In this document: positions 1 to 64,000 of the stretch, piece by piece
Numbering within the stretch: position 1 is the stretch's first letter
How the letters are laid out: the number at the start of each line of letters is the position of its first letter
NCBI GenBank assembly: GCA_021299385.1
Contig: JAJTGZ010000007.1
Span: 23,055 to 87,054, forward strand
Source: Phycisphaeraceae bacterium
GTDB lineage: Bacteria; Planctomycetota; Phycisphaerae; Phycisphaerales; UBA1924
Direction: 5' to 3'
DNA: 64,000 nt
Notes under the pieces: generated by a model
The model's input: only the letters and a program-made list of their open reading frames with translations
Told to the model about the DNA's origin: nothing
Databases searched by the model: none
Program-made: the position numbers and the translations under genes

Positions 1-199
1 TCGAGCCGATGACCAGCCCGGAGAGCGCGCCGACGGCCGCGCCCGACGCGGCACCCTGCCCGGCGTTCTCGCACCCGAACAGCACCGAAGTACCTGCGGC
101 GATCAGCACGCACACCCCGGCCGTGAACCGGCGCGAGCGCGCAAGGACGCCCGAACGAACGACCGGGTTGATGGCTTGACTCAGTTGATCGGTCTGCAT
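1..199 (-). CDS. Glycine-zipper lipoprotein-like protein, partial (3' end outside window)
   Basis: Minus-strand ATG at 199; reads MQTDQLSQAINPVVRSG..VLIAAGTSVLFGCENAGQGAASGAAVGALSGLVIGS, with a lipobox-like LFGC and glycine-zipper repeats. Confidence 0.6.
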   Translation of the reverse strand, partial: MQTDQLSQAINPVVRSGVLARSRRFTAGVCVLIAAGTSVLFGCENAGQGAASGAAVGALSGLVIGS

Positions 200-238
200 G
201 GTTACTCCTTGGAACAAACACTCAATGATTCACAAAAC

Positions 239-3200
239 CTACGCCGGTTTGGCCGCACCCGGCTTGGGGGTTGGCGTCCGTGCAGACTCCGGCTCGGCCT
301 TGATCCTAAAGAGGATCACAAACAGCACCGGCACAACGATCATCGTCAGCACGCACGCAAACCCCAGCCCGAACATGATCGTTACGGCCATGGCCGAGAA
401 GAACGGGTCCGTCAGCAGCGGGATCATCCCCAGCACCGTCGTGATCGCCACCAGCATGACCGGCCGCAACCGACTGACGGCACCGTCGACAACGGCCCAG
501 TACGGCGACTTGCCGTAGTCGTTCTTCTGCGTTCCAAACTCGTCAACGAGCACGATCGAGTTCTTGATCTGCTCACCAGCCAGCGCGATCGCCCCCAGCA
601 ACGCCATGAACCCAAACGGCTGGTTCATCAGCAGCAAGCCGCCCGTAACACCGATGATCGCCAGCGGCACCGCCAGGCAGATCACCATCGTGATGCGGAT
701 CGAGTCAAAGATCATCACAACAATCGCAACCATCAGCATCAACGCCAGTGGCAGGGCCGTGGCCAACGCCGCACGCGCGTTTTTCGAGTCCTCGTGCTCG
801 CCCCCGAAGGCCATCGTGTACCCCGCCGGCAACTCGATCGCCTCGATCTCGGGCCTCAGGCGATTGAACAGCTGGCTCGGCAGACCCGACCGCGGGTCGC
901 AGTGCACCGTGATCGTCGGGAACCTGTCCCGCCGCATCACCACTGGGTCCTCCCACTGCACGCTCGTGCCCGTGGCCACCTGACGCAGCGGGATCATCCG
1001 CATCGCCACCGGGCTCCAGATCTGCATGCTCGATATCGCGTCGATCCCCGTCCGCTCACCCTCGGGCGGGCGGGCGATGATCGGCAGCAGCCGCGCCTCC
1101 TGCGGGAACGTCCCCAGCCCCGCCTGCCCAGGCTCGCGGTAGAACCCCACGTTCCGCCCCTGCAAGCCCGTCTCGATCGCGCGTGCAACGTCAACACGCG
1201 TGATCCCGTTGCGCCTTGCCTGCAGTTCCAGCAGGTCAGGGCGGACCACCGGCTCAAGTTCGCGCCAGTCATCGCGCACGCACAGCGCGCCGCCGTCCTT
1301 GTTCATGATCTCGCGCGCCTTGGCCGAGAGTTGGCGCAGCACGCCCGGGTCAGGCCCGCTGAAGCGCACCTGCACGCGCCCACCGCCGCCGGGGCCGAGC
1401 AGAAACTTCTGGGCGATCGCGTTGGCCGATGGGTGCTCCTTGTCCAGGTACCCCTGGATGGTGGCCATCAACGCGTCGATGCTCTCGGGCTCATCGACAT
1501 TGACAAGGAACTGCACGTATGCCGGGTTCTGCTTCTCGGGCGAATAGACCAGCAAAAACCGCAGCCCACCGCCGCCGACGAACCCCGTAACGTGCTTGAC
1601 CCCGGGCTGCTTCTTGATAAACCCGCCGACGTTGTCGGCGAACTTGGCCGACTCGTTGATATCCGTCCCTGCGGGCAAAAACGCATCGACCATGAACTGT
1701 GGGCGAGTTGCCGGGGGGAAGAAGTTCTGCCGCACGTGCCCGAACCCATACACCGCCGCGATGAACAACCCCACGATCACCACCAGCACGGCCCAGCGCA
1801 ACTTCAGCGACACAATCAGCATCCTGCGGAAGATGCGGTACGGCAACGCCGCGTATGGGTCCCGGTCCCGGTACGCCGGGTCCTTGGACGGCTTGAACAG
1901 CAGGTAGCACAGCAGCGGCGTGAACGTGATGGCCGTCACCCAGCTGATCGCCAGCGAGATAAAGATCACATAAAACAGCGACCGGGCGTACTCACCCGTC
2001 GAGTCGTCTGAAAGCCCGATCGCCGCGAACGCGATGACCGCGATAGCCGTCGCGCCAAGCAGCGGCCACTGGTTCTGGGCCACGCTGTCGCGGATCACCT
2101 CGATCTTCTCCTCCCCAGCCTCCATCCGCACCTTGATGCTCTCGGTTACCACGATCGCGTTGTCCGTCAGCATGCACAGGGCGATGATGAACGCCCCCAG
2201 CGAGATGCGCTCCATCAAAATCTGCTGGAAGTACATCACCTGCACCGTCGCCAGGATCGTTACCACCAGGATCACCCCGATGATGAACCCCGCACGCAGC
2301 CCCATCGCGATCAGCAGCACAACGAACACGATCGTCACGGCCTTTGCGATGTTGAAGGCGAACAGGTTCGTCGCCTCCGTCACGGCCTCGGGTTGGAAGT
2401 TGATCTCCCCGATCTCCATCCCGATCGGCTGCTCGCTCTTGAGCTCAGCAAGGCGCTTGCGCACCTTCTCACCCATGTTCACGACGTTCCCGCCCTTGAC
2501 TGTCGATATCCCCAGCCCCACGGCTGGCTTGCCGTCGAACGTCATGATCCGCCTCGGCGGGTCCTCAAGCCCACGCCGGATCGTCGCCACATCACGCAGG
2601 AAGAGCTGCGCCCCCGTCCCCCCCGCACCGATGGCCATGTCCAGCATGTCCTCGGCCGAGGCAAACCCACCACGCGGGTCGATGGTCAAAAACTGCTCAC
2701 CCACGCGCACACGCCCGCCGTCGGCCGCGACATTCTGCGCTTGCAACTGGGCGTATATCTGCTCCTCGTTGATCCCCAGCTGCGACAGCCGCTTGCGCGA
2801 AATCTCAACGAACACCACCTCCTGCTGCGCAGCAAAGAGGTCCACCTTCTTCACGTCCGGCACGTTCACCAGCTGCCTACGCAGGAACTCGGCATACCGC
2901 CGCAACTCCGGCTCGCTGAAGCCCTCGCCGTTGATCGCAAAGAAAATCCCGAACACATCCCCGAAGTCGTCAACCACCACCGACCGCCCACGCGCCGCCG
3001 GCGGCAGCTGCGACTGCGCATCGGCAACCTTCCGCCGAAGTTCGTCCCAGACCTGCGGCATCGAGTCGGCGTTGTACTGCCCCTTGATGATCGCGCTGAC
3101 CGTCGACCGCCCACGCACCGACTCAGACTCCACACGGTCCAGCTGCCCGAGCTGCTGGCACGCACGCTCGATGACGTTCGTCACCTCGTTGGCCACCTCC

Positions 3201-3370
3201 TGCGCGCTGGCACCCTCATAAGGCGTGATGATCAACGCCTCTTTGATCGTAAACTCCGGGTCTTCCAGCCGGCCGAGCTGCTTGAACGCCACCACACCGC
3301 CCAGCACTAGCAGGAACATGAAAAAGAACGTAACGCGCTTGCTTTTGACCGAGCTTACGCCGAGGTTCAT
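239..3370 (-). CDS. RND-family efflux transporter permease (AcrB-like, HAE1 type)
   Basis: 1043 aa, typical RND TM and periplasmic repeats; overlaps the stop of the upstream adaptor gene. Confidence 0.93.
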   Translation of the reverse strand: MNLGVSSVKSKRVTFFFMFLLVLGGVVAFKQLGRLEDPEFTIKEALIITPYEGASAQEVANEVTNVIERACQQLGQLDRVESESVRGRSTVSAIIKGQYNADSMPQVWDELRRKVADAQSQLPPAARGRSVVVDDFGDVFGIFFAINGEGFSEPELRRYAEFLRRQLVNVPDVKKVDLFAAQQEVVFVEISRKRLSQLGINEEQIYAQLQAQNVAADGGRVRVGEQFLTIDPRGGFASAEDMLDMAIGAGGTGAQLFLRDVATIRRGLEDPPRRIMTFDGKPAVGLGISTVKGGNVVNMGEKVRKRLAELKSEQPIGMEIGEINFQPEAVTEATNLFAFNIAKAVTIVFVVLLIAMGLRAGFIIGVILVVTILATVQVMYFQQILMERISLGAFIIALCMLTDNAIVVTESIKVRMEAGEEKIEVIRDSVAQNQWPLLGATAIAVIAFAAIGLSDDSTGEYARSLFYVIFISLAISWVTAITFTPLLCYLLFKPSKDPAYRDRDPYAALPYRIFRRMLIVSLKLRWAVLVVIVGLFIAAVYGFGHVRQNFFPPATRPQFMVDAFLPAGTDINESAKFADNVGGFIKKQPGVKHVTGFVGGGGLRFLLVYSPEKQNPAYVQFLVNVDEPESIDALMATIQGYLDKEHPSANAIAQKFLLGPGGGGRVQVRFSGPDPGVLRQLSAKAREIMNKDGGALCVRDDWRELEPVVRPDLLELQARRNGITRVDVARAIETGLQGRNVGFYREPGQAGLGTFPQEARLLPIIARPPEGERTGIDAISSMQIWSPVAMRMIPLRQVATGTSVQWEDPVVMRRDRFPTITVHCDPRSGLPSQLFNRLRPEIEAIELPAGYTMAFGGEHEDSKNARAALATALPLALMLMVAIVVMIFDSIRITMVICLAVPLAIIGVTGGLLLMNQPFGFMALLGAIALAGEQIKNSIVLVDEFGTQKNDYGKSPYWAVVDGAVSRLRPVMLVAITTVLGMIPLLTDPFFSAMAVTIMFGLGFACVLTMIVVPVLFVILFRIKAEPESARTPTPKPGAAKPA

Positions 3371-4689
3371 TGGCCTGTTCCCCCCAGCGCATCACCCAGG
3401 TCTCGCACCTTCTGGCCGTCGCGCAACTGCGAGACACCCGCGGTAGCAATCCTGTCGCCCTCACGGAGGCCTTCGAGCACCTCGACACTCTCGCCAACGA
3501 TCACACCAACCTTCACCAGCGTCCGCCGGGCCACCAAGTCCGCACCGATCACCCACACCACCTTCGTCCCGCTCCCCTCGGTATACACCGACGCCAACGG
3601 CACCAGCAGCGCGCCGCCCGCACCGCCCGCCTGCCCATACCGCAGCCGCACGATCGAAGACATCCCCGGCAACAGGTTCACGCCCGGTGGCGTTGTCAGC
3701 ACAAACCGCACCCGGAACGTCTGCGTAACCGGGTCGGCGACCTGCGCGATCTCACCGATCCGCACCGGGAACTGCCGGCCGGGTATCGCCACAAACTCCG
3801 CCGTCGTCGCGCTCAGGTCCGCCGTGCGCAGGTCCTTTGCCATAAGCCGCTCGGGCACGTCCACGTCCACGCTCAACTCCCCGGCCGTCTGCAGCTGCAC
3901 GATCGGCTGCCGCACCGTTACGCTCTGGTTCGCATCAACAAACCTCCGCGCCACCACCCCGGCAAAGGGCGCACGCAGCGTCGTGTCCTCCACCTGCAAC
4001 GTCGCCTCACGCACGCGCCCTTCCAGCCCGCGAATCTCGGCCTCCGTTGCCTCGATGTACTCGCTGCGCGCACTGGTGCCCATCTCCAGCAGCTGCAGGG
4101 CCGTCTGCCTGTCTTCCCTCGCAACCCGGTACTCCGCCTCGACACGGTCAAAGTCCGCACGCGCCACCGCGTTGCTCGCCAAGAGGCCAGAGAACCGCTC
4201 GTACTGCGCCTTGGCACTCACCAGCCGTGCCTCGGCCGCTCGCAGGTCGCTCTCCAGTCGCAGCCGTTCCTCAGGACGAACACCAGCCTTCAGCGTCCGC
4301 AGCTGCACACGCAACTGCTCCAGCTGACCGTTCAATGCCGTCTGACGAGACTTGAACTCCTCAACCCGCAGCTCCCCGATCACGTCCCCCTTGGCCACCT
4401 CCTGCCCCTCCTCCACCGGCAGCCTTACCAGCAGCCCCGGCACCTGGAAGGCCAGTTCAACCGTCGTCGTCGCCTTGGCAATCCCCGGCAGCGCGGCCAC
4501 ACGCGCCTGCTCGCTCGCCTTGAGCACCGTCGTACGCACCGGGCGCACCACCTCTACCGCCGGGGGCGACTCCTGCCGGCAACCGCCCGCAAACAGCAAC
4601 ACCCCACCCGTGGCCAACGACACCCACAACGCACCGGGCGCACCAAACAATCCCCATCGACCAAACCATTGACCTGTGCGGCTTTGCAT
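3367..4689 (-). CDS. RND efflux periplasmic adaptor (membrane fusion protein)
   Basis: 440 aa; lipobox-like FAGGC, lipoyl/coiled-coil/beta-barrel pattern (VEEGQEVAKGDVI, APFAGVVARRFVDANQSV); 4-nt overlap with the RND gene. Confidence 0.9.
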   Translation of the reverse strand: MQSRTGQWFGRWGLFGAPGALWVSLATGGVLLFAGGCRQESPPAVEVVRPVRTTVLKASEQARVAALPGIAKATTTVELAFQVPGLLVRLPVEEGQEVAKGDVIGELRVEEFKSRQTALNGQLEQLRVQLRTLKAGVRPEERLRLESDLRAAEARLVSAKAQYERFSGLLASNAVARADFDRVEAEYRVAREDRQTALQLLEMGTSARSEYIEATEAEIRGLEGRVREATLQVEDTTLRAPFAGVVARRFVDANQSVTVRQPIVQLQTAGELSVDVDVPERLMAKDLRTADLSATTAEFVAIPGRQFPVRIGEIAQVADPVTQTFRVRFVLTTPPGVNLLPGMSSIVRLRYGQAGGAGGALLVPLASVYTEGSGTKVVWVIGADLVARRTLVKVGVIVGESVEVLEGLREGDRIATAGVSQLRDGQKVRDLGDALGGTGQ

Positions 4690-4788
4690 CTGTGTACTTC
4701 CCTTTGTTCTGCCCTGCCGTCTTCGCAGGGCTTCCCCTTCTGAGGTAACTCTACACCCGACAACAATAACCTAAGCGTAGCAGGATCC

Positions 4789-6291
4789 CTATGCCCCCGC
4801 TCTCAATGACCGCACCCACCCCATGATCCGATCCTCCGTCCACTCATAAAACGGGTTGTACCGCATCCGCATCATCAACCCAGGCGAGATCGTCAGCACA
4901 CCACGCTCACCACGAAGCGACAACGTCCCGAGAGGCAACAACGGCGGCAGCCCAACCTCCCCCAACCCATAGACCCGATCTGTAACCGGTATCGGTATCG
5001 CAACGTGCGAAAGCGAAAACGTCCCCGCCGGCCACTCGGCGTTGATGAGCGTATCGACAGGCTTCCCACCCTCATACTGCCGCGCGACAACCTCCCGCGA
5101 GTCCACCTCACGGTTCGTCGCCAGCACCACCTTAAACGCCAGCCCCGGCCTCTTGAGCCTCGGCAAGATCTCCCTCTCAAACTCGCTGCCCGTCAACCCA
5201 TCGAGCCACGAAAACCGGTTGATGTCAAAGAGGATCATCTCACCCCGCCCCGCGGGCAGCCGGTCCAGCAGCGCATCGATCACGCCGTGCGTCAGCACCG
5301 TGGCGTCGGCCACCGACTGCACCACCAGCACCGGGGGATATTCGCTCATCTTCCCCTGTGTCGAAAGCCGGGCCAGGTCCGCATCGACGTGCCTTGTGAT
5401 CCGGTGCGCCTGCAAGCTCGCGTTGGTCGGCCACGACGAATACTTAAACGGGTCGATCTCAGGCTCGATCCCGCTCCACGACATCTTCTCCTCACCAGAT
5501 ACCCGCGCTATCGCCGGGTACAGCCGGGTGAACTCCGCCATCGGCGTGATCGCCAACATCGGCGAGATCAGCACCAGCCCATCCGCCCTCGGCAGCGCGG
5601 CCGCCGCGCCCCCGGCGATCACCCCCGTCGCATAGTTCACGCACAACGCGCCCCCGTTGGAATACCCCACCATTATCAGCGGCCTCCCCCCAGGCACCTT
5701 CGCACGCAGCCCCACCATCCCCACACGCACCGCCTCGGCCCAATCCTCCCAGCGTGCATCCACCAGCGCCCTCGGCGACGTCCCGTGCCCCGGCACACGA
5801 AGCCCGATCACCGTGTACCCCGCCGCGTGCATCCGCTCACCCAAGGCCCGCAGCGAATACGGCGCGTCCGACAACCCGTGCACCAGCAGCACACCCCCCA
5901 CCGGCTCCTTGGCCTCAAAGACAAACGTCCGGTTCCAGTTCCGCTCAAACAGTGTCGCCGGGTTGCAGACCGAATCCGCCTTATACCGGCAAAACTTCCC
6001 GACTGACTCCCCAGCCCACCGCTTGCCCACCAGCGCATCGAGTTCCGCAAAGACGCGCTCCTCCTGCGCCAGGTAATCCGCAAACGAATACGCCCCCTTC
6101 GCATCGGATGCCACAAACTCCGACGCCGGAGCTTCCCGGTGCCACCTGTGCAGCCCCGGCAACCCACGCGCAACCCGCACCCACGCAAACGCCACACCCG
6201 CGCACGCCACGATCACCAGCAATAACACCAACCCCACCACCTTGCCCACCAACCTCAGCACGGGCCTGCGTGCAACAGAGTTCGTCTTCAT
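4789..6291 (-). CDS. Alpha/beta hydrolase (serine aminopeptidase/lipase-like) with N-terminal TM segment
   Basis: GVLLVHGLSDAPYSLRALGERMHAAGYTVIGLRVPGHGTSP and nucleophile elbow GYSNGG. Confidence 0.85.
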   Translation of the reverse strand: MKTNSVARRPVLRLVGKVVGLVLLLVIVACAGVAFAWVRVARGLPGLHRWHREAPASEFVASDAKGAYSFADYLAQEERVFAELDALVGKRWAGESVGKFCRYKADSVCNPATLFERNWNRTFVFEAKEPVGGVLLVHGLSDAPYSLRALGERMHAAGYTVIGLRVPGHGTSPRALVDARWEDWAEAVRVGMVGLRAKVPGGRPLIMVGYSNGGALCVNYATGVIAGGAAAALPRADGLVLISPMLAITPMAEFTRLYPAIARVSGEEKMSWSGIEPEIDPFKYSSWPTNASLQAHRITRHVDADLARLSTQGKMSEYPPVLVVQSVADATVLTHGVIDALLDRLPAGRGEMILFDINRFSWLDGLTGSEFEREILPRLKRPGLAFKVVLATNREVDSREVVARQYEGGKPVDTLINAEWPAGTFSLSHVAIPIPVTDRVYGLGEVGLPPLLPLGTLSLRGERGVLTISPGLMMRMRYNPFYEWTEDRIMGWVRSLRAGA

Positions 6292-6331
6292 GCCCGCACT
6301 CTATTCGCATGCCGTGCTCGCCACACCCCCA

Positions 6332-7054
6332 CTAGCGCCCCTTGACGCGTGCAAGGCCCCCATCGACCCCGAGCACCTGCCCCGTCGTCCACGCGCTCTG
6401 CGGGCCGAGCAGGAAGGCGATCGCGCTGGCAACCTCCTCAGGCCGACCGATCCGCCCCAGCGGGTGCATCGCCACCGAGGCCTTGAGCGCACCTTCATTC
6501 TCCGTGATCTTCCTGGCCATCGGCGTGGCGACCAGCCCGGGCGCAACGGCGTTGAACCGGATGCCCGCCCCGGCGTACGTCGCCGCCGCCGAGCGCACCA
6601 GCGCCTCGACCCCACCCTTGGCCGCGGCAATCGCCTCGTGGTTGGCCAGCCCGACCCCCGCCGCGCACGACGACATCAGCACCACACTCCCCCCGGTAGC
6701 CTTCATGTGCCTCCCGGCGGCCCTCGTCAACGCAAAGGCCGTGCGCAGGTTCTGGGCCACCACATCGTCAAAGTCCGCCGCGCTCGTCAGGTGCGCAGGG
6801 CGCAGCAAGATAGACCCGGCTAGGTTCACCGCGCCGGTGATCCCCGGGTGTGCCGTGAACAGCGCGTCAACCGCGTCAAAGTCCTGCGCATCAACGCACG
6901 CCACCTCACCGCCAGACCCCGCGGCTACCTCGCGCAGGCCATCGTCGCTGCGCCCAGCCAGCACCAGCGACCACCCCGCTTGGTGCAGCATCTGCACCAG
7001 GCTCCGCCCGATCCCACCCGCCGCACCGATCACCAAACACCGTTGAGAAGACAT
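6332..7054 (-). CDS. SDR-family oxidoreductase
   Basis: Rossmann GAAGGIGRS, NLAGS, C-terminal VDGGLARVKGR. Confidence 0.9.
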   Translation of the reverse strand: MSSQRCLVIGAAGGIGRSLVQMLHQAGWSLVLAGRSDDGLREVAAGSGGEVACVDAQDFDAVDALFTAHPGITGAVNLAGSILLRPAHLTSAADFDDVVAQNLRTAFALTRAAGRHMKATGGSVVLMSSCAAGVGLANHEAIAAAKGGVEALVRSAAATYAGAGIRFNAVAPGLVATPMARKITENEGALKASVAMHPLGRIGRPEEVASAIAFLLGPQSAWTTGQVLGVDGGLARVKGR

Positions 7055-7081
7055 AACAAAACTCCCTTGTGTTGTTCAACC

Positions 7082-7528
7082 TCAATGCACCCGCAGCATC
7101 AGCAGCGCGATCACCCCGCGTGCCGACCACGCCCACGTCCGCGCCCAGTTGCTCGCCACCAGGCGGCGCCAGAGCACGTCATCAAAGCCCGCCGACAGCC
7201 GCTGGTGCAACGGCACATGCACGACGAACGTAACGCCACAGATCACCAGCACAAGTGCCAACCCCGCCCAGGCGAGCACGCCGCCGGTGAACCACCCCTT
7301 TGCCCCCCAGACCAGCAGCACCGCGCTGCACCCTTCGACCAGCATCACCGGCCCGACGACGAACGGCGTCCTCGCCAGGTGCGCCTTGGAATACGCCAAA
7401 AAATCACCCGTCGCAGCCACCTTCATCAGCGGGTAGTGCACCACCTGCACAAACCAGATCAGCCCGACCATAAACCACGTTGCCCCGGCGTGCGCGAGCA
7501 GGCAGATTGTCATCATGTGCTCGGGCAT
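7082..7528 (-). CDS. Hypothetical multi-pass membrane protein
   Basis: 148 aa with about four hydrophobic helices; 5' end overlaps the upstream gene's 3' end, so same operon. Confidence 0.7.
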   Translation of the reverse strand: MPEHMMTICLLAHAGATWFMVGLIWFVQVVHYPLMKVAATGDFLAYSKAHLARTPFVVGPVMLVEGCSAVLLVWGAKGWFTGGVLAWAGLALVLVICGVTFVVHVPLHQRLSAGFDDVLWRRLVASNWARTWAWSARGVIALLMLRVH

Positions 7529-8469
7529 GCCAGCTCCATCAGATCAGGCCGATCAGATGCACGGGCATGACGGTACGCGCCAACGACCCGCCCGCCATGG
7601 ATTACAAACGCCCCTGGCATCTGGAAACCATCCCCTTGCAGTTTTCCGATCCCGTGCCCGCGTAACCCAGCCAGCACCCCCGCAACCCAAACCCTGGGTC
7701 CAAAGAGTTGCCCAAACGACCCGCGCCCAAGCCCCAGCGCGCGGTACAAGAGCCTGTCGGGGTCAGCAAACCACCCGGCCGAGGTGATGCCGTACCCGCG
7801 CCCGAGCGACTCGGTCCGCGCGGGCGTCCCGGCAAGCGCGACGACCACCAACCCAACGCCGCGTTTGTCGATCCCCTCCTGCCACCGCGCCAGGTCCGCC
7901 AGCGTCTGCTTGCAGAACGTGCACCCGGCGTGCCTCAGCAGCACCACCAGCGTCGGGCGCGCATCCGTCCACGAGCGCAGCGTCCGCCCCTGCCCATCGG
8001 TCAGCGTGTCCAGTGCCGTGTCGAGGCTTACCTCACCGGGCGGGGCGGGCTGGGCGCTCCGCGCCGCGTGCCAGAGGATCATCGCAAAGGGCACCCACCA
8101 GAGCAGGTCGTTGGTCAAGATCGTCGCCCCCATCGACCAGGGCAACTCCCCGAGCACCGCCGAGCGCACAAACCCGATCGGGCCGAGGATCTTTCCAAGC
8201 AGCCCGACAAGCACGATCGGCCAGTGCCGGGCCGGGTCGCGCGAGGCGATGAGATACCCGATGCCATAGACCCCGATGATCATCCCCACGCACGCCCACA
8301 ACTGCGGCCAGAGTTCCGTCGTCGCCGGCGTAACGCCCAGCATCCGCAACGTCCAGACCGGCGCGAGCACCATCGCCGCGCCCCACACAAGGTTGTAAAT
8401 ACCCGCGGCAATCAACCACCGGCCCATCCAACGCGGGTTCACCGGAGCGGACAAGTTCTCAGCCGTCAT
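7513..8469 (-). CDS. Membrane domain fused to a thioredoxin-fold (AhpC/TSA-like) redox domain
   Basis: Start chosen at MTAENLSAPVNPRW (ATGA overlap with upstream stop); TM N-half then LVVLLRHAGCTFCKQTLADLARW. Confidence 0.75.
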   Translation of the reverse strand: MTAENLSAPVNPRWMGRWLIAAGIYNLVWGAAMVLAPVWTLRMLGVTPATTELWPQLWACVGMIIGVYGIGYLIASRDPARHWPIVLVGLLGKILGPIGFVRSAVLGELPWSMGATILTNDLLWWVPFAMILWHAARSAQPAPPGEVSLDTALDTLTDGQGRTLRSWTDARPTLVVLLRHAGCTFCKQTLADLARWQEGIDKRGVGLVVVALAGTPARTESLGRGYGITSAGWFADPDRLLYRALGLGRGSFGQLFGPRVWVAGVLAGLRGHGIGKLQGDGFQMPGAFVIHGGRVVGAYRHARASDRPDLMELACPST

Positions 8470-8984
8470 GATCCACCCCCGGCCCGCACGGCACGCTTGG
8501 TCGCCTCGTGCCGATAGGCGAACATCCGCTCCAGTTTCCGCCGAACGTGCCACCCGGCAACGAACTGGCCCACCCATCCCATCGGCAAGGCATATTCAAT
8601 CCTGTCCTCCAGCACGCACCGCCCCGACCCGACCGCCCGCACGCTGTGCCGGTGCACCCACGAGGCGAACGGGCCAGCGACCTGCGTATCGGTAAACTCG
8701 CCCCCATCCTCACCCCGGTCAACAAACCCGCTGTGCCGGGCGACCCAGCGCAACTTGAACGGGCCCAGGTGCATGACCAGCACCGCCGTCTGCCCGTCGG
8801 CAAGCGACGCCGGGGCCTGCTCGACGGTTACACGCTCCCAGGGTGGTATGAGTGCTGTGAGCGCACCGGGGGACTGATGCCACGCAAAGACCGCCCGTGC
8901 CGCGGCTTGAATCTCTGAGGTTTTCGTATAGACCTGCAAACCAACCTCCTGCCGCGCACACAGGCAAACACCCGGCGGCAGCAT
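8466..8984 (-). CDS. SRPBCC (START-like/polyketide cyclase-like) protein
   Basis: HLGPFKLRWVARHSGF...FTDTQVAGPFASWVHRHSV...LEDRIEYALPMG pattern; start placed at MLPPGVCLC. Confidence 0.75.
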   Translation of the reverse strand: MLPPGVCLCARQEVGLQVYTKTSEIQAAARAVFAWHQSPGALTALIPPWERVTVEQAPASLADGQTAVLVMHLGPFKLRWVARHSGFVDRGEDGGEFTDTQVAGPFASWVHRHSVRAVGSGRCVLEDRIEYALPMGWVGQFVAGWHVRRKLERMFAYRHEATKRAVRAGGGS

Positions 8985-9023
8985 AGCCCGCGCCAGCGCG
9001 CAGTTACGGGCCTTCAATCCCCT

Positions 9024-9506
9024 ATGACCACGCGCCCGACGATCGTGCCCCCCGCCCAGCCTTTGCCCAGGGTGCACACTCTTCGGTTCCGCCCGCGTTA
9101 CAACGAGTGCGACCCGATGGGCGTGGTGCATCATGCCGCGTATGTGCCGTGGCTGGAGATCGGGCGCACCGACCTGCTCCGCGCGGGGGGGATGACCTAC
9201 GCCCACCTCGAAGCCCTCGGCGTCCTGCTCGCGATCATCTCCGTGCATGTCAAGTACAAACGCCCGGCACGATACGACGACCTGCTCGAACTGACCACCA
9301 CCGTCGTCGGCGGCTCACGCGTGAAGATCGAGCACGCCTACGAACTGCGCCTCGTCGAGCCGGCGATCACGCCGCACAACCACCCCGACCCCACCCTGCT
9401 CCCCGGCGAGATGCCCCTGCTGGTTACCGCCAGCACGACGCTGGCGTGCATCGACCGCGCGGGGCGCCCGCAGGCTCTGCCGGAGTGGCTGGTGGTGCCC
9501 GGATAA
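9024..9506 (+). CDS. Acyl-CoA thioesterase, YbgC/4HBT hot-dog fold
   Basis: RPRYNECDPMGVVHHAAYVPWLEIGRTDLLR. Confidence 0.88.
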   Translation: MTTRPTIVPPAQPLPRVHTLRFRPRYNECDPMGVVHHAAYVPWLEIGRTDLLRAGGMTYAHLEALGVLLAIISVHVKYKRPARYDDLLELTTTVVGGSRVKIEHAYELRLVEPAITPHNHPDPTLLPGEMPLLVTASTTLACIDRAGRPQALPEWLVVPG

Positions 9507-9680
9507 ACCCCGTTGCGATCTCCGCTTCGTTGCGCCGGCCTCGGCAAAGGGCGTTTGCCGGGCTTCTGGGGTGTGTGATTTTGGGAGGACCCATAGGCCT
9601 GCCCGACCCCGCCGTGTGGCTCCTGAGCCATCGTGGCGCATCTCCACTTTTGATCGCCACTGCGCGGGGATGCGCGGGCA

Positions 9681-10325
9681 TCAATCGCCCTTGAGTTGCG
9701 CCTTGAAGACCGCCACGGCCAAGGCGCTGCCGACGATCGGACCGACGAGGTAGACCCAGGCCTGGCCAAAGCCTGCGCCCTGACCTGTAACCATGCTGAC
9801 AATGGCGGGGCAGAGGCCAACGGCGGGGTTGAACGCGCCGCCGGAGATCGGGCCACCGGCAAACGCGCCGACGAGCACAGCACCGCCGATCGCAAAGCCG
9901 TAGTAGGAATTGCCCGTGGTCTTGGGGTGCGTGGCGACGTTGAGGACGACCAGGACAAGCAGGAAGGTGAAGATGACCTCGACAGCGAGCACTGCCGAGA
10001 GCGACGCGCCTGCGGCGGGCTGCACGTTCATCGGCGCGTTGGTGAGCAGTTTGCTCAGCAACGCACCAAGAAGCCCCCCGGCAATCTGCGCGATGATGCA
10101 CGAGGCGGCCCGGCGAAGGTCGTGCGTGCCGCGGAGCCACAGCCCGATGGAGACGGCCGGGTTGTACTGCGCACCGGAAACGTGCCCACCCATATAGACC
10201 AGCACGGCTAGTGCCAGACCGATGACGACGGGTGCGAGCGTCCCGGCAAAGGCCACGGCCAGCCCGATGACCAGGACGAGGAAGAAGGTGCCAATGAACT
10301 CCGTCAACAAGCGTGGTGGGATCAT
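9681..10325 (-). CDS. Aquaporin / MIP-family channel
   Basis: Two NPA motifs: AQYNPAVSIG and GAFNPAVGLC. Confidence 0.92.
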   Translation of the reverse strand: MIPPRLLTEFIGTFFLVLVIGLAVAFAGTLAPVVIGLALAVLVYMGGHVSGAQYNPAVSIGLWLRGTHDLRRAASCIIAQIAGGLLGALLSKLLTNAPMNVQPAAGASLSAVLAVEVIFTFLLVLVVLNVATHPKTTGNSYYGFAIGGAVLVGAFAGGPISGGAFNPAVGLCPAIVSMVTGQGAGFGQAWVYLVGPIVGSALAVAVFKAQLKGD

Positions 10326-10442
10326 GAGGGGAATATACCCGTCCTAGACAAGGGTTTTTTTGGGGTGTCGGTTGGCGTGAGCGGTTATCCCGCGGGGGCA
10401 TCGTTAGGTATACAGTCGGGTTCTATAGAAGGGGCCTGGGAT

Positions 10443-11675
10443 ATGCCGTTGACGACTGTTTGGGTGGACATGGACGCGTACTTTGCCTCGGCCGAGCAGC
10501 ATCTTTGCCCGCGTCTGCGGGGCCGGCCTGTGGGTGTGGTGCCGGTGTTTACGCGGGATGGTCGGCCGGCGGAGGGGTCGTGCTGCATCGCGGTTTCGTA
10601 CCAGGCGCGCCCGAGCGGGGTGCGGACGGGTACGCCTGTGCACGAGGCGCGGCGGCTGTGCCCGGATATCCGCTTTGTGCACGCGCGGCCGGCCGAGTAC
10701 GTGCGCTTACACCACGCGATTGTGGGGATTGTCGAGTCGGTGTTGCCGGTGCACCGTGTGTATTCCATCGATGAACTGGCGTGCCGGCTTGATGGTGCCG
10801 AGCGTTGCCCGGTGTATGCGGCGAGCGTGGGTGTGGCGATCAAGCGTGCGATGCGGGAGCGTTTGAGCGACGCGCTGACGTGCTCGATCGGCGCGGCGCC
10901 CAACCGGCTGCTGGCGAAGGTGGCTGCCGACGCGCGCAAGCCCAACGGGCTGAACATCGTGGAGGACCGGATGCTGCCTGGGTGTTTGTATGATTTGGAC
11001 TTGGAGGACTGGCCGGGGATCGGCGGTGGGATGCGTGCGCGGTTTGAGCGTGCGGGTGTGATGACAACGGAGCAGATGTATGCGCTCACTGAGCATGAGA
11101 TGGCGCGGGTGTTTGGCTCGATCGACGGGCAGCGGTGGTGGATGCAGATACGGGGCTTTGACGTGCCGGAGAAGAGGACGGTGCGGCGGACGCTGGGGCA
11201 CCAGCACGTGCTGCCGCCTGAGAAGCGGGGCGCGGAGGAGGCGCGGTGCGTGCTGGTGCGTCTATTGACGAAGGCGGCGCAGCGTCTGCGGCGGGAAGGG
11301 TATCGTGCGGGTGAACTGGTGTGCGCTGGGCGGCTGCTGCCGGGGGGGCAGTGGTCGCGGCGGACGGTGCTGCCGCCGACAAGCTCGACGGGTGTGCTGC
11401 TGCGTGCGATGGCCGAGCAGTGGGCCAGTGCGCCGCGGTGCCGGTATATCACGGTTGCGGTAACCCTCGGGGCGATGACGCAGGCGGCGGGATCGCCGGG
11501 GCCGTTGTTTGAGGGGGAGAAGAGTGAGGAGCGGCTGGACCTGGCGGTGGACAAGATCAACGCGCGGTTTGGGTATGGGGCGGTGCGCCCGGCGTCGGCG
11601 GATGCGGTGTCGGCGCCGATGCGGATTTCGTTTACCAGCATCCCTGATCTGGAGATGCCGGACCTGCATGGGTGA
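10443..11675 (+). CDS. Y-family DNA polymerase (DinB/ImuB-related)
   Basis: VDMDAYFASAEQ, VYSIDELAC catalytic DE, SIGAAPNRLLAKVAADARKPNG; start at internal ATG 10443. Confidence 0.85.
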   Translation: MPLTTVWVDMDAYFASAEQHLCPRLRGRPVGVVPVFTRDGRPAEGSCCIAVSYQARPSGVRTGTPVHEARRLCPDIRFVHARPAEYVRLHHAIVGIVESVLPVHRVYSIDELACRLDGAERCPVYAASVGVAIKRAMRERLSDALTCSIGAAPNRLLAKVAADARKPNGLNIVEDRMLPGCLYDLDLEDWPGIGGGMRARFERAGVMTTEQMYALTEHEMARVFGSIDGQRWWMQIRGFDVPEKRTVRRTLGHQHVLPPEKRGAEEARCVLVRLLTKAAQRLRREGYRAGELVCAGRLLPGGQWSRRTVLPPTSSTGVLLRAMAEQWASAPRCRYITVAVTLGAMTQAAGSPGPLFEGEKSEERLDLAVDKINARFGYGAVRPASADAVSAPMRISFTSIPDLEMPDLHG

Positions 11676-11924
11676 GGGGGTGTGGGGGTGTGGGGGTGTG
11701 GGCTGCGGTAGATGAGCATCTTGTTTGCATGCCTGGCTGCATGGATTATGGTCTGTCCGGAGGACGGGAAATCAGATAAAATAAATAAATCAGCGATCTT
11801 GCATAATTTCATGGCCCAGCAGTGGATTTCCTAATAATCTGCGGGCATAATACTCAGAAGTCCTTCTGTGATGTTGCGGCGGGATACCTGTTTGTCCCCG
11901 GCGGCGGGAAAAAGGAGTTTTTCA

Positions 11925-13076
11925 ATGGAGCGTTTTACTTGGCGGTTTGTCGCGTTGTCCCGCGCCAGCGGGTTGTTTGCGGTTGTGGCCTGCGCGGCCC
12001 TGGCCTCGGCGACGCCGGGGTTGGTCTACTTGGGGACGCTGGGCGGCACGTCGTCGGTTGGAGAGGGGATCAGTGCCTCTGGGACGACGGTTACGGGTTT
12101 TAGCAACACGACCAGCGGGCCGCTGCGGGCGTTCCGGTGGAGCGGTGGGAGCATGGCCAATCTCGGGACGCTCGGGGGCACGTTTTCCACCGGCACGGGC
12201 ATCAGCGCCGACGGGACAACGGTCGTGGGGTATGCACTCGATGCCGGGGGTGCCGCGCGGGCGTACCGGTCCGTCGGCGGCGGGGCAATGGAGAATCTGG
12301 GTGTGTTAGGTGGCACGGCCTCACGCGGGAGCGGAGCGAGCGGGGACGGCTCGGTGGTGGCCGGGTACAGCACGATCACGGGGAACACGGCCCAGCACGC
12401 CTTCCGCTGGGTCGGGGGTGTGATGACGGACATCCACGCGCCGGCGCTGGGGACCACATCATATGCTCACGCGATCAGTGCCGACGGCGCGGTGGTGGTG
12501 GGGCAGTACGTTCGCAGCAACGGGAACAGCGGGTCGTTCCGCTGGACGGCCGGGACGGGGATGCAGCCGATCGCGTTTTTAGGTGGGTTTGCGTCGGCGG
12601 CCTGGGGCGTGAACCCGGACGGGTCGGTGGTTGTGGGGGATGCGTCGTTCGAGTTTGGCACCGGGCCGAACGCGTACCGCTGGACGCTGAGCGGTGGGTT
12701 GCAGGACCTTGGGACGCTGGGCGGGATCGGCTCGACGGCGCGTGCGGTGAGTGCGGATGGATCGGTTGTGGTGGGCTTTAGCCGGGTTGATCCGACGGGT
12801 GGCGGTGCTGAGAACGCGTTTTTATACACCGACGCGCTGGGGATGGTGAACCTGAACACGTACCTGCCGACGCTGGGCATTGACCTGACGGGCTGGACGC
12901 TGACGCAGGCACGGGGCGTGAGTGCCGACGGGTCGGCGATCACGGGGTATGGCACGTTCAACGGGCAGACATTCAGCGCGTTCCTCATCACGGGGATTCC
13001 AGGGCCTGGCGCGGCGGCGCTGCTGGGCATGGGCGGGCTGCTGGCGGTGCGTCGGCGGCGGCAATTGCGAGCCTGA
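11925..13076 (+). CDS. Secreted HAF-repeat protein with PEP-CTERM-like sorting tail
   Basis: Repeated LGTLGGT..S.GxGISADGTTVVGY units; C-term PGPGAAALLGMGGLLAVRRRRQLRA. Confidence 0.85.
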   Translation: MERFTWRFVALSRASGLFAVVACAALASATPGLVYLGTLGGTSSVGEGISASGTTVTGFSNTTSGPLRAFRWSGGSMANLGTLGGTFSTGTGISADGTTVVGYALDAGGAARAYRSVGGGAMENLGVLGGTASRGSGASGDGSVVAGYSTITGNTAQHAFRWVGGVMTDIHAPALGTTSYAHAISADGAVVVGQYVRSNGNSGSFRWTAGTGMQPIAFLGGFASAAWGVNPDGSVVVGDASFEFGTGPNAYRWTLSGGLQDLGTLGGIGSTARAVSADGSVVVGFSRVDPTGGGAENAFLYTDALGMVNLNTYLPTLGIDLTGWTLTQARGVSADGSAITGYGTFNGQTFSAFLITGIPGPGAAALLGMGGLLAVRRRRQLRA

Positions 13077-13113
13077 AACCTCTACCTGAAACCTCTTTTC
13101 CAAAGGATGACCC

Positions 13114-13785
13114 ATGAAGACTCTTCGTATCGCGGCCGTCGCCCAGGTGGCCTGCTTCGCGGTTGTGGCCTGTGCGGCCCTGGCGGTGCCGGCGCGGGGG
13201 GATGTGATTTTGTCGAACGTCTCGGGCCTGTCCGGGCCGAGCGTGCCGCACGTGGGAACAAGCATCGGGCCGACGTTTCCCCCGTCGGTCGCCGCGGACT
13301 TCACCAAGGCGGTGGGGATCACGACGGGGGCCAGCGAGCTTCGCTTGGACGCGATGCGTGTCTTGGTGACTTCCTCCCCGGCCCAACTGGGCGGGGGGAT
13401 TTACAGCGATGTCGGCGGGAACCCGGGCGTGCTGCTGGCCTCGTTGGCCACGCTGACGCTCGGGCAGATTCTCGAGCCGACCTTGGTCGTGTTGACGACG
13501 ACCGCAGACTTCACGCTCGGCGCCTCGACGACCTATTGGTTCGTGCTGACATCGCCGACAGGCGACAGCGACCTGAACTGGAATCGCTTGGAGCCCAACG
13601 TTGCGCCAAGCCCTGCCGGGGGGGTGGCTTTGGCCGGGTATCGCTTGAGCACCGACGGGGGGGCGTCGTGGAGTGTTTCGACGACTCCCAACGTTGTGGC
13701 AATCGAGGCCACTGTGATCCCCGCGCCCGGGGCTGCGGTGCTGCTGGGCCTGGGTGGACTGCTGGCGGCACGGCGGCGGCGGTGA
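13114..13785 (+). CDS. Secreted protein with PEP-CTERM-like tail
   Basis: Signal peptide; C-term VIPAPGAAVLLGLGGLLAARRRR. Confidence 0.8.
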   Translation: MKTLRIAAVAQVACFAVVACAALAVPARGDVILSNVSGLSGPSVPHVGTSIGPTFPPSVAADFTKAVGITTGASELRLDAMRVLVTSSPAQLGGGIYSDVGGNPGVLLASLATLTLGQILEPTLVVLTTTADFTLGASTTYWFVLTSPTGDSDLNWNRLEPNVAPSPAGGVALAGYRLSTDGGASWSVSTTPNVVAIEATVIPAPGAAVLLGLGGLLAARRRR

Positions 13786-13906
13786 TGTCGGGTCCTGTGG
13801 TGGGTGCGGGGTTAGAAGGTGTTTTAGAAATCTAAGGTTGCGGGCTGGACGCCCAGGCCACCGTGAAGCCCGCCGATCGCGGGCGGGACGCCCGCTCCAC
13901 CGGGGA

Positions 13907-14141
13907 CTCCGGTCGCGGGCGGGGACGCCCGCGCCACCGATCTGGCCAGCCAGCTCCGGTCGCGGGCGGGGACGCCCGCGCCACTGATCTGGCCAGCCGG
14001 CTCCGGTCGCGGGCGGGGACGCCCGCGCCACCGATCTGGCCAGCCGGCTCCGGTCGCGGGCGGGGACGCCCGCGCCACTGATCTGGCCAGCCGGCTCCGG
14101 TCGCGGGCGGGGACGCTCGCGCCACCGATCTGGCCAGCCGC
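13907..14141. repeat. Five tandem 47-bp units, each with an 8-bp-stem GC hairpin (CGCGGGCG-GGGA-CGCCCGCG)
   Basis: Unit starts at 13907, 13954, 14001, 14048, 14095 (exact 47-bp period); degenerate copy near 13875-13906. Confidence 0.93.
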
Positions 14142-14145
14142 ATCT

Positions 14146-15792
14146 TTATATCTTGAACTTGCCGACGAGTTGCTGGAGGGTCTCGGCCTGGGCGGAGAGC
14201 TGGCTGGCGGCGCTGGCGGACTGGGTTGCGCCTTGGGTGGACTCGCGTGTAACGGCGTTGATCCGTTCGACGTTTTTGGCGATCTCGCCGCTGGCGGCAG
14301 ACTGCTCCTCGGCGGCGGCGGCGATGGACTGGACCATTGCGCGGAGGTTCTGGCTGCTGGCAGTAATCTTCGAGAGGGCGCTGCCCGCGCTGGCGGCGAG
14401 TTCGACGCCGGCGGTTACCTTGGTGGTGCCGGCCTGCATTTTGGAGACGGCCGTGGTGGTCTCGGTCTGGATCTCGCGGATGCTCTGGGCGACTTCTTCG
14501 GTGGCTTTCTGGGTGCGTTCGGCGAGTTTTCGCACCTCGTCGGCGACGACGGCGAAGCCCCGGCCGTGCTCGCCGGCGCGGGCGGCTTCGATGGCGGCGT
14601 TGAGTGCCAGGAGGTTGGTCTGGTCGGCGATATCGTTGATGACGCCGATGATCTGCCCGATCTGCTCGGACTTTTTGCCCAGGCTCGAGACGGCGCCTGC
14701 GCTCTCGTTGACCTGCTGGGCGATGCCCTTCATCTCGATGACGGTCTGCTGGACGACCTCCCCGCCGTCGTGGGCGTCTTTGCCTGAGTTCTCAGCGAAC
14801 TGCGATGCGTCGGCGGACTTTTTAGCGACCTCGATGACCGATGCGGACATCTCTTCGATCGCGGCGGAGACCTGCTGGGTCTGCTCCTGCTGGCTCTTCA
14901 TGCCCGTGGACATCTGCTCGGCGCTGGCAGCAATCTCGGTGCTGGCGGCGGCGACGTTCCGGGTGGTGCTGGCGACCTCTTGGATGAGCGTCTGCACGCG
15001 GGAAACGAACTGATTGAAGAAGCGGCCCATGTCGCTGAGTTCGTCGGTCTCGCTCTCGTCGAGGCGCTGGGTCAGGTCGTTGTTCTGGGTCATCTCGCCG
15101 ATCTTGGCGAGCATCGCGGCCAGGGGGAGCTTGAGCGAGCGGGAGATGAAAAAGCCGAAGATCATCACGATCAAGGCGGAGGCGGTCATCGTGGCGATGA
15201 TGTTCACTTTGGCAGACTGGGCTTGGGCGATGGCGGCCATGGTCTCTTGTTCTAGTTTGGTGGAGGTGGCAACGGAGAGTTCCTCGATTGCACCCTGGCT
15301 GATGGCGTAAAGCTCGGCCAGTTCGCCGGTTTGTATGGCGGCGGCGGCGTCTTTGGTCTTGCCCTCTCTGATGGCCAGGAGGTATTTGCTCTCGAAGATT
15401 TCGATGTACTTGTCAGACGCCGTGGTGGCCTTGGTAAAGAGGTCGCGGCTGTGTTCGTCGATGTTGCTGCGCCAATGGGTGATGCGCTCGCGGTACTGCC
15501 TGACGTTGTCGGCGTACTGGGTCAGGAGGGTCTGGACCGCCTCGGGCTTGGTGGCGACGAGTGCCTTGCGGATGCAGTGGTCGATGGGCAGCAGCGAGGC
15601 GGGAGGTGGCATGATGTCGGCCAGGAGGGTGCTGCGGTCGTTCAGCGCGTTGGCGACGGGGCTCCCGACGCGGATGTTTTCGACGGTGAAATAGACGTAC
15701 CCGCAGAGCAGAGCCATGACGACCATGACTGAAGCGGACATGACGTTGAGTCGGGCGTTGACACGGATGCGACGCATGGAAATGGAGCTCAT
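14146..15792 (-). CDS. Methyl-accepting chemotaxis protein
   Basis: HAMP plus signalling hairpin [44 protein letters not shown]. Confidence 0.95.
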
Positions 15793-16113
15793 GGCTTGCT
15801 TCCTGGTTCGATCTAGGGTGAAGAGATGGGGACGGCGTGTTGACACTCAGTGAGGTGTTTGCATCGGATGGAGACTGCCGGCACTTTTCTGGCAGGTGAG
15901 AAAAACGGGTATGAGGACGGCGCTGGGGACGGTTGGGTGCGTGCAGGGGGTGATAAAAAGCTGGGCGGACGGCCGAGTGGGGGTGGGTGGTGCGGGGGGT
16001 TGCGGGTTCTCGGGCCTGGGCGGCGTGATGCCGCTATCGTGCGGGCTTCAGTGGATACAGCACCTGGCCAACCTGCACAGCCGAGCATCCTTGCACCGGG
16101 TGCGCGGAGCGAT

Positions 16114-17385
16114 ATGCGCCGTTCGGTAACCGACGGGTGCGCGTGGGCGGTGATGATGGGGTTTGGGGACCAGTTTTTGCCGGCGTTTGTGCTGGCGTTG
16201 CACCTTGGTGAGCGTTGGGCGGGTTTGATCGCGACGCTGCCCGGGTTTTTGGGTGCGCTGCTGACGCTGCTAACGCCGTGGGGGGTTGAAAAGTTTGGGA
16301 GCCACAAGAGGTGGACGGTTTTGGCGGCGTGGTTGCAGGCGTTGATGTTTGTGCCGCTGGTGGTTGCTGCGCTGGTGGGGAGTATGCCGGTGTGGGCGGC
16401 GTTTGCTGTGGTTGGGCTTTATCAGTTTGGTGGGTTGTCTGCGGGTGTGGGGTGGAGCACGTGGATAGCGACGATCGTGCCGGGGGATCGTCGGCCGGCG
16501 TTTTTCAGTTTTCGCAACCGGATGATCTGGATTTTTCAGTTGATCGCAATCTTCACGGCCGGGTGGGTGCTCGAGCAGTTTCCGGGTGAGCGTGCGCTGA
16601 TTGGCTTTGCGTTGGTGCTGTCGGTGGCGTGCGTGGCGCGTGGGGTGTCGGCGGTGCTGCTGGGGCGGATCAGCGAGCCGGTGCCGTTGCCGCATGGGCA
16701 CCGGACGGTGGGGTTTGTTGAGGTCGCCTCACGGCTGGGGCATGGGCCGGAGGCGAGGTTGATTGTGTATTTGTTCCTGGTGGCGTTTGCGACGAACATC
16801 TCGCTGGGGTTTTTGCCGCCGTTTGTGCTTGGTGCGCTGGGGGAGCCGAAGCAGAACTGGGCGCTGGTGATGGGCGCGATGATGGTGGGGCGGATTGCGA
16901 TCCTGTTTCCGCTGGGCGGGATCATCGGGCGGTTCGGGGCCAGGGGTGTGATGATGGCGGCGGGGGTTGGGATCGCGCTGGTGCACGGGCTTTTCCTGCT
17001 GACGTCGCAGGCCAGTGAGGTGCTCTCGCACGTGCCCGGGGTGGTCGGTGCGCACCCGAGGTTGGTGTATGTGATGGGTGTGCAGTTGATCGCGGGTGTG
17101 CTGTACGCGGCGTTTGACCTGACGAGCTGGCTGCTGCTGCTTCGGCACACGCGCGAGAGCGAGCGGACGAGCATGATTACGCTGACGTGGTCGTGCTTCT
17201 GGGTGTTTAGTTTCCTGGGCACGCTGGCCGGGTCGGGGGTGATCTCGGGGTTCCGGGTGGCGGGGAGCGAGCCGACGCAGTTTACGTACCAGGGGTATAT
17301 GTGGGTCTTTGCGGTCGGCACGGGGGTGCGGGTGCTGACGCTGTTGCCGCTGCTGACGTGGGTGCGGGGGCTGCCGAGGGATTGA
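16114..17385 (+). CDS. MFS transporter
   Basis: About 12 hydrophobic segments; start inferred at MRRSVTDGCAWAVMMGFGDQFLPAF. Confidence 0.8.
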   Translation: MRRSVTDGCAWAVMMGFGDQFLPAFVLALHLGERWAGLIATLPGFLGALLTLLTPWGVEKFGSHKRWTVLAAWLQALMFVPLVVAALVGSMPVWAAFAVVGLYQFGGLSAGVGWSTWIATIVPGDRRPAFFSFRNRMIWIFQLIAIFTAGWVLEQFPGERALIGFALVLSVACVARGVSAVLLGRISEPVPLPHGHRTVGFVEVASRLGHGPEARLIVYLFLVAFATNISLGFLPPFVLGALGEPKQNWALVMGAMMVGRIAILFPLGGIIGRFGARGVMMAAGVGIALVHGLFLLTSQASEVLSHVPGVVGAHPRLVYVMGVQLIAGVLYAAFDLTSWLLLLRHTRESERTSMITLTWSCFWVFSFLGTLAGSGVISGFRVAGSEPTQFTYQGYMWVFAVGTGVRVLTLLPLLTWVRGLPRD

Positions 17386-17423
17386 GGGCTGCGTGCAGGC
17401 GTGGTTACTACAGTGGTGGACAC

Positions 17424-19487
17424 ATGGGCAATATCAGCGATCTGTTGACGGTTGTGCTTGGGTTCTCGGCCATCATCTTTGTGCACGAGTTGGGGCACTT
17501 TATTGTGGCGCGGTGGGCTGGGGTGCGTGTGCTGGCCTTTGCGCTGGGGTTTGGGCCTGCGCTGGTCAGTTACCGCAAGGGGATGGGCGTGCGGACGGGG
17601 ACGAGTGAGCCTGCGTACCGGAAGATGGCGCGGGAGCAGGGGGATGGGCGTGGTTTGGTGCCGGGGGTCAGCCCGACGGAGTATCGGCTGAATGTCTTCC
17701 CGCTGGGTGGGTATGTGAAGATGCTCGGGCAGGATGATGCGGACCCATCGCACCGGAGCGAGCAGCCGGATAGTTACAACAGCGTGTCGATCCCCAAGCG
17801 GATGGCGATCATCTCGGCGGGTGTGGTGATGAACCTGCTGACGGCGGCGTTGATGTTTGTGGTGGTCTTCTATGTGGGGCTCAAGGCCGAAAGCCCGCAG
17901 TTGGGGCCGATCGCCCCCGGCTCGCCGGCGGCCAAGGCGGTTGCGGTGGGGCACGCGGGGCCTGATGGGTTGCGGGCGGGGGACGTGGTCGTTGCGATCA
18001 ACGGCGAGCAGGTCGAGGCGTTCAAGGACATCACGCTGGCGGTGGCGATGAGTCGGCGTGATGCGGCGATGGAGATTGAGGTGCTGCGCGGGGAGGATCG
18101 GCTGCGGTTCAAGGCGACGCCGAGGGTTGACCGCGTGAGCAACATGCTCGCGCTGGGGTTGCAGCCGGCCAACAGCGGGACGATCGCCAGGGGGATCAAT
18201 GAGGAAGAACTCAGGCGTGCGGGGTTGCCTGCGGGTGTGGTGCCGGGGATGCGGCTGGCGGGTGGATTGACTGCGAGCGGACTGGATGAGAAGTTTGCCG
18301 GCAGCAATGGGGAGGGTGTGGAGGTTGTATTTGAGGGTGATGGCGGAGGCGTGTCGATCACGGGGACGCTGCGTGGGCAGGCGGAGTTTGAGGTTGCGCG
18401 TGTGTCGCGTGCGGACGGGACGATGGTGCCGTTTGTTCATCTGATGGGGCTGGTGCCTGTGATGCGTGTGGGGAGGGTGGAGGAGCGTGCCGCGTCGGCT
18501 GGTCTGCGGGAGGGTGATATCTTCGCTCGGCTGGGGGAGATCGACTGGCCTGGGGTGGAGGAGGGGACCAGGCAGATCCGCGGGACGACGGGGCCGACGA
18601 TCAACGCGGAGGTGCTGCGTGCGGGCAAGGATGGCGTGCCCGAGCGGGTGGTGCTCAAGGAGATTCCGGTGCGGGATGGGACGATCGGGTTCTACCCGCA
18701 GGCGATCCCGGCCGAGGGTGGCCAGGGTGGTGGATTGCCGGCGTTGATCCTTGCGCGCTGGCCGCGCGGGAGTGTTACGGACGGCAAGGGCGAGCCGGTT
18801 GCGGTGCCGGGCAGTGCGCTGGTGGGGTTGCTGCCTGGGTCGATGGTGGTGGGTGTCGATGGGACGCCAGCGACGACGATGACGCAGGTGCGCGGCGCAT
18901 TGCAGGCTGCGGCGCGTGCCGGGCGCGAGCAGGTGGAGGTGTCAGTCAAGCTCCCTGATGCTGCGGGCACGATCGAGAGCCGGAAGATTGAGTTGACGGT
19001 GCTCGACCGCGAGCGGTTGCTTGCGTTGGGGTGGAGCAGCCCGCTGGATGCATTGATCTTTGAGCAAAAGCAGGTGCTGCTGCGGCGGAGCACACCAATG
19101 GGGGCGATCGCCAAGGGGGTCCAAGAGACGCACAAGATGGTGCTGACGACGTACCTGACGTTTGCGAGGCTCTTTCAGGGGTCGGTGAAGATAGAGCACC
19201 TCAAAGGGCCGATCGGGATTGCGCATGTAGGGACGCTGATCGCCGAGCGCGGGTGGATTTGGCTGCTGTTTTTCATGGCTGCGTTGAGCATTAACCTGGC
19301 GGTGGTGAACTTTTTGCCCTTGCCGATTGTGGATGGTGGGCACTTTGTGTTTCTGTGCTACGAGGCGATCACGGGCAAGCCGGTGAGCGTCGCGGTGCAG
19401 AACGCGGCGACGATCGCGGGGCTGGTGCTCATCGGCAGTGTGTTTCTGATCACGACGTATCAGGACCTGATGAACCTGATCAGGTAA
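17424..19487 (+). CDS. rseP: Site-2 protease, M50 family (RseP-like) with PDZ domains
   Basis: IIFVHELGHF (HExxH), C-terminal NFLPLPIVDGGH; PDZ-like repeats between. Confidence 0.9.
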   Translation: MGNISDLLTVVLGFSAIIFVHELGHFIVARWAGVRVLAFALGFGPALVSYRKGMGVRTGTSEPAYRKMAREQGDGRGLVPGVSPTEYRLNVFPLGGYVKMLGQDDADPSHRSEQPDSYNSVSIPKRMAIISAGVVMNLLTAALMFVVVFYVGLKAESPQLGPIAPGSPAAKAVAVGHAGPDGLRAGDVVVAINGEQVEAFKDITLAVAMSRRDAAMEIEVLRGEDRLRFKATPRVDRVSNMLALGLQPANSGTIARGINEEELRRAGLPAGVVPGMRLAGGLTASGLDEKFAGSNGEGVEVVFEGDGGGVSITGTLRGQAEFEVARVSRADGTMVPFVHLMGLVPVMRVGRVEERAASAGLREGDIFARLGEIDWPGVEEGTRQIRGTTGPTINAEVLRAGKDGVPERVVLKEIPVRDGTIGFYPQAIPAEGGQGGGLPALILARWPRGSVTDGKGEPVAVPGSALVGLLPGSMVVGVDGTPATTMTQVRGALQAAARAGREQVEVSVKLPDAAGTIESRKIELTVLDRERLLALGWSSPLDALIFEQKQVLLRRSTPMGAIAKGVQETHKMVLTTYLTFARLFQGSVKIEHLKGPIGIAHVGTLIAERGWIWLLFFMAALSINLAVVNFLPLPIVDGGHFVFLCYEAITGKPVSVAVQNAATIAGLVLIGSVFLITTYQDLMNLIR

Positions 19488-19588
19488 TGCACAACCCTCT
19501 GCGCCGATTGCCCATTGCACATTGCCCATCGCGGATTGTGCTGCCTTTGCCGGTGAGTGCCTGTGCGTTTCTGCGCTAAAGTGCTGGC

Positions 19589-21274
19589 ATGAGCACATCC
19601 AGGCCGCCGTTTGTGATGATTGTCCGCGACGGGTGGGGTGAGAACCCGCACGCTTCGCACGATGGGTTCAACGCGGTGAAGATCGCCCGCGAGCGGGGGT
19701 TGACGCCGGTGGATGATGCGTTGCGGCGGGACTGGCCGTGGGCGTATGTCAGGACGTGCGGGCTGGACGTGGGGGTGCCTGCGGACCAGACGGGCAACAG
19801 CGAGGTGGGGCACCAGAATATCGGCGCGGGGCGGATTGTTGACCAGGAGGTGGTGCGGATCAGCAAGGCGTGCGAGAGCGGGGAGATGGCCGAGAACGGG
19901 GCGATCAAGGGGGCGATACTCGCGGCGAAGAAGTCTGGCGCGATGGTGCACCTGATGGGGATTGCTAGCGACGCGGGGGTGCACGGGCTGCTGGCGCATC
20001 TGTATGCACTCTTGCGGGCGTGCAAGAAGCATGGGCAGTTGAAGGTGGCGGTGCATCTGTTCACCGACGGGCGGGATACGCCGCCGCAGAGTGGGAGGGG
20101 TTATATCCGGCAGGTGCAAGAGCAGATCGATGCGCTGGGCGTCGGTGTGATCGCGACGGTCGCGGGGCGGTACTTTGCGATGGACCGGGACTTTCGCTGG
20201 GAGCGGGTGCGGCTGGCGTATGACGCGTTGACTGGGCGTGGGGGGATTACCACCGCGGCCTCGGCGGATGCCGCGATCGAGCGGGCGTACAAGCACCCAG
20301 CGACGCCGAGCCAGAACGGAGATGAGTTTGTGCATCCCGTGGCGATCGGTGCGACGCCCGAGGGTGTGCGTGCGACAAGGATCAAGGATGGGGACAGCGT
20401 GATCTTTTACAATTACCGCGGCGACCGGCCGCGTGAGTTGGCGATGGCGTTTGTGCTCGATGATGCGCAGTGGGCAGGCGTCAAGGCCAGCCCCGACAGC
20501 GGCGTGCGCGGTTTTGACCGCGGCGTGCGCGTGCGGACGGAGTTTGTTGCCATGACGGCGTGGAGCCAGGATCTGGCGCCGCTGATGAAGGTGGCGTTTG
20601 ACAAGCCGCCCAAACTAGTCGGGATTCTTGGGGAGGTTTTGAGCAAGGCTGGCCTGCGGCAGCTGCGCGTGGCCGAGACGGAGAAGTTCCCGCATGTTAC
20701 GTTCTTCTTCAACGACTATCGCGAGGCTCCGTTTGCCGGGGAGGAGCGCATCAACCCGCCCAGCCCGCGCGTGGCGACGTATGACCTCAAGCCCGAGATG
20801 AGCGCGGCGGCGGTGCGCGACGCGGTGCTCGGTGCGTTGGCCTCGGCCACACGCCCCGATGTGGTGATCGTTAACTTTGCCAACTGCGATATGGTGGGGC
20901 ACACGGGGAACCTGGAGGCTGCGATCACAGCCGTGGGTGTAACCGATGCGTGCGTGGGGGCGATTGTGGATGCGACGCTGAAACTCGGCGGGAAGCTGGT
21001 CGTGCTTGCCGACCACGGCAACGCCGAGCAGATGTGGGACCCGGAGTCCAACAGCCCGCACACCGCGCACACGATGTACGACGTGCCGGTCTACGCCATC
21101 GGCGCGGGGCTTGAGGGCCGTCGGCTGCGCGGAGACCAAGAGCGTGCGGGGTATCTGGACGCTGGGACGCGTGCGGGGCGCGGCAGGCTGGCGGATATCG
21201 CGCCGACGGCGCTAGAGATGATGGGGCTGCCGAGGGTGCCGGAGATGGCCGGGCAGAGCTTGCTCAAGGCATAA
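19589..21274 (+). CDS. gpmI: 2,3-bisphosphoglycerate-independent phosphoglycerate mutase
   Basis: DGWGENPH, QTGNSEVGHQNIGAGR, DGRDTPPQSG, VVLADHGNAEQMWD. Confidence 0.95.
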   Translation: MSTSRPPFVMIVRDGWGENPHASHDGFNAVKIARERGLTPVDDALRRDWPWAYVRTCGLDVGVPADQTGNSEVGHQNIGAGRIVDQEVVRISKACESGEMAENGAIKGAILAAKKSGAMVHLMGIASDAGVHGLLAHLYALLRACKKHGQLKVAVHLFTDGRDTPPQSGRGYIRQVQEQIDALGVGVIATVAGRYFAMDRDFRWERVRLAYDALTGRGGITTAASADAAIERAYKHPATPSQNGDEFVHPVAIGATPEGVRATRIKDGDSVIFYNYRGDRPRELAMAFVLDDAQWAGVKASPDSGVRGFDRGVRVRTEFVAMTAWSQDLAPLMKVAFDKPPKLVGILGEVLSKAGLRQLRVAETEKFPHVTFFFNDYREAPFAGEERINPPSPRVATYDLKPEMSAAAVRDAVLGALASATRPDVVIVNFANCDMVGHTGNLEAAITAVGVTDACVGAIVDATLKLGGKLVVLADHGNAEQMWDPESNSPHTAHTMYDVPVYAIGAGLEGRRLRGDQERAGYLDAGTRAGRGRLADIAPTALEMMGLPRVPEMAGQSLLKA

Positions 21275-21490
21275 GTGGGTCGGGGGTGCGGCAGTTGTGG
21301 GTGTGGGCTGGATGCGGGTCTGGCGTATCGGACTGTGCGTGGTTTCGGACGTTGGCCAAGTGGGATCGGACGTGCGCTGGCCAATAAAGCTTGAGGCGTT
21401 GCCGGGGGTGCGGGCGGGAGTGTAAAGAGTGTGTGGTTTGGGCGTTGCTGCGCTCACGGGGTGATGTTGGCGGCACGATCGATGCGGGCT

Positions 21491-21967
21491 ATGCCCACGC
21501 CATTGACTCGCCGAACGACTGTTGCTCTTGGCCTGCACTCGTCGCCGCGTGTGGACGCGGCGTTGTGGCAGCAGGTGGAGATCGCCTTGGACCAGGTGGG
21601 TCAGCTCGAGGCCGTGCTGGGGGATGTGGACTTTGAGTTGATCGTCGGCGAGCTGTGTGGTGGTCGGTCGGTGCGGCCGAGCGCGCGGGCGGTCGAGCGT
21701 GTGGGTGTGATGCGGGGGCACTACCAGCGTGATGAGCGCGAGCGTGCGCAGGTGCGTGCCGGTGCGGACGAGGCGGGCTGCCGAAGGCTGCTGGGTGTGG
21801 TGGAGATGACCTTTGCGGGGCTGCCGACGCTTGGGGGTGTGCTCGATGGGGAGCAGTTTTGCCGGTACTTGTCGGTGGGCGTGCGGGACCAGTTGAAGAT
21901 GACGGGGTTCCTGGCCGAGGTGCGATCGCTGGTCCGCCAGTGGATCAACGGCCGGCAGGCGGCGTGA
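21491..21967 (+). CDS. Hypothetical protein
   Basis: Open frame with protein-like composition; start uncertain. Confidence 0.5.
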   Translation: MPTPLTRRTTVALGLHSSPRVDAALWQQVEIALDQVGQLEAVLGDVDFELIVGELCGGRSVRPSARAVERVGVMRGHYQRDERERAQVRAGADEAGCRRLLGVVEMTFAGLPTLGGVLDGEQFCRYLSVGVRDQLKMTGFLAEVRSLVRQWINGRQAA

Positions 21968-22000
21968 GAAGGCTTGCAGATCGCGTGCTGCTTAGATTGT

Positions 22001-23107
22001 TTAGGGCGCGAAGAAGGCGTTGAGGAAGACGATGATGTCGTCGGCGGTGAACTGCCCGTCGGGGATGGTTGATTGGCCTGGGCCGGAGACATCGGCCAGT
22101 GCGTCGCCGGCGAAGAAGGCGTTGAGCAAGACGATGATGTCGTCGGCGGTCTTCTGGCCGTCGGCCCTGCGGAGCTGCCCTGCGGAGGAGACGTCGGCGA
22201 TGCTGGTGCGTGGCCCGGCGGTGGGGAAGTTGCCGGTGCCGCCCAGAGTCGTGTTGCCGCCGGTGATGCCGATGGTGAGCAGGATATTGGCCGGCGGGGG
22301 CGGTGGCGTGGCGGTGCTTGGGGCAGGAAGGGCGAAGGGGATCGGGTTGGCCGGGTCGGCAGGGACGGGGGCGATGGGCTGGGTGGCGTTGAGCGTGAAG
22401 GAGACGCTGCCGGTCGCGCTGGTGCCGCTGGGGATGAGGCTGCCGGTTATAACAAGCAGTTGCGGCAGGTCGATCGCATTGGGCGTGCCCTGGAAGGTCA
22501 CCGAGCCGAGGACTCGCACGGGGACCGAGATGGTGAAGTCCACACCCCCGCCAACGCGTGGTGTGCCGATGGTTACGGCTTGGGCGTCCTGGGCGAAGGT
22601 CAGGTCGGTGAGCACGGCGTTGCCGAGGGGGATGGTGAAGGGGAAGTTGAAGAGGGGGTAGGTGTAGTTGGGTGCGAAGGTGCGGAAGTTGGGCAGCGCG
22701 AGCGTGGCCGAAAGGGCGATGGTGGGGTCGGGGGAGGGGCCGATGGCATCGACGGCCAGGCCGAGCAGTTCGACGGTGTTGCTGAAACTGTTGTAGCGGA
22801 CGACGACGCTGCCACGCGGGCTGGTGGCGGGCGTGCCGCTGCCTGTGGCCGAGGAGTTGTTGACGGCGATGGCCTGGTTGTTGGGCGCGCCTGTGGAGCC
22901 GCCGAAGAGGCCGTTGATGGTGCGCGTGCCGGTGGAGTTGGTTGTCTGGTCGTAGTTGCCCTTAAACGAGCCAGCAAAGTTGACGGTGAGGTTGGCGTTG
23001 CCGGTGAAGGTGGAGGCGCTCGTCAGCGCGAGTGTGTATTGGTCGGCCTGCGCGGGCAGGGCGAGCAGGATGGGCAGGAGCAAGAGCGGGGTGGTGATCG
23101 GTTTCAT
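22001..23107 (-). CDS. Secreted protein with C-terminal GC-type dockerin-like duplicated repeats
   Basis: Signal peptide; C-term ADVSSAGQLRRADGQKTADDIIVLLNAFFAGDALADVSGPGQSTIPDGQFTADDIIVFLNAFFAP (two 34-aa repeats). Confidence 0.82.
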   Translation of the reverse strand: MKPITTPLLLLPILLALPAQADQYTLALTSASTFTGNANLTVNFAGSFKGNYDQTTNSTGTRTINGLFGGSTGAPNNQAIAVNNSSATGSGTPATSPRGSVVVRYNSFSNTVELLGLAVDAIGPSPDPTIALSATLALPNFRTFAPNYTYPLFNFPFTIPLGNAVLTDLTFAQDAQAVTIGTPRVGGGVDFTISVPVRVLGSVTFQGTPNAIDLPQLLVITGSLIPSGTSATGSVSFTLNATQPIAPVPADPANPIPFALPAPSTATPPPPPANILLTIGITGGNTTLGGTGNFPTAGPRTSIADVSSAGQLRRADGQKTADDIIVLLNAFFAGDALADVSGPGQSTIPDGQFTADDIIVFLNAFFAP

Positions 23108-23309
23108 GGCTGCTCGTGTGGGCTTGGGTGGGGTTGGTATGGGTACAACCTACCGCATTTTTCGGTACAAAGCAAGGGCCGGGGGTCCTGGATCGGTAAA
23201 GAGCCTGATGGAATCTTGATTCAGTGTCCGGTTCGATTGTTGCAGGGGGTTGGCGCTAGACTAGCACTTGCGTGTGATATTCCCACTGAAGGCTTTGAAA
23301 GGATATTTT

Positions 23310-24188
23310 ATGCGTCAGATGTATCTTTCCTTGGTGCTTGCTGCGGGCTTGGCGTTGCCGGCGTTGGCCGATGGGCAGGGGACACCCCCGGCCGCCCCCA
23401 CCCCGCCCGCATCCTCGGCACCGGCTGCCGCCACTCCGACCCCCACCCCCGCCCCCGCCCCTGCGGCGGCACCTGCGGCGCCGAATCGCTGGGAAATCCC
23501 CGCTGATGCCAAGCCCGTTGAGCGCAAGGAGCTCGAAGGTGGCCTGATCATCGAAGACTTTGTCGTCGGCACGGGGGCAGAGTTCCAGCCCGGCGCGACG
23601 GTCGTCATCAACTACCACGGCACGCTCAAGGACGGGGGGAAGGTCTTTGACTCCTCCTTCGAGCGCGGCCAGCCCGTCGCCTTCCCGCTCGGGCAGTTGA
23701 TCCCCGGTTGGCAGAAAGGTATCCCCGGCATGAAGATCGGCGGCCTGCGCCGGCTGACGATCCCGTATGCGATGGCGTACGGCGAGGGTGGGCGTCCGCC
23801 GACGATCCCCGCCAAGTCTGACCTGGTCTTTATTGTCGAGGCGCTGGGGACCCCAAACTTTGTTGACCTTGCACCGGGCACGGGGGATGCAACCGTTAGC
23901 GCCGTCTCGGTGGTCATCGCCAACCACAGGTTCATCGGCAAGGACGGCAAGGTCCTGCACGAGACCCCCCCTGGCAAGCCCTATATCTGGTTCCCCGGCG
24001 AGATGCCCGGCCTCGGTGAGCAGCTCGCGGGGATGAAGGTCGGCGGCAAACGCAAGATCACCATCCCCGGCGCGATGGTCCAGCCCATGCCGGGCAGTGA
24101 GGTGCAGTTGCCCGCGGGTGAGGACGTTACCGCTGAGTTCGAGGTCGTCATGTTCCGCAACCTGCCCGGTGGGCCGGGCGGGCGGTGA
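23310..24188 (+). CDS. Secreted FKBP-type peptidyl-prolyl isomerase (two FKBP-like domains)
   Basis: Signal peptide, Pro/Ala linker, VVINYHGTLKDGGKVFDSSFERGQPVAFPLGQLIPGWQKGIPGMKIGGLRRLTIPYAMAYGE. Confidence 0.92.
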   Translation: MRQMYLSLVLAAGLALPALADGQGTPPAAPTPPASSAPAAATPTPTPAPAPAAAPAAPNRWEIPADAKPVERKELEGGLIIEDFVVGTGAEFQPGATVVINYHGTLKDGGKVFDSSFERGQPVAFPLGQLIPGWQKGIPGMKIGGLRRLTIPYAMAYGEGGRPPTIPAKSDLVFIVEALGTPNFVDLAPGTGDATVSAVSVVIANHRFIGKDGKVLHETPPGKPYIWFPGEMPGLGEQLAGMKVGGKRKITIPGAMVQPMPGSEVQLPAGEDVTAEFEVVMFRNLPGGPGGR

Positions 24189-24299
24189 GCAAGGTCGATC
24201 CCTGAGAGTTTTCTGCCCCGCGCCGGCAACGGTGCGGGGCGGTTTGGCCTTTGCATTGTGCCGGTCTTTTGTTTGTTGTCGCGCGAGATCGGAGTTGCC

Positions 24300-25037
24300 A
24301 TGTCGGCAAAGAAACCAAAGAAGTCTTCCGGTGGGTCCCCTTCTGCTCAGAGTGCCGCACCGCCCGCGTTCCCCACTGCCAGCGGGGTCGTTATTGAAGA
24401 TGTGATCGTCGGCGATGGGCCGGGCGTGCCCGTCGGCGGGGCGGTTGTCGCGCATTACCGCGGGACGCTCAAAGATGGTGGCGCGGAGTTTGACAGTTCG
24501 CACAAACGCGGGGAGCCGGCTGTGTTCCCTCTGGCCGGGGTCATCAAGGGTTGGCAGGAGGGCGTGCCCGGCATGCAGCGTGGCGGTAAGCGGCGGCTGA
24601 CGATCCCCGCCGCGGCGGGGTATGGCAGCCGGAGCATACCGGGGCCGGGGGGCAAGGCGTTGATCCCGGCCAACAGCGACCTGGTCTTCGAGATCGAGAT
24701 CGTCAACTTCCTGATTATCGAAGAGATCAAGGTCGGCACGGGCAAGGTGGTGCCGACGGACATGTACCAGCCGGCGACCGTCGAGGTGCATTACGTCGGC
24801 ACGCTCAAAGACTCAGGCAAGAAGTTTGACAGCTCCATTGATCGCGACGAGCCAATCGAGTTTGCACTCGACGAGGTGATCCCCGGCTGGACCTACGGCG
24901 TGCCGGGGATGCGCGTCGGTGGCAAACGCAGGCTGACGATCCCCTGGCAGATGGCGTATGGGGCGGATGGTTCGCCGCCGGATATCCCCGGCAAGGCGGA
25001 CCTAGTGTTTGAGATCGAACTGCTCGGCGTGAAGTAA
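24300..25037 (+). CDS. FKBP-type peptidyl-prolyl isomerase, tandem FKBP domains, no signal peptide
   Basis: Two FKBP cores (VAHYRGTLKDGGAEFDSS..., VHYVGTLKDSGKKFDSS...); N-term MSAKKPKKSSGG. Confidence 0.92.
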   Translation: MSAKKPKKSSGGSPSAQSAAPPAFPTASGVVIEDVIVGDGPGVPVGGAVVAHYRGTLKDGGAEFDSSHKRGEPAVFPLAGVIKGWQEGVPGMQRGGKRRLTIPAAAGYGSRSIPGPGGKALIPANSDLVFEIEIVNFLIIEEIKVGTGKVVPTDMYQPATVEVHYVGTLKDSGKKFDSSIDRDEPIEFALDEVIPGWTYGVPGMRVGGKRRLTIPWQMAYGADGSPPDIPGKADLVFEIELLGVK

Positions 25038-25064
25038 TACGCATCGCCGTTGTTTCTTGTGCCG

Positions 25065-25102
25065 AACCCCTCCCCCGAGGGGAGGGGCAGGGGTGGGGTT
25101 GG
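25065..25102. repeat. G-rich palindromic element, copy 1
   Basis: aacccctcccccgaggggaggggcaggggtggggttgg. Confidence 0.85.
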
Positions 25103-25170
25103 CCACTTCGGATGCACGACATTCAGTGGTGACCCATTAAAAGGGTGCGTCCGCAACGCTAAAGTAGTCA

Positions 25171-26070
25171 ATGACGACGCGCACGACAGACACAGGTTCT
25201 GCCCATGCCCCCACGGCCCCCACCGCTCTGATCATCCGCGCGCCGGGGACGAACTGCGATGTCGAACTGGCTCGGGCGTTTACACTCGCGGGCGCGCACA
25301 CGAACCTGGTGCACATTGATGCCTTGATCGCCGAGCCAGGGCTGATCGATCGGGCGGAGATCATCGGCATCCCCGGCGGTTTCAGTTACGGCGACGACAT
25401 CGCCAGCGGCCGGATCGTTGCGTCGCGGCTGCGGCAGCACCTGTACAGCAAGTTGCGCCAGGCCGTGGGGCGCGGGTGCCCGGTCTTTGCCGTGTGCAAC
25501 GGGTTTCAGATAGCCGTGCAGGCTGGGCTGCTGCCTGGGCCGGGCGTTGGGCAGCCATGGCCTGCAGAGCCGGGGGAGCAGGAGTTGAGCCTCTCGCACA
25601 ACGCGGGTGGTCGGTTCGTTGACCGGTGGGTGCCTGTGCGTGCCGAGGGTGCGAGCGTGTGCGTGTGGACAAAGGGATTGGCAGAGGCGTTTGCCGATCG
25701 GCCCGAGGCGATGATGCTGCCGATCGCGCACGGCGAGGGTCGGGTGGTGGCCCGCTCGCCGGGGGTTTTGCAGCGGCTCTCGGCCAGCGGGCAGGTGGCG
25801 CTGCGGTACGGGCGTACACCGGTGCCCAGCGTGCCCGGCCAGCTGGTGGCCTTGCACCCAGACAACCCCAACGGGAGCAGCGACGACATCGTGGGTGTCT
25901 GCGACGCCAGTGGGCGCGTCTTTGGTTTGATGCCGCACCCTGAGCGTTACCTAGACTGGAACCGGCACCCGTTCTGGACGCGGCTGCCGGAGGGGGCACG
26001 CCGGGGTGATACGCCGGGGATGGTGATGTTCAAGAGCGCGGTGCGTGCGGCACGTGAAGTGATGGTCTGA
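25171..26070 (+). CDS. purQ: Phosphoribosylformylglycinamidine synthase subunit PurQ (glutaminase)
   Basis: IRAPGTNCDVELARAF, GIPGGFSYGDDIASG, FAVCNGFQI, GLMPHPERY. Confidence 0.9.
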   Translation: MTTRTTDTGSAHAPTAPTALIIRAPGTNCDVELARAFTLAGAHTNLVHIDALIAEPGLIDRAEIIGIPGGFSYGDDIASGRIVASRLRQHLYSKLRQAVGRGCPVFAVCNGFQIAVQAGLLPGPGVGQPWPAEPGEQELSLSHNAGGRFVDRWVPVRAEGASVCVWTKGLAEAFADRPEAMMLPIAHGEGRVVARSPGVLQRLSASGQVALRYGRTPVPSVPGQLVALHPDNPNGSSDDIVGVCDASGRVFGLMPHPERYLDWNRHPFWTRLPEGARRGDTPGMVMFKSAVRAAREVMV

Positions 26071-26079
26071 GGCCGGCGT

Positions 26080-27189
<1,110 letters not shown>

Positions 27190-27338
27190 GAAGAACCTCC
27201 ATTGGGCGGCGAGTGTAGGTTGCGCCGGCGGGTGTACGGGGGCGTAAAGCGCAGAAAAACGCCGGGCACACGCTGCATCGGTGTGCCCGGCGGTCTGATA
27301 TCAACACGCTCCGCACGGGCCACAGCCCGCACGGCTAC

Positions 27339-28013
27339 TTAGCGCCGGCGGCGGCGTGCGGCTGCCAGGCCACCCAGCCCGAGCAGCGCGGCTGCGCCCG
27401 GGGTCGGGACGATCGTGAGGCTTGCGTCATCAGCAAAGCCCGCGTTGCCCGAGAGGGACGCGTTGTTGTACGCCACCTGGAAGATCATCCAGGTCGTGGC
27501 GGATGGGATAGTCGCGCTGACCGATGCCACTTCCCATGTCTGGGGGTTGGCGTCCAGCAAGAGGCCCGTGCCGACGTTGGTGATCTGCGACCCGAAGTTG
27601 GACGCACTGAAGAAGTAGACCGCAACGCTGGCGGAGGCACCGGTGTAGCCGCCGACGGTGTTGAGCAGGACGCTGGCGTTGACCGTCGCGGTGCCGGTGC
27701 TGATGAGCGCCGAGAACGACGAGACGTTGATCGCCTGCCACGTCTGCGTGGCGACACCGCCAGCGTTGGTCATGCTGTGCATAAGCACGCCCCCGGCGGG
27801 GGTTACACCGCCGGTTGCCGGGGTGATTGTCCCCATCTCGGGGCCCCACTGGTTCTGGAAGGCGACAAAGTTGGTGGCGATGTTGCTCAGGGTCGTCAGC
27901 GGGTTGCTCTCAAAGCCCGGGTCCGTCAGCAGGTTCGCGTGCGCGACGCCGGTCGCTGAGCAGGCGGCAAGAACGGTTGCCAGAACGGCGGAACGGTGAA
28001 GGTTGATACACAT
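27339..28013 (-). CDS. Secreted protein with PEP-CTERM-like tail
   Basis: Signal peptide; C-term PTPGAAALLGLGGLAAARRRRR. Confidence 0.85.
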   Translation of the reverse strand: MCINLHRSAVLATVLAACSATGVAHANLLTDPGFESNPLTTLSNIATNFVAFQNQWGPEMGTITPATGGVTPAGGVLMHSMTNAGGVATQTWQAINVSSFSALISTGTATVNASVLLNTVGGYTGASASVAVYFFSASNFGSQITNVGTGLLLDANPQTWEVASVSATIPSATTWMIFQVAYNNASLSGNAGFADDASLTIVPTPGAAALLGLGGLAAARRRRR

Positions 28014-28094
28014 AGAAACTCTCCTTAAGTTGAACTTGAAATGAGATGAACACTTGAGTAAATGACACAGGACTGAACCCTCGGACCGATCCGC

Positions 28095-28844
28095 TCAGCG
28101 CCGGCGGCGGCGCACGGCAGCCAGGCCGCCCAGCCCGAGCAGCGCGGCCGCGCCGGGCGTCGGCACCACGGCGATGTTGACGCCGACGCCATCGCCACGG
28201 AGGTTCTCGAAGTTGACGGTGATCGACGAGACCGCGTCGTTGATCTGTACAACGGCCAGGGGGGTGTTCCACCACGGGTCGGCCCCGCCGGCGCCGGTCA
28301 GTGAGTTGATCATCGAGAACGATCCGACGCCGCCGGTGAACTGGGTCGGGCCGTAGTTGCCGCCACCTGTCCAGTCGCCGAGGAAGGTGCCGTTCTGCGC
28401 GCACTGTGCCAAGCTCTGGCCACCGCCAAACGAGGTTGTCCGCCCGAGGCCGGAGACGCCGAGGTAGATGGTGTTGGCGGCCTGCGTGGTGGGGAAGGTG
28501 AAGGTGATCCGCCAGCCGGTGAGGAGGTTCGGGCCTGATGGGACGACGCCGAACGACTCGTGATTCGTCCATGAGTAGGTGTCAGGCCCGCTGGTGACCG
28601 AGCCGGAGGTGAGCAGCGGGTTGCCCACGCGAGCATCCGTCACAGGGCCGAAGAACGAATAGTTGACCGTTACAGGGCCAACGCCGGGCAGGTTGTAGAC
28701 GCTGTTGTTCGGCACAGAGGTGTTGAAGGGGACCGGCGCAAAGTTCAGCCAGGTCAGGCCGTAGTTGTTGGCCAAGGCCGACGGGGCGGCAAGCGCGGCG
28801 AGCACGAGGGCAACAGCGGCAGAACGGCAAGTGGTGATACGCAT
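28095..28844 (-). CDS. Secreted protein with PEP-CTERM-like tail
   Basis: Signal peptide; C-term PTPGAAALLGLGGLAAVRRRRR. Confidence 0.85.
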   Translation of the reverse strand: MRITTCRSAAVALVLAALAAPSALANNYGLTWLNFAPVPFNTSVPNNSVYNLPGVGPVTVNYSFFGPVTDARVGNPLLTSGSVTSGPDTYSWTNHESFGVVPSGPNLLTGWRITFTFPTTQAANTIYLGVSGLGRTTSFGGGQSLAQCAQNGTFLGDWTGGGNYGPTQFTGGVGSFSMINSLTGAGGADPWWNTPLAVVQINDAVSSITVNFENLRGDGVGVNIAVVPTPGAAALLGLGGLAAVRRRRR

Positions 28845-29189
28845 CGATGTACTCCATTAAAGGGTGAAAAGGTGATGCAAAAACGCTCAAAGCCCAAGGA
28901 TTGAAAACCCTCCTAACTCGTCGGCCCAGCCGACGGCACAGCAACACCTCTAGGCAGTCAGGGAGATGGCACATGCCCCTTCTCAACCGACTGAGTTATG
29001 TGGACTCCCTCGATCTCAACTCCGCGTTCGGCACCTGAGGAATCAGTGATTCACATTAAGTATATCCTACAAGTCGATGCCGAGCAAGCCAGCAGGCCAG
29101 TTTTTATCGGCTGATCCATTGTTGATCAAAGGCCCTGGCTATCCCTCGGCGATCGACTTTGGCCCCCTGGGAGCGGTGGCAGACCCCCC

Positions 29190-29879
29190 TCACGCCTGGA
29201 TCGACTCGATCCGTCCATCTTTATGCTCGACCAGCAACCTCTGGCACTCGCCCAGGAAAAGCCCGTGGTCGATCACGCCCGGCACAGCGCGGATCCGCTC
29301 AGCGAGGGTCGTCAATGCTTGATCACTTGCCCAGAGCGCCTCGGGGAGCGGGGCGTCGAGCACCAGGCCCCCGTTGTCGGTGATGAACTCCTCCCGCTGC
29401 CCCGGCTCAAGGCGATAGGCACCCTCCAGGCCGATCTCCTCAAGCCGCAGGGCGGCGAGCTGACGCGCCAGCGGAAGCACCTCGATGGGCAGGCGCGCCC
29501 TGTGCCCTAAACGCGGCGACAACTTCCCCTCGTCGATCATGTAGACCCGTGCCGAGGCGCACATCCCCGCGATGATCCGCTCGCGCGTCATCGCACCCCC
29601 ACCCCCCTTGATCATCCGGCAGCGCGGGTCAACCTCATCGGCCCCGTCAAAGAGGTAGTCCACCGACGCGACCGTCGAGGCATCCACCAGCCGAAGGCCC
29701 AACTGCCCGGCTAGGTGCTCCGTCGCCTTGCTGGTGGCAACACAGGCAACCTTCAACCCCTCGGTCGCAACGCGGTACGCCAGCGCACTGACACCCCGTG
29801 CCGCGGCACGACCCGTACCCAGCCCCACAAGCATCCCGCTGACAACCGGCGCAACGGCGGCTTGTGCAAGTGCATCCAT
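29190..29879 (-). CDS. rpiA: Ribose-5-phosphate isomerase A
   Basis: VGLGTGRAA, FDGADEVDPRCRMIKGGGGAMTRERI, DNGGLVLD. Confidence 0.93.
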   Translation of the reverse strand: MDALAQAAVAPVVSGMLVGLGTGRAAARGVSALAYRVATEGLKVACVATSKATEHLAGQLGLRLVDASTVASVDYLFDGADEVDPRCRMIKGGGGAMTRERIIAGMCASARVYMIDEGKLSPRLGHRARLPIEVLPLARQLAALRLEEIGLEGAYRLEPGQREEFITDNGGLVLDAPLPEALWASDQALTTLAERIRAVPGVIDHGLFLGECQRLLVEHKDGRIESIQA

Positions 29880-29984
29880 GAGCGAGGGTAGTGCGGCGGG
29901 CGCAGCAAAGACCTGCCAACAAGCCCGACTATTTGCAAGGGCAATGCGGGTGCGCCAACCCAATCCGGGCTTCTTCAAATACAC

Positions 29985-30087
29985 TCACCACAGAGCCACA
30001 GCGACACCGAAAAAGGCAAGGAATCTGGTCATTGGTTCTTACCCAATCCCTGTATTCTCTGCGCCTCTGTGTCTCTGTGGTGAAAAA
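29985..30087. repeat. Imperfect inverted-repeat element (TCACCACAGAG...CTCTGTGGTGA arms)
   Basis: Left arm tcaccacagagccaca (29985-30000), right arm ctctgtgtctctgtggtga (about 30065-30083); the ORF across it reads TTEPQRHRKRQ...LRLCVSVVKK. Confidence 0.75.
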
Positions 30088-30105
30088 ACTCTTTCCCAAT
30101 CAACC

Positions 30106-32304
30106 TCAATCTATCTGCACACGCCGCAGCAGCAGCGCGTTGCCGATGACCGAGAGCGAACTGAGCGTCATAGCCCCCGCGGCGAGCATCGGGTCCAGGA
30201 AGCCCATCGCCGCTACGGGGATGAGCACGATGTTGTAGATGAACGCCCACGCCAGGCCGATCTGGATCGAGTTGACCATCGCGCGCGAGAGGATGATCGC
30301 CTGCGGGATCAGGCGCACGTCGCCGGAGACCAGCACGATGTGCCCGGCGGCCTTGGCGATGTCCGACCCGTTGCCCATCGCGATGCCCACGTCGGCCGTC
30401 GCGAGGGCAGGCGCGTCGTTGATCCCGTCGCCGACCATCGCGACCTTCATCTTCGGCTCACCCTTGTCGCCGTTCTGCATCGCGGTGATCATCTTGACCT
30501 TCCCCGCCGGCTGCACGCCAGCACGGAACTCCTTGATCCCCGCCTCCTGCGCGATCCCCTCGGCAACGCGCGCGTGGTCGCCCGTGAGCATGACCACCTT
30601 TAGGCCAAGCTCATCTTGCAGCCGCTTGATCGCATCACGCGTGTGCAGCTTGGTCCGGTCGGCCATCGCAAAGAGTGCCGCGTAGCGCCCCCCAATCGTC
30701 GCGCACGCCACGGTCGAACCGGCCGCGAGCATCTCGCGGTACTGTTCACCCGCCGCCTCGATGATCGCCGGGCCGGGGGCACCGACATAGACCTCCTGCC
30801 CCTCGACCATCGCCAACACCCCCTTGCCCGAAGAGAGCGTGTGCAGCCCCTGGGCCACACGCGCCCGCACGCCGAGTTCGCGCAATCGCAGCGTGATCGC
30901 CCGGCTAACAGGGTGATCGCTGAGCGTCGTAACCGCGTGCACATGCTGCAACGCGCTGTTCTGCTCAAACCACTGGCTGATGCGCATATCCGTCATGCTC
31001 ATGAGCCCGCTGGTGATCGTGCCGGTCTTGTCCAAGAGGCACGCATCGATGCGACCGGCGTTCTCCAGCGCCGACGGGTCCTTGAACAAGATACCGCGCC
31101 GAGCGCCGATCCCCGAGCCGACCATTACCGACATCGGCACCGCCAGGCCCAGCGCGCACGGGCAGGCGACGATCAGCACCGCCACCGCCGCCTGTATCCC
31201 CGCACGCCACGAACCCTCCCCAAGCCCCCAATAGCACGCCGTGACGATCGCCACGAGGACCACAACGGGCACAAAGATGCCCGCCACGCGGTCGGCCATC
31301 TTCTGGATTTTCCCCTTCTTGCTCTGGGCGAGTTCGACGGTCTGGGCGATCTGCGCCAGCACGGTGGCCGAGCCTGTCGCCGTGAGGGTCATCTTGATAA
31401 CACCGGTGGTGTTGAGCGTGCCCCCGGTGGCCATGTCGCCCGAGTGCTTCTGCACCGGCACGCTCTCGCCGGTGAGCATCGACTCATCGACGCTCGACTC
31501 GGTCCCCTGCTCGCACATCCCGTCAGCCGGCACACGCTGGCCCGGCTTGACGACGACGATGTCCCCCGCCCGCAGCTCCGCCACGGGCACCTCGCGCAGG
31601 GTCTTGCGGGCGTCGACGACCAGGGCCGTGGCCGGGGCAAGTTCCATCAGCCCGCGCACGGCACTGGCCGCCTGCCCGCGCACACGCAGTTCCATCCACC
31701 TGCCCACGGCCACCAGAGCCAGGATCACAGCCGCGCTCTCAAAGTACATGTGCTTGAATTCATCGGTGGCCAGCGCGGTAACCGAATACCCAAACGCTGT
31801 GCACGTGCCCAGGGCGATGAGCGTGTCCATGTCCAGCCGTCGGCGGAACAACCCGCGCAGCGCCGACCAGACGATCGGCAGCCCGATGACGAGCATCAGC
31901 ACGCTTGTCAGCCCCAACTGCGTCCAGGGGCTCCAACGCTCCTTCATAAAAAGCATCGCCAGCACCGCCACAGGCACCGCCAGCGACAGGCCCACAATCG
32001 CACGCACACCCCACACCTTCGAGATGCTCCAGGGCACCCGCCCCTTCTTCACCTCAACATCCCCAATCACGGCGGCAGCAGTGCCCGGAGCGACAGCAAC
32101 GCTCCCCGGGTACCCCGCCTTGGCCAGCGCGTCCAGCAGGGCCTCGGCCTTAGGCAAGGGGCTGCCGAGGGTTACAACGGCCCGCTCTGTCGCCAGGCTG
32201 ACGCTCGCCTGAGCCACCCCTGGCACGGCGAGGAGGGCCTTTTCCACGTGCGAAACGCACCCGGCACAGTGCATCTGACGGACATCCAGCGTGATCTGCG
32301 GCAT
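30106..32304 (-). CDS. copA: Copper/heavy-metal-translocating P1B-type ATPase
   Basis: N-term HMA MHCAGC, ACPCALG, DKTGTITSG, MVGDGINDAPALA; start at MPQITLDVRQMHCAGC. Confidence 0.95.
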   Translation of the reverse strand: MPQITLDVRQMHCAGCVSHVEKALLAVPGVAQASVSLATERAVVTLGSPLPKAEALLDALAKAGYPGSVAVAPGTAAAVIGDVEVKKGRVPWSISKVWGVRAIVGLSLAVPVAVLAMLFMKERWSPWTQLGLTSVLMLVIGLPIVWSALRGLFRRRLDMDTLIALGTCTAFGYSVTALATDEFKHMYFESAAVILALVAVGRWMELRVRGQAASAVRGLMELAPATALVVDARKTLREVPVAELRAGDIVVVKPGQRVPADGMCEQGTESSVDESMLTGESVPVQKHSGDMATGGTLNTTGVIKMTLTATGSATVLAQIAQTVELAQSKKGKIQKMADRVAGIFVPVVVLVAIVTACYWGLGEGSWRAGIQAAVAVLIVACPCALGLAVPMSVMVGSGIGARRGILFKDPSALENAGRIDACLLDKTGTITSGLMSMTDMRISQWFEQNSALQHVHAVTTLSDHPVSRAITLRLRELGVRARVAQGLHTLSSGKGVLAMVEGQEVYVGAPGPAIIEAAGEQYREMLAAGSTVACATIGGRYAALFAMADRTKLHTRDAIKRLQDELGLKVVMLTGDHARVAEGIAQEAGIKEFRAGVQPAGKVKMITAMQNGDKGEPKMKVAMVGDGINDAPALATADVGIAMGNGSDIAKAAGHIVLVSGDVRLIPQAIILSRAMVNSIQIGLAWAFIYNIVLIPVAAMGFLDPMLAAGAMTLSSLSVIGNALLLRRVQID

Positions 32305-32374
32305 AGTGGATTGTTCGCAACCTCCGCCCCCCACGCCGCGTGCAAACGCCCGCCCGTTCTGATAGACTTCCCCA

Positions 32375-32764
32375 ATGCCCAACGACTGGTCAGAAGAAAT
32401 CCGCATCATCGAACTGGCCGACGAGCCGCAACTGAGCGAGGACCTGGCCAACGCCATCGACCGCGTTGAAACCGCCGACTCCGCCCAGGGCGGCACCCCA
32501 GCCGGGAACATCAAGCACACCGTCCTGAACTTCGCCGGCGTGCGCTACATGAGTAGCTCGCACCTGGCCCAGCTCATCCGCCTGCGCAAGCTCTTGGCCG
32601 GCCGGCAGAAGGTGCTCCTGCTCTGTGCCGTGCCCGACAACGTCTGGTCGATCTTCCTGATCAGCGGCCTGGACCGCGTCTTCCGCTTCGCACCCGACCC
32701 GCTGACGGCGCTGGCGACGATCCAACTCGAAAACACCCCCGGGCACGAGCAAGACCCACGCTGA
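32375..32764 (+). CDS. STAS-domain anti-sigma-factor antagonist-like protein
   Basis: HTVLNFAGVRYMSSSHLAQLIRLRKLL...VWSIFLISGLDRVFRF. Confidence 0.85.
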   Translation: MPNDWSEEIRIIELADEPQLSEDLANAIDRVETADSAQGGTPAGNIKHTVLNFAGVRYMSSSHLAQLIRLRKLLAGRQKVLLLCAVPDNVWSIFLISGLDRVFRFAPDPLTALATIQLENTPGHEQDPR

Positions 32765-32776
32765 CGCCCCACGCGC

Positions 32777-33235
32777 TCACGCCTGCTTGAAGCTCGCTCC
32801 GTCGAGCACGTCGAAGCCCACAAACTGCCCCACGGCATACGCGCCCGCCTGGTTCCGCGCGTCGGTCAACTTGCACACCACCGGCAGCGGCAGGCCGTCA
32901 ACGGCCACGCTCCCCCCGGCGTCCACGGTGATGGTGTTCGCCGAGGCATCGACCGCAACGATCGTCCCCTGCAAACGCCTAGGCCGGCCGTGCACAGGCT
33001 CAATGAACTGCCCGCCGGTTACGGTGCTGTCCACACGCCTGGCCTGTGCCGTGATCGTGCCGATGATCCGCTTGCCGATCGGAGTAGTTACGTCGCCGAT
33101 TGGGCGCAGGTGCAGCAGGTATTGGCTCCCTGGGATCGCCAGCACGATGTGCCCCGGCTTGGTGGCCGAGGGTGGTACGATTTCTTGCAGCGTCGCGCGG
33201 ACCTGGTTGGGGTTGCTGGCCGTGGCTGTTTTCAT
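32777..33235 (-). CDS. Hypothetical protein (beta-rich)
   Basis: 152 aa starting at MKTATASNPNQVRATLQEIVPP; divergent from the HU-like gene. Confidence 0.6.
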   Translation of the reverse strand: MKTATASNPNQVRATLQEIVPPSATKPGHIVLAIPGSQYLLHLRPIGDVTTPIGKRIIGTITAQARRVDSTVTGGQFIEPVHGRPRRLQGTIVAVDASANTITVDAGGSVAVDGLPLPVVCKLTDARNQAGAYAVGQFVGFDVLDGASFKQA

Positions 33236-33329
33236 AGAGCTGATGGTATCGTCATCTGGCCCGAAGGTCTTCCCGCAGCCAGCGTGGGGTGGCCAGCCGG
33301 GCGCGGCGCGGTGGCATGATTTGTATGGC

Positions 33330-33448
33330 GAAAAGCACTTTTCTAGACAAATTTGCCCCCGGCCAACAAAATCTGCTTGAAAGCAAGGGGCAAATGCGAT
33401 AAAGATATCGCTCTGCTGGAGGATACCAGTAGAAAATCGCCCCTTTTT
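33330..33448 (+). promoter_or_regulatory. Candidate structured RNA leader/attenuator before the HU-like gene
   Basis: ATTTGCCCC(33351-33359)/GGGGCAAAT(33387-33395) competes with AAGGGGC(33385-33391)/GCCCCTT(33439-33445)+U5; further hairpins 33396-33411 and 33413-33432. Confidence 0.5.
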
Positions 33449-33464
33449 ACATGGAGAACTGACA

Positions 33465-33830
33465 ATGGCCGTAAAGACACCCGCATCACCCAAGCCCCCC
33501 AAGCTCAGCGCATCGCCCAAGCCGCGCAAGAAGAGCGAGCTCTACAGCCTGCTCGGCGAGCACACCCAGCTGACCCGCAAGCAGATCGCCGGCGTCTTTG
33601 AGACGCTCGAGAAGGTCATGACCGTCGACCTGGCCAAGCCCGCCGCCAACAAGCCCCGCATGTTCGTCGTGCCGGGCCTGATGAAACTCACGGCCACCTT
33701 CAAGCCCGCCAGCAAGGCGACCACCAAGCCCAACCCCTTCAAGCCGGGCGAGATGATGGAAGTCAAGGCCAAGCCCGCCAAGACCGTCCTGAAAATCCGC
33801 GCCCTCAAGAACCTCAAGAGCGCCGTCTAA
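33465..33830 (+). CDS. HU/IHF-family (histone-like) DNA-binding protein with Pro/Lys-rich N-terminus
   Basis: KKSELYSLLGEHTQLTRKQIAGVFETLEKVM...NPFKPGEMMEVKAKPAKTVLKIRALKNLKSAV; SD GGAG 8 nt upstream. Confidence 0.8.
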   Translation: MAVKTPASPKPPKLSASPKPRKKSELYSLLGEHTQLTRKQIAGVFETLEKVMTVDLAKPAANKPRMFVVPGLMKLTATFKPASKATTKPNPFKPGEMMEVKAKPAKTVLKIRALKNLKSAV

Positions 33831-33835
33831 TACTC

Positions 33836-33873
33836 AACCCCTCCCCCTCGGGGAGGGGCAGGGGTGGGGTTGG
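33836..33873. repeat. G-rich palindromic element, copy 2
   Basis: aacccctccccctcggggaggggcaggggtggggttgg, starting 6 nt after the HU-like stop. Confidence 0.85.
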
Positions 33874-33990
33874 CAAACCAGCAACCCTGCTTAAAGCAAT
33901 TCGGTTGAATCTACTCAACCACGCGGCCCCGGAAACCCCGGGGCCGCTCTGTTTTTGTACGCACAACGAGTGTGTCTAGACCGCAGGCCC

Positions 33991-36324
33991 CTACCTCTCC
34001 TTGCTGCCGACCGGCGGCGCAGGCGCATCCCCATCGAGGCTCCACAGCCCCACCCCCACCCACCGCTCAGGTGGTTGGCTCACAACATCGTGCCAACTGA
34101 CCATCAGCCCGTCCTGCTCGGGCATCCACTCCTGCACCGGCTCACCCAACTGCCCAAGCCACGCCAGCAGACGCTCGGGCGTGATCGACTGGTCATACCC
34201 ATACGTCCCCCAATACCGGCGTAACTCACCAAAGTTGACCAGCACATAGTTCAGCCTCTGCTTTGACGCCGTGCTCTGTTTGGCAACGTGCGCACGGATC
34301 AACCCCGTCCAACTGGCCGGGGTGAGAGGCTCCGCGTCGATCGCCAGCCCCAGCGGCGAGCGGTCCCACACCGTGTTGTAAACCACCCTGGCGGTGTAAT
34401 AGATCGGCGTGGCATCACCCACCAGCAGCACCGACTCATCGACCCCCAGCCGAAGGTTGATATACACCGCCGGCGGCGCGGCATCCAGCCGTTCGCGGAA
34501 CGCGCCCGGCCCCATCGTCGAGCGCCGCAGCCGGAGTGTTTCACCCGTCTGCGCCGCGACACCCCCCACCAGCAACGCGTTCGGCCTCGCATACCCCTCC
34601 GTAAGCCAGATGCGCACCAGCGTCGCGCTCTGCACCACCGTCAACATGCACGCACCGAGCACCCCCACACGCGCAGCGACCACGCCCCGCCTGCCCCCAC
34701 CAGTAACTACAGACACACACCACGCCAGCACCATCCCAACGCCCACGGCCAGGTTCAGCACCATCGGCAGTAAAAACCGGCTCTGCCCGTGCGTGCCAAC
34801 CACCCAGAAGACACACCCTGCCAGCAACCCCCCCAGCAGTGCCATCGCAACAGGGCGGGCACGCCTGTTGAACGCCAGCGCGATCAGCGCGACGATCCCC
34901 GCCGGGAACAGCACCCCCCACTGCTGGTGCAGCATCCCGCGCGGCTGCGCATCGACCGTCCCCTCCTGCCCCACGGGCAAAATCAACCTGGCGATCTGCT
35001 CGACGATCGTGCCCTCGCGCCCGTGCGCCTTGGCAAACCGCGCCACCTGCTCGGCCGACCACTCCCACCTGTGCCCAAAGAGACCGACCCCTGCCGGGAA
35101 GACCGGGTTCGCTGCCGCGTGCCAGTTGCGGACCAGCGCCGGCGCGAGCGCGATCAACCCGCCGAGTAAGCCGACGGCCAGCATCCCCGCCCACGCACGC
35201 CGGGGCGTCGTCAGCAAGAGCAGCAGCCCGATCGTGGGTCCACCCAAAAACAACGCCGTCGGCTTGCACCCGCAGGCGACGCCCAGCAGCAGGGCGCACG
35301 CAATGGCCCGTCGCATCGGCGCGATCGACGGCGCGTTCGCGTCTACCGCCTCGCCCGTTGCATCCTCCAGCGCGATGCACGCCGCGCCGGCCAGCAGCGC
35401 CAGCATCCCCATCTCGTTGTACGCAAGCGACCCGACGACCACACTCCACGGCGTCGCCAGCACCAACGCCCACGCCAGCCCCGCACCGAGCATCCCCACC
35501 TCATCAGGCACAAACCGCCGGGTTACCAGCAGCGTTACACGCCCGACCAGGAGCGCGGCCAACAGCGTCCACAACGCGTGCAGGTATTGGCAGGCCAAGA
35601 GACCGATCCCCTCACCCTTGATCAGGCTCCCGCCGCTCAACGCCGCGATGTGCAAATAGGCACCCTCGATGTAACTGGGCAAGAACGAATAGACATTGTG
35701 CCCCACCGGCCCCAGGCGGGCACCATCACGCGCCCACTCTTGGGGCAGCAACAGGTGGTACCCCATCGCATCAAACCCCCCGGCCTCCGATCGCCACAGC
35801 CACCCAGGAGGACTCGCGGACGCTACGAGCAAGATGCCGATACCAATCACGCCCAGCAGCGCAGTGCCCGGCACCATCGGCAGCCTCGGCGCAGTGCCAA
35901 AGTACCGCACACACTGCCAAGCAAGCAGCACCAGGCCCACCCCCAGCACGCCGATCGCGGCGATGCGCCCATCGCTGCCAGAAAACAAACCGATGCTGCC
36001 GAATATCTGATCGATCCACAGCAGCGCGGCCGGCCCGAGGGCCAACTGCGCCCAGAACCTTGCTGGCACGCTTGCGCGTGGGCCAAGCATCCACCGGCTG
36101 AGCGGGCCGCCCAGCCCAAAACCCGCCGCGAGCCAGGAGAGCGCGAGCAGGCCCGACGACAGCATCGCGCCAAGCAACGCGGCAGCCCCAAAGATGGGCC
36201 TTTCAGCCTCGTCCAGCCCGATGGTCGCGGCGCCGAGCGCCACCAGCAGGCTCCCGCCCACGAGCACTATCAGCCAGCGGTGCTGCACAAGCCGAACGGA
36301 CCTGGGGGGCAACGCGCTGTTCAT
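33991..36324 (-). CDS. Large multi-pass membrane protein (glycosyltransferase-39-like topology; family uncertain)
   Basis: About 777 aa, many TM helices and C-terminal soluble domain; start MNSALPPRSVRLVQHRW. Confidence 0.65.
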   Translation of the reverse strand: MNSALPPRSVRLVQHRWLIVLVGGSLLVALGAATIGLDEAERPIFGAAALLGAMLSSGLLALSWLAAGFGLGGPLSRWMLGPRASVPARFWAQLALGPAALLWIDQIFGSIGLFSGSDGRIAAIGVLGVGLVLLAWQCVRYFGTAPRLPMVPGTALLGVIGIGILLVASASPPGWLWRSEAGGFDAMGYHLLLPQEWARDGARLGPVGHNVYSFLPSYIEGAYLHIAALSGGSLIKGEGIGLLACQYLHALWTLLAALLVGRVTLLVTRRFVPDEVGMLGAGLAWALVLATPWSVVVGSLAYNEMGMLALLAGAACIALEDATGEAVDANAPSIAPMRRAIACALLLGVACGCKPTALFLGGPTIGLLLLLTTPRRAWAGMLAVGLLGGLIALAPALVRNWHAAANPVFPAGVGLFGHRWEWSAEQVARFAKAHGREGTIVEQIARLILPVGQEGTVDAQPRGMLHQQWGVLFPAGIVALIALAFNRRARPVAMALLGGLLAGCVFWVVGTHGQSRFLLPMVLNLAVGVGMVLAWCVSVVTGGGRRGVVAARVGVLGACMLTVVQSATLVRIWLTEGYARPNALLVGGVAAQTGETLRLRRSTMGPGAFRERLDAAPPAVYINLRLGVDESVLLVGDATPIYYTARVVYNTVWDRSPLGLAIDAEPLTPASWTGLIRAHVAKQSTASKQRLNYVLVNFGELRRYWGTYGYDQSITPERLLAWLGQLGEPVQEWMPEQDGLMVSWHDVVSQPPERWVGVGLWSLDGDAPAPPVGSKER

Positions 36325-36403
36325 CGGCACCTCTGGCATCTGGTCAAGTTTCCCCGGCAGGCGTGGGCCCTGCCGGCCCGGGAATGACTCTAGAGTAGAT
36401 GCG

Positions 36404-36859
36404 ATGCAGCGGGCAACCGGGATCACCATCATCGAGCCGATGTGCGCGGTTTTTCGCCGGCACCTGCGTGCCGTGGGGCTGAAGTACACACCCGAGCGCG
36501 CCCGCGTGCTCGACACGGCCCTTGGTATGCACGGGCCGTTTTTGGTCGATGACTTGCTCGCAAAACTCGACGGCGGCCTGCCGCGGGTGAGTAAGGCGAC
36601 CACCTATCGCACGATCAAACTCCTAGAAGCCAGCGGGATCGTGCAGAAACTGCTGCTGACCAGCACGCAGAGCCACTACCAACTCGCCTTCGGCAACCCC
36701 TCCTCGGCGATCCTGGTCCGAACCGATGCCAACGCCGTCGAGCAGGTGCAGGCGCAGGGGCTGGACGCGCTGGTGCGGACTTTGGCCGCCGCACGCGGCC
36801 TGCATGCGCAGGGGTACCGGCTGGTGGTCTATGCCGCGGAGGGGCCGGGCGTTGAATAG
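36404..36859 (+). CDS. Fur-family transcriptional regulator
   Basis: RRHLRAVGLKYTPERARVLDTALGMHGPFLVDDLLAKL...VSKATTYRTIKLLEASGIVQKL. Confidence 0.85.
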   Translation: MQRATGITIIEPMCAVFRRHLRAVGLKYTPERARVLDTALGMHGPFLVDDLLAKLDGGLPRVSKATTYRTIKLLEASGIVQKLLLTSTQSHYQLAFGNPSSAILVRTDANAVEQVQAQGLDALVRTLAAARGLHAQGYRLVVYAAEGPGVE

Positions 36860-36941
36860 CCCGCATCTCGGACCCGAGCGTCTTTGCTGCCGATGAACAC
36901 GGTGCAGAGATCAACAGTGGATGGTGCGCGGCCGAAGTTCT

Positions 36942-36978
36942 CAACCCCACCCCTGCCCCTCCCCTCGGGGGAGAGGTT
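36942..36978. repeat. G-rich palindromic element, copy 3 (inverted)
   Basis: caaccccacccctgcccctcccctcgggggagaggtt, reverse complement of copies 1 and 2. Confidence 0.85.
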
Positions 36979-37020
36979 CTCAATCGCGCAGCGGGTGATG
37001 GGGTTGAGCGTGTGGGTGCA

Positions 37021-37875
37021 TCACACCACCTTGCCGTCGGCGGTTTCGGGCGCGCTCGGCTCGCGCTGCGGCGTGTATGTTCCCTTGGCACCGATCTCGC
37101 CCAGCCACCACCTGGGGCGTTGGCCTTGCCTGCGGCGTAGGCCAAAGGCGTTGACTGCGTGCGCTTGGAGATAGGCCATTGCTTCATCTGGGCTGTCGGT
37201 CAGGAAGAGCAGGTTCCCGTCGCTGGGGCTGATGGTCTTGGCCTGGACCATGGTCTGGCGGATGAACTGCACGAGGGGCTGCCAGTATGCCGTGCCCATG
37301 AGGATGACGGGGAAGCCCTTGATTTTCCCGGTCTGGATGAGTGTAAGAGCCTCGAACATTTCATCGAGTGTACCGAAGCCGCCGGGCATGATGATGAAGC
37401 CGTAGGAATACTTAACGAGCATGACCTTGCGGATGAAGAAGTACCGGAACTCGATGAAGCGGTCGAGGTAGGGGTTCGGCTGCTGCTCTTGCGGCAGCTC
37501 GATGTTGCACCCGACGGAGAAGCCCCCGGCGTCCTTGGCGCCGCGGTTGGCCGCCTCCATCACGCCCGGCCCGCCGCCGGTCAGGACGGTAAAGCCAAGC
37601 TCACTGATGCGTGCGCCGACCTGGCGTGCGAGTGTGTAGTAGGGGTGCCCGTCGCCAAAGCGTGCGGAGCCGAAGACCGTAACGCAGGGGCCAAGGAAGT
37701 GCATGCGGCGGAAGCCGGAGATGAACTCGATGAAGATGCGCACGCCACGGAGAAGCTCGCTGCCGCGTGAGCGTGGGCCTTCGAGGAAGATGGACTCTTG
37801 CGGGCTGCGTGTGCCCTTGGCCCAGGGCTGGCCCGCTGCGGCGGGTGGTTGGGTGTCCTGATCGGTGGTGTACAT
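37021..37875 (-). CDS. LOG family / TIGR00730 Rossmann-fold protein
   Basis: VFGSARFGDGHPYYTLARQVG, GGGPGVMEAANRGAKDAGG, PGGFGTLDEMFEALTLIQ. Confidence 0.9.
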   Translation of the reverse strand: MYTTDQDTQPPAAAGQPWAKGTRSPQESIFLEGPRSRGSELLRGVRIFIEFISGFRRMHFLGPCVTVFGSARFGDGHPYYTLARQVGARISELGFTVLTGGGPGVMEAANRGAKDAGGFSVGCNIELPQEQQPNPYLDRFIEFRYFFIRKVMLVKYSYGFIIMPGGFGTLDEMFEALTLIQTGKIKGFPVILMGTAYWQPLVQFIRQTMVQAKTISPSDGNLLFLTDSPDEAMAYLQAHAVNAFGLRRRQGQRPRWWLGEIGAKGTYTPQREPSAPETADGKVV

Positions 37876-38021
37876 CGGGCGAGGGTAGAGGCCGGGGGAT
37901 GGATGGGCGTGGAAGTGCGCAAGATCGTGGAGATGGTGTTCCGTGTGGAACTTTTGCCCGATTGCAGTGGTTCTGACGGGGGTGTGAACGGGGGTGGTGG
38001 GCGTGGCGTAGACTTTTATAG

Positions 38022-38450
38022 ATGTCGGCGGCGCGGATATCTATTCTGTTGATTGTGGCGCTGGTCGCTGGCCTGCTCGGTGAGCCTGCGCGGGCGTGGC
38101 AGTGGGTGGCCCCCGATCGCGGGCAGATGACCTGCGCGGGGGATGAGGGATCGTGCGCGTGCTGCGGCGGGGGAGTGGATGAGGAGGGGAAGAGTTGCCC
38201 ACCTCAGGAGTGCCCGTGCGGGTCGCTGCCGCAGCGTGGGGGTGGGTTTACGGCGGTGGTGATGGGGTTGAACACGCCCGCGGGGGGGCAGATTGGTGCG
38301 CGTGCCCGTGTGAAGAAGGTTGAGCGGTGGCGCTCGGCATTGCCAGGGCCGCTGGCGGGGTTGGATGTGCCGGTGGTGGGAAGCGTGGGGGTTGTCTCTG
38401 GCGCGGCGGGGCGCGAGTTGCTTGCGATGGTGTGCGTCTGGCGGTTGTAG
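38022..38450 (+). CDS. Secreted cysteine-rich hypothetical protein
   Basis: Signal peptide; CAGDEGSCACCGGGVDEEGKSCPPQECPCG. Confidence 0.6.
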   Translation: MSAARISILLIVALVAGLLGEPARAWQWVAPDRGQMTCAGDEGSCACCGGGVDEEGKSCPPQECPCGSLPQRGGGFTAVVMGLNTPAGGQIGARARVKKVERWRSALPGPLAGLDVPVVGSVGVVSGAAGRELLAMVCVWRL

Positions 38451-38587
38451 CCGGGCGCGTGCGGGTCGTTGCGCGCGTGTTTTTGCGTGCTTAGTTGACT
38501 TTTACTGTCGAACAGACCACTTGGTGGGTTTGGTTTTTTTCTTACACACACAACCGGCCGGGTTTCCGGCCTGATAGGACCAGGAAC

Positions 38588-38989
38588 ATGACAGGGAATA
38601 CGGATCGCTTTATGAAGTTTGCACCGATGGCGTTGACGGGGGCCTTGCTGCTTGGGGGGTGCCAGGGTAGTGGCACGCCGGGCGCGGGTGAGAAGGTGCC
38701 CGAAGGTGTGGTACACCAGGTTACCCCAGAGGACACTGCGGCGACGCACACGCAGACGCCGGTTACGGGGGATGAGGTGGTTCTGCTGGTAAACGGTCTG
38801 GGGTGCCCGCAGTGTTCGACGAACATCAACAAGACACTGGAGAGGGTGCCGGGCGTAACTTCGGTGCATGTGGACATTGGGAGCGGGAAGGTAACGGTGG
38901 GGCTGGGTTCCAAGCGGAAGCCGACGCCGCATCAGTTGAGTGAGGCGGTTGTGGATGCGGGTTTGACGCTGGTGAAGATCGAGCGGTAG
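38588..38989 (+). CDS. Lipoprotein with heavy-metal-associated (HMA) domain
   Basis: Lipobox LLGGC; NGLGCPQCSTNINKTLERVPGVTSVHVDIGSGKVTV. Confidence 0.85.
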   Translation: MTGNTDRFMKFAPMALTGALLLGGCQGSGTPGAGEKVPEGVVHQVTPEDTAATHTQTPVTGDEVVLLVNGLGCPQCSTNINKTLERVPGVTSVHVDIGSGKVTVGLGSKRKPTPHQLSEAVVDAGLTLVKIER

Positions 38990-39008
38990 GAACAAGAAAG
39001 GGAACAAC

Positions 39009-39833
39009 ATGAAGACGTTACTTTGCCTGTGCATAGCCGGGTGTGTGGTGGTGTTGTGTGTCGGGAGGGCGGTCGGGCAGGAGGCGATGTACACCGCTGC
39101 CGCGACGATGCCGCCGCCGGGGTCGGTGGTGTTTCGGCCGCAGTTGATGTTCAGCCGGTATGGTGCGGACCCGGACGGGCCGAGCACGCGGACGGATTAC
39201 ACGGCTGTGGACCTTGGGGTGCAGATCGGCCTTGCGCGTGCGTGGTCGCTGTCGGTCAACGCGCCGGTGGAGTATCAGCAGAGCCAGCGGCCCAGCGGGG
39301 ACACCAACCGGGTGGAGGTCGAGGATGTGGACTTGATGCTCAAGTACCGGTTCTACATGGACAACAGCGGCGGTATCGACACGGCGCGTGCGGCGGTTAC
39401 ATTCGGGACGCGCCTAGAGAGGGTCGAGGGCTTCAGCGTGGACCCGCACGTTGGGGTGGTGCTGACGAAGGTGCAGGGGCGCAACGGGATCAACGCGGAG
39501 GCCTCGTACCTGCTGACTACCAGCGGGAGGGAGGAGACGATCCGGGAGGGCGACGGCACTGCGGACCTGGTGAGGACCAACGTCAGTTATGTGTTTCGGT
39601 TGTGGCCGGCGGAGTTCACCAGCACCAGCACGGGGGGTTGGTACGCCACGGCGGAGCTCAACGGGATGTGGGAGACCAACGGGGACAGGGAGGTGCGGTG
39701 GGCGCCGGGGTTGATGTACGAGGGGCGGGAGGTGAGTTTCGAGGTGATGATGCAGTTGCCGGTGTGGCACGAGCTGGGGGAGCGGGCGGAGCTTGATTGG
39801 AGCGTGGGTGTGGGGTTGCGGTTGTTGTTCTGA
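39009..39833 (+). CDS. Putative outer-membrane beta-barrel protein
   Basis: Signal peptide, alternating beta-strand pattern, C-term ELDWSVGVGLRLLF (aromatic terminus). Confidence 0.7.
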   Translation: MKTLLCLCIAGCVVVLCVGRAVGQEAMYTAAATMPPPGSVVFRPQLMFSRYGADPDGPSTRTDYTAVDLGVQIGLARAWSLSVNAPVEYQQSQRPSGDTNRVEVEDVDLMLKYRFYMDNSGGIDTARAAVTFGTRLERVEGFSVDPHVGVVLTKVQGRNGINAEASYLLTTSGREETIREGDGTADLVRTNVSYVFRLWPAEFTSTSTGGWYATAELNGMWETNGDREVRWAPGLMYEGREVSFEVMMQLPVWHELGERAELDWSVGVGLRLLF

Positions 39834-39973
39834 TCTCAGGCCGGGGAGAGTTTTACTCCAGAGGCCCAGAGGCCCAGAGGAAAGGCTGGGGAATCACTCA
39901 GAGGACGGAGGGCGGAAGGTAAGGCAGGAGGGGTGGTTGGGTTGGTTTGTTTTGGTTTGTTTGTTGTGTGGTG

Positions 39974-41290
39974 CTATTTGGTGGGGGTTACGGTGAGAGT
40001 TGTGAGTTGGTCGGGTTGCCACCATTGGCGGAGGTGGTCGGCGAGGTCTTGGGGTTTGAGGTTGGCGAGGGTTTCGGGTGCCGTGGCGAGTTCGTCGATG
40101 GGGACGTTGAGGAACCAGGCGACGGGTAGGGCTGTGACCCAGTAGTCGGCTGTGGCCAGGCGGGGGGTGAGTTCGTCGAGGAGGTCTTGGCGGGCGCGGT
40201 CGAAGGAGGCCTGGGTTGGGCCTTGGGTGGCCAGGCGGGTGAGGCGTTCGCGTGTGGCGGCGATGAGTTTCTCGGCCTGTGCGGCGTCGGCGTGGACGAC
40301 GGCGGTAGCGATGCAGAGGCCCATGTTGGGCAGGGCGCGGCCGGGGATGGCGTTGCCGGCGACGATCAGTTGCTTGAGGCCCTGCTCGGTGATGGCCGAG
40401 GTGAGTTCGGCTTGCATCAGTTTGCTGGCCAGGACTGAGAGCCTCGCCTGTGTCAGGTCGTGCTGTGGCGGGGCAGGGAGTGTGAGGACGATGTAGGCCT
40501 GGTCTGCAGGGCCGGGGTTGTGGGCGTGGTGTGCGGCGGGGGTTGGGCGTGGGAGGTTGCGGGGGGCGTCGAAGCGGTCGCGGGGGCGTGGTGAGATGTT
40601 GGCGAGTGCGGACTGGATGACTGGGATGGCCTCGGCGGGTTGGATGCGCCCGACGATGGCGATATCGATCGCGCTGGAGCTCAAGCGGGCATCGGCGAAG
40701 GCCTGGGCGGCTTCGATGGTGATCGCTTGGACAACATCGGGCGTGAGGCGCTCGGCGCGGGCCTGGTTGATGGGGTCAAAGATCGCGCCGATGGCTTGGA
40801 CGGCGGAGTTGGGCTTGGCGTCGGCGGTGGCACGGGAGGCGGTGAGGAGTTCGGCCTTGGCCTTGGCGAAGCGGGCGGGGTCGAGGCGGGGGGACTTGAT
40901 GATCGTGGCGAGGGTGGAGAGGGTTTGGGTGAGCGGGGTGGTGGAGGTGGTGTGCTGGAGGGAGATCCCTTCGGGCCAGAGTTGAGCTGACCAGCCGGGG
41001 AAGGTGGAAAGGTCCAGGGAGGAGGCGACGAGGCGCGTCAGGCCGAGTTGGGTGGGGGATTCGAGGAACTCAGGCCCGGCGATGAGCACGGCGATTCGCA
41101 TGCCGGGGGTGGTGAAGGGCTTGATGTGGACCTGGAGGCCTGAGTCGAGCAGGAGCGTGGTGGTGCCTGCGCGTGGGGCGAAGGAGACGGCGTGGATGGT
41201 GGCTGGTTGTGGTGCGGGTGGTGGTTCGGGCTGCTCGCTAGCGGTGGCCAGCAGGAGTGTGGCCAGCAAGATGGGGAGGGCCGACGGCAT
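39974..41290 (-). CDS. M16 (insulinase)-like protein without the HxxEH motif
   Basis: LDSGLQVHIKPFTTPGMRIAVLIAG...LGLTRLVASSLDLSTFPG; M16-like C-domain; catalytic motif absent. Confidence 0.75.
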   Translation of the reverse strand: MPSALPILLATLLLATASEQPEPPPAPQPATIHAVSFAPRAGTTTLLLDSGLQVHIKPFTTPGMRIAVLIAGPEFLESPTQLGLTRLVASSLDLSTFPGWSAQLWPEGISLQHTTSTTPLTQTLSTLATIIKSPRLDPARFAKAKAELLTASRATADAKPNSAVQAIGAIFDPINQARAERLTPDVVQAITIEAAQAFADARLSSSAIDIAIVGRIQPAEAIPVIQSALANISPRPRDRFDAPRNLPRPTPAAHHAHNPGPADQAYIVLTLPAPPQHDLTQARLSVLASKLMQAELTSAITEQGLKQLIVAGNAIPGRALPNMGLCIATAVVHADAAQAEKLIAATRERLTRLATQGPTQASFDRARQDLLDELTPRLATADYWVTALPVAWFLNVPIDELATAPETLANLKPQDLADHLRQWWQPDQLTTLTVTPTK

Positions 41291-41326
41291 GAGAGGTTGT
41301 AGGTGCGTGCGGCGGGTGCGTTGCGG

Positions 41327-44300
41327 TCAGGCGTGGGGTTGAGGTGTTGCGGGTGTGGGGATGGTGGGTTTGTCGGCGCTGGTGTGGGGGCGCTGGCCGA
41401 GGAATTTTTCGGTTATGGATTGGATAACGACGTAGAGGACGGGGGTGAAGATGAGGCCCAGGAGGGTGTTGCCGATCATGCCGAAGAAGACGGCGGTGCC
41501 GATGGCCTGGCGGCTGGCTGCGCCTGCGCCGGTGGCGATCATGAGTGGGAGGACGCCGAGGATGAAGGCGAGTGCGGTCATGAGGATGGGGCGGAGGCGT
41601 TGGCGTGAGGCCTCGACGGCGCACTCGACGATGGGCTTGCCTTGTTCGCGGTAGGCCTTTGCGAACTCGACGATGAGGATGGCGTTTTTGGCGCCGAGGC
41701 CGACGAGGAGGACGAGGCCGACCTGGGTGTAGATGTTGTTGTCCATGCCGCGGTACATGAGGCCGGCCATTGCACCCAGGACGGCGAGCGGAATCGAGAG
41801 GACGACGGAGAGCGGGATGAACCAGCTTTCGTAGAGTGCGGCGAGGATGAGGTAGACGACCAGGAGGGCCAGTGAGAAGACGATGATGGCCTGGTTGCCG
41901 ATGAGGCGTTCTTGGTAGGACATGGCGGTCCACTCGAAGCTCATGCCGGGTGGGAGTGTGGCCTTGGCCATGCTCTCGACGACGTCGAGGCTCTCGCCTG
42001 AGGAGACGCCGGGTGCGGGCTGTCCTTGGACGACGGCGGCGGGATAGATGTTGTAGCGGACGACGCGGTCGGGCCCCATGGTTTCTTTGACCGTCATGAG
42101 TGAGCCGAGAGGGACCATGCTGCCGTCGGGCTTGCGGACATCGAGTCGGAGGATGTCTTCGGGTACGGTGCGGAAGCGGCTGTCGGCCGAGACGTTGACC
42201 TGCCAGGTGCGGCCGAAGAGGTTGAAGTCGTTGACGTAGGCGGAGGCCATGTAGCCGGACATGGTGGAGAAGACGTCTTGGAGTGGGATGCCGAGTTTTT
42301 TGACTTTTTCGCGGTCGACGTCGGCGAATATCTGGGGGACGGATGGGCGGAAACCGCTGTTGACGCCGAGGAGTTTGGACTGTGCGTTGCCCTCAGCGAC
42401 GAGTGTCTGGACTACATCGCCCATGGCCTGGCGGCCGACGCCTGCGGTGTCCTGGACGCGGAGGTCAAAGCCGGACGCGCTGCCGAGGCCGTCGATGGCG
42501 GGCAGGGAGAAGATGATGCAGATGGCGTCGGGTATGGCGGCGGTTTTCATGCGGAGTTCGTGCATGATCGTGTCGGTATCGCGTCCCTTGGGCAGGCGTA
42601 CCGACCAGTCTTCAAGGCCTGCGAACATGGCGGCGTAGTTGGAGCCGTTGCTGTTGATGATGGAGTAGCCGCCGAGGCGGCTGAAGTTTTTGATGCCGTC
42701 GGTCTGCTTGAGGATGTCCTCGACTTTTTTGGTGGCGGCGAGTGTTCGTTCTTGTGAGGAGGCGTCGGGCATCCAGATATCGACCATGATGAGGCCGCGG
42801 TCTTCGAGGGGTACGAAGCCGGTGGGGACCCTGGTAAAGGTCCAGCCGATGGCGACGATGCAGGCGGCGAAGGCGGCGAGTGTGAAGGTGATGACGGCGG
42901 GGTGTACGAGGAACTTGATAAGGCGTGCGTAGGCGTTGGCGAGTGCGTCGAAGGCTTTGTTGAAAGCGCGGAAGAGGATGAAGGGTTTGTGGCCCTCTTT
43001 GTGGGGTTTGAGGATGACGCCGCAGAGTGCGGGGGTGAGCGTGATGGCGCAGAGGCCGCTGAGGAAGGTGCTGACGGCGATGGTGAGTGCGAACTGCTTG
43101 AAGAGTTGGCCGCTGATGCCGGGGAGGAAGGCGGTGGGGATGAAGACGGCCATGAGGACGACGGTGATGCTGACGACGGGGGCGAGGACTTCTTTCATCG
43201 CCTGTATGGTGGCCTGCTTGGGTGGGAGGTGTGATTCTTTCATCACGCGTTCGACGTTCTCGACGACGACGATGGCATCGTCGACGACGATGCCGATGGC
43301 GACGACGAGGCCGAAGAGGACGGGCATGTTGACGGAGAAGCCCAGGAGTTTGGCGAAGAAGAATGTGCCGATGATCGAGACGGGGATGGCGAGCATCGGG
43401 ATGAGCGAGAGGCGGAGGCTGCCGAGGAAGAGGATGACGACGGCCAGGACGAGTACGAGGGCTTCGAGGAAGGTGTGGTAGACGGAATCAACGGCGGCGA
43501 GGACGAACTTGGAGCTGTCGTAGACGATCTCGAAGGCCAGTCCATCGGGCAGGGAAGCGGACTTGGCATTGAGGATTTTTTCCACTTCCTTGGCGATCTG
43601 TACGGCGTTTCCGCCCGGGGCCTGGTAGACGAACATGACGGCCGCGGGTAAGCCTTTGTAGGCGGCGAGGAGGTCGTAGGACTTGCCGCCGAGCTCGACG
43701 CGTGCGACGTCTTTGACGCGGATGATGCGGTTGCCATCGGCGCGGACGATGACGTTCTCAAACTCATCGACGCTGGAGAGCCGGCCGAGTGTGGAGACGT
43801 TGTATTGATAGGCCTGTCCGGTGGGTACAGGGGGCTGGCCGACTGCGCCGGCGGCGACCTGGACGTTCTGCTCGCGGAGTGCGGCGATGACGTCCATGGT
43901 GGTGAGGCTGCGTGCTTTGAGGCGTTGGGGGTCGAGCCAGACGCGGATGCCGTAGTCCTTGCCGGGGAACATGGATGTGGCGCCGACGCCCTTGATGCGT
44001 TTGATCTCATCGTTGATGTTGATGGTGAGGTAGTTGCTGAGGAAGAGGTCGTCGTAGTTCTCGGCGGCCTGCGCGTCCTTGGGTGCGAGGGCGAAGATGG
44101 TTACGAAACTGGAGGAGACCTTGTCGGTGGTGATGCCGTTGCGGCGGGCGTCTTCGGGGAGTTTGGGCTGTGCGATGGCGACGCGGTTCTGGACGAGGAC
44201 GGAGGCGATGTCGATGTTGGTGCCAAGCTCGAAGGTGACCTTGAGTGTGTACTGCCCGTTGCTTGTGGAGGTGCTCTCCATGTAGAGCATGCCGGGGACG

Positions 44301-44515
44301 CCGTTGACGGCCTGCTCGATGGGTGAGGCGACGGTGTCGGCGACGACCTGGGCGCTGGCGCCGGGGTAGTTGGCGGTAACCTGGATGACCGGCGGTGTGA
44401 TGTCGGGGTACTGCGCGACGGGGAGAGTGGGGTAAGCGACCAGCCCCATGATGACGATGAGGATGGAGATGACGGCCGAGACGATGGGGCGTCGGACGGG
44501 GAATTCGGCGAGCAT
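41327..44515 (-). CDS. HAE1-family RND multidrug efflux permease
   Basis: MLAEFPVRRPIVSAVISILIVIMGLVAYPTLPVAQYPDITPPVIQVTANYPGASAQVVADTVASPIEQ. Confidence 0.96.
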   Translation of the reverse strand: MLAEFPVRRPIVSAVISILIVIMGLVAYPTLPVAQYPDITPPVIQVTANYPGASAQVVADTVASPIEQAVNGVPGMLYMESTSTSNGQYTLKVTFELGTNIDIASVLVQNRVAIAQPKLPEDARRNGITTDKVSSSFVTIFALAPKDAQAAENYDDLFLSNYLTININDEIKRIKGVGATSMFPGKDYGIRVWLDPQRLKARSLTTMDVIAALREQNVQVAAGAVGQPPVPTGQAYQYNVSTLGRLSSVDEFENVIVRADGNRIIRVKDVARVELGGKSYDLLAAYKGLPAAVMFVYQAPGGNAVQIAKEVEKILNAKSASLPDGLAFEIVYDSSKFVLAAVDSVYHTFLEALVLVLAVVILFLGSLRLSLIPMLAIPVSIIGTFFFAKLLGFSVNMPVLFGLVVAIGIVVDDAIVVVENVERVMKESHLPPKQATIQAMKEVLAPVVSITVVLMAVFIPTAFLPGISGQLFKQFALTIAVSTFLSGLCAITLTPALCGVILKPHKEGHKPFILFRAFNKAFDALANAYARLIKFLVHPAVITFTLAAFAACIVAIGWTFTRVPTGFVPLEDRGLIMVDIWMPDASSQERTLAATKKVEDILKQTDGIKNFSRLGGYSIINSNGSNYAAMFAGLEDWSVRLPKGRDTDTIMHELRMKTAAIPDAICIIFSLPAIDGLGSASGFDLRVQDTAGVGRQAMGDVVQTLVAEGNAQSKLLGVNSGFRPSVPQIFADVDREKVKKLGIPLQDVFSTMSGYMASAYVNDFNLFGRTWQVNVSADSRFRTVPEDILRLDVRKPDGSMVPLGSLMTVKETMGPDRVVRYNIYPAAVVQGQPAPGVSSGESLDVVESMAKATLPPGMSFEWTAMSYQERLIGNQAIIVFSLALLVVYLILAALYESWFIPLSVVLSIPLAVLGAMAGLMYRGMDNNIYTQVGLVLLVGLGAKNAILIVEFAKAYREQGKPIVECAVEASRQRLRPILMTALAFILGVLPLMIATGAGAASRQAIGTAVFFGMIGNTLLGLIFTPVLYVVIQSITEKFLGQRPHTSADKPTIPTPATPQPHA

Positions 44516-44524
44516 GATGGTCCT

Positions 44525-45706
44525 TTACTTGCCGTCGGCCGGGGGTTCTTGCAGTTTGGGGGCGACCACTGCGCCCGGGCGTGCCTTGAGGACGCCGAGG
44601 ACGACGACGCGGTCTTGGGGGGTGAGGCCCTCTTCGACTACGCGCATGGTTCCCTCGAGTGTGCCGACGCGGACGCGTCGGACCTCGACTTGGTTCTTGT
44701 CGTTGACGACGAGTGCGTAGCGGCCCTGCTGGTCGCTGAGGAGTGCCGATTCGGGGACGAGGACGGCCTTGGCCGAGGAGATGGGGAAGCGGACGCGGGC
44801 GAAGAGGCCTGGCAGGAGTGTCTCGTCGGGGTTCTCGAATCGTGTGCGGACGCGGAGGGTGCCGGTGAGGGGGTTCATCTGTGGTTCAACGTAATCGACG
44901 CGGCCCTTATAGTTGAACTCAGGCTCGTCGGCGAGTGCGAGTTCGACGGGGCGCCAGGTGTTGGGGCCGACCTGGCCGGGCTCGTTGGCTTTGGAGTCGC
45001 CGGATTTCTCGCGGCCTCTGCGGACGGCCAGGATGTCGCTCTCGCTGGCATCGATGGAGACGAAGGCGGGTGTGGCCTGTACGATGGTGGCGAGCAGTGT
45101 CGGCTCGCCGCGGCCGACGAGGTTGCCGATATCGACGTAGTTTTTGGTGATCCGTCCGTCGATCGGGGCGGTGATGGTGGAGTATTCAAGGTTGAGTTTG
45201 GCATCAGCCAGGTCGGCCTGAGCGCGGGCGACGTCTGCCTTGGCGGCGTCGCGGCGTGCGCCCTTGATGACGGCGTCGATCTCCGGGCCGGCGCGCTGGT
45301 CGGCCAGTTCGCGGGCCAGGCGCGCGTCGTTCTCGGCGCCGGCGAGCGTGGCCTGCTGTGCGCGCACGACGGCTTCGGCGCGTTGCACGGCGGCCTCGAA
45401 CTGGCGTTTGTCGATCTCGAAGAGGACATCGCCCTTCTTGACGCGCTGGCCTGGGCGGAAGTTTACTTTATCGAGGAAACCCTGCACGCGGGCGCGGAGC
45501 TCGACGGTTTCGGATGCCTCGATGCTGCCGGTGTAGGTCAGGTAGCTGACGACGTCGCGTTGGACGGGGTGGGCGACGATGACCTCGGCAGGCGGGGGCG
45601 CGACGTAGGCGTTCTTGCTGATGTCGCGCTTGCAACCGCCGGCGGCGACGAGGGCCGCGATCAGCAGGGCCGCGGCGGCGATGGCAGTCCGCCGATGGGT
45701 TCTCAT
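44525..45706 (-). CDS. RND efflux periplasmic adaptor (AcrA-like lipoprotein)
   Basis: VAAGGCKRD lipobox; VELRARVQGFLDKVNFRPGQRVKKGDVLFEIDKRQFEAAV. Confidence 0.94.
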   Translation of the reverse strand: MRTHRRTAIAAAALLIAALVAAGGCKRDISKNAYVAPPPAEVIVAHPVQRDVVSYLTYTGSIEASETVELRARVQGFLDKVNFRPGQRVKKGDVLFEIDKRQFEAAVQRAEAVVRAQQATLAGAENDARLARELADQRAGPEIDAVIKGARRDAAKADVARAQADLADAKLNLEYSTITAPIDGRITKNYVDIGNLVGRGEPTLLATIVQATPAFVSIDASESDILAVRRGREKSGDSKANEPGQVGPNTWRPVELALADEPEFNYKGRVDYVEPQMNPLTGTLRVRTRFENPDETLLPGLFARVRFPISSAKAVLVPESALLSDQQGRYALVVNDKNQVEVRRVRVGTLEGTMRVVEEGLTPQDRVVVLGVLKARPGAVVAPKLQEPPADGK

Positions 45707-47400
45707 TTGCCGGCTCCGGGGGTGGTGGGGCTAGTGGGGGTAGTGGAATCAGTCGCGGTGGTGGTGGGGCGTGGAAAGCCGAGGTCTCTGCCCCCTTGCC
45801 ATGCTGGTGCAACGACGTTGCCCCAGTCGGTCCTGGCGCGGAGGCGGTCGACGGTTTCTTGGTTGACAAACTCTTGGCCTTGGCGGATTTCCCATCCGCC
45901 GCCGAGGGCGCGGTAGGTTTGCACTGCGCCCAGCGCGATGGCAGCGCGGGCGGCGACGAGGCTGTCCTGCTGGCGTACGAGGTCGGATTGTGCGTTGTTG
46001 ACGCGGATGAAGTCAACGGCACCGGCGCGGTACTGCAGCAGGGAGAGGTCTGCGCTGCGGTTGGAGGCCCGGACGGCGTCGGTGAGGTAGGCAGTGCGTT
46101 CCTTGGCATAGAGGAACTCGCTGAGGCCGGCCTCGACCTCCCCGGCAGCGCGGAGGACGGATTCTTGATAGGCGGCGACTGCCTGCTCGTAGCGTGCGTC
46201 TTGCACGCGGACGCTGTTCTCGATGCGCCCGTAGTTCAGGATGGGGAGGTTGAGGCCCAGCCCGATGAAGCCGGCGAAGGAGTTGGCGTCGAAGATGTTG
46301 CCCAGGCCTGGCTTGTTGTCCCTCTCGAAGTTGCTGCTGACAAAGCCGGTGGAGCCTTGGATCGAGATGCTCGGGTAGAGGTCGGCCTTGGCCTGGCCGA
46401 TGCGTGCGCTCTGGGCGGCGGCGACGCGTTCGGCGGCGCGGACGTCGGGCCGGCGGCGGAGCAGGTCGGCCGGGACGCCAGCGGCGATCTGCTGGGGGGC
46501 CTCGGGGACCTTGGGGATCGCGCCGGCCTGCGTGGCGAGTTGGGCCTGCAGGTCTGAGGGCGTGCGCCCGAGCAGCACGCAGAGGGCGAGCCTGGACTGC
46601 TGCAGCGCGTTCTCAAACTCCGGGATCAGCGCCTGCGTGTTGGCCAGGGTTGCGCGGGCGGTGGCAACGTCGAGTTCCGATACGGCCCCGGCGTCGAAGC
46701 GTGCTTGGGTGAGTTTGAGCGTCTCAGTCTGGAGTTGCACGTTGGCGCGGGCGAACATCAGCCGTTCCTCGAACGCGCGGACGAGGATGTAGTTGCTGGC
46801 CACCCCGGCGGTGAGGCTGACGAGCACCGCGTCGTAGTCGGCGACGGCCAAGAGGACCTCGGCGTCGGCGGCCTCAATACCCCTGCGGAACTTGCCCCAG
46901 AAGTCCAGTTCCCAGGCGACCTCCAGGCCCAGGGCGTTGTCGGCATAGGAACGGTCGCCGCCGGCGCGGGGGGCGTTGCCGCTGATGCGGTTGTTCTGGA
47001 TGCCGCCGGTGATGTTCTGCGTCTGCGGGAAGAAGTTGCCGACGGAGATGCCGCGGGCGGCGCGGGATTCAAGCACGCGCAGGCCCGCCTGCTTGAGCGT
47101 CAGGTTCTCTGCCCAGGCGCTCTGCACCAGGGCGGTGAGGGTCGGGTCGTCGAAACTCTCCCACCAGCGGACGTTCTCGGCGACGGCGGGGTCGGAGGCG
47201 CTCTTGGGGAGCCAGGCCTCGTTGAGGGCGGATTCGGGGCGCTGATAGTCTGGCCCGACCTTGCAGCCGGAGACAGTGAGGACGCCGGCGAGGGCGGCGA
47301 TGCCGATGGCCAAGCCGGCCCGGTCGCTGAGGTGGGCCGGGGATACCTTGCGTGTGGGTTCGGGTGCAGGGGTGGTGCCGTTGGGGGAGCGGTTGTGCAC
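45703..47400 (-). CDS. NodT/TolC-like outer-membrane efflux lipoprotein
   Basis: GCKVGPDYQRPESAL...; 4-nt overlap with adaptor gene. Confidence 0.94.
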   Translation of the reverse strand: MHNRSPNGTTPAPEPTRKVSPAHLSDRAGLAIGIAALAGVLTVSGCKVGPDYQRPESALNEAWLPKSASDPAVAENVRWWESFDDPTLTALVQSAWAENLTLKQAGLRVLESRAARGISVGNFFPQTQNITGGIQNNRISGNAPRAGGDRSYADNALGLEVAWELDFWGKFRRGIEAADAEVLLAVADYDAVLVSLTAGVASNYILVRAFEERLMFARANVQLQTETLKLTQARFDAGAVSELDVATARATLANTQALIPEFENALQQSRLALCVLLGRTPSDLQAQLATQAGAIPKVPEAPQQIAAGVPADLLRRRPDVRAAERVAAAQSARIGQAKADLYPSISIQGSTGFVSSNFERDNKPGLGNIFDANSFAGFIGLGLNLPILNYGRIENSVRVQDARYEQAVAAYQESVLRAAGEVEAGLSEFLYAKERTAYLTDAVRASNRSADLSLLQYRAGAVDFIRVNNAQSDLVRQQDSLVAARAAIALGAVQTYRALGGGWEIRQGQEFVNQETVDRLRARTDWGNVVAPAWQGGRDLGFPRPTTTATDSTTPTSPTTPGAGK

Positions 47401-47645
47401 GGTGCTGTCCTTTGGGTTTAGGCCTGGAATGCTCTGCCACGGGTTGGTGGCGAGGTCCGAACGTTATTCGTCCTAGCGTGTTGCGATTGGGCGCGGCCGC
47501 GACGGGAGCGCGATGCCGAGGGTTTTGGGGATATGTGGTGATTTCTTAGCCAGCGTAGCAGCTGGTAGAGCGGTGTGCAAACCGGGCGCGTGCAGAGGTA
47601 GTCTGACAAAGTTCGTGCGAATGCGGAAAATGACTAGATTTAACC

Positions 47646-47672
47646 TTGACAAGAGTATGAAAGTAGTGTAAT
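47646..47672 (+). promoter_or_regulatory. Candidate sigma70-like promoter
   Basis: TTGACA (47646-47651), 15-nt spacer, TGTAAT (47667-47672), about 75 nt before the CDS start. Confidence 0.3.
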
Positions 47673-47748
47673 CTGAACTTGAATGGGCATGCCTCTGTGA
47701 GTCATGCCGTGGAAAGTCCGGGCGTAGGCCCCCTGTGAGGAGAGAGAC

Positions 47749-48519
47749 ATGAATCGTTCTGTTGCACTTGTTGGTTGTGGCGTCCGCGCTGGCAGATGCG
47801 CGTTGGTCGGCGTGTTTGCGCTGCTTTTGAGCGCAGGGTCTGCCTCGGCAGTTGAGGTCATCACGCTGCGGAGCGGTCAGGTTGGCGGGTTGCCCGGCGT
47901 TGCTGGCCAAGCCGACGACACCGTGCGTTTCCTCAACGGGGCGAACCCACCTGGTGGCCCGGTGAGCCTCAGCCCCTTCACGGCGGCAGACTTTGCCGGT
48001 GCGGCCGGAGGCCCGGCCGCGACGGTGGTCAACGCCCACCCGGCGTGGACACCTGGCATCAGCGACCCGTTGGCGCGTTGGATCAACTGGAAGGCCGACT
48101 TGACTGTTGCCCCCGACGGGAGCGTGAGCGGGACGGGATATGGCTCACCGGGCTCGGCTCTTTATGCCGTGCCCTTTGTTGTTACGACCCCCGGCGGAGC
48201 GCTGACGGCAACGCTTGCGCTTGAACTGGCCGTCGATGATGCCCACGGGGACTGGTTTGTTGCTGGCCCCAACCCCGACGGGTTGTATGTCAACGGCGTG
48301 AGCACGGGCTTTCAGGGTGGCAACTACGCCTCGCCAACGCTGCACTTTCAGAACATCACGGTGAACACTGGGTTGAACTACCTTTACTTTTACCAGCGCG
48401 ACCTGGGCGTGCTCGTCAGCGGGCTGATCTTCAGCGCGACGATCACCGTCCCGACACCCGGCGCGGCTGCGCTGCTGGGTCTGGGCGGGTTGGTGGCGGT
48501 TCGTCGTCGCCGTCGGTAA
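47749..48519 (+). CDS. Secreted protein with PEP-CTERM-like tail
   Basis: Signal peptide; C-term PTPGAAALLGLGGLVAVRRRRR. Confidence 0.85.
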   Translation: MNRSVALVGCGVRAGRCALVGVFALLLSAGSASAVEVITLRSGQVGGLPGVAGQADDTVRFLNGANPPGGPVSLSPFTAADFAGAAGGPAATVVNAHPAWTPGISDPLARWINWKADLTVAPDGSVSGTGYGSPGSALYAVPFVVTTPGGALTATLALELAVDDAHGDWFVAGPNPDGLYVNGVSTGFQGGNYASPTLHFQNITVNTGLNYLYFYQRDLGVLVSGLIFSATITVPTPGAAALLGLGGLVAVRRRRR

Positions 48520-48602
48520 TCACTCCCATCGCGCCCCCTGGCTACCGCCGGGGGCGCGGCTTTTAGGCCTGGAGTGTGCCGGGGTAGTTTCAGGGCCGGC
48601 CA

Positions 48603-49292
48603 ATGCAAAGGGAGAAAGCGATGGACAGAACGATAATCCGCCGGGGTGTGTGCGCCGCTGCGGTTACCGCTGCGCTCTTGGTTGCGGTGGCCGGGACTCG
48701 GGCTGATGTCATCAGCAGCGGTTCGAACTTCATCCAGCCCGGTTTTGTGTACGAGATGCCCGGTGCTGCACTGCCGATTTCCTTTGGAAACGCTGGCGGG
48801 AGTGTGGGGAGCCTGTCGGGGTTCAGAATCATCAGCACCACGGGCCAACCCTCTCCGGTTGGCGAGGCAACTACGCGGAGCACACAACTGGGGACAGGCT
48901 CGATGACGTTCACTGACAACGCCGGGATTGTGAAACTGCTGTCGTTCCAGTATCAGTCGCTTTTGGCATCGCGCCGGCGCGATACCGGCGGCACGCGGGC
49001 GACGATGGACATCGCCGTCGAGGGGATGGACTTCGCGGGCCTGCCGTCGTGGATTTCGCTGCGTGAATGCCCGACGATCGTTTCGACCGGCTTGGCGACC
49101 GTTGAGGACCTTGGCAACGGCCAGTTCCGCATCGTCGGGTCGTTTGAAATCTACACCGAGATCAGTTTCGACAGCGGGCAGTCGTGGATCCCCGCGTCTG
49201 GCCCTGTGCATGTGGACCTTGTGCCGACGCCATCGGTGGCCGCGCTGATGAGCCTGGGCGGGCTGATGGCCGCTCGGCGTCGGCGGTCGTGA
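48603..49292 (+). CDS. Secreted protein with divergent PEP-CTERM-like tail
   Basis: C-term PTPSVAALMSLGGLMAARRRRS. Confidence 0.78.
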   Translation: MQREKAMDRTIIRRGVCAAAVTAALLVAVAGTRADVISSGSNFIQPGFVYEMPGAALPISFGNAGGSVGSLSGFRIISTTGQPSPVGEATTRSTQLGTGSMTFTDNAGIVKLLSFQYQSLLASRRRDTGGTRATMDIAVEGMDFAGLPSWISLRECPTIVSTGLATVEDLGNGQFRIVGSFEIYTEISFDSGQSWIPASGPVHVDLVPTPSVAALMSLGGLMAARRRRS

Positions 49293-49396
49293 TTGATTTC
49301 GCCGTGCACCCGGCCAGCGCCGGGCGCACGGCTTACAGGCTTGGCTTGTGCCAGGCCCAATTCCCAGGGCCGAGAGGCCCAGAAAGAGAGAGCCTT

Positions 49397-50335
49397 ATGC
49401 GTACGCCCATCACCTTTGCCTCCGTGCTGCTCGGCCTGTCTGCGGCGGCCTCCGCGCAGATCACCATCCCGACCGTAACCATCGGCAACGCCGGCAACGC
49501 CGGGGAGACGACGATCAACGGCACGCGCGGTGCTGTGGCGTACAGGTACGACATCGCAACAACAGAGGTGACCAACGCGCAGTACGCCGCGTTCCTCAAC
49601 GCGGTGGCCGCGACGGATACCAACGCGTTGTACAACATCAACATGGCCGGCGCGCTCGGCGGGATCACGCGGTCGGGATCTTCGGGCTCATACACCTACG
49701 GCACCATCCCGGGGCGGGCGAACAACCCGGTTAACAACGTGAGTTTCTGGGACGCCGCACGCTTTGCCAACTGGCTGCACAACGGGCAGCCGAGCGGCCC
49801 GCAGAACAACAGCACCACCGAGAACGGTGCCTATACGCTCACGGCCACGGGGATCACGAACAACACCGTAACCCGCAACAGCAACTGGCAGTGGGCCGTG
49901 GCGAGCACCGACGAGTGGTACAAGGCCGCGTACTTCCAGCCAGCGAGCCAGGGTGGGGACACGGACAACTATTGGTCCTACCCCACCAGCAGCAACACGC
50001 CCCCGACGGCCGGGCAGGCCAACTACCTTCCCGCCAACATCAACGACACGACCCCGGTTGCTTCTTATGCTGCGAACTGGGCGGGCGTCTACGACATGGC
50101 CGGCAATGTGTATGAGTGGAACGACACGAACCTCGCCTTCACACGCGGGCCGATGGTTGGTGGCGCGTTCGACAACATCGCAGGGTGGCTGACGCCGCTG
50201 AACGCATACGCGCCGTTCGCGTCGGCGGAGCGGGATCAGCTCGGCTTCCGCGTGGTGGCGATCCCCGGGCCTTCGGCCGCCGCGCTGCTGGTGGTTGGCG
50301 GGGTGGTCGCGGGGCGCCGGCGTAGGCGGGGGTGA
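49397..50335 (+). CDS. SUMF1/FGE-sulfatase-fold secreted protein with PEP-CTERM-like tail
   Basis: TTEVTNAQYAAFLNAV, NPVNNVSFWDAARFANWLHNGQ, VYDMAGNVYEWNDT, GFRVV; tail PGPSAAALLVVGGVVAGRRRRRG. Confidence 0.87.
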   Translation: MRTPITFASVLLGLSAAASAQITIPTVTIGNAGNAGETTINGTRGAVAYRYDIATTEVTNAQYAAFLNAVAATDTNALYNINMAGALGGITRSGSSGSYTYGTIPGRANNPVNNVSFWDAARFANWLHNGQPSGPQNNSTTENGAYTLTATGITNNTVTRNSNWQWAVASTDEWYKAAYFQPASQGGDTDNYWSYPTSSNTPPTAGQANYLPANINDTTPVASYAANWAGVYDMAGNVYEWNDTNLAFTRGPMVGGAFDNIAGWLTPLNAYAPFASAERDQLGFRVVAIPGPSAAALLVVGGVVAGRRRRRG

Positions 50336-50567
50336 GGCCGGGGTAAGTCGATCGGCCGAGGGCGGTTGATATTCTGCGAGGTAGATGCGGAGGGTGCGTC
50401 GAGCGCGGAGAGAACGGCCGAGCCGGTGGTCATGCCGTGCGCGGTGGTCCAGCAGGGCGAGGGCGAATGGTGGGTTCGTTCCCGCTGGAGGGGATCGGGG
50501 TTCGTAGCGAAGGTAACATATGGGAACTCGGCGATTGCCGTCGGCGCATAATCATGTGCCGTTGATC

Positions 50568-50686
50568 CTCTCCGGCCCCATCGGGGCCGCGGGGTGTAGC
50601 CACGGGTGCAGCGACGCGGCTCTGAGCGTCGCGGAACCCGTGGTGGACGGGGGGGGAGCGCGGGCCGCCCCGATGGGGCGGAGGAG
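50568..50686. repeat. Nested palindromic element A
   Basis: Outer arms ctctccggccccatcggggc / gccccgatggggcggaggag; inner arms ccacgggtgcagcgacgc (50600-50617) / gcgtcgcggaacccgtgg (50626-50643). Confidence 0.85.
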
Positions 50687-50716
50687 AATGGCTGTTCGAG
50701 GAGTTACACTTTGTCC

Positions 50717-50917
50717 ATGGCCGAATTGACTTGGGCAGAAAAACAGATTCTGGAAAAAGGGCTGGTGATGAGCACTGGCGTTGTTCTAGATTTCACAGAT
50801 CGCAAGTTTCGGTCGTTCGTGATAGACAGCACGGGACTAGACATTGAGGACGCAAAGTACAGGGTGCCAACTCTGGTTCACCACTCGAAGGCGAATCGCC
50901 TTCGAGAGTTTTTATGA
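50717..50917 (+). CDS. Abi-family N-terminal-domain-like protein, first part
   Basis: MAELTWAEKQILEKGLVMSTGVVLDFTDRKFRSFVIDSTGLDIEDAKYRV...SKANRLREFL*. Confidence 0.6.
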   Translation: MAELTWAEKQILEKGLVMSTGVVLDFTDRKFRSFVIDSTGLDIEDAKYRVPTLVHHSKANRLREFL

Positions 50918-51066
50918 GCGAGTCTAATCATGTGGTCAGCAAGTTGATTGCTGACCTCGTCGAGTACGCGCCTCTGTCGGAAAGTCCACCATCGGCAGAG
51001 CTACTGCATAGATGCCAGAACATCGCCGAGCGACTCGGACGTGGGTGGCGAGTGGACCGGTTGTGA
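50914..51066 (+). CDS. Small ORF continuing the Abi-type N-terminal domain (-1 frame, ATGA overlap)
   Basis: MSESNHVVSKLIADLVEYAPLSESPPSAELLHRCQNIAERLGRGWRVDRL*. Confidence 0.5.
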   Translation: MSESNHVVSKLIADLVEYAPLSESPPSAELLHRCQNIAERLGRGWRVDRL

Positions 51067-51521
51067 AATCGCTCAAATGGGACGTGATCGACAACGCCGA
51101 GTTTGAGCGCCTGGTGTTCAACCTCGTATCCCAAGCCAAAGGATACAGCAATGCAAAGTGGTTGATGCACACGAACGCCCCGGATCGCGGTCGAGATGTG
51201 TCGGTCGAGCGAACTGTCACCGATCAGTTGACCGGGACACGCGTCTACCGTGTCATCGTGCAATGTAAACACTGGCAGAGCAGGAGCATCCGTATTGCGG
51301 AGGTAACCACGCTTGTTGCGCAGATGGAATCGTGGGAGCCCCCCAAGATAGACGAACTCATCATTGCCACAACGGGCAAGTTCACGGCGGATGCCGTCGG
51401 TTGGATTGAAAAGCGGAATAATGATCGCCAGTCTCCCACCATCTTGATGTGGGCTGACAGTCATATGGAATCGCTCTTGGCTGAGCGCCCACACTTGGCC
51501 ACGGAGTTCGGACTCAGGTGA
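51063..51521 (+). CDS. Mrr-like restriction endonuclease (PD-(D/E)xK fold)
   Basis: GTG start overlapping previous TGA; FERLVFNLVSQAKGY...DRGRDVSVE...YRVIVQCKHW...ELIIATTGKFTADAVGWIE. Confidence 0.78.
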   Translation: MKSLKWDVIDNAEFERLVFNLVSQAKGYSNAKWLMHTNAPDRGRDVSVERTVTDQLTGTRVYRVIVQCKHWQSRSIRIAEVTTLVAQMESWEPPKIDELIIATTGKFTADAVGWIEKRNNDRQSPTILMWADSHMESLLAERPHLATEFGLR

Positions 51522-51572
51522 CACGCTCTGCTCCACCCCTACCGGTGCGGGTCCGTTGAATCATATCGCTTT

Positions 51573-51650
51573 CCACGGGTTCCGCGTCGGCGGGCTACGC
51601 CACTCCGGCGCTCCACCCCTGGCTACACCCCGTCGCCCCGTTGGGGCGGG
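51573..51650. repeat. Palindromic element B, inverted relative to element A
   Basis: Reverse complement cccgccccaacggggcgacggggtgtagccaggggtggagcg...gacgcggaacccgtgg matches element A at both ends. Confidence 0.8.
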
Positions 51651-51857
51651 GGGGCGGGGTCGCTGCGAGCACTCGACGGCAATCATCCCCGATGATCACG
51701 TATGTAACTTAATACTTACTGGGCCCGATCGTGTGCACCTGAGGAGCCGCCTATCGGCATTGCTGGAATAGAAACCTGCTCGTAATTTCTTAAGGTTGAG
51801 GGTTGGAGCGGTGGGCGTATTGCTTTGCCTACTTCGGAATCTAAATCACCATCGCGG

Positions 51858-53036
51858 TTACTTCGCGGGGGTCTGCGCGGGGATAGTCGGGGTCGCCACA
51901 TGCGCCCTCGCTGCGTCGAGTATCTCCACCACGATGAGGTTGAACTCCAATCCCGACAGGTCGTCGACTGCGCACTCGCCGCGGACGACCTTTCGCAAGT
52001 ACACCCACTCGTTCTCCATCTCCGGCGGCTTGGCCGCGGGCTTGACTGTCTTCGCCGGCTGGTCGGGGGTGCGCACCTGCAGGTCGTCCCACCGCCCGGC
52101 GTGGATCGATCCTTTCTCGGTATACACGTCCATCTCCTTGTTGTCGTGCGTCCACGCCCACGACGCCTGGATCACCGCCGTGGCGGTGGGATAGGTCAGC
52201 ACGATGGTCGCGTCGTCATCGACGCGCGGGTAGACCGACGGCTTGAGCGTGCTCGCCGCCGCCGTAACGCGCGTGGGCCGCTGGCCGTCCATGAGCCAGG
52301 TGCTCAACACCGCGCCGTAGCACCCAAAGTCCACCAGCGCCCCGCCGCCGTTCTGCGCCGGGTCGGTCAGCCACGCAAGGAACTCCGGCGAGCAGCCGAT
52401 CTCCTGAGGCCCCTTGTGCCCGTGCCGAAAAATCATCCGGCGGACCGGCGCCATCTCACCGGAATCCACCAGCCGCTTGGCCTCGCGGAGGGAGGCGTAC
52501 CAACTCGTCTCGTAGTTGGTCAGCACGAGCACGCCGTGCTCCTTGGCGAGCGCAGCCATGCGGCGGGCATCGGCGTTGCTAAACGCCAGCGGCTTTTCCA
52601 GCAGCGTGTGGATGCCGCGCGGCGCGCACGCCTCGACCGCGGCTAGGTGATCCTTGATCGAACCCATCACACTCGCGGCCTCGGGCCTGACGGCGTCGAG
52701 CATCTCCGCCAGCGATGCGTGGTAGAGTGCCGGATCGAGCTTGTACTTGCCCGCAAGCCGGTCAAAGAGCGCACGGTCGGGCTCGTAGACCCCGACGATC
52801 TTGATGTCGCTGCGCTGCGACGCCTGCCAGAGCAGCCCCTCGACATGCCCGTGCACCATGCCGATGATGGCGATCCGCAAGGGGCCGGACTCACGCACGG
52901 CGGCAGGCGTCGAGGGCTGCACAGCAGCAGACGCCGGGTCAGGGCGAGGCCCTAACCCGAGCGTGGCGAGGGGGACGAGCAGCAAGAAAACGGCGATCAG
53001 CGTGCGAGTCATCAGGAAGGTGACTTTGAGACTCAT
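51858..53036 (-). CDS. Gfo/Idh/MocA-family oxidoreductase with signal/TM N-terminus
   Basis: LRIAIIGMVHGHVEGLL...HTLLEKPLAFSNADARRMAALAKEHGVLV. Confidence 0.88.
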   Translation of the reverse strand: MSLKVTFLMTRTLIAVFLLLVPLATLGLGPRPDPASAAVQPSTPAAVRESGPLRIAIIGMVHGHVEGLLWQASQRSDIKIVGVYEPDRALFDRLAGKYKLDPALYHASLAEMLDAVRPEAASVMGSIKDHLAAVEACAPRGIHTLLEKPLAFSNADARRMAALAKEHGVLVLTNYETSWYASLREAKRLVDSGEMAPVRRMIFRHGHKGPQEIGCSPEFLAWLTDPAQNGGGALVDFGCYGAVLSTWLMDGQRPTRVTAAASTLKPSVYPRVDDDATIVLTYPTATAVIQASWAWTHDNKEMDVYTEKGSIHAGRWDDLQVRTPDQPAKTVKPAAKPPEMENEWVYLRKVVRGECAVDDLSGLEFNLIVVEILDAARAHVATPTIPAQTPAK

Positions 53037-53124
53037 GGCGATCCCCTGAGGATATAACGCAGTTGAAGCCCTGTTCGCAGATTAACTTGATAAGCGTAAA
53101 ATCAGATTACTTCATTCATGTTAT

Positions 53125-53171
53125 CCGATTGCACAACAACCCGCCACGAGGGCGGGTTGTTGTGCAATCGG
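53125..53171. repeat. Perfect 21-bp inverted repeat (hairpin), 5-nt loop
   Basis: CCGATTGCACAACAACCCGCC-acgag-GGCGGGTTGTTGTGCAATCGG. Confidence 0.95.
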
Positions 53172-53636
53172 GGTGACAGGACACGGTTTGAACTTTATGT
53201 CGAGGGAATACGCTTCTGGAAGCCAGAAACGCGGTTTTTGCTGAGCGTGAAGCCGTGAAAGGCGGCCGAGGTAGGCAAGGGCCGACACGGCACCGAGGCT
53301 GAACCGCGTCATGGCGTTTCCATCCATCGGCCTCGCCCAGAATGATCCGGCTCGTCGGGGTATCGCCTCAGACGCCTTGCGAGCCCCCGCGATTGGACTG
53401 GTGAGGTATCGCATGGGTGCTTCGCGTCCGCCGATCGACAAGACACAACGTCGGACGTCGACCGTCAAGGGCTCCACCAACTGTGGACATCGATAAGAAG
53501 GGGTGTCGGGCGCCGACTGGCCGCATATTCTCCGCAACTGCCGCCGTCGCCCACCTCGTGGGAGTTCGCACGGCGTAGCATCCAGCAGATCACCCCTCGT
53601 CTGAACCACAAAAAAGCCCTGAGTCGGGAGTCAGTC

Positions 53637-55190
53637 ATGATGAAAAAGATCGGTATGCGCCTCCCCGCTGCGATGTTCGGTGCCCTTTTCGCGCTGCTGG
53701 CGATGCTCGCCGCGCCAGTGTCAGCGCAGGCGCAGGTGCCCGCATCCAAACCGCCCAACATACTCGTCATCATGCCCGACGACGTCGGCGTCTGGAACGT
53801 CGGCGCATACAGCCATGGGATGATGGCTCCGACGCCCAACATTGACCGCATTGCACGAGAGGGCAAGCTGTTCACCGATCACTACGCCCAGCCAACGTGC
53901 ACGCCCGGACGCGCGGCGTTCATCACCGGGCAGCTCCCAATCCGGACCGGTCTCACCACTATTGGCCTCCCCGGTTCTCCGATCGGTCTGGACCAGCGCG
54001 ACCCCACGCTCGCCGAAGTCCTCAAGTCCGTTGGCTACCGGACGGGGCAGTTCGGAAAAAACCATCTGGGCGATCGCAACGAGCACCTGCCCACCGTGCA
54101 CGGGTTCGATGAGTTCTTCGGCAACCTCTACCACCTCAACAGCGAGGAAGAGCCGGAGGATCCCGACTGGCCCAACGACGCCGCGTTCGATGCCAAGTAT
54201 CGTCCGCGTGGCGTGCTGGACTGCGTCGCTGCAAGCGTCGACGACCCGACCGAAGATCCCCGCTTCGGTCGTGTCGGCCGGCAGAAGATCAACGACACCG
54301 GTCCGCTGACCATCGAACGCATGAAGACGATCGACGACGAGTTCGCGGCCAGAACAATCAAGTTTATGGAGCAATCCAACAAAGATGGGAAGCCCTTCTT
54401 CGCCTGGTTCTGTCCCTCGCGCATGCATATTTACACCCACCTGAAGCCCGAGTCGCGGTTCCTGGCTAAGGAACACACCGGCGGAGACGACATCTATGGC
54501 TCAGGAATGATGGAGCACGATGGGCATGTGGGCCGACTCTTGGACACCCTCGATCGCCTTGGCATCGCTGAAAACACCATCGTCATTTACACCACCGACA
54601 ACGGCGCCATGGCCGCCTGGTGGCCAGACGGCGGCACAACGCCGTTCCGCGGCGAGAAAGCCACGACCTGGGAGGGGGGCGTCCGCGTCCCTTTCCTCAT
54701 CCGCTGGCCCGCTCGCGTACCCAAAGGGTCGATCAGCAACGGCATCCACGAGCACCTGGACTGCTTCACGACCCTCGCCGCTGCCGCTGGCGTGCCCGAT
54801 GTCGTCGCGATGATGCGTAAGGATCACAACGTCCACATCGACGGCGTCAACCAACTCGCCCACTGGACCGCCCCGACAGGCGGCACGCCGTCCGCACGCG
54901 ACCGTGTCTATATGTACAACGAGTCTCAACTCACCGCGATGCGCATCGGGCACTGGAAGTTCCACTTCCAGATTCGCGACGGCTTCTTCGACTACAACAA
55001 GCCTGCCGCTGAGATATTCAACCTGAAGATGGACCCTTTCGAGCAGCACAGCGGACGTATCAATAACGAGATTTCCATGAAGAAGGCGTTCCTTGGCGGG
55101 CTGATCCGGGATGCCATGGAAGAGCACAGCAAGTCTCTTGCAGACTTTCCTCCGCGGCAGCGTGGCGGCTCTCTCACCCCCGGACGGTGA
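53637..55190 (+). CDS. Arylsulfatase-type sulfatase (Cys-type)
   Basis: Signal peptide; ILVIMPDDVGVWNVGAYSHGMM, CTPGRAAFITGQ (CxPxR), GKNHLGD. Confidence 0.93.
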   Translation: MMKKIGMRLPAAMFGALFALLAMLAAPVSAQAQVPASKPPNILVIMPDDVGVWNVGAYSHGMMAPTPNIDRIAREGKLFTDHYAQPTCTPGRAAFITGQLPIRTGLTTIGLPGSPIGLDQRDPTLAEVLKSVGYRTGQFGKNHLGDRNEHLPTVHGFDEFFGNLYHLNSEEEPEDPDWPNDAAFDAKYRPRGVLDCVAASVDDPTEDPRFGRVGRQKINDTGPLTIERMKTIDDEFAARTIKFMEQSNKDGKPFFAWFCPSRMHIYTHLKPESRFLAKEHTGGDDIYGSGMMEHDGHVGRLLDTLDRLGIAENTIVIYTTDNGAMAAWWPDGGTTPFRGEKATTWEGGVRVPFLIRWPARVPKGSISNGIHEHLDCFTTLAAAAGVPDVVAMMRKDHNVHIDGVNQLAHWTAPTGGTPSARDRVYMYNESQLTAMRIGHWKFHFQIRDGFFDYNKPAAEIFNLKMDPFEQHSGRINNEISMKKAFLGGLIRDAMEEHSKSLADFPPRQRGGSLTPGR

Positions 55191-55205
55191 ACGAAAGATC
55201 TGACG

Positions 55206-56747
55206 ATGAGCAGTCCGCCCTTGCAACCCATCGTCGTAACACGAAACCCTTGGCTAGCGACTTCCCTGCTCGCAATCTGCGCGCACGGGGCCTTCTGCCA
55301 CGCGCAAGTTGCCCAGAGCGTCAACGAACCTGCCACGATCGACGTCGCGGACCGTACCGAGCCGTCTATGCCCGACTCGGCATCGCCGACGCCGGCAGAC
55401 CCGCTCTTGTTCAAGGACGGCCGTTGGACCATCAAACTCGGCCTCTTTGCCGGTTCTCAGGTTGCCGCCGAGAGCAACGGCTTCTGGGGCCTCTCAGACG
55501 TCTTTGCACCTGCGGCCGACTACAGCAAGGATCGTGTCTGGAACGAGGCATGGGTTGTGCCGAGCATCCGATTGGACTATGCGGCATCAACCTCGCTGAG
55601 CCTCTATACCGGCTTGGCGGCGGCCGCAACCGGCAACCTCGGACGCGATGTCTTTGAACAGGGCAACGCCGGGCGAGTCTCGCTGGAGAACGCCTTCGCA
55701 GGCCTGCGGCTCGGCGACGAGACATCGGACTTCGCGCTCGACATTTCGGGAGGGCAACAACCCTATCGGCTCGGGTCCGGTTTCCTGCTCGATCTGGGTG
55801 CTCAGAACGGCAACCAGCGCGGCGCTGCACTCGTCTCGCCACGTCGATCGTGGGAATATACAGGCCTCGTCCAACTTACCGCTGGCCGTTTCTCCGCGGA
55901 CACCTTTGTTCTGAACTACAACGAGATCACCTCCGAAGATCCCGACACCACGCTGGCCGGCGGCAAGCTCGAGTATCGCCTGACCGACCAGCCGAGCGAC
56001 GAGCGCATCGGCATCGCATACATCGGCGTATTCGATTCAGACATGCCCTACATCCGCGCGCCGCTCACCATCATCGAGAGCGGTCGCGAGCAGACCCAGA
56101 CCATCAACCCCTACTTGCGAGCGCGCCCGCTGCCTGGTGCCGCGCCGGGTCTCTACGCTGCGCTGGAGGGCGCGTACCAGTGGAACGACCGCGTCGACCT
56201 TTCCGCCTATGCAATCAGCGCCGAGATTGGCTATCAGTGGGAGAACGCGCCCATGCGTCCCAAGATCAGCTATGCCTTCCGCGAGTTCAGCGGCGATGAT
56301 CCCGGCACCACCCGACTTGAGCGATTCGACCCGCTGTTTTATGACGGCGGTGTGCACGCATTTGCCTCCGGCTCCAACGCCGCGCTGACGTTCTACAACA
56401 CCAATGTTCGCACCCACCGATTCTCCCTGAACCTCACAGTCTCCCCTGAGGACTTTGTAACACTGTCATATTGGCGGGTTGAGGCCGCTGAGGTGAACAG
56501 CCCGCTCCAGTTCGGCCAAGGCGGGCGCATTCAGTCCATCGGTGGTCAGCCCGCCTTGGTCTCTGGCGTGCCCGATGAGCATCTGTCTGACGACTTCTAT
56601 GTTGAGTATGTTCGAATGCTCTCGCCCAATGTGTACCTTACCCACGGAGTTGGCGTTTCCTTGCCTGGGAACGGACTGGAGGCTGCCGCAGGCAGATCTC
56701 TCGATCCGTGGGTTGGAGGCCTTGTCAATCTGACGTTCAAGTTCTGA
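55206..56747 (+). CDS. Outer-membrane channel, alginate-export-like beta-barrel
   Basis: Strand-rich, LRLGDETSDFALDISGGQQPYRLGSGFLLDLG...; C-term GLVNLTFKF; 16 nt after the sulfatase stop. Confidence 0.75.
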   Translation: MSSPPLQPIVVTRNPWLATSLLAICAHGAFCHAQVAQSVNEPATIDVADRTEPSMPDSASPTPADPLLFKDGRWTIKLGLFAGSQVAAESNGFWGLSDVFAPAADYSKDRVWNEAWVVPSIRLDYAASTSLSLYTGLAAAATGNLGRDVFEQGNAGRVSLENAFAGLRLGDETSDFALDISGGQQPYRLGSGFLLDLGAQNGNQRGAALVSPRRSWEYTGLVQLTAGRFSADTFVLNYNEITSEDPDTTLAGGKLEYRLTDQPSDERIGIAYIGVFDSDMPYIRAPLTIIESGREQTQTINPYLRARPLPGAAPGLYAALEGAYQWNDRVDLSAYAISAEIGYQWENAPMRPKISYAFREFSGDDPGTTRLERFDPLFYDGGVHAFASGSNAALTFYNTNVRTHRFSLNLTVSPEDFVTLSYWRVEAAEVNSPLQFGQGGRIQSIGGQPALVSGVPDEHLSDDFYVEYVRMLSPNVYLTHGVGVSLPGNGLEAAAGRSLDPWVGGLVNLTFKF

Positions 56748-56827
56748 TACGCCACCAAACGGCGAATCCTCGAAATCGTCTGTTTGAACTGCACCCTCGA
56801 TGGCGCAAGTGCCGTGTTTTCAACGAG

Positions 56828-56859
56828 AAAGCCCTTCGGTGAGCACATCGAAGGGCTTT
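56828..56859. terminator. Bidirectional rho-independent-like terminator between convergent channel gene and tRNA
   Basis: AAAGCCCTTCG-gtgagcacat-CGAAGGGCTTT (11-bp perfect stem). Confidence 0.8.
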
Positions 56860-56872
56860 ACTCTCAAACAAA

Positions 56873-56946
56873 TCGGGGTGGCGGGATTTGAACCCACGAC
56901 CTTTTGACCCCCAGTCAAACGCGCTACCAAGCTGCGCTACACCCCG
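56873..56946 (-). tRNA. tRNA-Pro(GGG)
   Basis: Cloverleaf: acceptor CGGGGTG/CACCCCG, anticodon arm TTTGA-CTGGGGG-TCAAA, T arm GTGGG-TTCAAAT-CCCGC. Confidence 0.95.
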
Positions 56947-57126
56947 GGCAATTCAAACCCGAAAAACCGACAGACCCGGCACCGCAGCCGGGAGGAGATG
57001 GTAGTATAGCCACCCGCGTGCGGGCCCGAATGCTCCAATTTTCCCCTGGCCCCAATTGCCAAATGACCCAGCGCAACGGCTCACACCGCATTCGGCCATT
57101 TGACCCTTGTCTATTTGTCTATTTGT

Positions 57127-57705
57127 TTACCCCCCCACAAACCACCGCGAGGCAACCCAAGCAACTATCGCGGCCGTCAACAGCACGCCGATGGTGTACC
57201 CGATGATGTTCCCCCGCGCCGCCGCGCGTGCCGGGTCGGGCAGCAGGCCTAGGCGTGCGCGTGTGTCGGGTGTCAGGCCGTCGCCGGTCTGGCGTTTAGA
57301 GTCTTGAACGATCGCGATGATGAGGTTGGCGTCAAACGGCCGCAGGCCGAGCAGTTTGGCCAGGTCGATGAGCATGGCTCTGCTCTGTGGGTCCAGGATC
57401 GCCGCTCGCCCGCCGTCGAGGGCATAGTTCACACGCACCGCCAGCACCCAGCGCGGGTCAAAGGCCGAGGGCCCTTGCCCAGCAGCAGGCGTGGGCACAC
57501 CGGCAGACGACCCAGCCGCGCCCCCATCAACCCTGAGCGGGACGGTCTGGTCATAGACCTCCTGAACGAGTTTCGCTGAGACCGACCTTGGCCCGCGCGC
57601 CATCCGCAGCCGAGGGCCTGTGTCTACACCAGGCAGCGCGCGTGGCCCCGTTGCGACACGGTCGCCGACGAGATGCAACGTGCTGGTGGTGCCGGGGCGT
57701 TTCAT
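57127..57705 (-). CDS. Hypothetical protein with C-terminal TM helix
   Basis: MKRPGTTSTLHLVGDRVATG...IIGYTIGVLLTAAIVAWVASRWFVGG. Confidence 0.6.
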   Translation of the reverse strand: MKRPGTTSTLHLVGDRVATGPRALPGVDTGPRLRMARGPRSVSAKLVQEVYDQTVPLRVDGGAAGSSAGVPTPAAGQGPSAFDPRWVLAVRVNYALDGGRAAILDPQSRAMLIDLAKLLGLRPFDANLIIAIVQDSKRQTGDGLTPDTRARLGLLPDPARAAARGNIIGYTIGVLLTAAIVAWVASRWFVGG

Positions 57706-57865
57706 ACACGTACAAGAGTGTGTGGGCGAACCGCGTGCCAAGCACGCAGCCGACAAGAAACCCACCACAAATCACAGGTCTTTTTACGTCGTCCGGGGGG
57801 TTCAAGGGTCGAAAAATACCGATCCCACTCAGAACCGCTCCCCACCAGCCGATAACCTCCGCACG

Positions 57866-58453
57866 ATGGGCGATCAACCCCCACAACTCGCACCCGCCGA
57901 CGCGCCGGCGGCAGTGACCTTGACCAAAGCGCAGGCCTTGGCCCAACTCCTTGCGATCCCCAACCCCCTGACCGTTCCCTACGCCACCCCCGAAATCGTT
58001 AATGCCCTCGACGCCGCCGCACGCCGGGGCAAACTCGCCGGGTTCGAGCCGGGCGCGCCCGGCACGGCGTACCTCTTCCGTGCCGAGGCCTTCGGCACAC
58101 CCTTTGAAGGTTGGCTCCTCGCCCACGCCACCCTCACCCCCACCACCGCAGGCGGCGGTCCGAGCACCACACTTACCTACTCCCGCAGGCTCAAACCCCT
58201 CTGGCCTTGGACCTTCGCCCTCGTGCTCCTGCTGAGCGTTTGGCCCGGCGTCCTGCTCACCGAGAGCCTCCTGGCCGCCATGCTCCCGAACTGGAGCTGG
58301 CTCTGGAAGACCACCTGGTACTGGTACCTCCCCCTGTCCACCCTGGGCGGCATCGCCGCGATGCACCAGGCCCTCAAACGCAGCCGGCTCACGATCGCCG
58401 CCAGCGCGCACGAGGCCGCCGAGACGATCAAGTCGCTGCTCCATCGCCCTTAA
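57866..58453 (+). CDS. Hypothetical membrane protein
   Basis: MGDQPPQLAPADAPAAVTLTKAQ...; two TM segments. Confidence 0.6.
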   Translation: MGDQPPQLAPADAPAAVTLTKAQALAQLLAIPNPLTVPYATPEIVNALDAAARRGKLAGFEPGAPGTAYLFRAEAFGTPFEGWLLAHATLTPTTAGGGPSTTLTYSRRLKPLWPWTFALVLLLSVWPGVLLTESLLAAMLPNWSWLWKTTWYWYLPLSTLGGIAAMHQALKRSRLTIAASAHEAAETIKSLLHRP

Positions 58454-58465
58454 CTCCGGCGAACC

Positions 58466-59488
58466 TCAACCCCCAGGGCCACGCGGCCCACGAGGCCCAC
58501 CCGGCCCACCCGGTGAAGGGGGCATGCCCGGCGGGGCACCAGAAGGGGCGTCGGGCGCAGACGGGGCCGGCGCAGCAGGCGCCACCTGCTCGGGCCCCTG
58601 CTCGGGCGGGAGCACCTTCCCAAGGTTCAGCGAGAAGCCGAACATCCCCGTGCTGTCCCAGTCCGACGCCCGCGAATACGAGAAAGGGAGCGTCGACGCC
58701 GCACGGTACACAAAGCCGTCCCCGGCCCTCTTGACCGTCCACCCCAGCAAATCCGCCCCCGTCGGCGTCTGCACGGCCATGAGCATCACGAAGGCCGGCT
58801 TCTCCCCGATCCCCTTGATGTCCTCCAGCCGGTCCTTCGAACCCTCGGCCTCGATCTGGTTGGTGAAGAAGATCGTGTCCAGCGGGTTGTCGATCCCCAG
58901 CCCGCGCTGCTGGCCCGACTTGATGTCCGCGAGCTGCGACTGCAACCGCGCCTTGGCCGCGTCGGCCAGACGCTGCGCGCTCTCGAAGGGCACCCCGGCC
59001 TGCAGCGCAACCTCAAAGATGCGGGCCACGTCCTTCTCGACCTGGGCCGTCAGCGCCTCTATCGCACGATCACGCTCCAGGTCGCTCATCTCACCCGGCG
59101 GTGCCGCGAACACAATGCGCACGGCCTCGACCGTCTTGCTCGCGTCATCCCACTGCGCGCTGTTAACCAGCTCATCAACAACCCCCTGCGCCTGAGCGTC
59201 CATCAACGACTTGGCCTTGGCCGCATCCCCACGCGCAAAGGCGTCCGCCAGCGTCAACGCCGAGACGATGAACGCCCGGTCGGTAACCTGAATATCAGAC
59301 TTCCAGCTCACACGCGGGTCAAGGCTCGGCATCTCCTTGGCCACGTCATCAGGGGTCACAACCGGCGGTGGCGGCGGCGGTGGTGGTGGCGGCGGCGGCG
59401 GCGGCTTCTTGCACCCACCGCTCAGGCTCAATCCAAGTGCCACCACCCCGGCAGCACCCACCAGCAACATCTCGCGCGTTCTCATCAT
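58466..59488 (-). CDS. Putative lipoprotein with poly-proline linker
   Basis: LSLSGGCKKPPPPPPPPPPPPPPVVTPDDVAKEMPS; lipobox plus P14. Confidence 0.75.
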   Translation of the reverse strand: MMRTREMLLVGAAGVVALGLSLSGGCKKPPPPPPPPPPPPPPVVTPDDVAKEMPSLDPRVSWKSDIQVTDRAFIVSALTLADAFARGDAAKAKSLMDAQAQGVVDELVNSAQWDDASKTVEAVRIVFAAPPGEMSDLERDRAIEALTAQVEKDVARIFEVALQAGVPFESAQRLADAAKARLQSQLADIKSGQQRGLGIDNPLDTIFFTNQIEAEGSKDRLEDIKGIGEKPAFVMLMAVQTPTGADLLGWTVKRAGDGFVYRAASTLPFSYSRASDWDSTGMFGFSLNLGKVLPPEQGPEQVAPAAPAPSAPDAPSGAPPGMPPSPGGPGGPRGPRGPGG

Positions 59489-59583
59489 AAAAGTTCATCC
59501 CTGTCGCAACGGCCCCTCGATTCTCACTCGCCCGAGGCCAAATCACCCGCACCATACTCTATCCGCCCAACCCCCACGCCTGC

Positions 59584-60570
59584 CTACGCCCCCGGCTCAT
59601 CAAACCCCTGCACCTTCACCCCCTTATTGATTCGACGCATGAGCCCCGCCAAAGTTCGCCCGGGGGCCAACTCCACCACCTCCGCACCCCCAAATGCCCC
59701 CACCAACCACTCACAACACCCCGACCAACGCACCGGGGCCATCAACTGCTCCACCAAACGCTCCCGGATGCTCCCCTCAATCCCCCCACCCCCCCCACCA
59801 CCCCCACCACCCTGCCCACCGTGCGGCTGGGCCGTAACATTGCTCATCACCGGGCAGGTCGGGGCCTGCATAGGCGTCTGCGCCAGGGCCGTCGCCAGCC
59901 GATCCGCCGCAGGCCGCATGATCGGCGAGTGAAACGCCCCGGCCACCTGCAACACCGTTCCCCGCAGCCCCATCCCCACCGCCACCCCCTCGGCCGCGCC
60001 CACCGCCACCTTGCTCCCCGACAGCACGATCTGCCCCGGCGCATTAAAGTTCGCCGGCACCAGCACCTCGCCGGGGTGTGCCGCCAGCGTCTGCGCACAG
60101 ACGCTCTCGGCCTGCGATTCATCGGCCCCGATCAGGGCGATCATTCCCGAAGGCGTCCCCTCGGCGGCCTCCTGCATCGCCCGGCCGCGCAGGGCGACGA
60201 GGTTCAACCCCTCCTGGAACGTAAACACACCCGCGATCTGCAACGCCGAGTATTCACCCAGCGACAACCCCGCCGTCGCCGCTACACCCGCATCCACGGC
60301 TGAGACGCACCCCCACCGCGCCAGCAAACCGCGCCAGCAGGCGATCGTCGTCGTATATATCGCCGGCTGCGAAACATCCGTCCGGTTGAGCACCTCCGCC
60401 GGGCCGCCAAAGCACAACTCCGACAACTTCTGCCCCCCCGGCAGCCTTCCCATCAGCACCCCGTCGGCCTCAGCAAAGACCGCCCGCGCCTCGGGCGATG
60501 CATCGAACCACGCCTTGCCCATACCAACGACCTGCGCCCCTTGCCCGGGGCAGAGAATGATCCTTGCCAT
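59584..60570 (-). CDS. fabD: Malonyl-CoA:ACP transacylase with poly-glycine insert
   Basis: CPGQGAQVVGMGKAW, AGLSLGEYSAL, VAGAFHSPIMRPA. Confidence 0.92.
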   Translation of the reverse strand: MARIILCPGQGAQVVGMGKAWFDASPEARAVFAEADGVLMGRLPGGQKLSELCFGGPAEVLNRTDVSQPAIYTTTIACWRGLLARWGCVSAVDAGVAATAGLSLGEYSALQIAGVFTFQEGLNLVALRGRAMQEAAEGTPSGMIALIGADESQAESVCAQTLAAHPGEVLVPANFNAPGQIVLSGSKVAVGAAEGVAVGMGLRGTVLQVAGAFHSPIMRPAADRLATALAQTPMQAPTCPVMSNVTAQPHGGQGGGGGGGGGGIEGSIRERLVEQLMAPVRWSGCCEWLVGAFGGAEVVELAPGRTLAGLMRRINKGVKVQGFDEPGA

Positions 60571-60607
60571 AGCTGCAAGCCTACAGACGATCGGCCCGCT
60601 GATCCAC

Positions 60608-61513
60608 TCACCGCCCCCTGGCGCCCTGCACCATCTCCACCGCTAGACGGATCGCGCAGACCATGCTCGTCGCATCGGCCTTCCCCGTGCCGGCGATATC
60701 AAAGGCCGTGCCGTGCGCCGGGCTGGTCCGCACCACCGTCCGCCCACCCCACCGCAGGCCAACGGTCATATTCACGGCACTTCGGCCGTCGAGGAGTTTG
60801 ACGGGGATCAACCCCTGGTCGTGGTACATCGCCACCACCAGGTCATACGCCCCCCCCGCCGCCGCGATAAACACGGCATCCCCCGGCAGCGGCCCGCTGA
60901 CATCGACCCCCTCCGCCCGAGCCCGCGCCACTGCCGGGCCGATCAGCCGCGCATCCTCGTCCCCGAACAATCCACCCTCCCCGGCGTGCGGGTTGATCCC
61001 CGCCACCGCAATCCTCGGCCTTGCAACCCCAAGGTCCACACACGCGTGCTGCCCGAGCATGATCTTCTCATACACACCCCCGGCCGAGATTGCCCCGGGC
61101 ACCTCGCGCAGCGGGATGTGTACCGTCGCCAGTATCACACGCAACCTCGGGCCGACAAACAGCATCCCGCTCGCCGGCGACGCAAACGCCTCGGCCAGCA
61201 ACTCCGTGTGCCCAGGCCAACGCGTGATCCCCGCCGCGTGCCAGGCTTCTTTGGAAATCGGCCCGGTAACAACCGCATCGGCAACACCGGCTTTGACCGC
61301 CTCGATCGCACCCATCACCGCGTCGAACGATTGCCGGCCACCCTCGGCCGTCGGCGAGGCCGGGAACGCCTTGCCCGTTTCACCAAAGAGCACAAACTCC
61401 GCCAAGGGCTTGACCGACGCTTCCGCGAGTGCCGCCCGCGTGATCTCCGGCCCGATCCCGCCCGGGTCGCCAACAGAAATCGCAATCCTTGGCTTGGTGC
61501 GTCCAGTCGCCAT
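60608..61513 (-). CDS. pdxA: 4-hydroxythreonine-4-phosphate dehydrogenase
   Basis: ISVGDPGGIGPEIT, TGPISKEAWHAAG, GHTELLAE, MYHDQGLIPVKL, RTSPAHGTAFDIAG. Confidence 0.94.
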   Translation of the reverse strand: MATGRTKPRIAISVGDPGGIGPEITRAALAEASVKPLAEFVLFGETGKAFPASPTAEGGRQSFDAVMGAIEAVKAGVADAVVTGPISKEAWHAAGITRWPGHTELLAEAFASPASGMLFVGPRLRVILATVHIPLREVPGAISAGGVYEKIMLGQHACVDLGVARPRIAVAGINPHAGEGGLFGDEDARLIGPAVARARAEGVDVSGPLPGDAVFIAAAGGAYDLVVAMYHDQGLIPVKLLDGRSAVNMTVGLRWGGRTVVRTSPAHGTAFDIAGTGKADATSMVCAIRLAVEMVQGARGR

Positions 61514-61550
61514 GCACGCAAGCGTAGTGCCCGCGCGCTAAACTCAACGC

Positions 61551-61703
61551 ATGGACCTCTTCCCCATCATCTTCGGCTCAGTCGTCGTCCTCGGCGGCGC
61601 GGGGGTCTTCATCTGGTGGCGCCGCCAATATGGCGTCGACCGCAAAGACGACTCCATATCCCAACCCAAACCCCCACGCGACCCCTACAACCGCAAGCCC
61701 TAA
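61551..61703 (+). CDS. 50-aa single-pass membrane protein
   Basis: MDLFPIIFGSVVVLGGAGVFIWWRRQYGVDRKDDSISQPKPPRDPYNRKP*; below the ORF-track length cutoff in this frame. Confidence 0.5.
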   Translation: MDLFPIIFGSVVVLGGAGVFIWWRRQYGVDRKDDSISQPKPPRDPYNRKP

Positions 61704-61859
61704 CAGACCAACAAGCTTTGACCACTTCCCCCACTCCGCGTCCCTCCGCCAACCTTCGCCCCCTCCGCGAACCTCTTCTTTTCATCACCCCAAAAACAAA
61801 CCAGCCCGCGAAACACGCGGGCCGGGTGAAGGTTATCTGCTAGCGACTCGACCACACCC

Positions 61860-62177
61860 TCAGGCGTTCTCGATCTTGAGATTCGCCGCCACCGACGCCA
61901 GGTCCTTGCTGATCGAAAGGTCAAAGGGCATCACCCATGAAGCCCCGGCCACCACGCGGGCGATCTTGCCACACTTGACCCGGCTGGTCCAGTCGCGGTT
62001 GCCGCGGATGTAGACATTCAGCGTCTGCTGACGTTGGTTGTGCGCTTTCTTGAGCCCACGCGCTACCACCGGGTTGCGACGCATCAGCCGCTCGATGGTG
62101 TCGATGCTGTCGCGCTTACGCGGCAGCGAGGAAACGGTGCACTTGATGTTCTGCCCAGGCTTAAGTGATTCGATCAT
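61860..62177 (-). CDS. Conserved-looking hypothetical protein (105 aa)
   Basis: MIESLKPGQNIKCTVSSLPRKRDSIDTIERLMRRNPVVARGLKKAHNQRQQTLNVYIRGNRDWTSRVKC... Confidence 0.65.
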   Translation of the reverse strand: MIESLKPGQNIKCTVSSLPRKRDSIDTIERLMRRNPVVARGLKKAHNQRQQTLNVYIRGNRDWTSRVKCGKIARVVAGASWVMPFDLSISKDLASVAANLKIENA

Positions 62178-62313
62178 GGGTCGCTCCGATACCAAAGAAC
62201 CATGCCCAATCCAGCCGGGCACGGCTTCGATGATAGGCGCACCACCCCGCCCAGTCATGCGGCCCACTCGCCACGCCTGCTGCCACCATCCACCTTTGCT
62301 ATGCTCCCCTCCC

Positions 62314-63693
62314 ATGGCACAGCAGCCCCAACCCTTCCCCCCATTTGACCCCAAGGCCGAGCACCAGAATCGGCCGCGTTTGCGCCCTGTTCGGGGCTTC
62401 CCTGCAAACGCCCAGAACGAAAGGGGCGAGCAGGTGCAGATGCTCGGGCTGGCCGACGCGACGCAAATCTCTGACAAGGTCTGCCTGATGGCCCCGGCGG
62501 TGCAGCTGGTGTTGCCCCTGATGGACGGCACCCGCGACGTCGACCAGATCATCACGCAGGTGGGCAAGGGCCTCAACCGCACGATCATGGAGCAGATCAT
62601 CGCCCAGCTCGACGACGCCGGCCTGCTCGAAGGCCCGACCTTCGAGGCGATGTTCGCCACGATGCGCATGCAGTTTGACGCCAGCGAGACGCTCCCCCCG
62701 GCCAGCACGGCGTCGTTTGTCGATGCCCTTGTGCAAGAGGGTGTCCAGGCCGGCAAGATCACCGCCGAGGCACCCGAGGCTGAGCGCGAGGCCTTCGGCG
62801 CCAAGCGCATGCGTGAGGTCTTTGACCAGTTCATTGCCGAGGCACTTAAGGAAGCCAAGGACCCGAGTTACACCGCCCTGCCCAAGGCAATCGTTGTGCC
62901 ACACCTGGACTACGGGCGCGGGTGGATCAACTACGCCAGCATCTACGGCCGGCTGCGCGTTGCCGACCGCCCCGACCGCGTGATCATCCTGGGCACCAAC
63001 CACTTCGGGCGTGCCACGGGCGTCTGCGCCTGCGACAAGGGGTACACCAGTTCGCTCGGAACGTGCAACGTGGACACACAGGCCATCGCCGCCCTGCGCT
63101 CCAAACTCGGCGCCGAGGACGGCAACAAACTCTTCGAGCACCGCTTTGACCACGAGCGCGAGCACTCCATCGAGCTGCAAATCCCATGGATTCAGCACGT
63201 CTTCGGCACCGACGCCAGCGGGGACTACCCGAGGGTCCTGGGCATCCTCGTCCACGACCCGGCCGTCAACAACGGGGAGAGTTACGACGGCAAGGGTGTC
63301 GCGTTGCAGCCGTTTGTCGATGCCCTCAAGGGCGTTGTGCGCGAACTGCCCGGGCGGACGCTGCTTGTCAGCAGCGCGGACCTCTCACACGTGGGCCCGG
63401 CCTTCGGGGACCAGACCCCGCTCGCCGGCGAAGAAGAGCCCGCCGCCTCGGCACGCAACAAGGTCTTCCAGCACGACAACGAGCTGCTCAATCACCTGGC
63501 CAACAGCCGGGTGCCCGAACTGATCGCCGCGATGGCCTGGCAGCAGAACCCGACGCGCTGGTGCAGCACCGGTAACCTCGTGGCCGCGCTGCTGGTAACA
63601 GAGCCGGCGGAGGTCAAAGTCCTCAACTACGCCGCCGCCCTTGACCCACAGGGGATGAGCATGGTTACGAGCACAGCCGTGGCGATGAGTTAG
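62314..63693 (+). CDS. MEMO-family protein (AmmeMemoRadiSam system protein B-like) with PqqD-like N-terminal extension
   Basis: IVVPHLDYGRGWINYASIYGRL...DRVIILGTNHFG...HEREHSIELQIPWIQHVFG...LLVSSADLSHVGPAFGD. Confidence 0.88.
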   Translation: MAQQPQPFPPFDPKAEHQNRPRLRPVRGFPANAQNERGEQVQMLGLADATQISDKVCLMAPAVQLVLPLMDGTRDVDQIITQVGKGLNRTIMEQIIAQLDDAGLLEGPTFEAMFATMRMQFDASETLPPASTASFVDALVQEGVQAGKITAEAPEAEREAFGAKRMREVFDQFIAEALKEAKDPSYTALPKAIVVPHLDYGRGWINYASIYGRLRVADRPDRVIILGTNHFGRATGVCACDKGYTSSLGTCNVDTQAIAALRSKLGAEDGNKLFEHRFDHEREHSIELQIPWIQHVFGTDASGDYPRVLGILVHDPAVNNGESYDGKGVALQPFVDALKGVVRELPGRTLLVSSADLSHVGPAFGDQTPLAGEEEPAASARNKVFQHDNELLNHLANSRVPELIAAMAWQQNPTRWCSTGNLVAALLVTEPAEVKVLNYAAALDPQGMSMVTSTAVAMS

Positions 63694-63696
63694 AGG

Positions 63697-63809
63697 CAGG
63701 CAATAGGGAATGGGCAATGGGCAATAGGCGCAGTGGGCCGTGCGTCGCCGAATGCACTTCTGCGCCTATTGCCTATTGCCTATTGCCTATTGCCTATTCC
63801 CCATTGCCT
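63697..63809. repeat. CCTATTG/CAATAGG simple-repeat palindrome
   Basis: aggcaatagggaatgggcaatgggcaataggcgca ... tgcgcctattgcctattgcctattgcctattgcctattccccattgcct. Confidence 0.88.
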
Positions 63810-64000
63810 CCCCCCAACAGCGCCAACCACTCCAGATTCCCTTCCTTGTGTTTGCCCCCCGCGCCCCGGATCGGCGATGGTGCCGAGGCGAGAACTTGAG
63901 CGCCGAGTGTGGGCATCGCATCGAGCGTTTGCTGCGCAACGGCGTGGGCCTGCTCGTCGCTGAGGATGCCGCGTGCGTGGCGGTCGATCGCGCTGCGTTC
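63794..64000 (-). CDS. C-terminus of a TlyA-like rRNA methyltransferase/hemolysin-A-family protein, partial
   Basis: ...ERSAIDRHARGILSDEQAHAVAQQTLDAMPTLGAQVLASAPSPIRGAGGKHKEGNLEWLALLGGGNGE*. Confidence 0.6.
   Translation of the reverse strand, partial: ERSAIDRHARGILSDEQAHAVAQQTLDAMPTLGAQVLASAPSPIRGAGGKHKEGNLEWLALLGGGNGE

Follow-up and report, generated by a model that had tools for sequence, protein, structure and literature searches.

Candidate RAYT/REP-type cargo element around a split AbiJ-NTD2-like and Mrr nuclease gene in a planctomycete genome

The locus and its bracketing repeats

The window (the whole stretch of 64,000 nt that was analysed, from a Phycisphaeraceae bacterium of the Planctomycetota) contains a cassette of three overlapping ORFs, joined by an ATGA at 50914-50917 (ORF1/ORF2) and a GTGA at 51063-51066 (ORF2/ORF3), each of which is a -1 frame change. 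The ORFs, their positions and both overlaps are present as described in an earlier sequence-only reading of this DNA. That reading had also suggested acquisition from the base composition, and this suggestion has gained ground, since GC is 0.55-0.57 in the cassette versus 0.63-0.69 around it and repeats lie on both sides; the segment looks acquired. The repeats themselves, a pair of REP/RAYT-type arms bracketing the cassette (Table 1), had been missed.

Table 1. Features of the locus, and cargo of the arm pairs that lack a Y1 transposase
Feature	Coordinates	Strand	Description and supporting matches
Left REP arm	50567..50690	+	~120 nt; GTAG-tagged REP hairpin between an outer and an inner palindrome; nhmmer arm model 64 bits
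ORF1	50717..50917	+	66 aa + stop; first part of the AbiJ-NTD2-like N-terminal domain; colinear with intact homologues
ORF2	50914..51066	+	50 aa; rest of the N-domain begun in ORF1, -1 frame relative to ORF1
ORF3	51063..51521	+	152 aa, GTG start; predicted Mrr_cat PD-(D/E)xK nuclease domain with E15, D45, Q67-x-K69
Right REP arm	51531..51652	-	inverted relative to left arm; nhmmer arm model 71 bits; inverted repeats I1, I3
Whole arm-cargo-arm element	50567..51652	.	1086 bp; arm-pair census
Cargo, window			AbiJ-NTD2-like + Mrr gene; PADLOC PDC-M58A
Cargo, L083 (source genome, contig C59)	1608-2735		PD-T7-5 homologue; PADLOC 5.5e-72
Cargo, L090			PDC-S11/NucS-like; PADLOC PDC-S11 1.7e-131
Cargo, L157			TIR-like CBASS effector; PADLOC CBASS TIR effector 3.5e-16
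Cargo, L158			FRG/PDC-S15; PADLOC PDC-S15 4.9e-28
Cargo, L161			Mrr + nSTAND3/PDC-S73; PADLOC PDC-S73 1.2e-142
Cargo, L097			deoxyribosyltransferase/TIR-like protein
Cargo, L159			GIY-YIG-like nuclease
Cargo, L086 and L087			genes without assigned identity

The arm model used with nhmmer is 121 nt long and has three parts. The palindrome on the outer side is CGCCCCAACGGGGCG, the GTAG-tagged REP hairpin is GTAGCCACGGGT...ACCCGTGG, and the palindrome on the inner side finishes with GGAGGA(G). Folded as single-stranded DNA, the left arm has a z of -5.5; the arm-hairpin fold is significant for the left arm only. At least 66 related copies of this arm occur in the source genome, and arm repeats recur across the planctomycete family and order. 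Both GTAG REPs and REPtrons that carry a RAYT have been described before, including from Planctomycetes (PMC3733652). The repeats found here resemble REPtrons and REPINs with RAYT (PMC3733652, PMC3116915) in their inverted GTAG-tagged hairpins, their abundant short doublets and the presence of doublets around a Y1 transposase, but here a defence-type gene stands in the transposase's place. No RAYT/Y1 transposase lies between the arms of the element in the window; elsewhere in the source genome, two arm doublets enclose an intact RAYT.

Some minor features of the arms and their surroundings were also seen. The arms create spurious ORFs (motifs HPWLHPVAPLGRG and VATPRRPVGA), at 50606-50917 and 51556-51771 of the window and at many loci, which gene-calling programs may take for proteins. 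At another locus, about 10 tandem 32-nt copies of the arm's outer part adjoin a RAYT element (L119, 1890-2241). Three successive genes of the window (47749-48519, 48603-49292 and 49184-50335) encode a PEP-CTERM-like tail, a short hydrophobic stretch followed by RRRR.

A known fusion spread over three frames

ORF3 is a predicted Mrr-type PD-(D/E)xK DNA nuclease, judged from both its sequence and a structure model. It matches the Pfam model Mrr_cat (PF04471) at 2.1e-12, with 47.6 bits where the cut-off is 21, and E15, D45 and Q67-C-K69 are invariant in the motif alignment. The motifs from which the nuclease had originally been recognised, GRDV...IVQCKHW and IIATTGKFTADA, are both there. The AlphaFold2 model (pLDDT 89.7) is a confident PD-(D/E)xK fold, for which the top Foldseek match was AspBHI (1.8e-6), followed by AF1548 and, lower down, the defence protein Avs4. 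AspBHI, the best solved match, is a modification-dependent restriction enzyme. Profile searches against the PDB with the nuclease and the N-terminal domain returned no sequence relatives. In PADLOC, ORF3 matches PDC-M58A over nearly its full length (3.8e-12) and is the only gene recognised from the candidate PDC-M58, ORF1 and ORF2 together matching no PADLOC model; we know of no tested function for PDC-M58A. Rhizobial single-gene Mrr "restriction endonucleases" (WP_208613764.1, WP_121557808.1) align with ORF3 across the entire nuclease domain at 50-54% identity but have an N-terminal region of their own, of ~240 aa and unrelated to ORF1 and ORF2. Given that the N-terminal region differs in the close relatives of ORF3, the nuclease behaves like an interchangeable module.

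Joined together, ORF1 and ORF2 form one N-terminal domain of ~107 residues of the kind found in abortive-infection proteins; homology thus bears out what had been proposed for them, though no Pfam model covers the domain. Searches with the joined sequence found domains of ~28-50% identity at the N-terminus of intact proteins, the C-terminal parts of which are Abi_C, TIR, SEFIR/TIR or Mrr_cat. The conserved M..G.V.F....F, I and SKA..R are kept in ORF1, and the alignment with the homologues crosses junction 1 without loss. Among the domains AbiJ-NTD1-5 named by Anantharaman et al. in 2013, AbiJ-NTD2 has ~100 aa and a strand beside helix 1, is fused to AbiJ, Mrr REase and TIR, and had members wrongly absorbed into DUF3644 (PMC3710099); one of the homologues found here is labelled DUF3644. 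Judged by length, fusion partners and a strand read from the sequence, the N-domain fits AbiJ-NTD2 best. Homologues at 28-49% identity share the length and the fusion partners (HEPN/Abi_C, TIR and Mrr), and a strand can be read after helix 1 (YVLDFS).

The C-terminal HEPN/Abi_C of abortive infection proteins is absent here, with the Mrr_cat of ORF3 instead, an arrangement that the sequence-only reading had considered possibly undescribed, and unusual. Neither description can be kept. At least six bacteria encode the N-domain and Mrr_cat in one frame, each in a single intact gene; the products are plasmid proteins of Leptospira, Mesorhizobium, Rhizobium, Agrobacterium, Vibrio and Serratia annotated as "restriction endonuclease", and AbiJ-NTD2 + Mrr REase was listed by Anantharaman et al. 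(PMC3710099). The cassette differs from such fusions in spanning three frames, and in its Mrr subfamily, with RGRD...QCKHW in ORF3 versus GEQIDGSF...LLEAKW in the plasmid proteins. Searches for a fused copy with ORF3's own Mrr subfamily gave separate halves only, and a pattern scan and tblastn found no relatives in viral contigs or phages. The possibility that Abi-like and Mrr pieces lie side by side by chance was rejected, since the fusion exists as intact single genes. In plasmids of Agrobacterium and Sinorhizobium, an N-domain + Mrr gene is preceded by an AbiEii-type toxin gene and immediately followed by Hachiman hamA (L046, 3022-4626; L057, 2522-4119).

All of the N-domain relatives seen are single genes, and among them the three-ORF layout occurs here only. 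The sequence-only reading had pictured single intact genes elsewhere and decay here as the case in which the cassette would be a pseudogene; given that the layout is confined to this locus, this is largely what emerged, the single intact genes being observed and decay being the likeliest account of the split. A -1 start/stop overlap is automatic whenever the stop TGA is preceded by A, G or T, and simulated one-base losses produced one in 57% of cases for the 42 genes of the window and in 43% for low-GC defence-type genes, such that the overlaps alone are no evidence of coupling. Because the relatives are all single genes and such overlaps are common by chance, the cassette is most likely a formerly single gene split by two recent one-base frame changes, that is, a broken copy which has presumably lost its function.

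It is unlikely, in our view, that the three ORFs constitute a working translationally coupled operon, with pieces that reassemble into a sensor-nuclease. Such an operon would account for the start/stop overlap at both junctions, exactly where ORF2 and ORF3 start, for an N-domain split that costs no conserved residue, and for an intact nuclease motif in a cassette without other damage. A functional split would also fit the out-of-frame tail at junction 1, which is unusually short (1 codon or less, 4-6% by chance); a tail of 9 codons or less, as at junction 2, is expected in 21-31%. However, the N-domain relatives are one gene in every case, each overlap is expected by chance at 43-57%, ORF2 and ORF3 are both preceded by a weak ribosome-binding context, and the division of a ~107-aa domain into 66 + 50 aa has no precedent in the homologues seen. 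Both frame changes could instead be assembly or sequencing errors in a gene that is really single and intact, which we regard as quite improbable. The source assembly, with 111 contigs and 95% completeness, speaks for such errors, but the 42 other coding-like ORFs of the window run over long stretches without interruption, which suggests a low error rate, and two errors within 800 bases would be unusual. Programmed -1 frameshifting was rejected, as no canonical slippery heptamer could be made out by eye at either junction. The cassette, read as a recently split gene, is probably an ordinary, broken member of a known fusion family, with an architecture that was already known.

Arm pairs and their cargo

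Loci for a census of arm pairs were picked as search hits by similarity to the arms of the window, and the counts are of sampled loci. There were 70 head-to-head arm pairs, of which 49 spanned ~333 bp or less, 10 spanned 708-754 bp with a Y1 transposase (PF01797 at 2.2e-25 in one of these), and 11 were without it. By size, the pairs fall into classes of ~260 bp (empty), ~730 bp (with RAYT) and 1.0-2.9 kb (with cargo), and the three-hairpin layout of the arms is common to the RAYT elements and the cargo elements. Cargo was found in 10 of the 11 pairs without the transposase, mostly at lower GC than the surroundings (Table 1), while one pair, L123, contains no convincing ORF.

PADLOC matches (E <= 1e-10) were found in 6 of the 10 cargo pairs versus 1 of 66 other genes, the latter taken by a simple ORF rule from the source genome only. 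The Fisher p for this enrichment is 6.4e-6, or 4.2e-5 without the window and 7e-3 within the source genome without the window. A first control set of 72 genes was set aside for this comparison because some of its genes lie next to solo arms, and several of these code for methyltransferases. The "PDC" models of PADLOC are predictions; PD-T7-5 is an experimentally tested system.

DNA methyltransferases and a Vsr endonuclease were also seen next to REP arms that are solo or RAYT-associated, in part within low-GC stretches (L192/L197, L195/L198, L164, L170, L136, L193). Partner arms of these loci were not found within 12 kb where the loci were extended. The solo arms near such stretches fit either of two readings, larger carriers with one arm lost or REPs that mark defence-rich places.

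Possible carriers or markers of defence genes

We lean towards the reading that the arm-cargo-arm unit of the window is a RAYT/REP-type cargo element, in which a single acquired anti-phage gene is enclosed by two inverted GTAG-type REP arms. This gene would encode a protein that joins an AbiJ-NTD2-like sensor domain to a DNA nuclease of the Mrr type, and the copy here, in three frames through two one-base frame changes, is most likely recently broken. By analogy with the published model for AbiJ-NTD proteins, the N-domain of the intact form may restrain the nuclease and release it on infection, and the freed nuclease could then cut phage DNA, host DNA or both. A RAYT whose gene lies elsewhere in the genome probably recognises the arms in the form of single-stranded hairpins, and this RAYT could act in trans to move arm-cargo-arm units. 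The wider proposal, to which we give tentative and not quite even credence, is that paired RAYT-type REP arms act as carriers in this planctomycete family, taking up single anti-phage genes and moving them, and would constitute a new vehicle for defence genes. The cargo listed for it comprises Mrr fusions, PD-T7-5, NucS-like, FRG, TIR-like, GIY-YIG and Mrr-STAND proteins. Flank synteny comparison found no empty insertion site in relatives, because the flanks are not syntenic there.

It is possible, if somewhat doubtful, that the REP arms are no carriers at all, and that defence genes landed in existing REP doublets or that REPs accumulate in defence-rich, gene-poor spots. REPs are known to serve as insertion targets of other elements, for example ISPpu9 (PMC8450116). 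The solo arms, which also border low-GC regions with methyltransferases, mean that arms may only mark defence-rich regions. Against this, the gene in most cargo elements sits ~90-170 nt from the outer arm ends, about the same offset as the RAYT gene, and the arms around it mostly retain all three hairpins. In one genome, G505, the only two copies of the repeat that were found are the arms of a single cargo element. Moreover, no RAYT or recognised transposase or integrase was seen inside the cargo elements.

The defence gene in the transposase's place between RAYT-type arms is the part worth follow-up. RAYT transposases are regarded as domesticated, with REP sequences as their sole partners, and in the literature that our search covered, which was incomplete, we found nothing linking RAYT/REP elements to defence cargo. 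RAYT-type elements with single defence genes would extend a known mobile element. If RAYTs do move arm-bounded defence genes, this would help to account for the spread of small single-gene systems beyond classical defence islands, prophages and Tn7-like elements, and paired arms ~1-3 kb apart without a RAYT would offer a sequence handle for new defence genes. A possible pair of 4.3 kb, with a weak left arm (29 bits), was seen around a lower-GC stretch at L208 (6896-11223).
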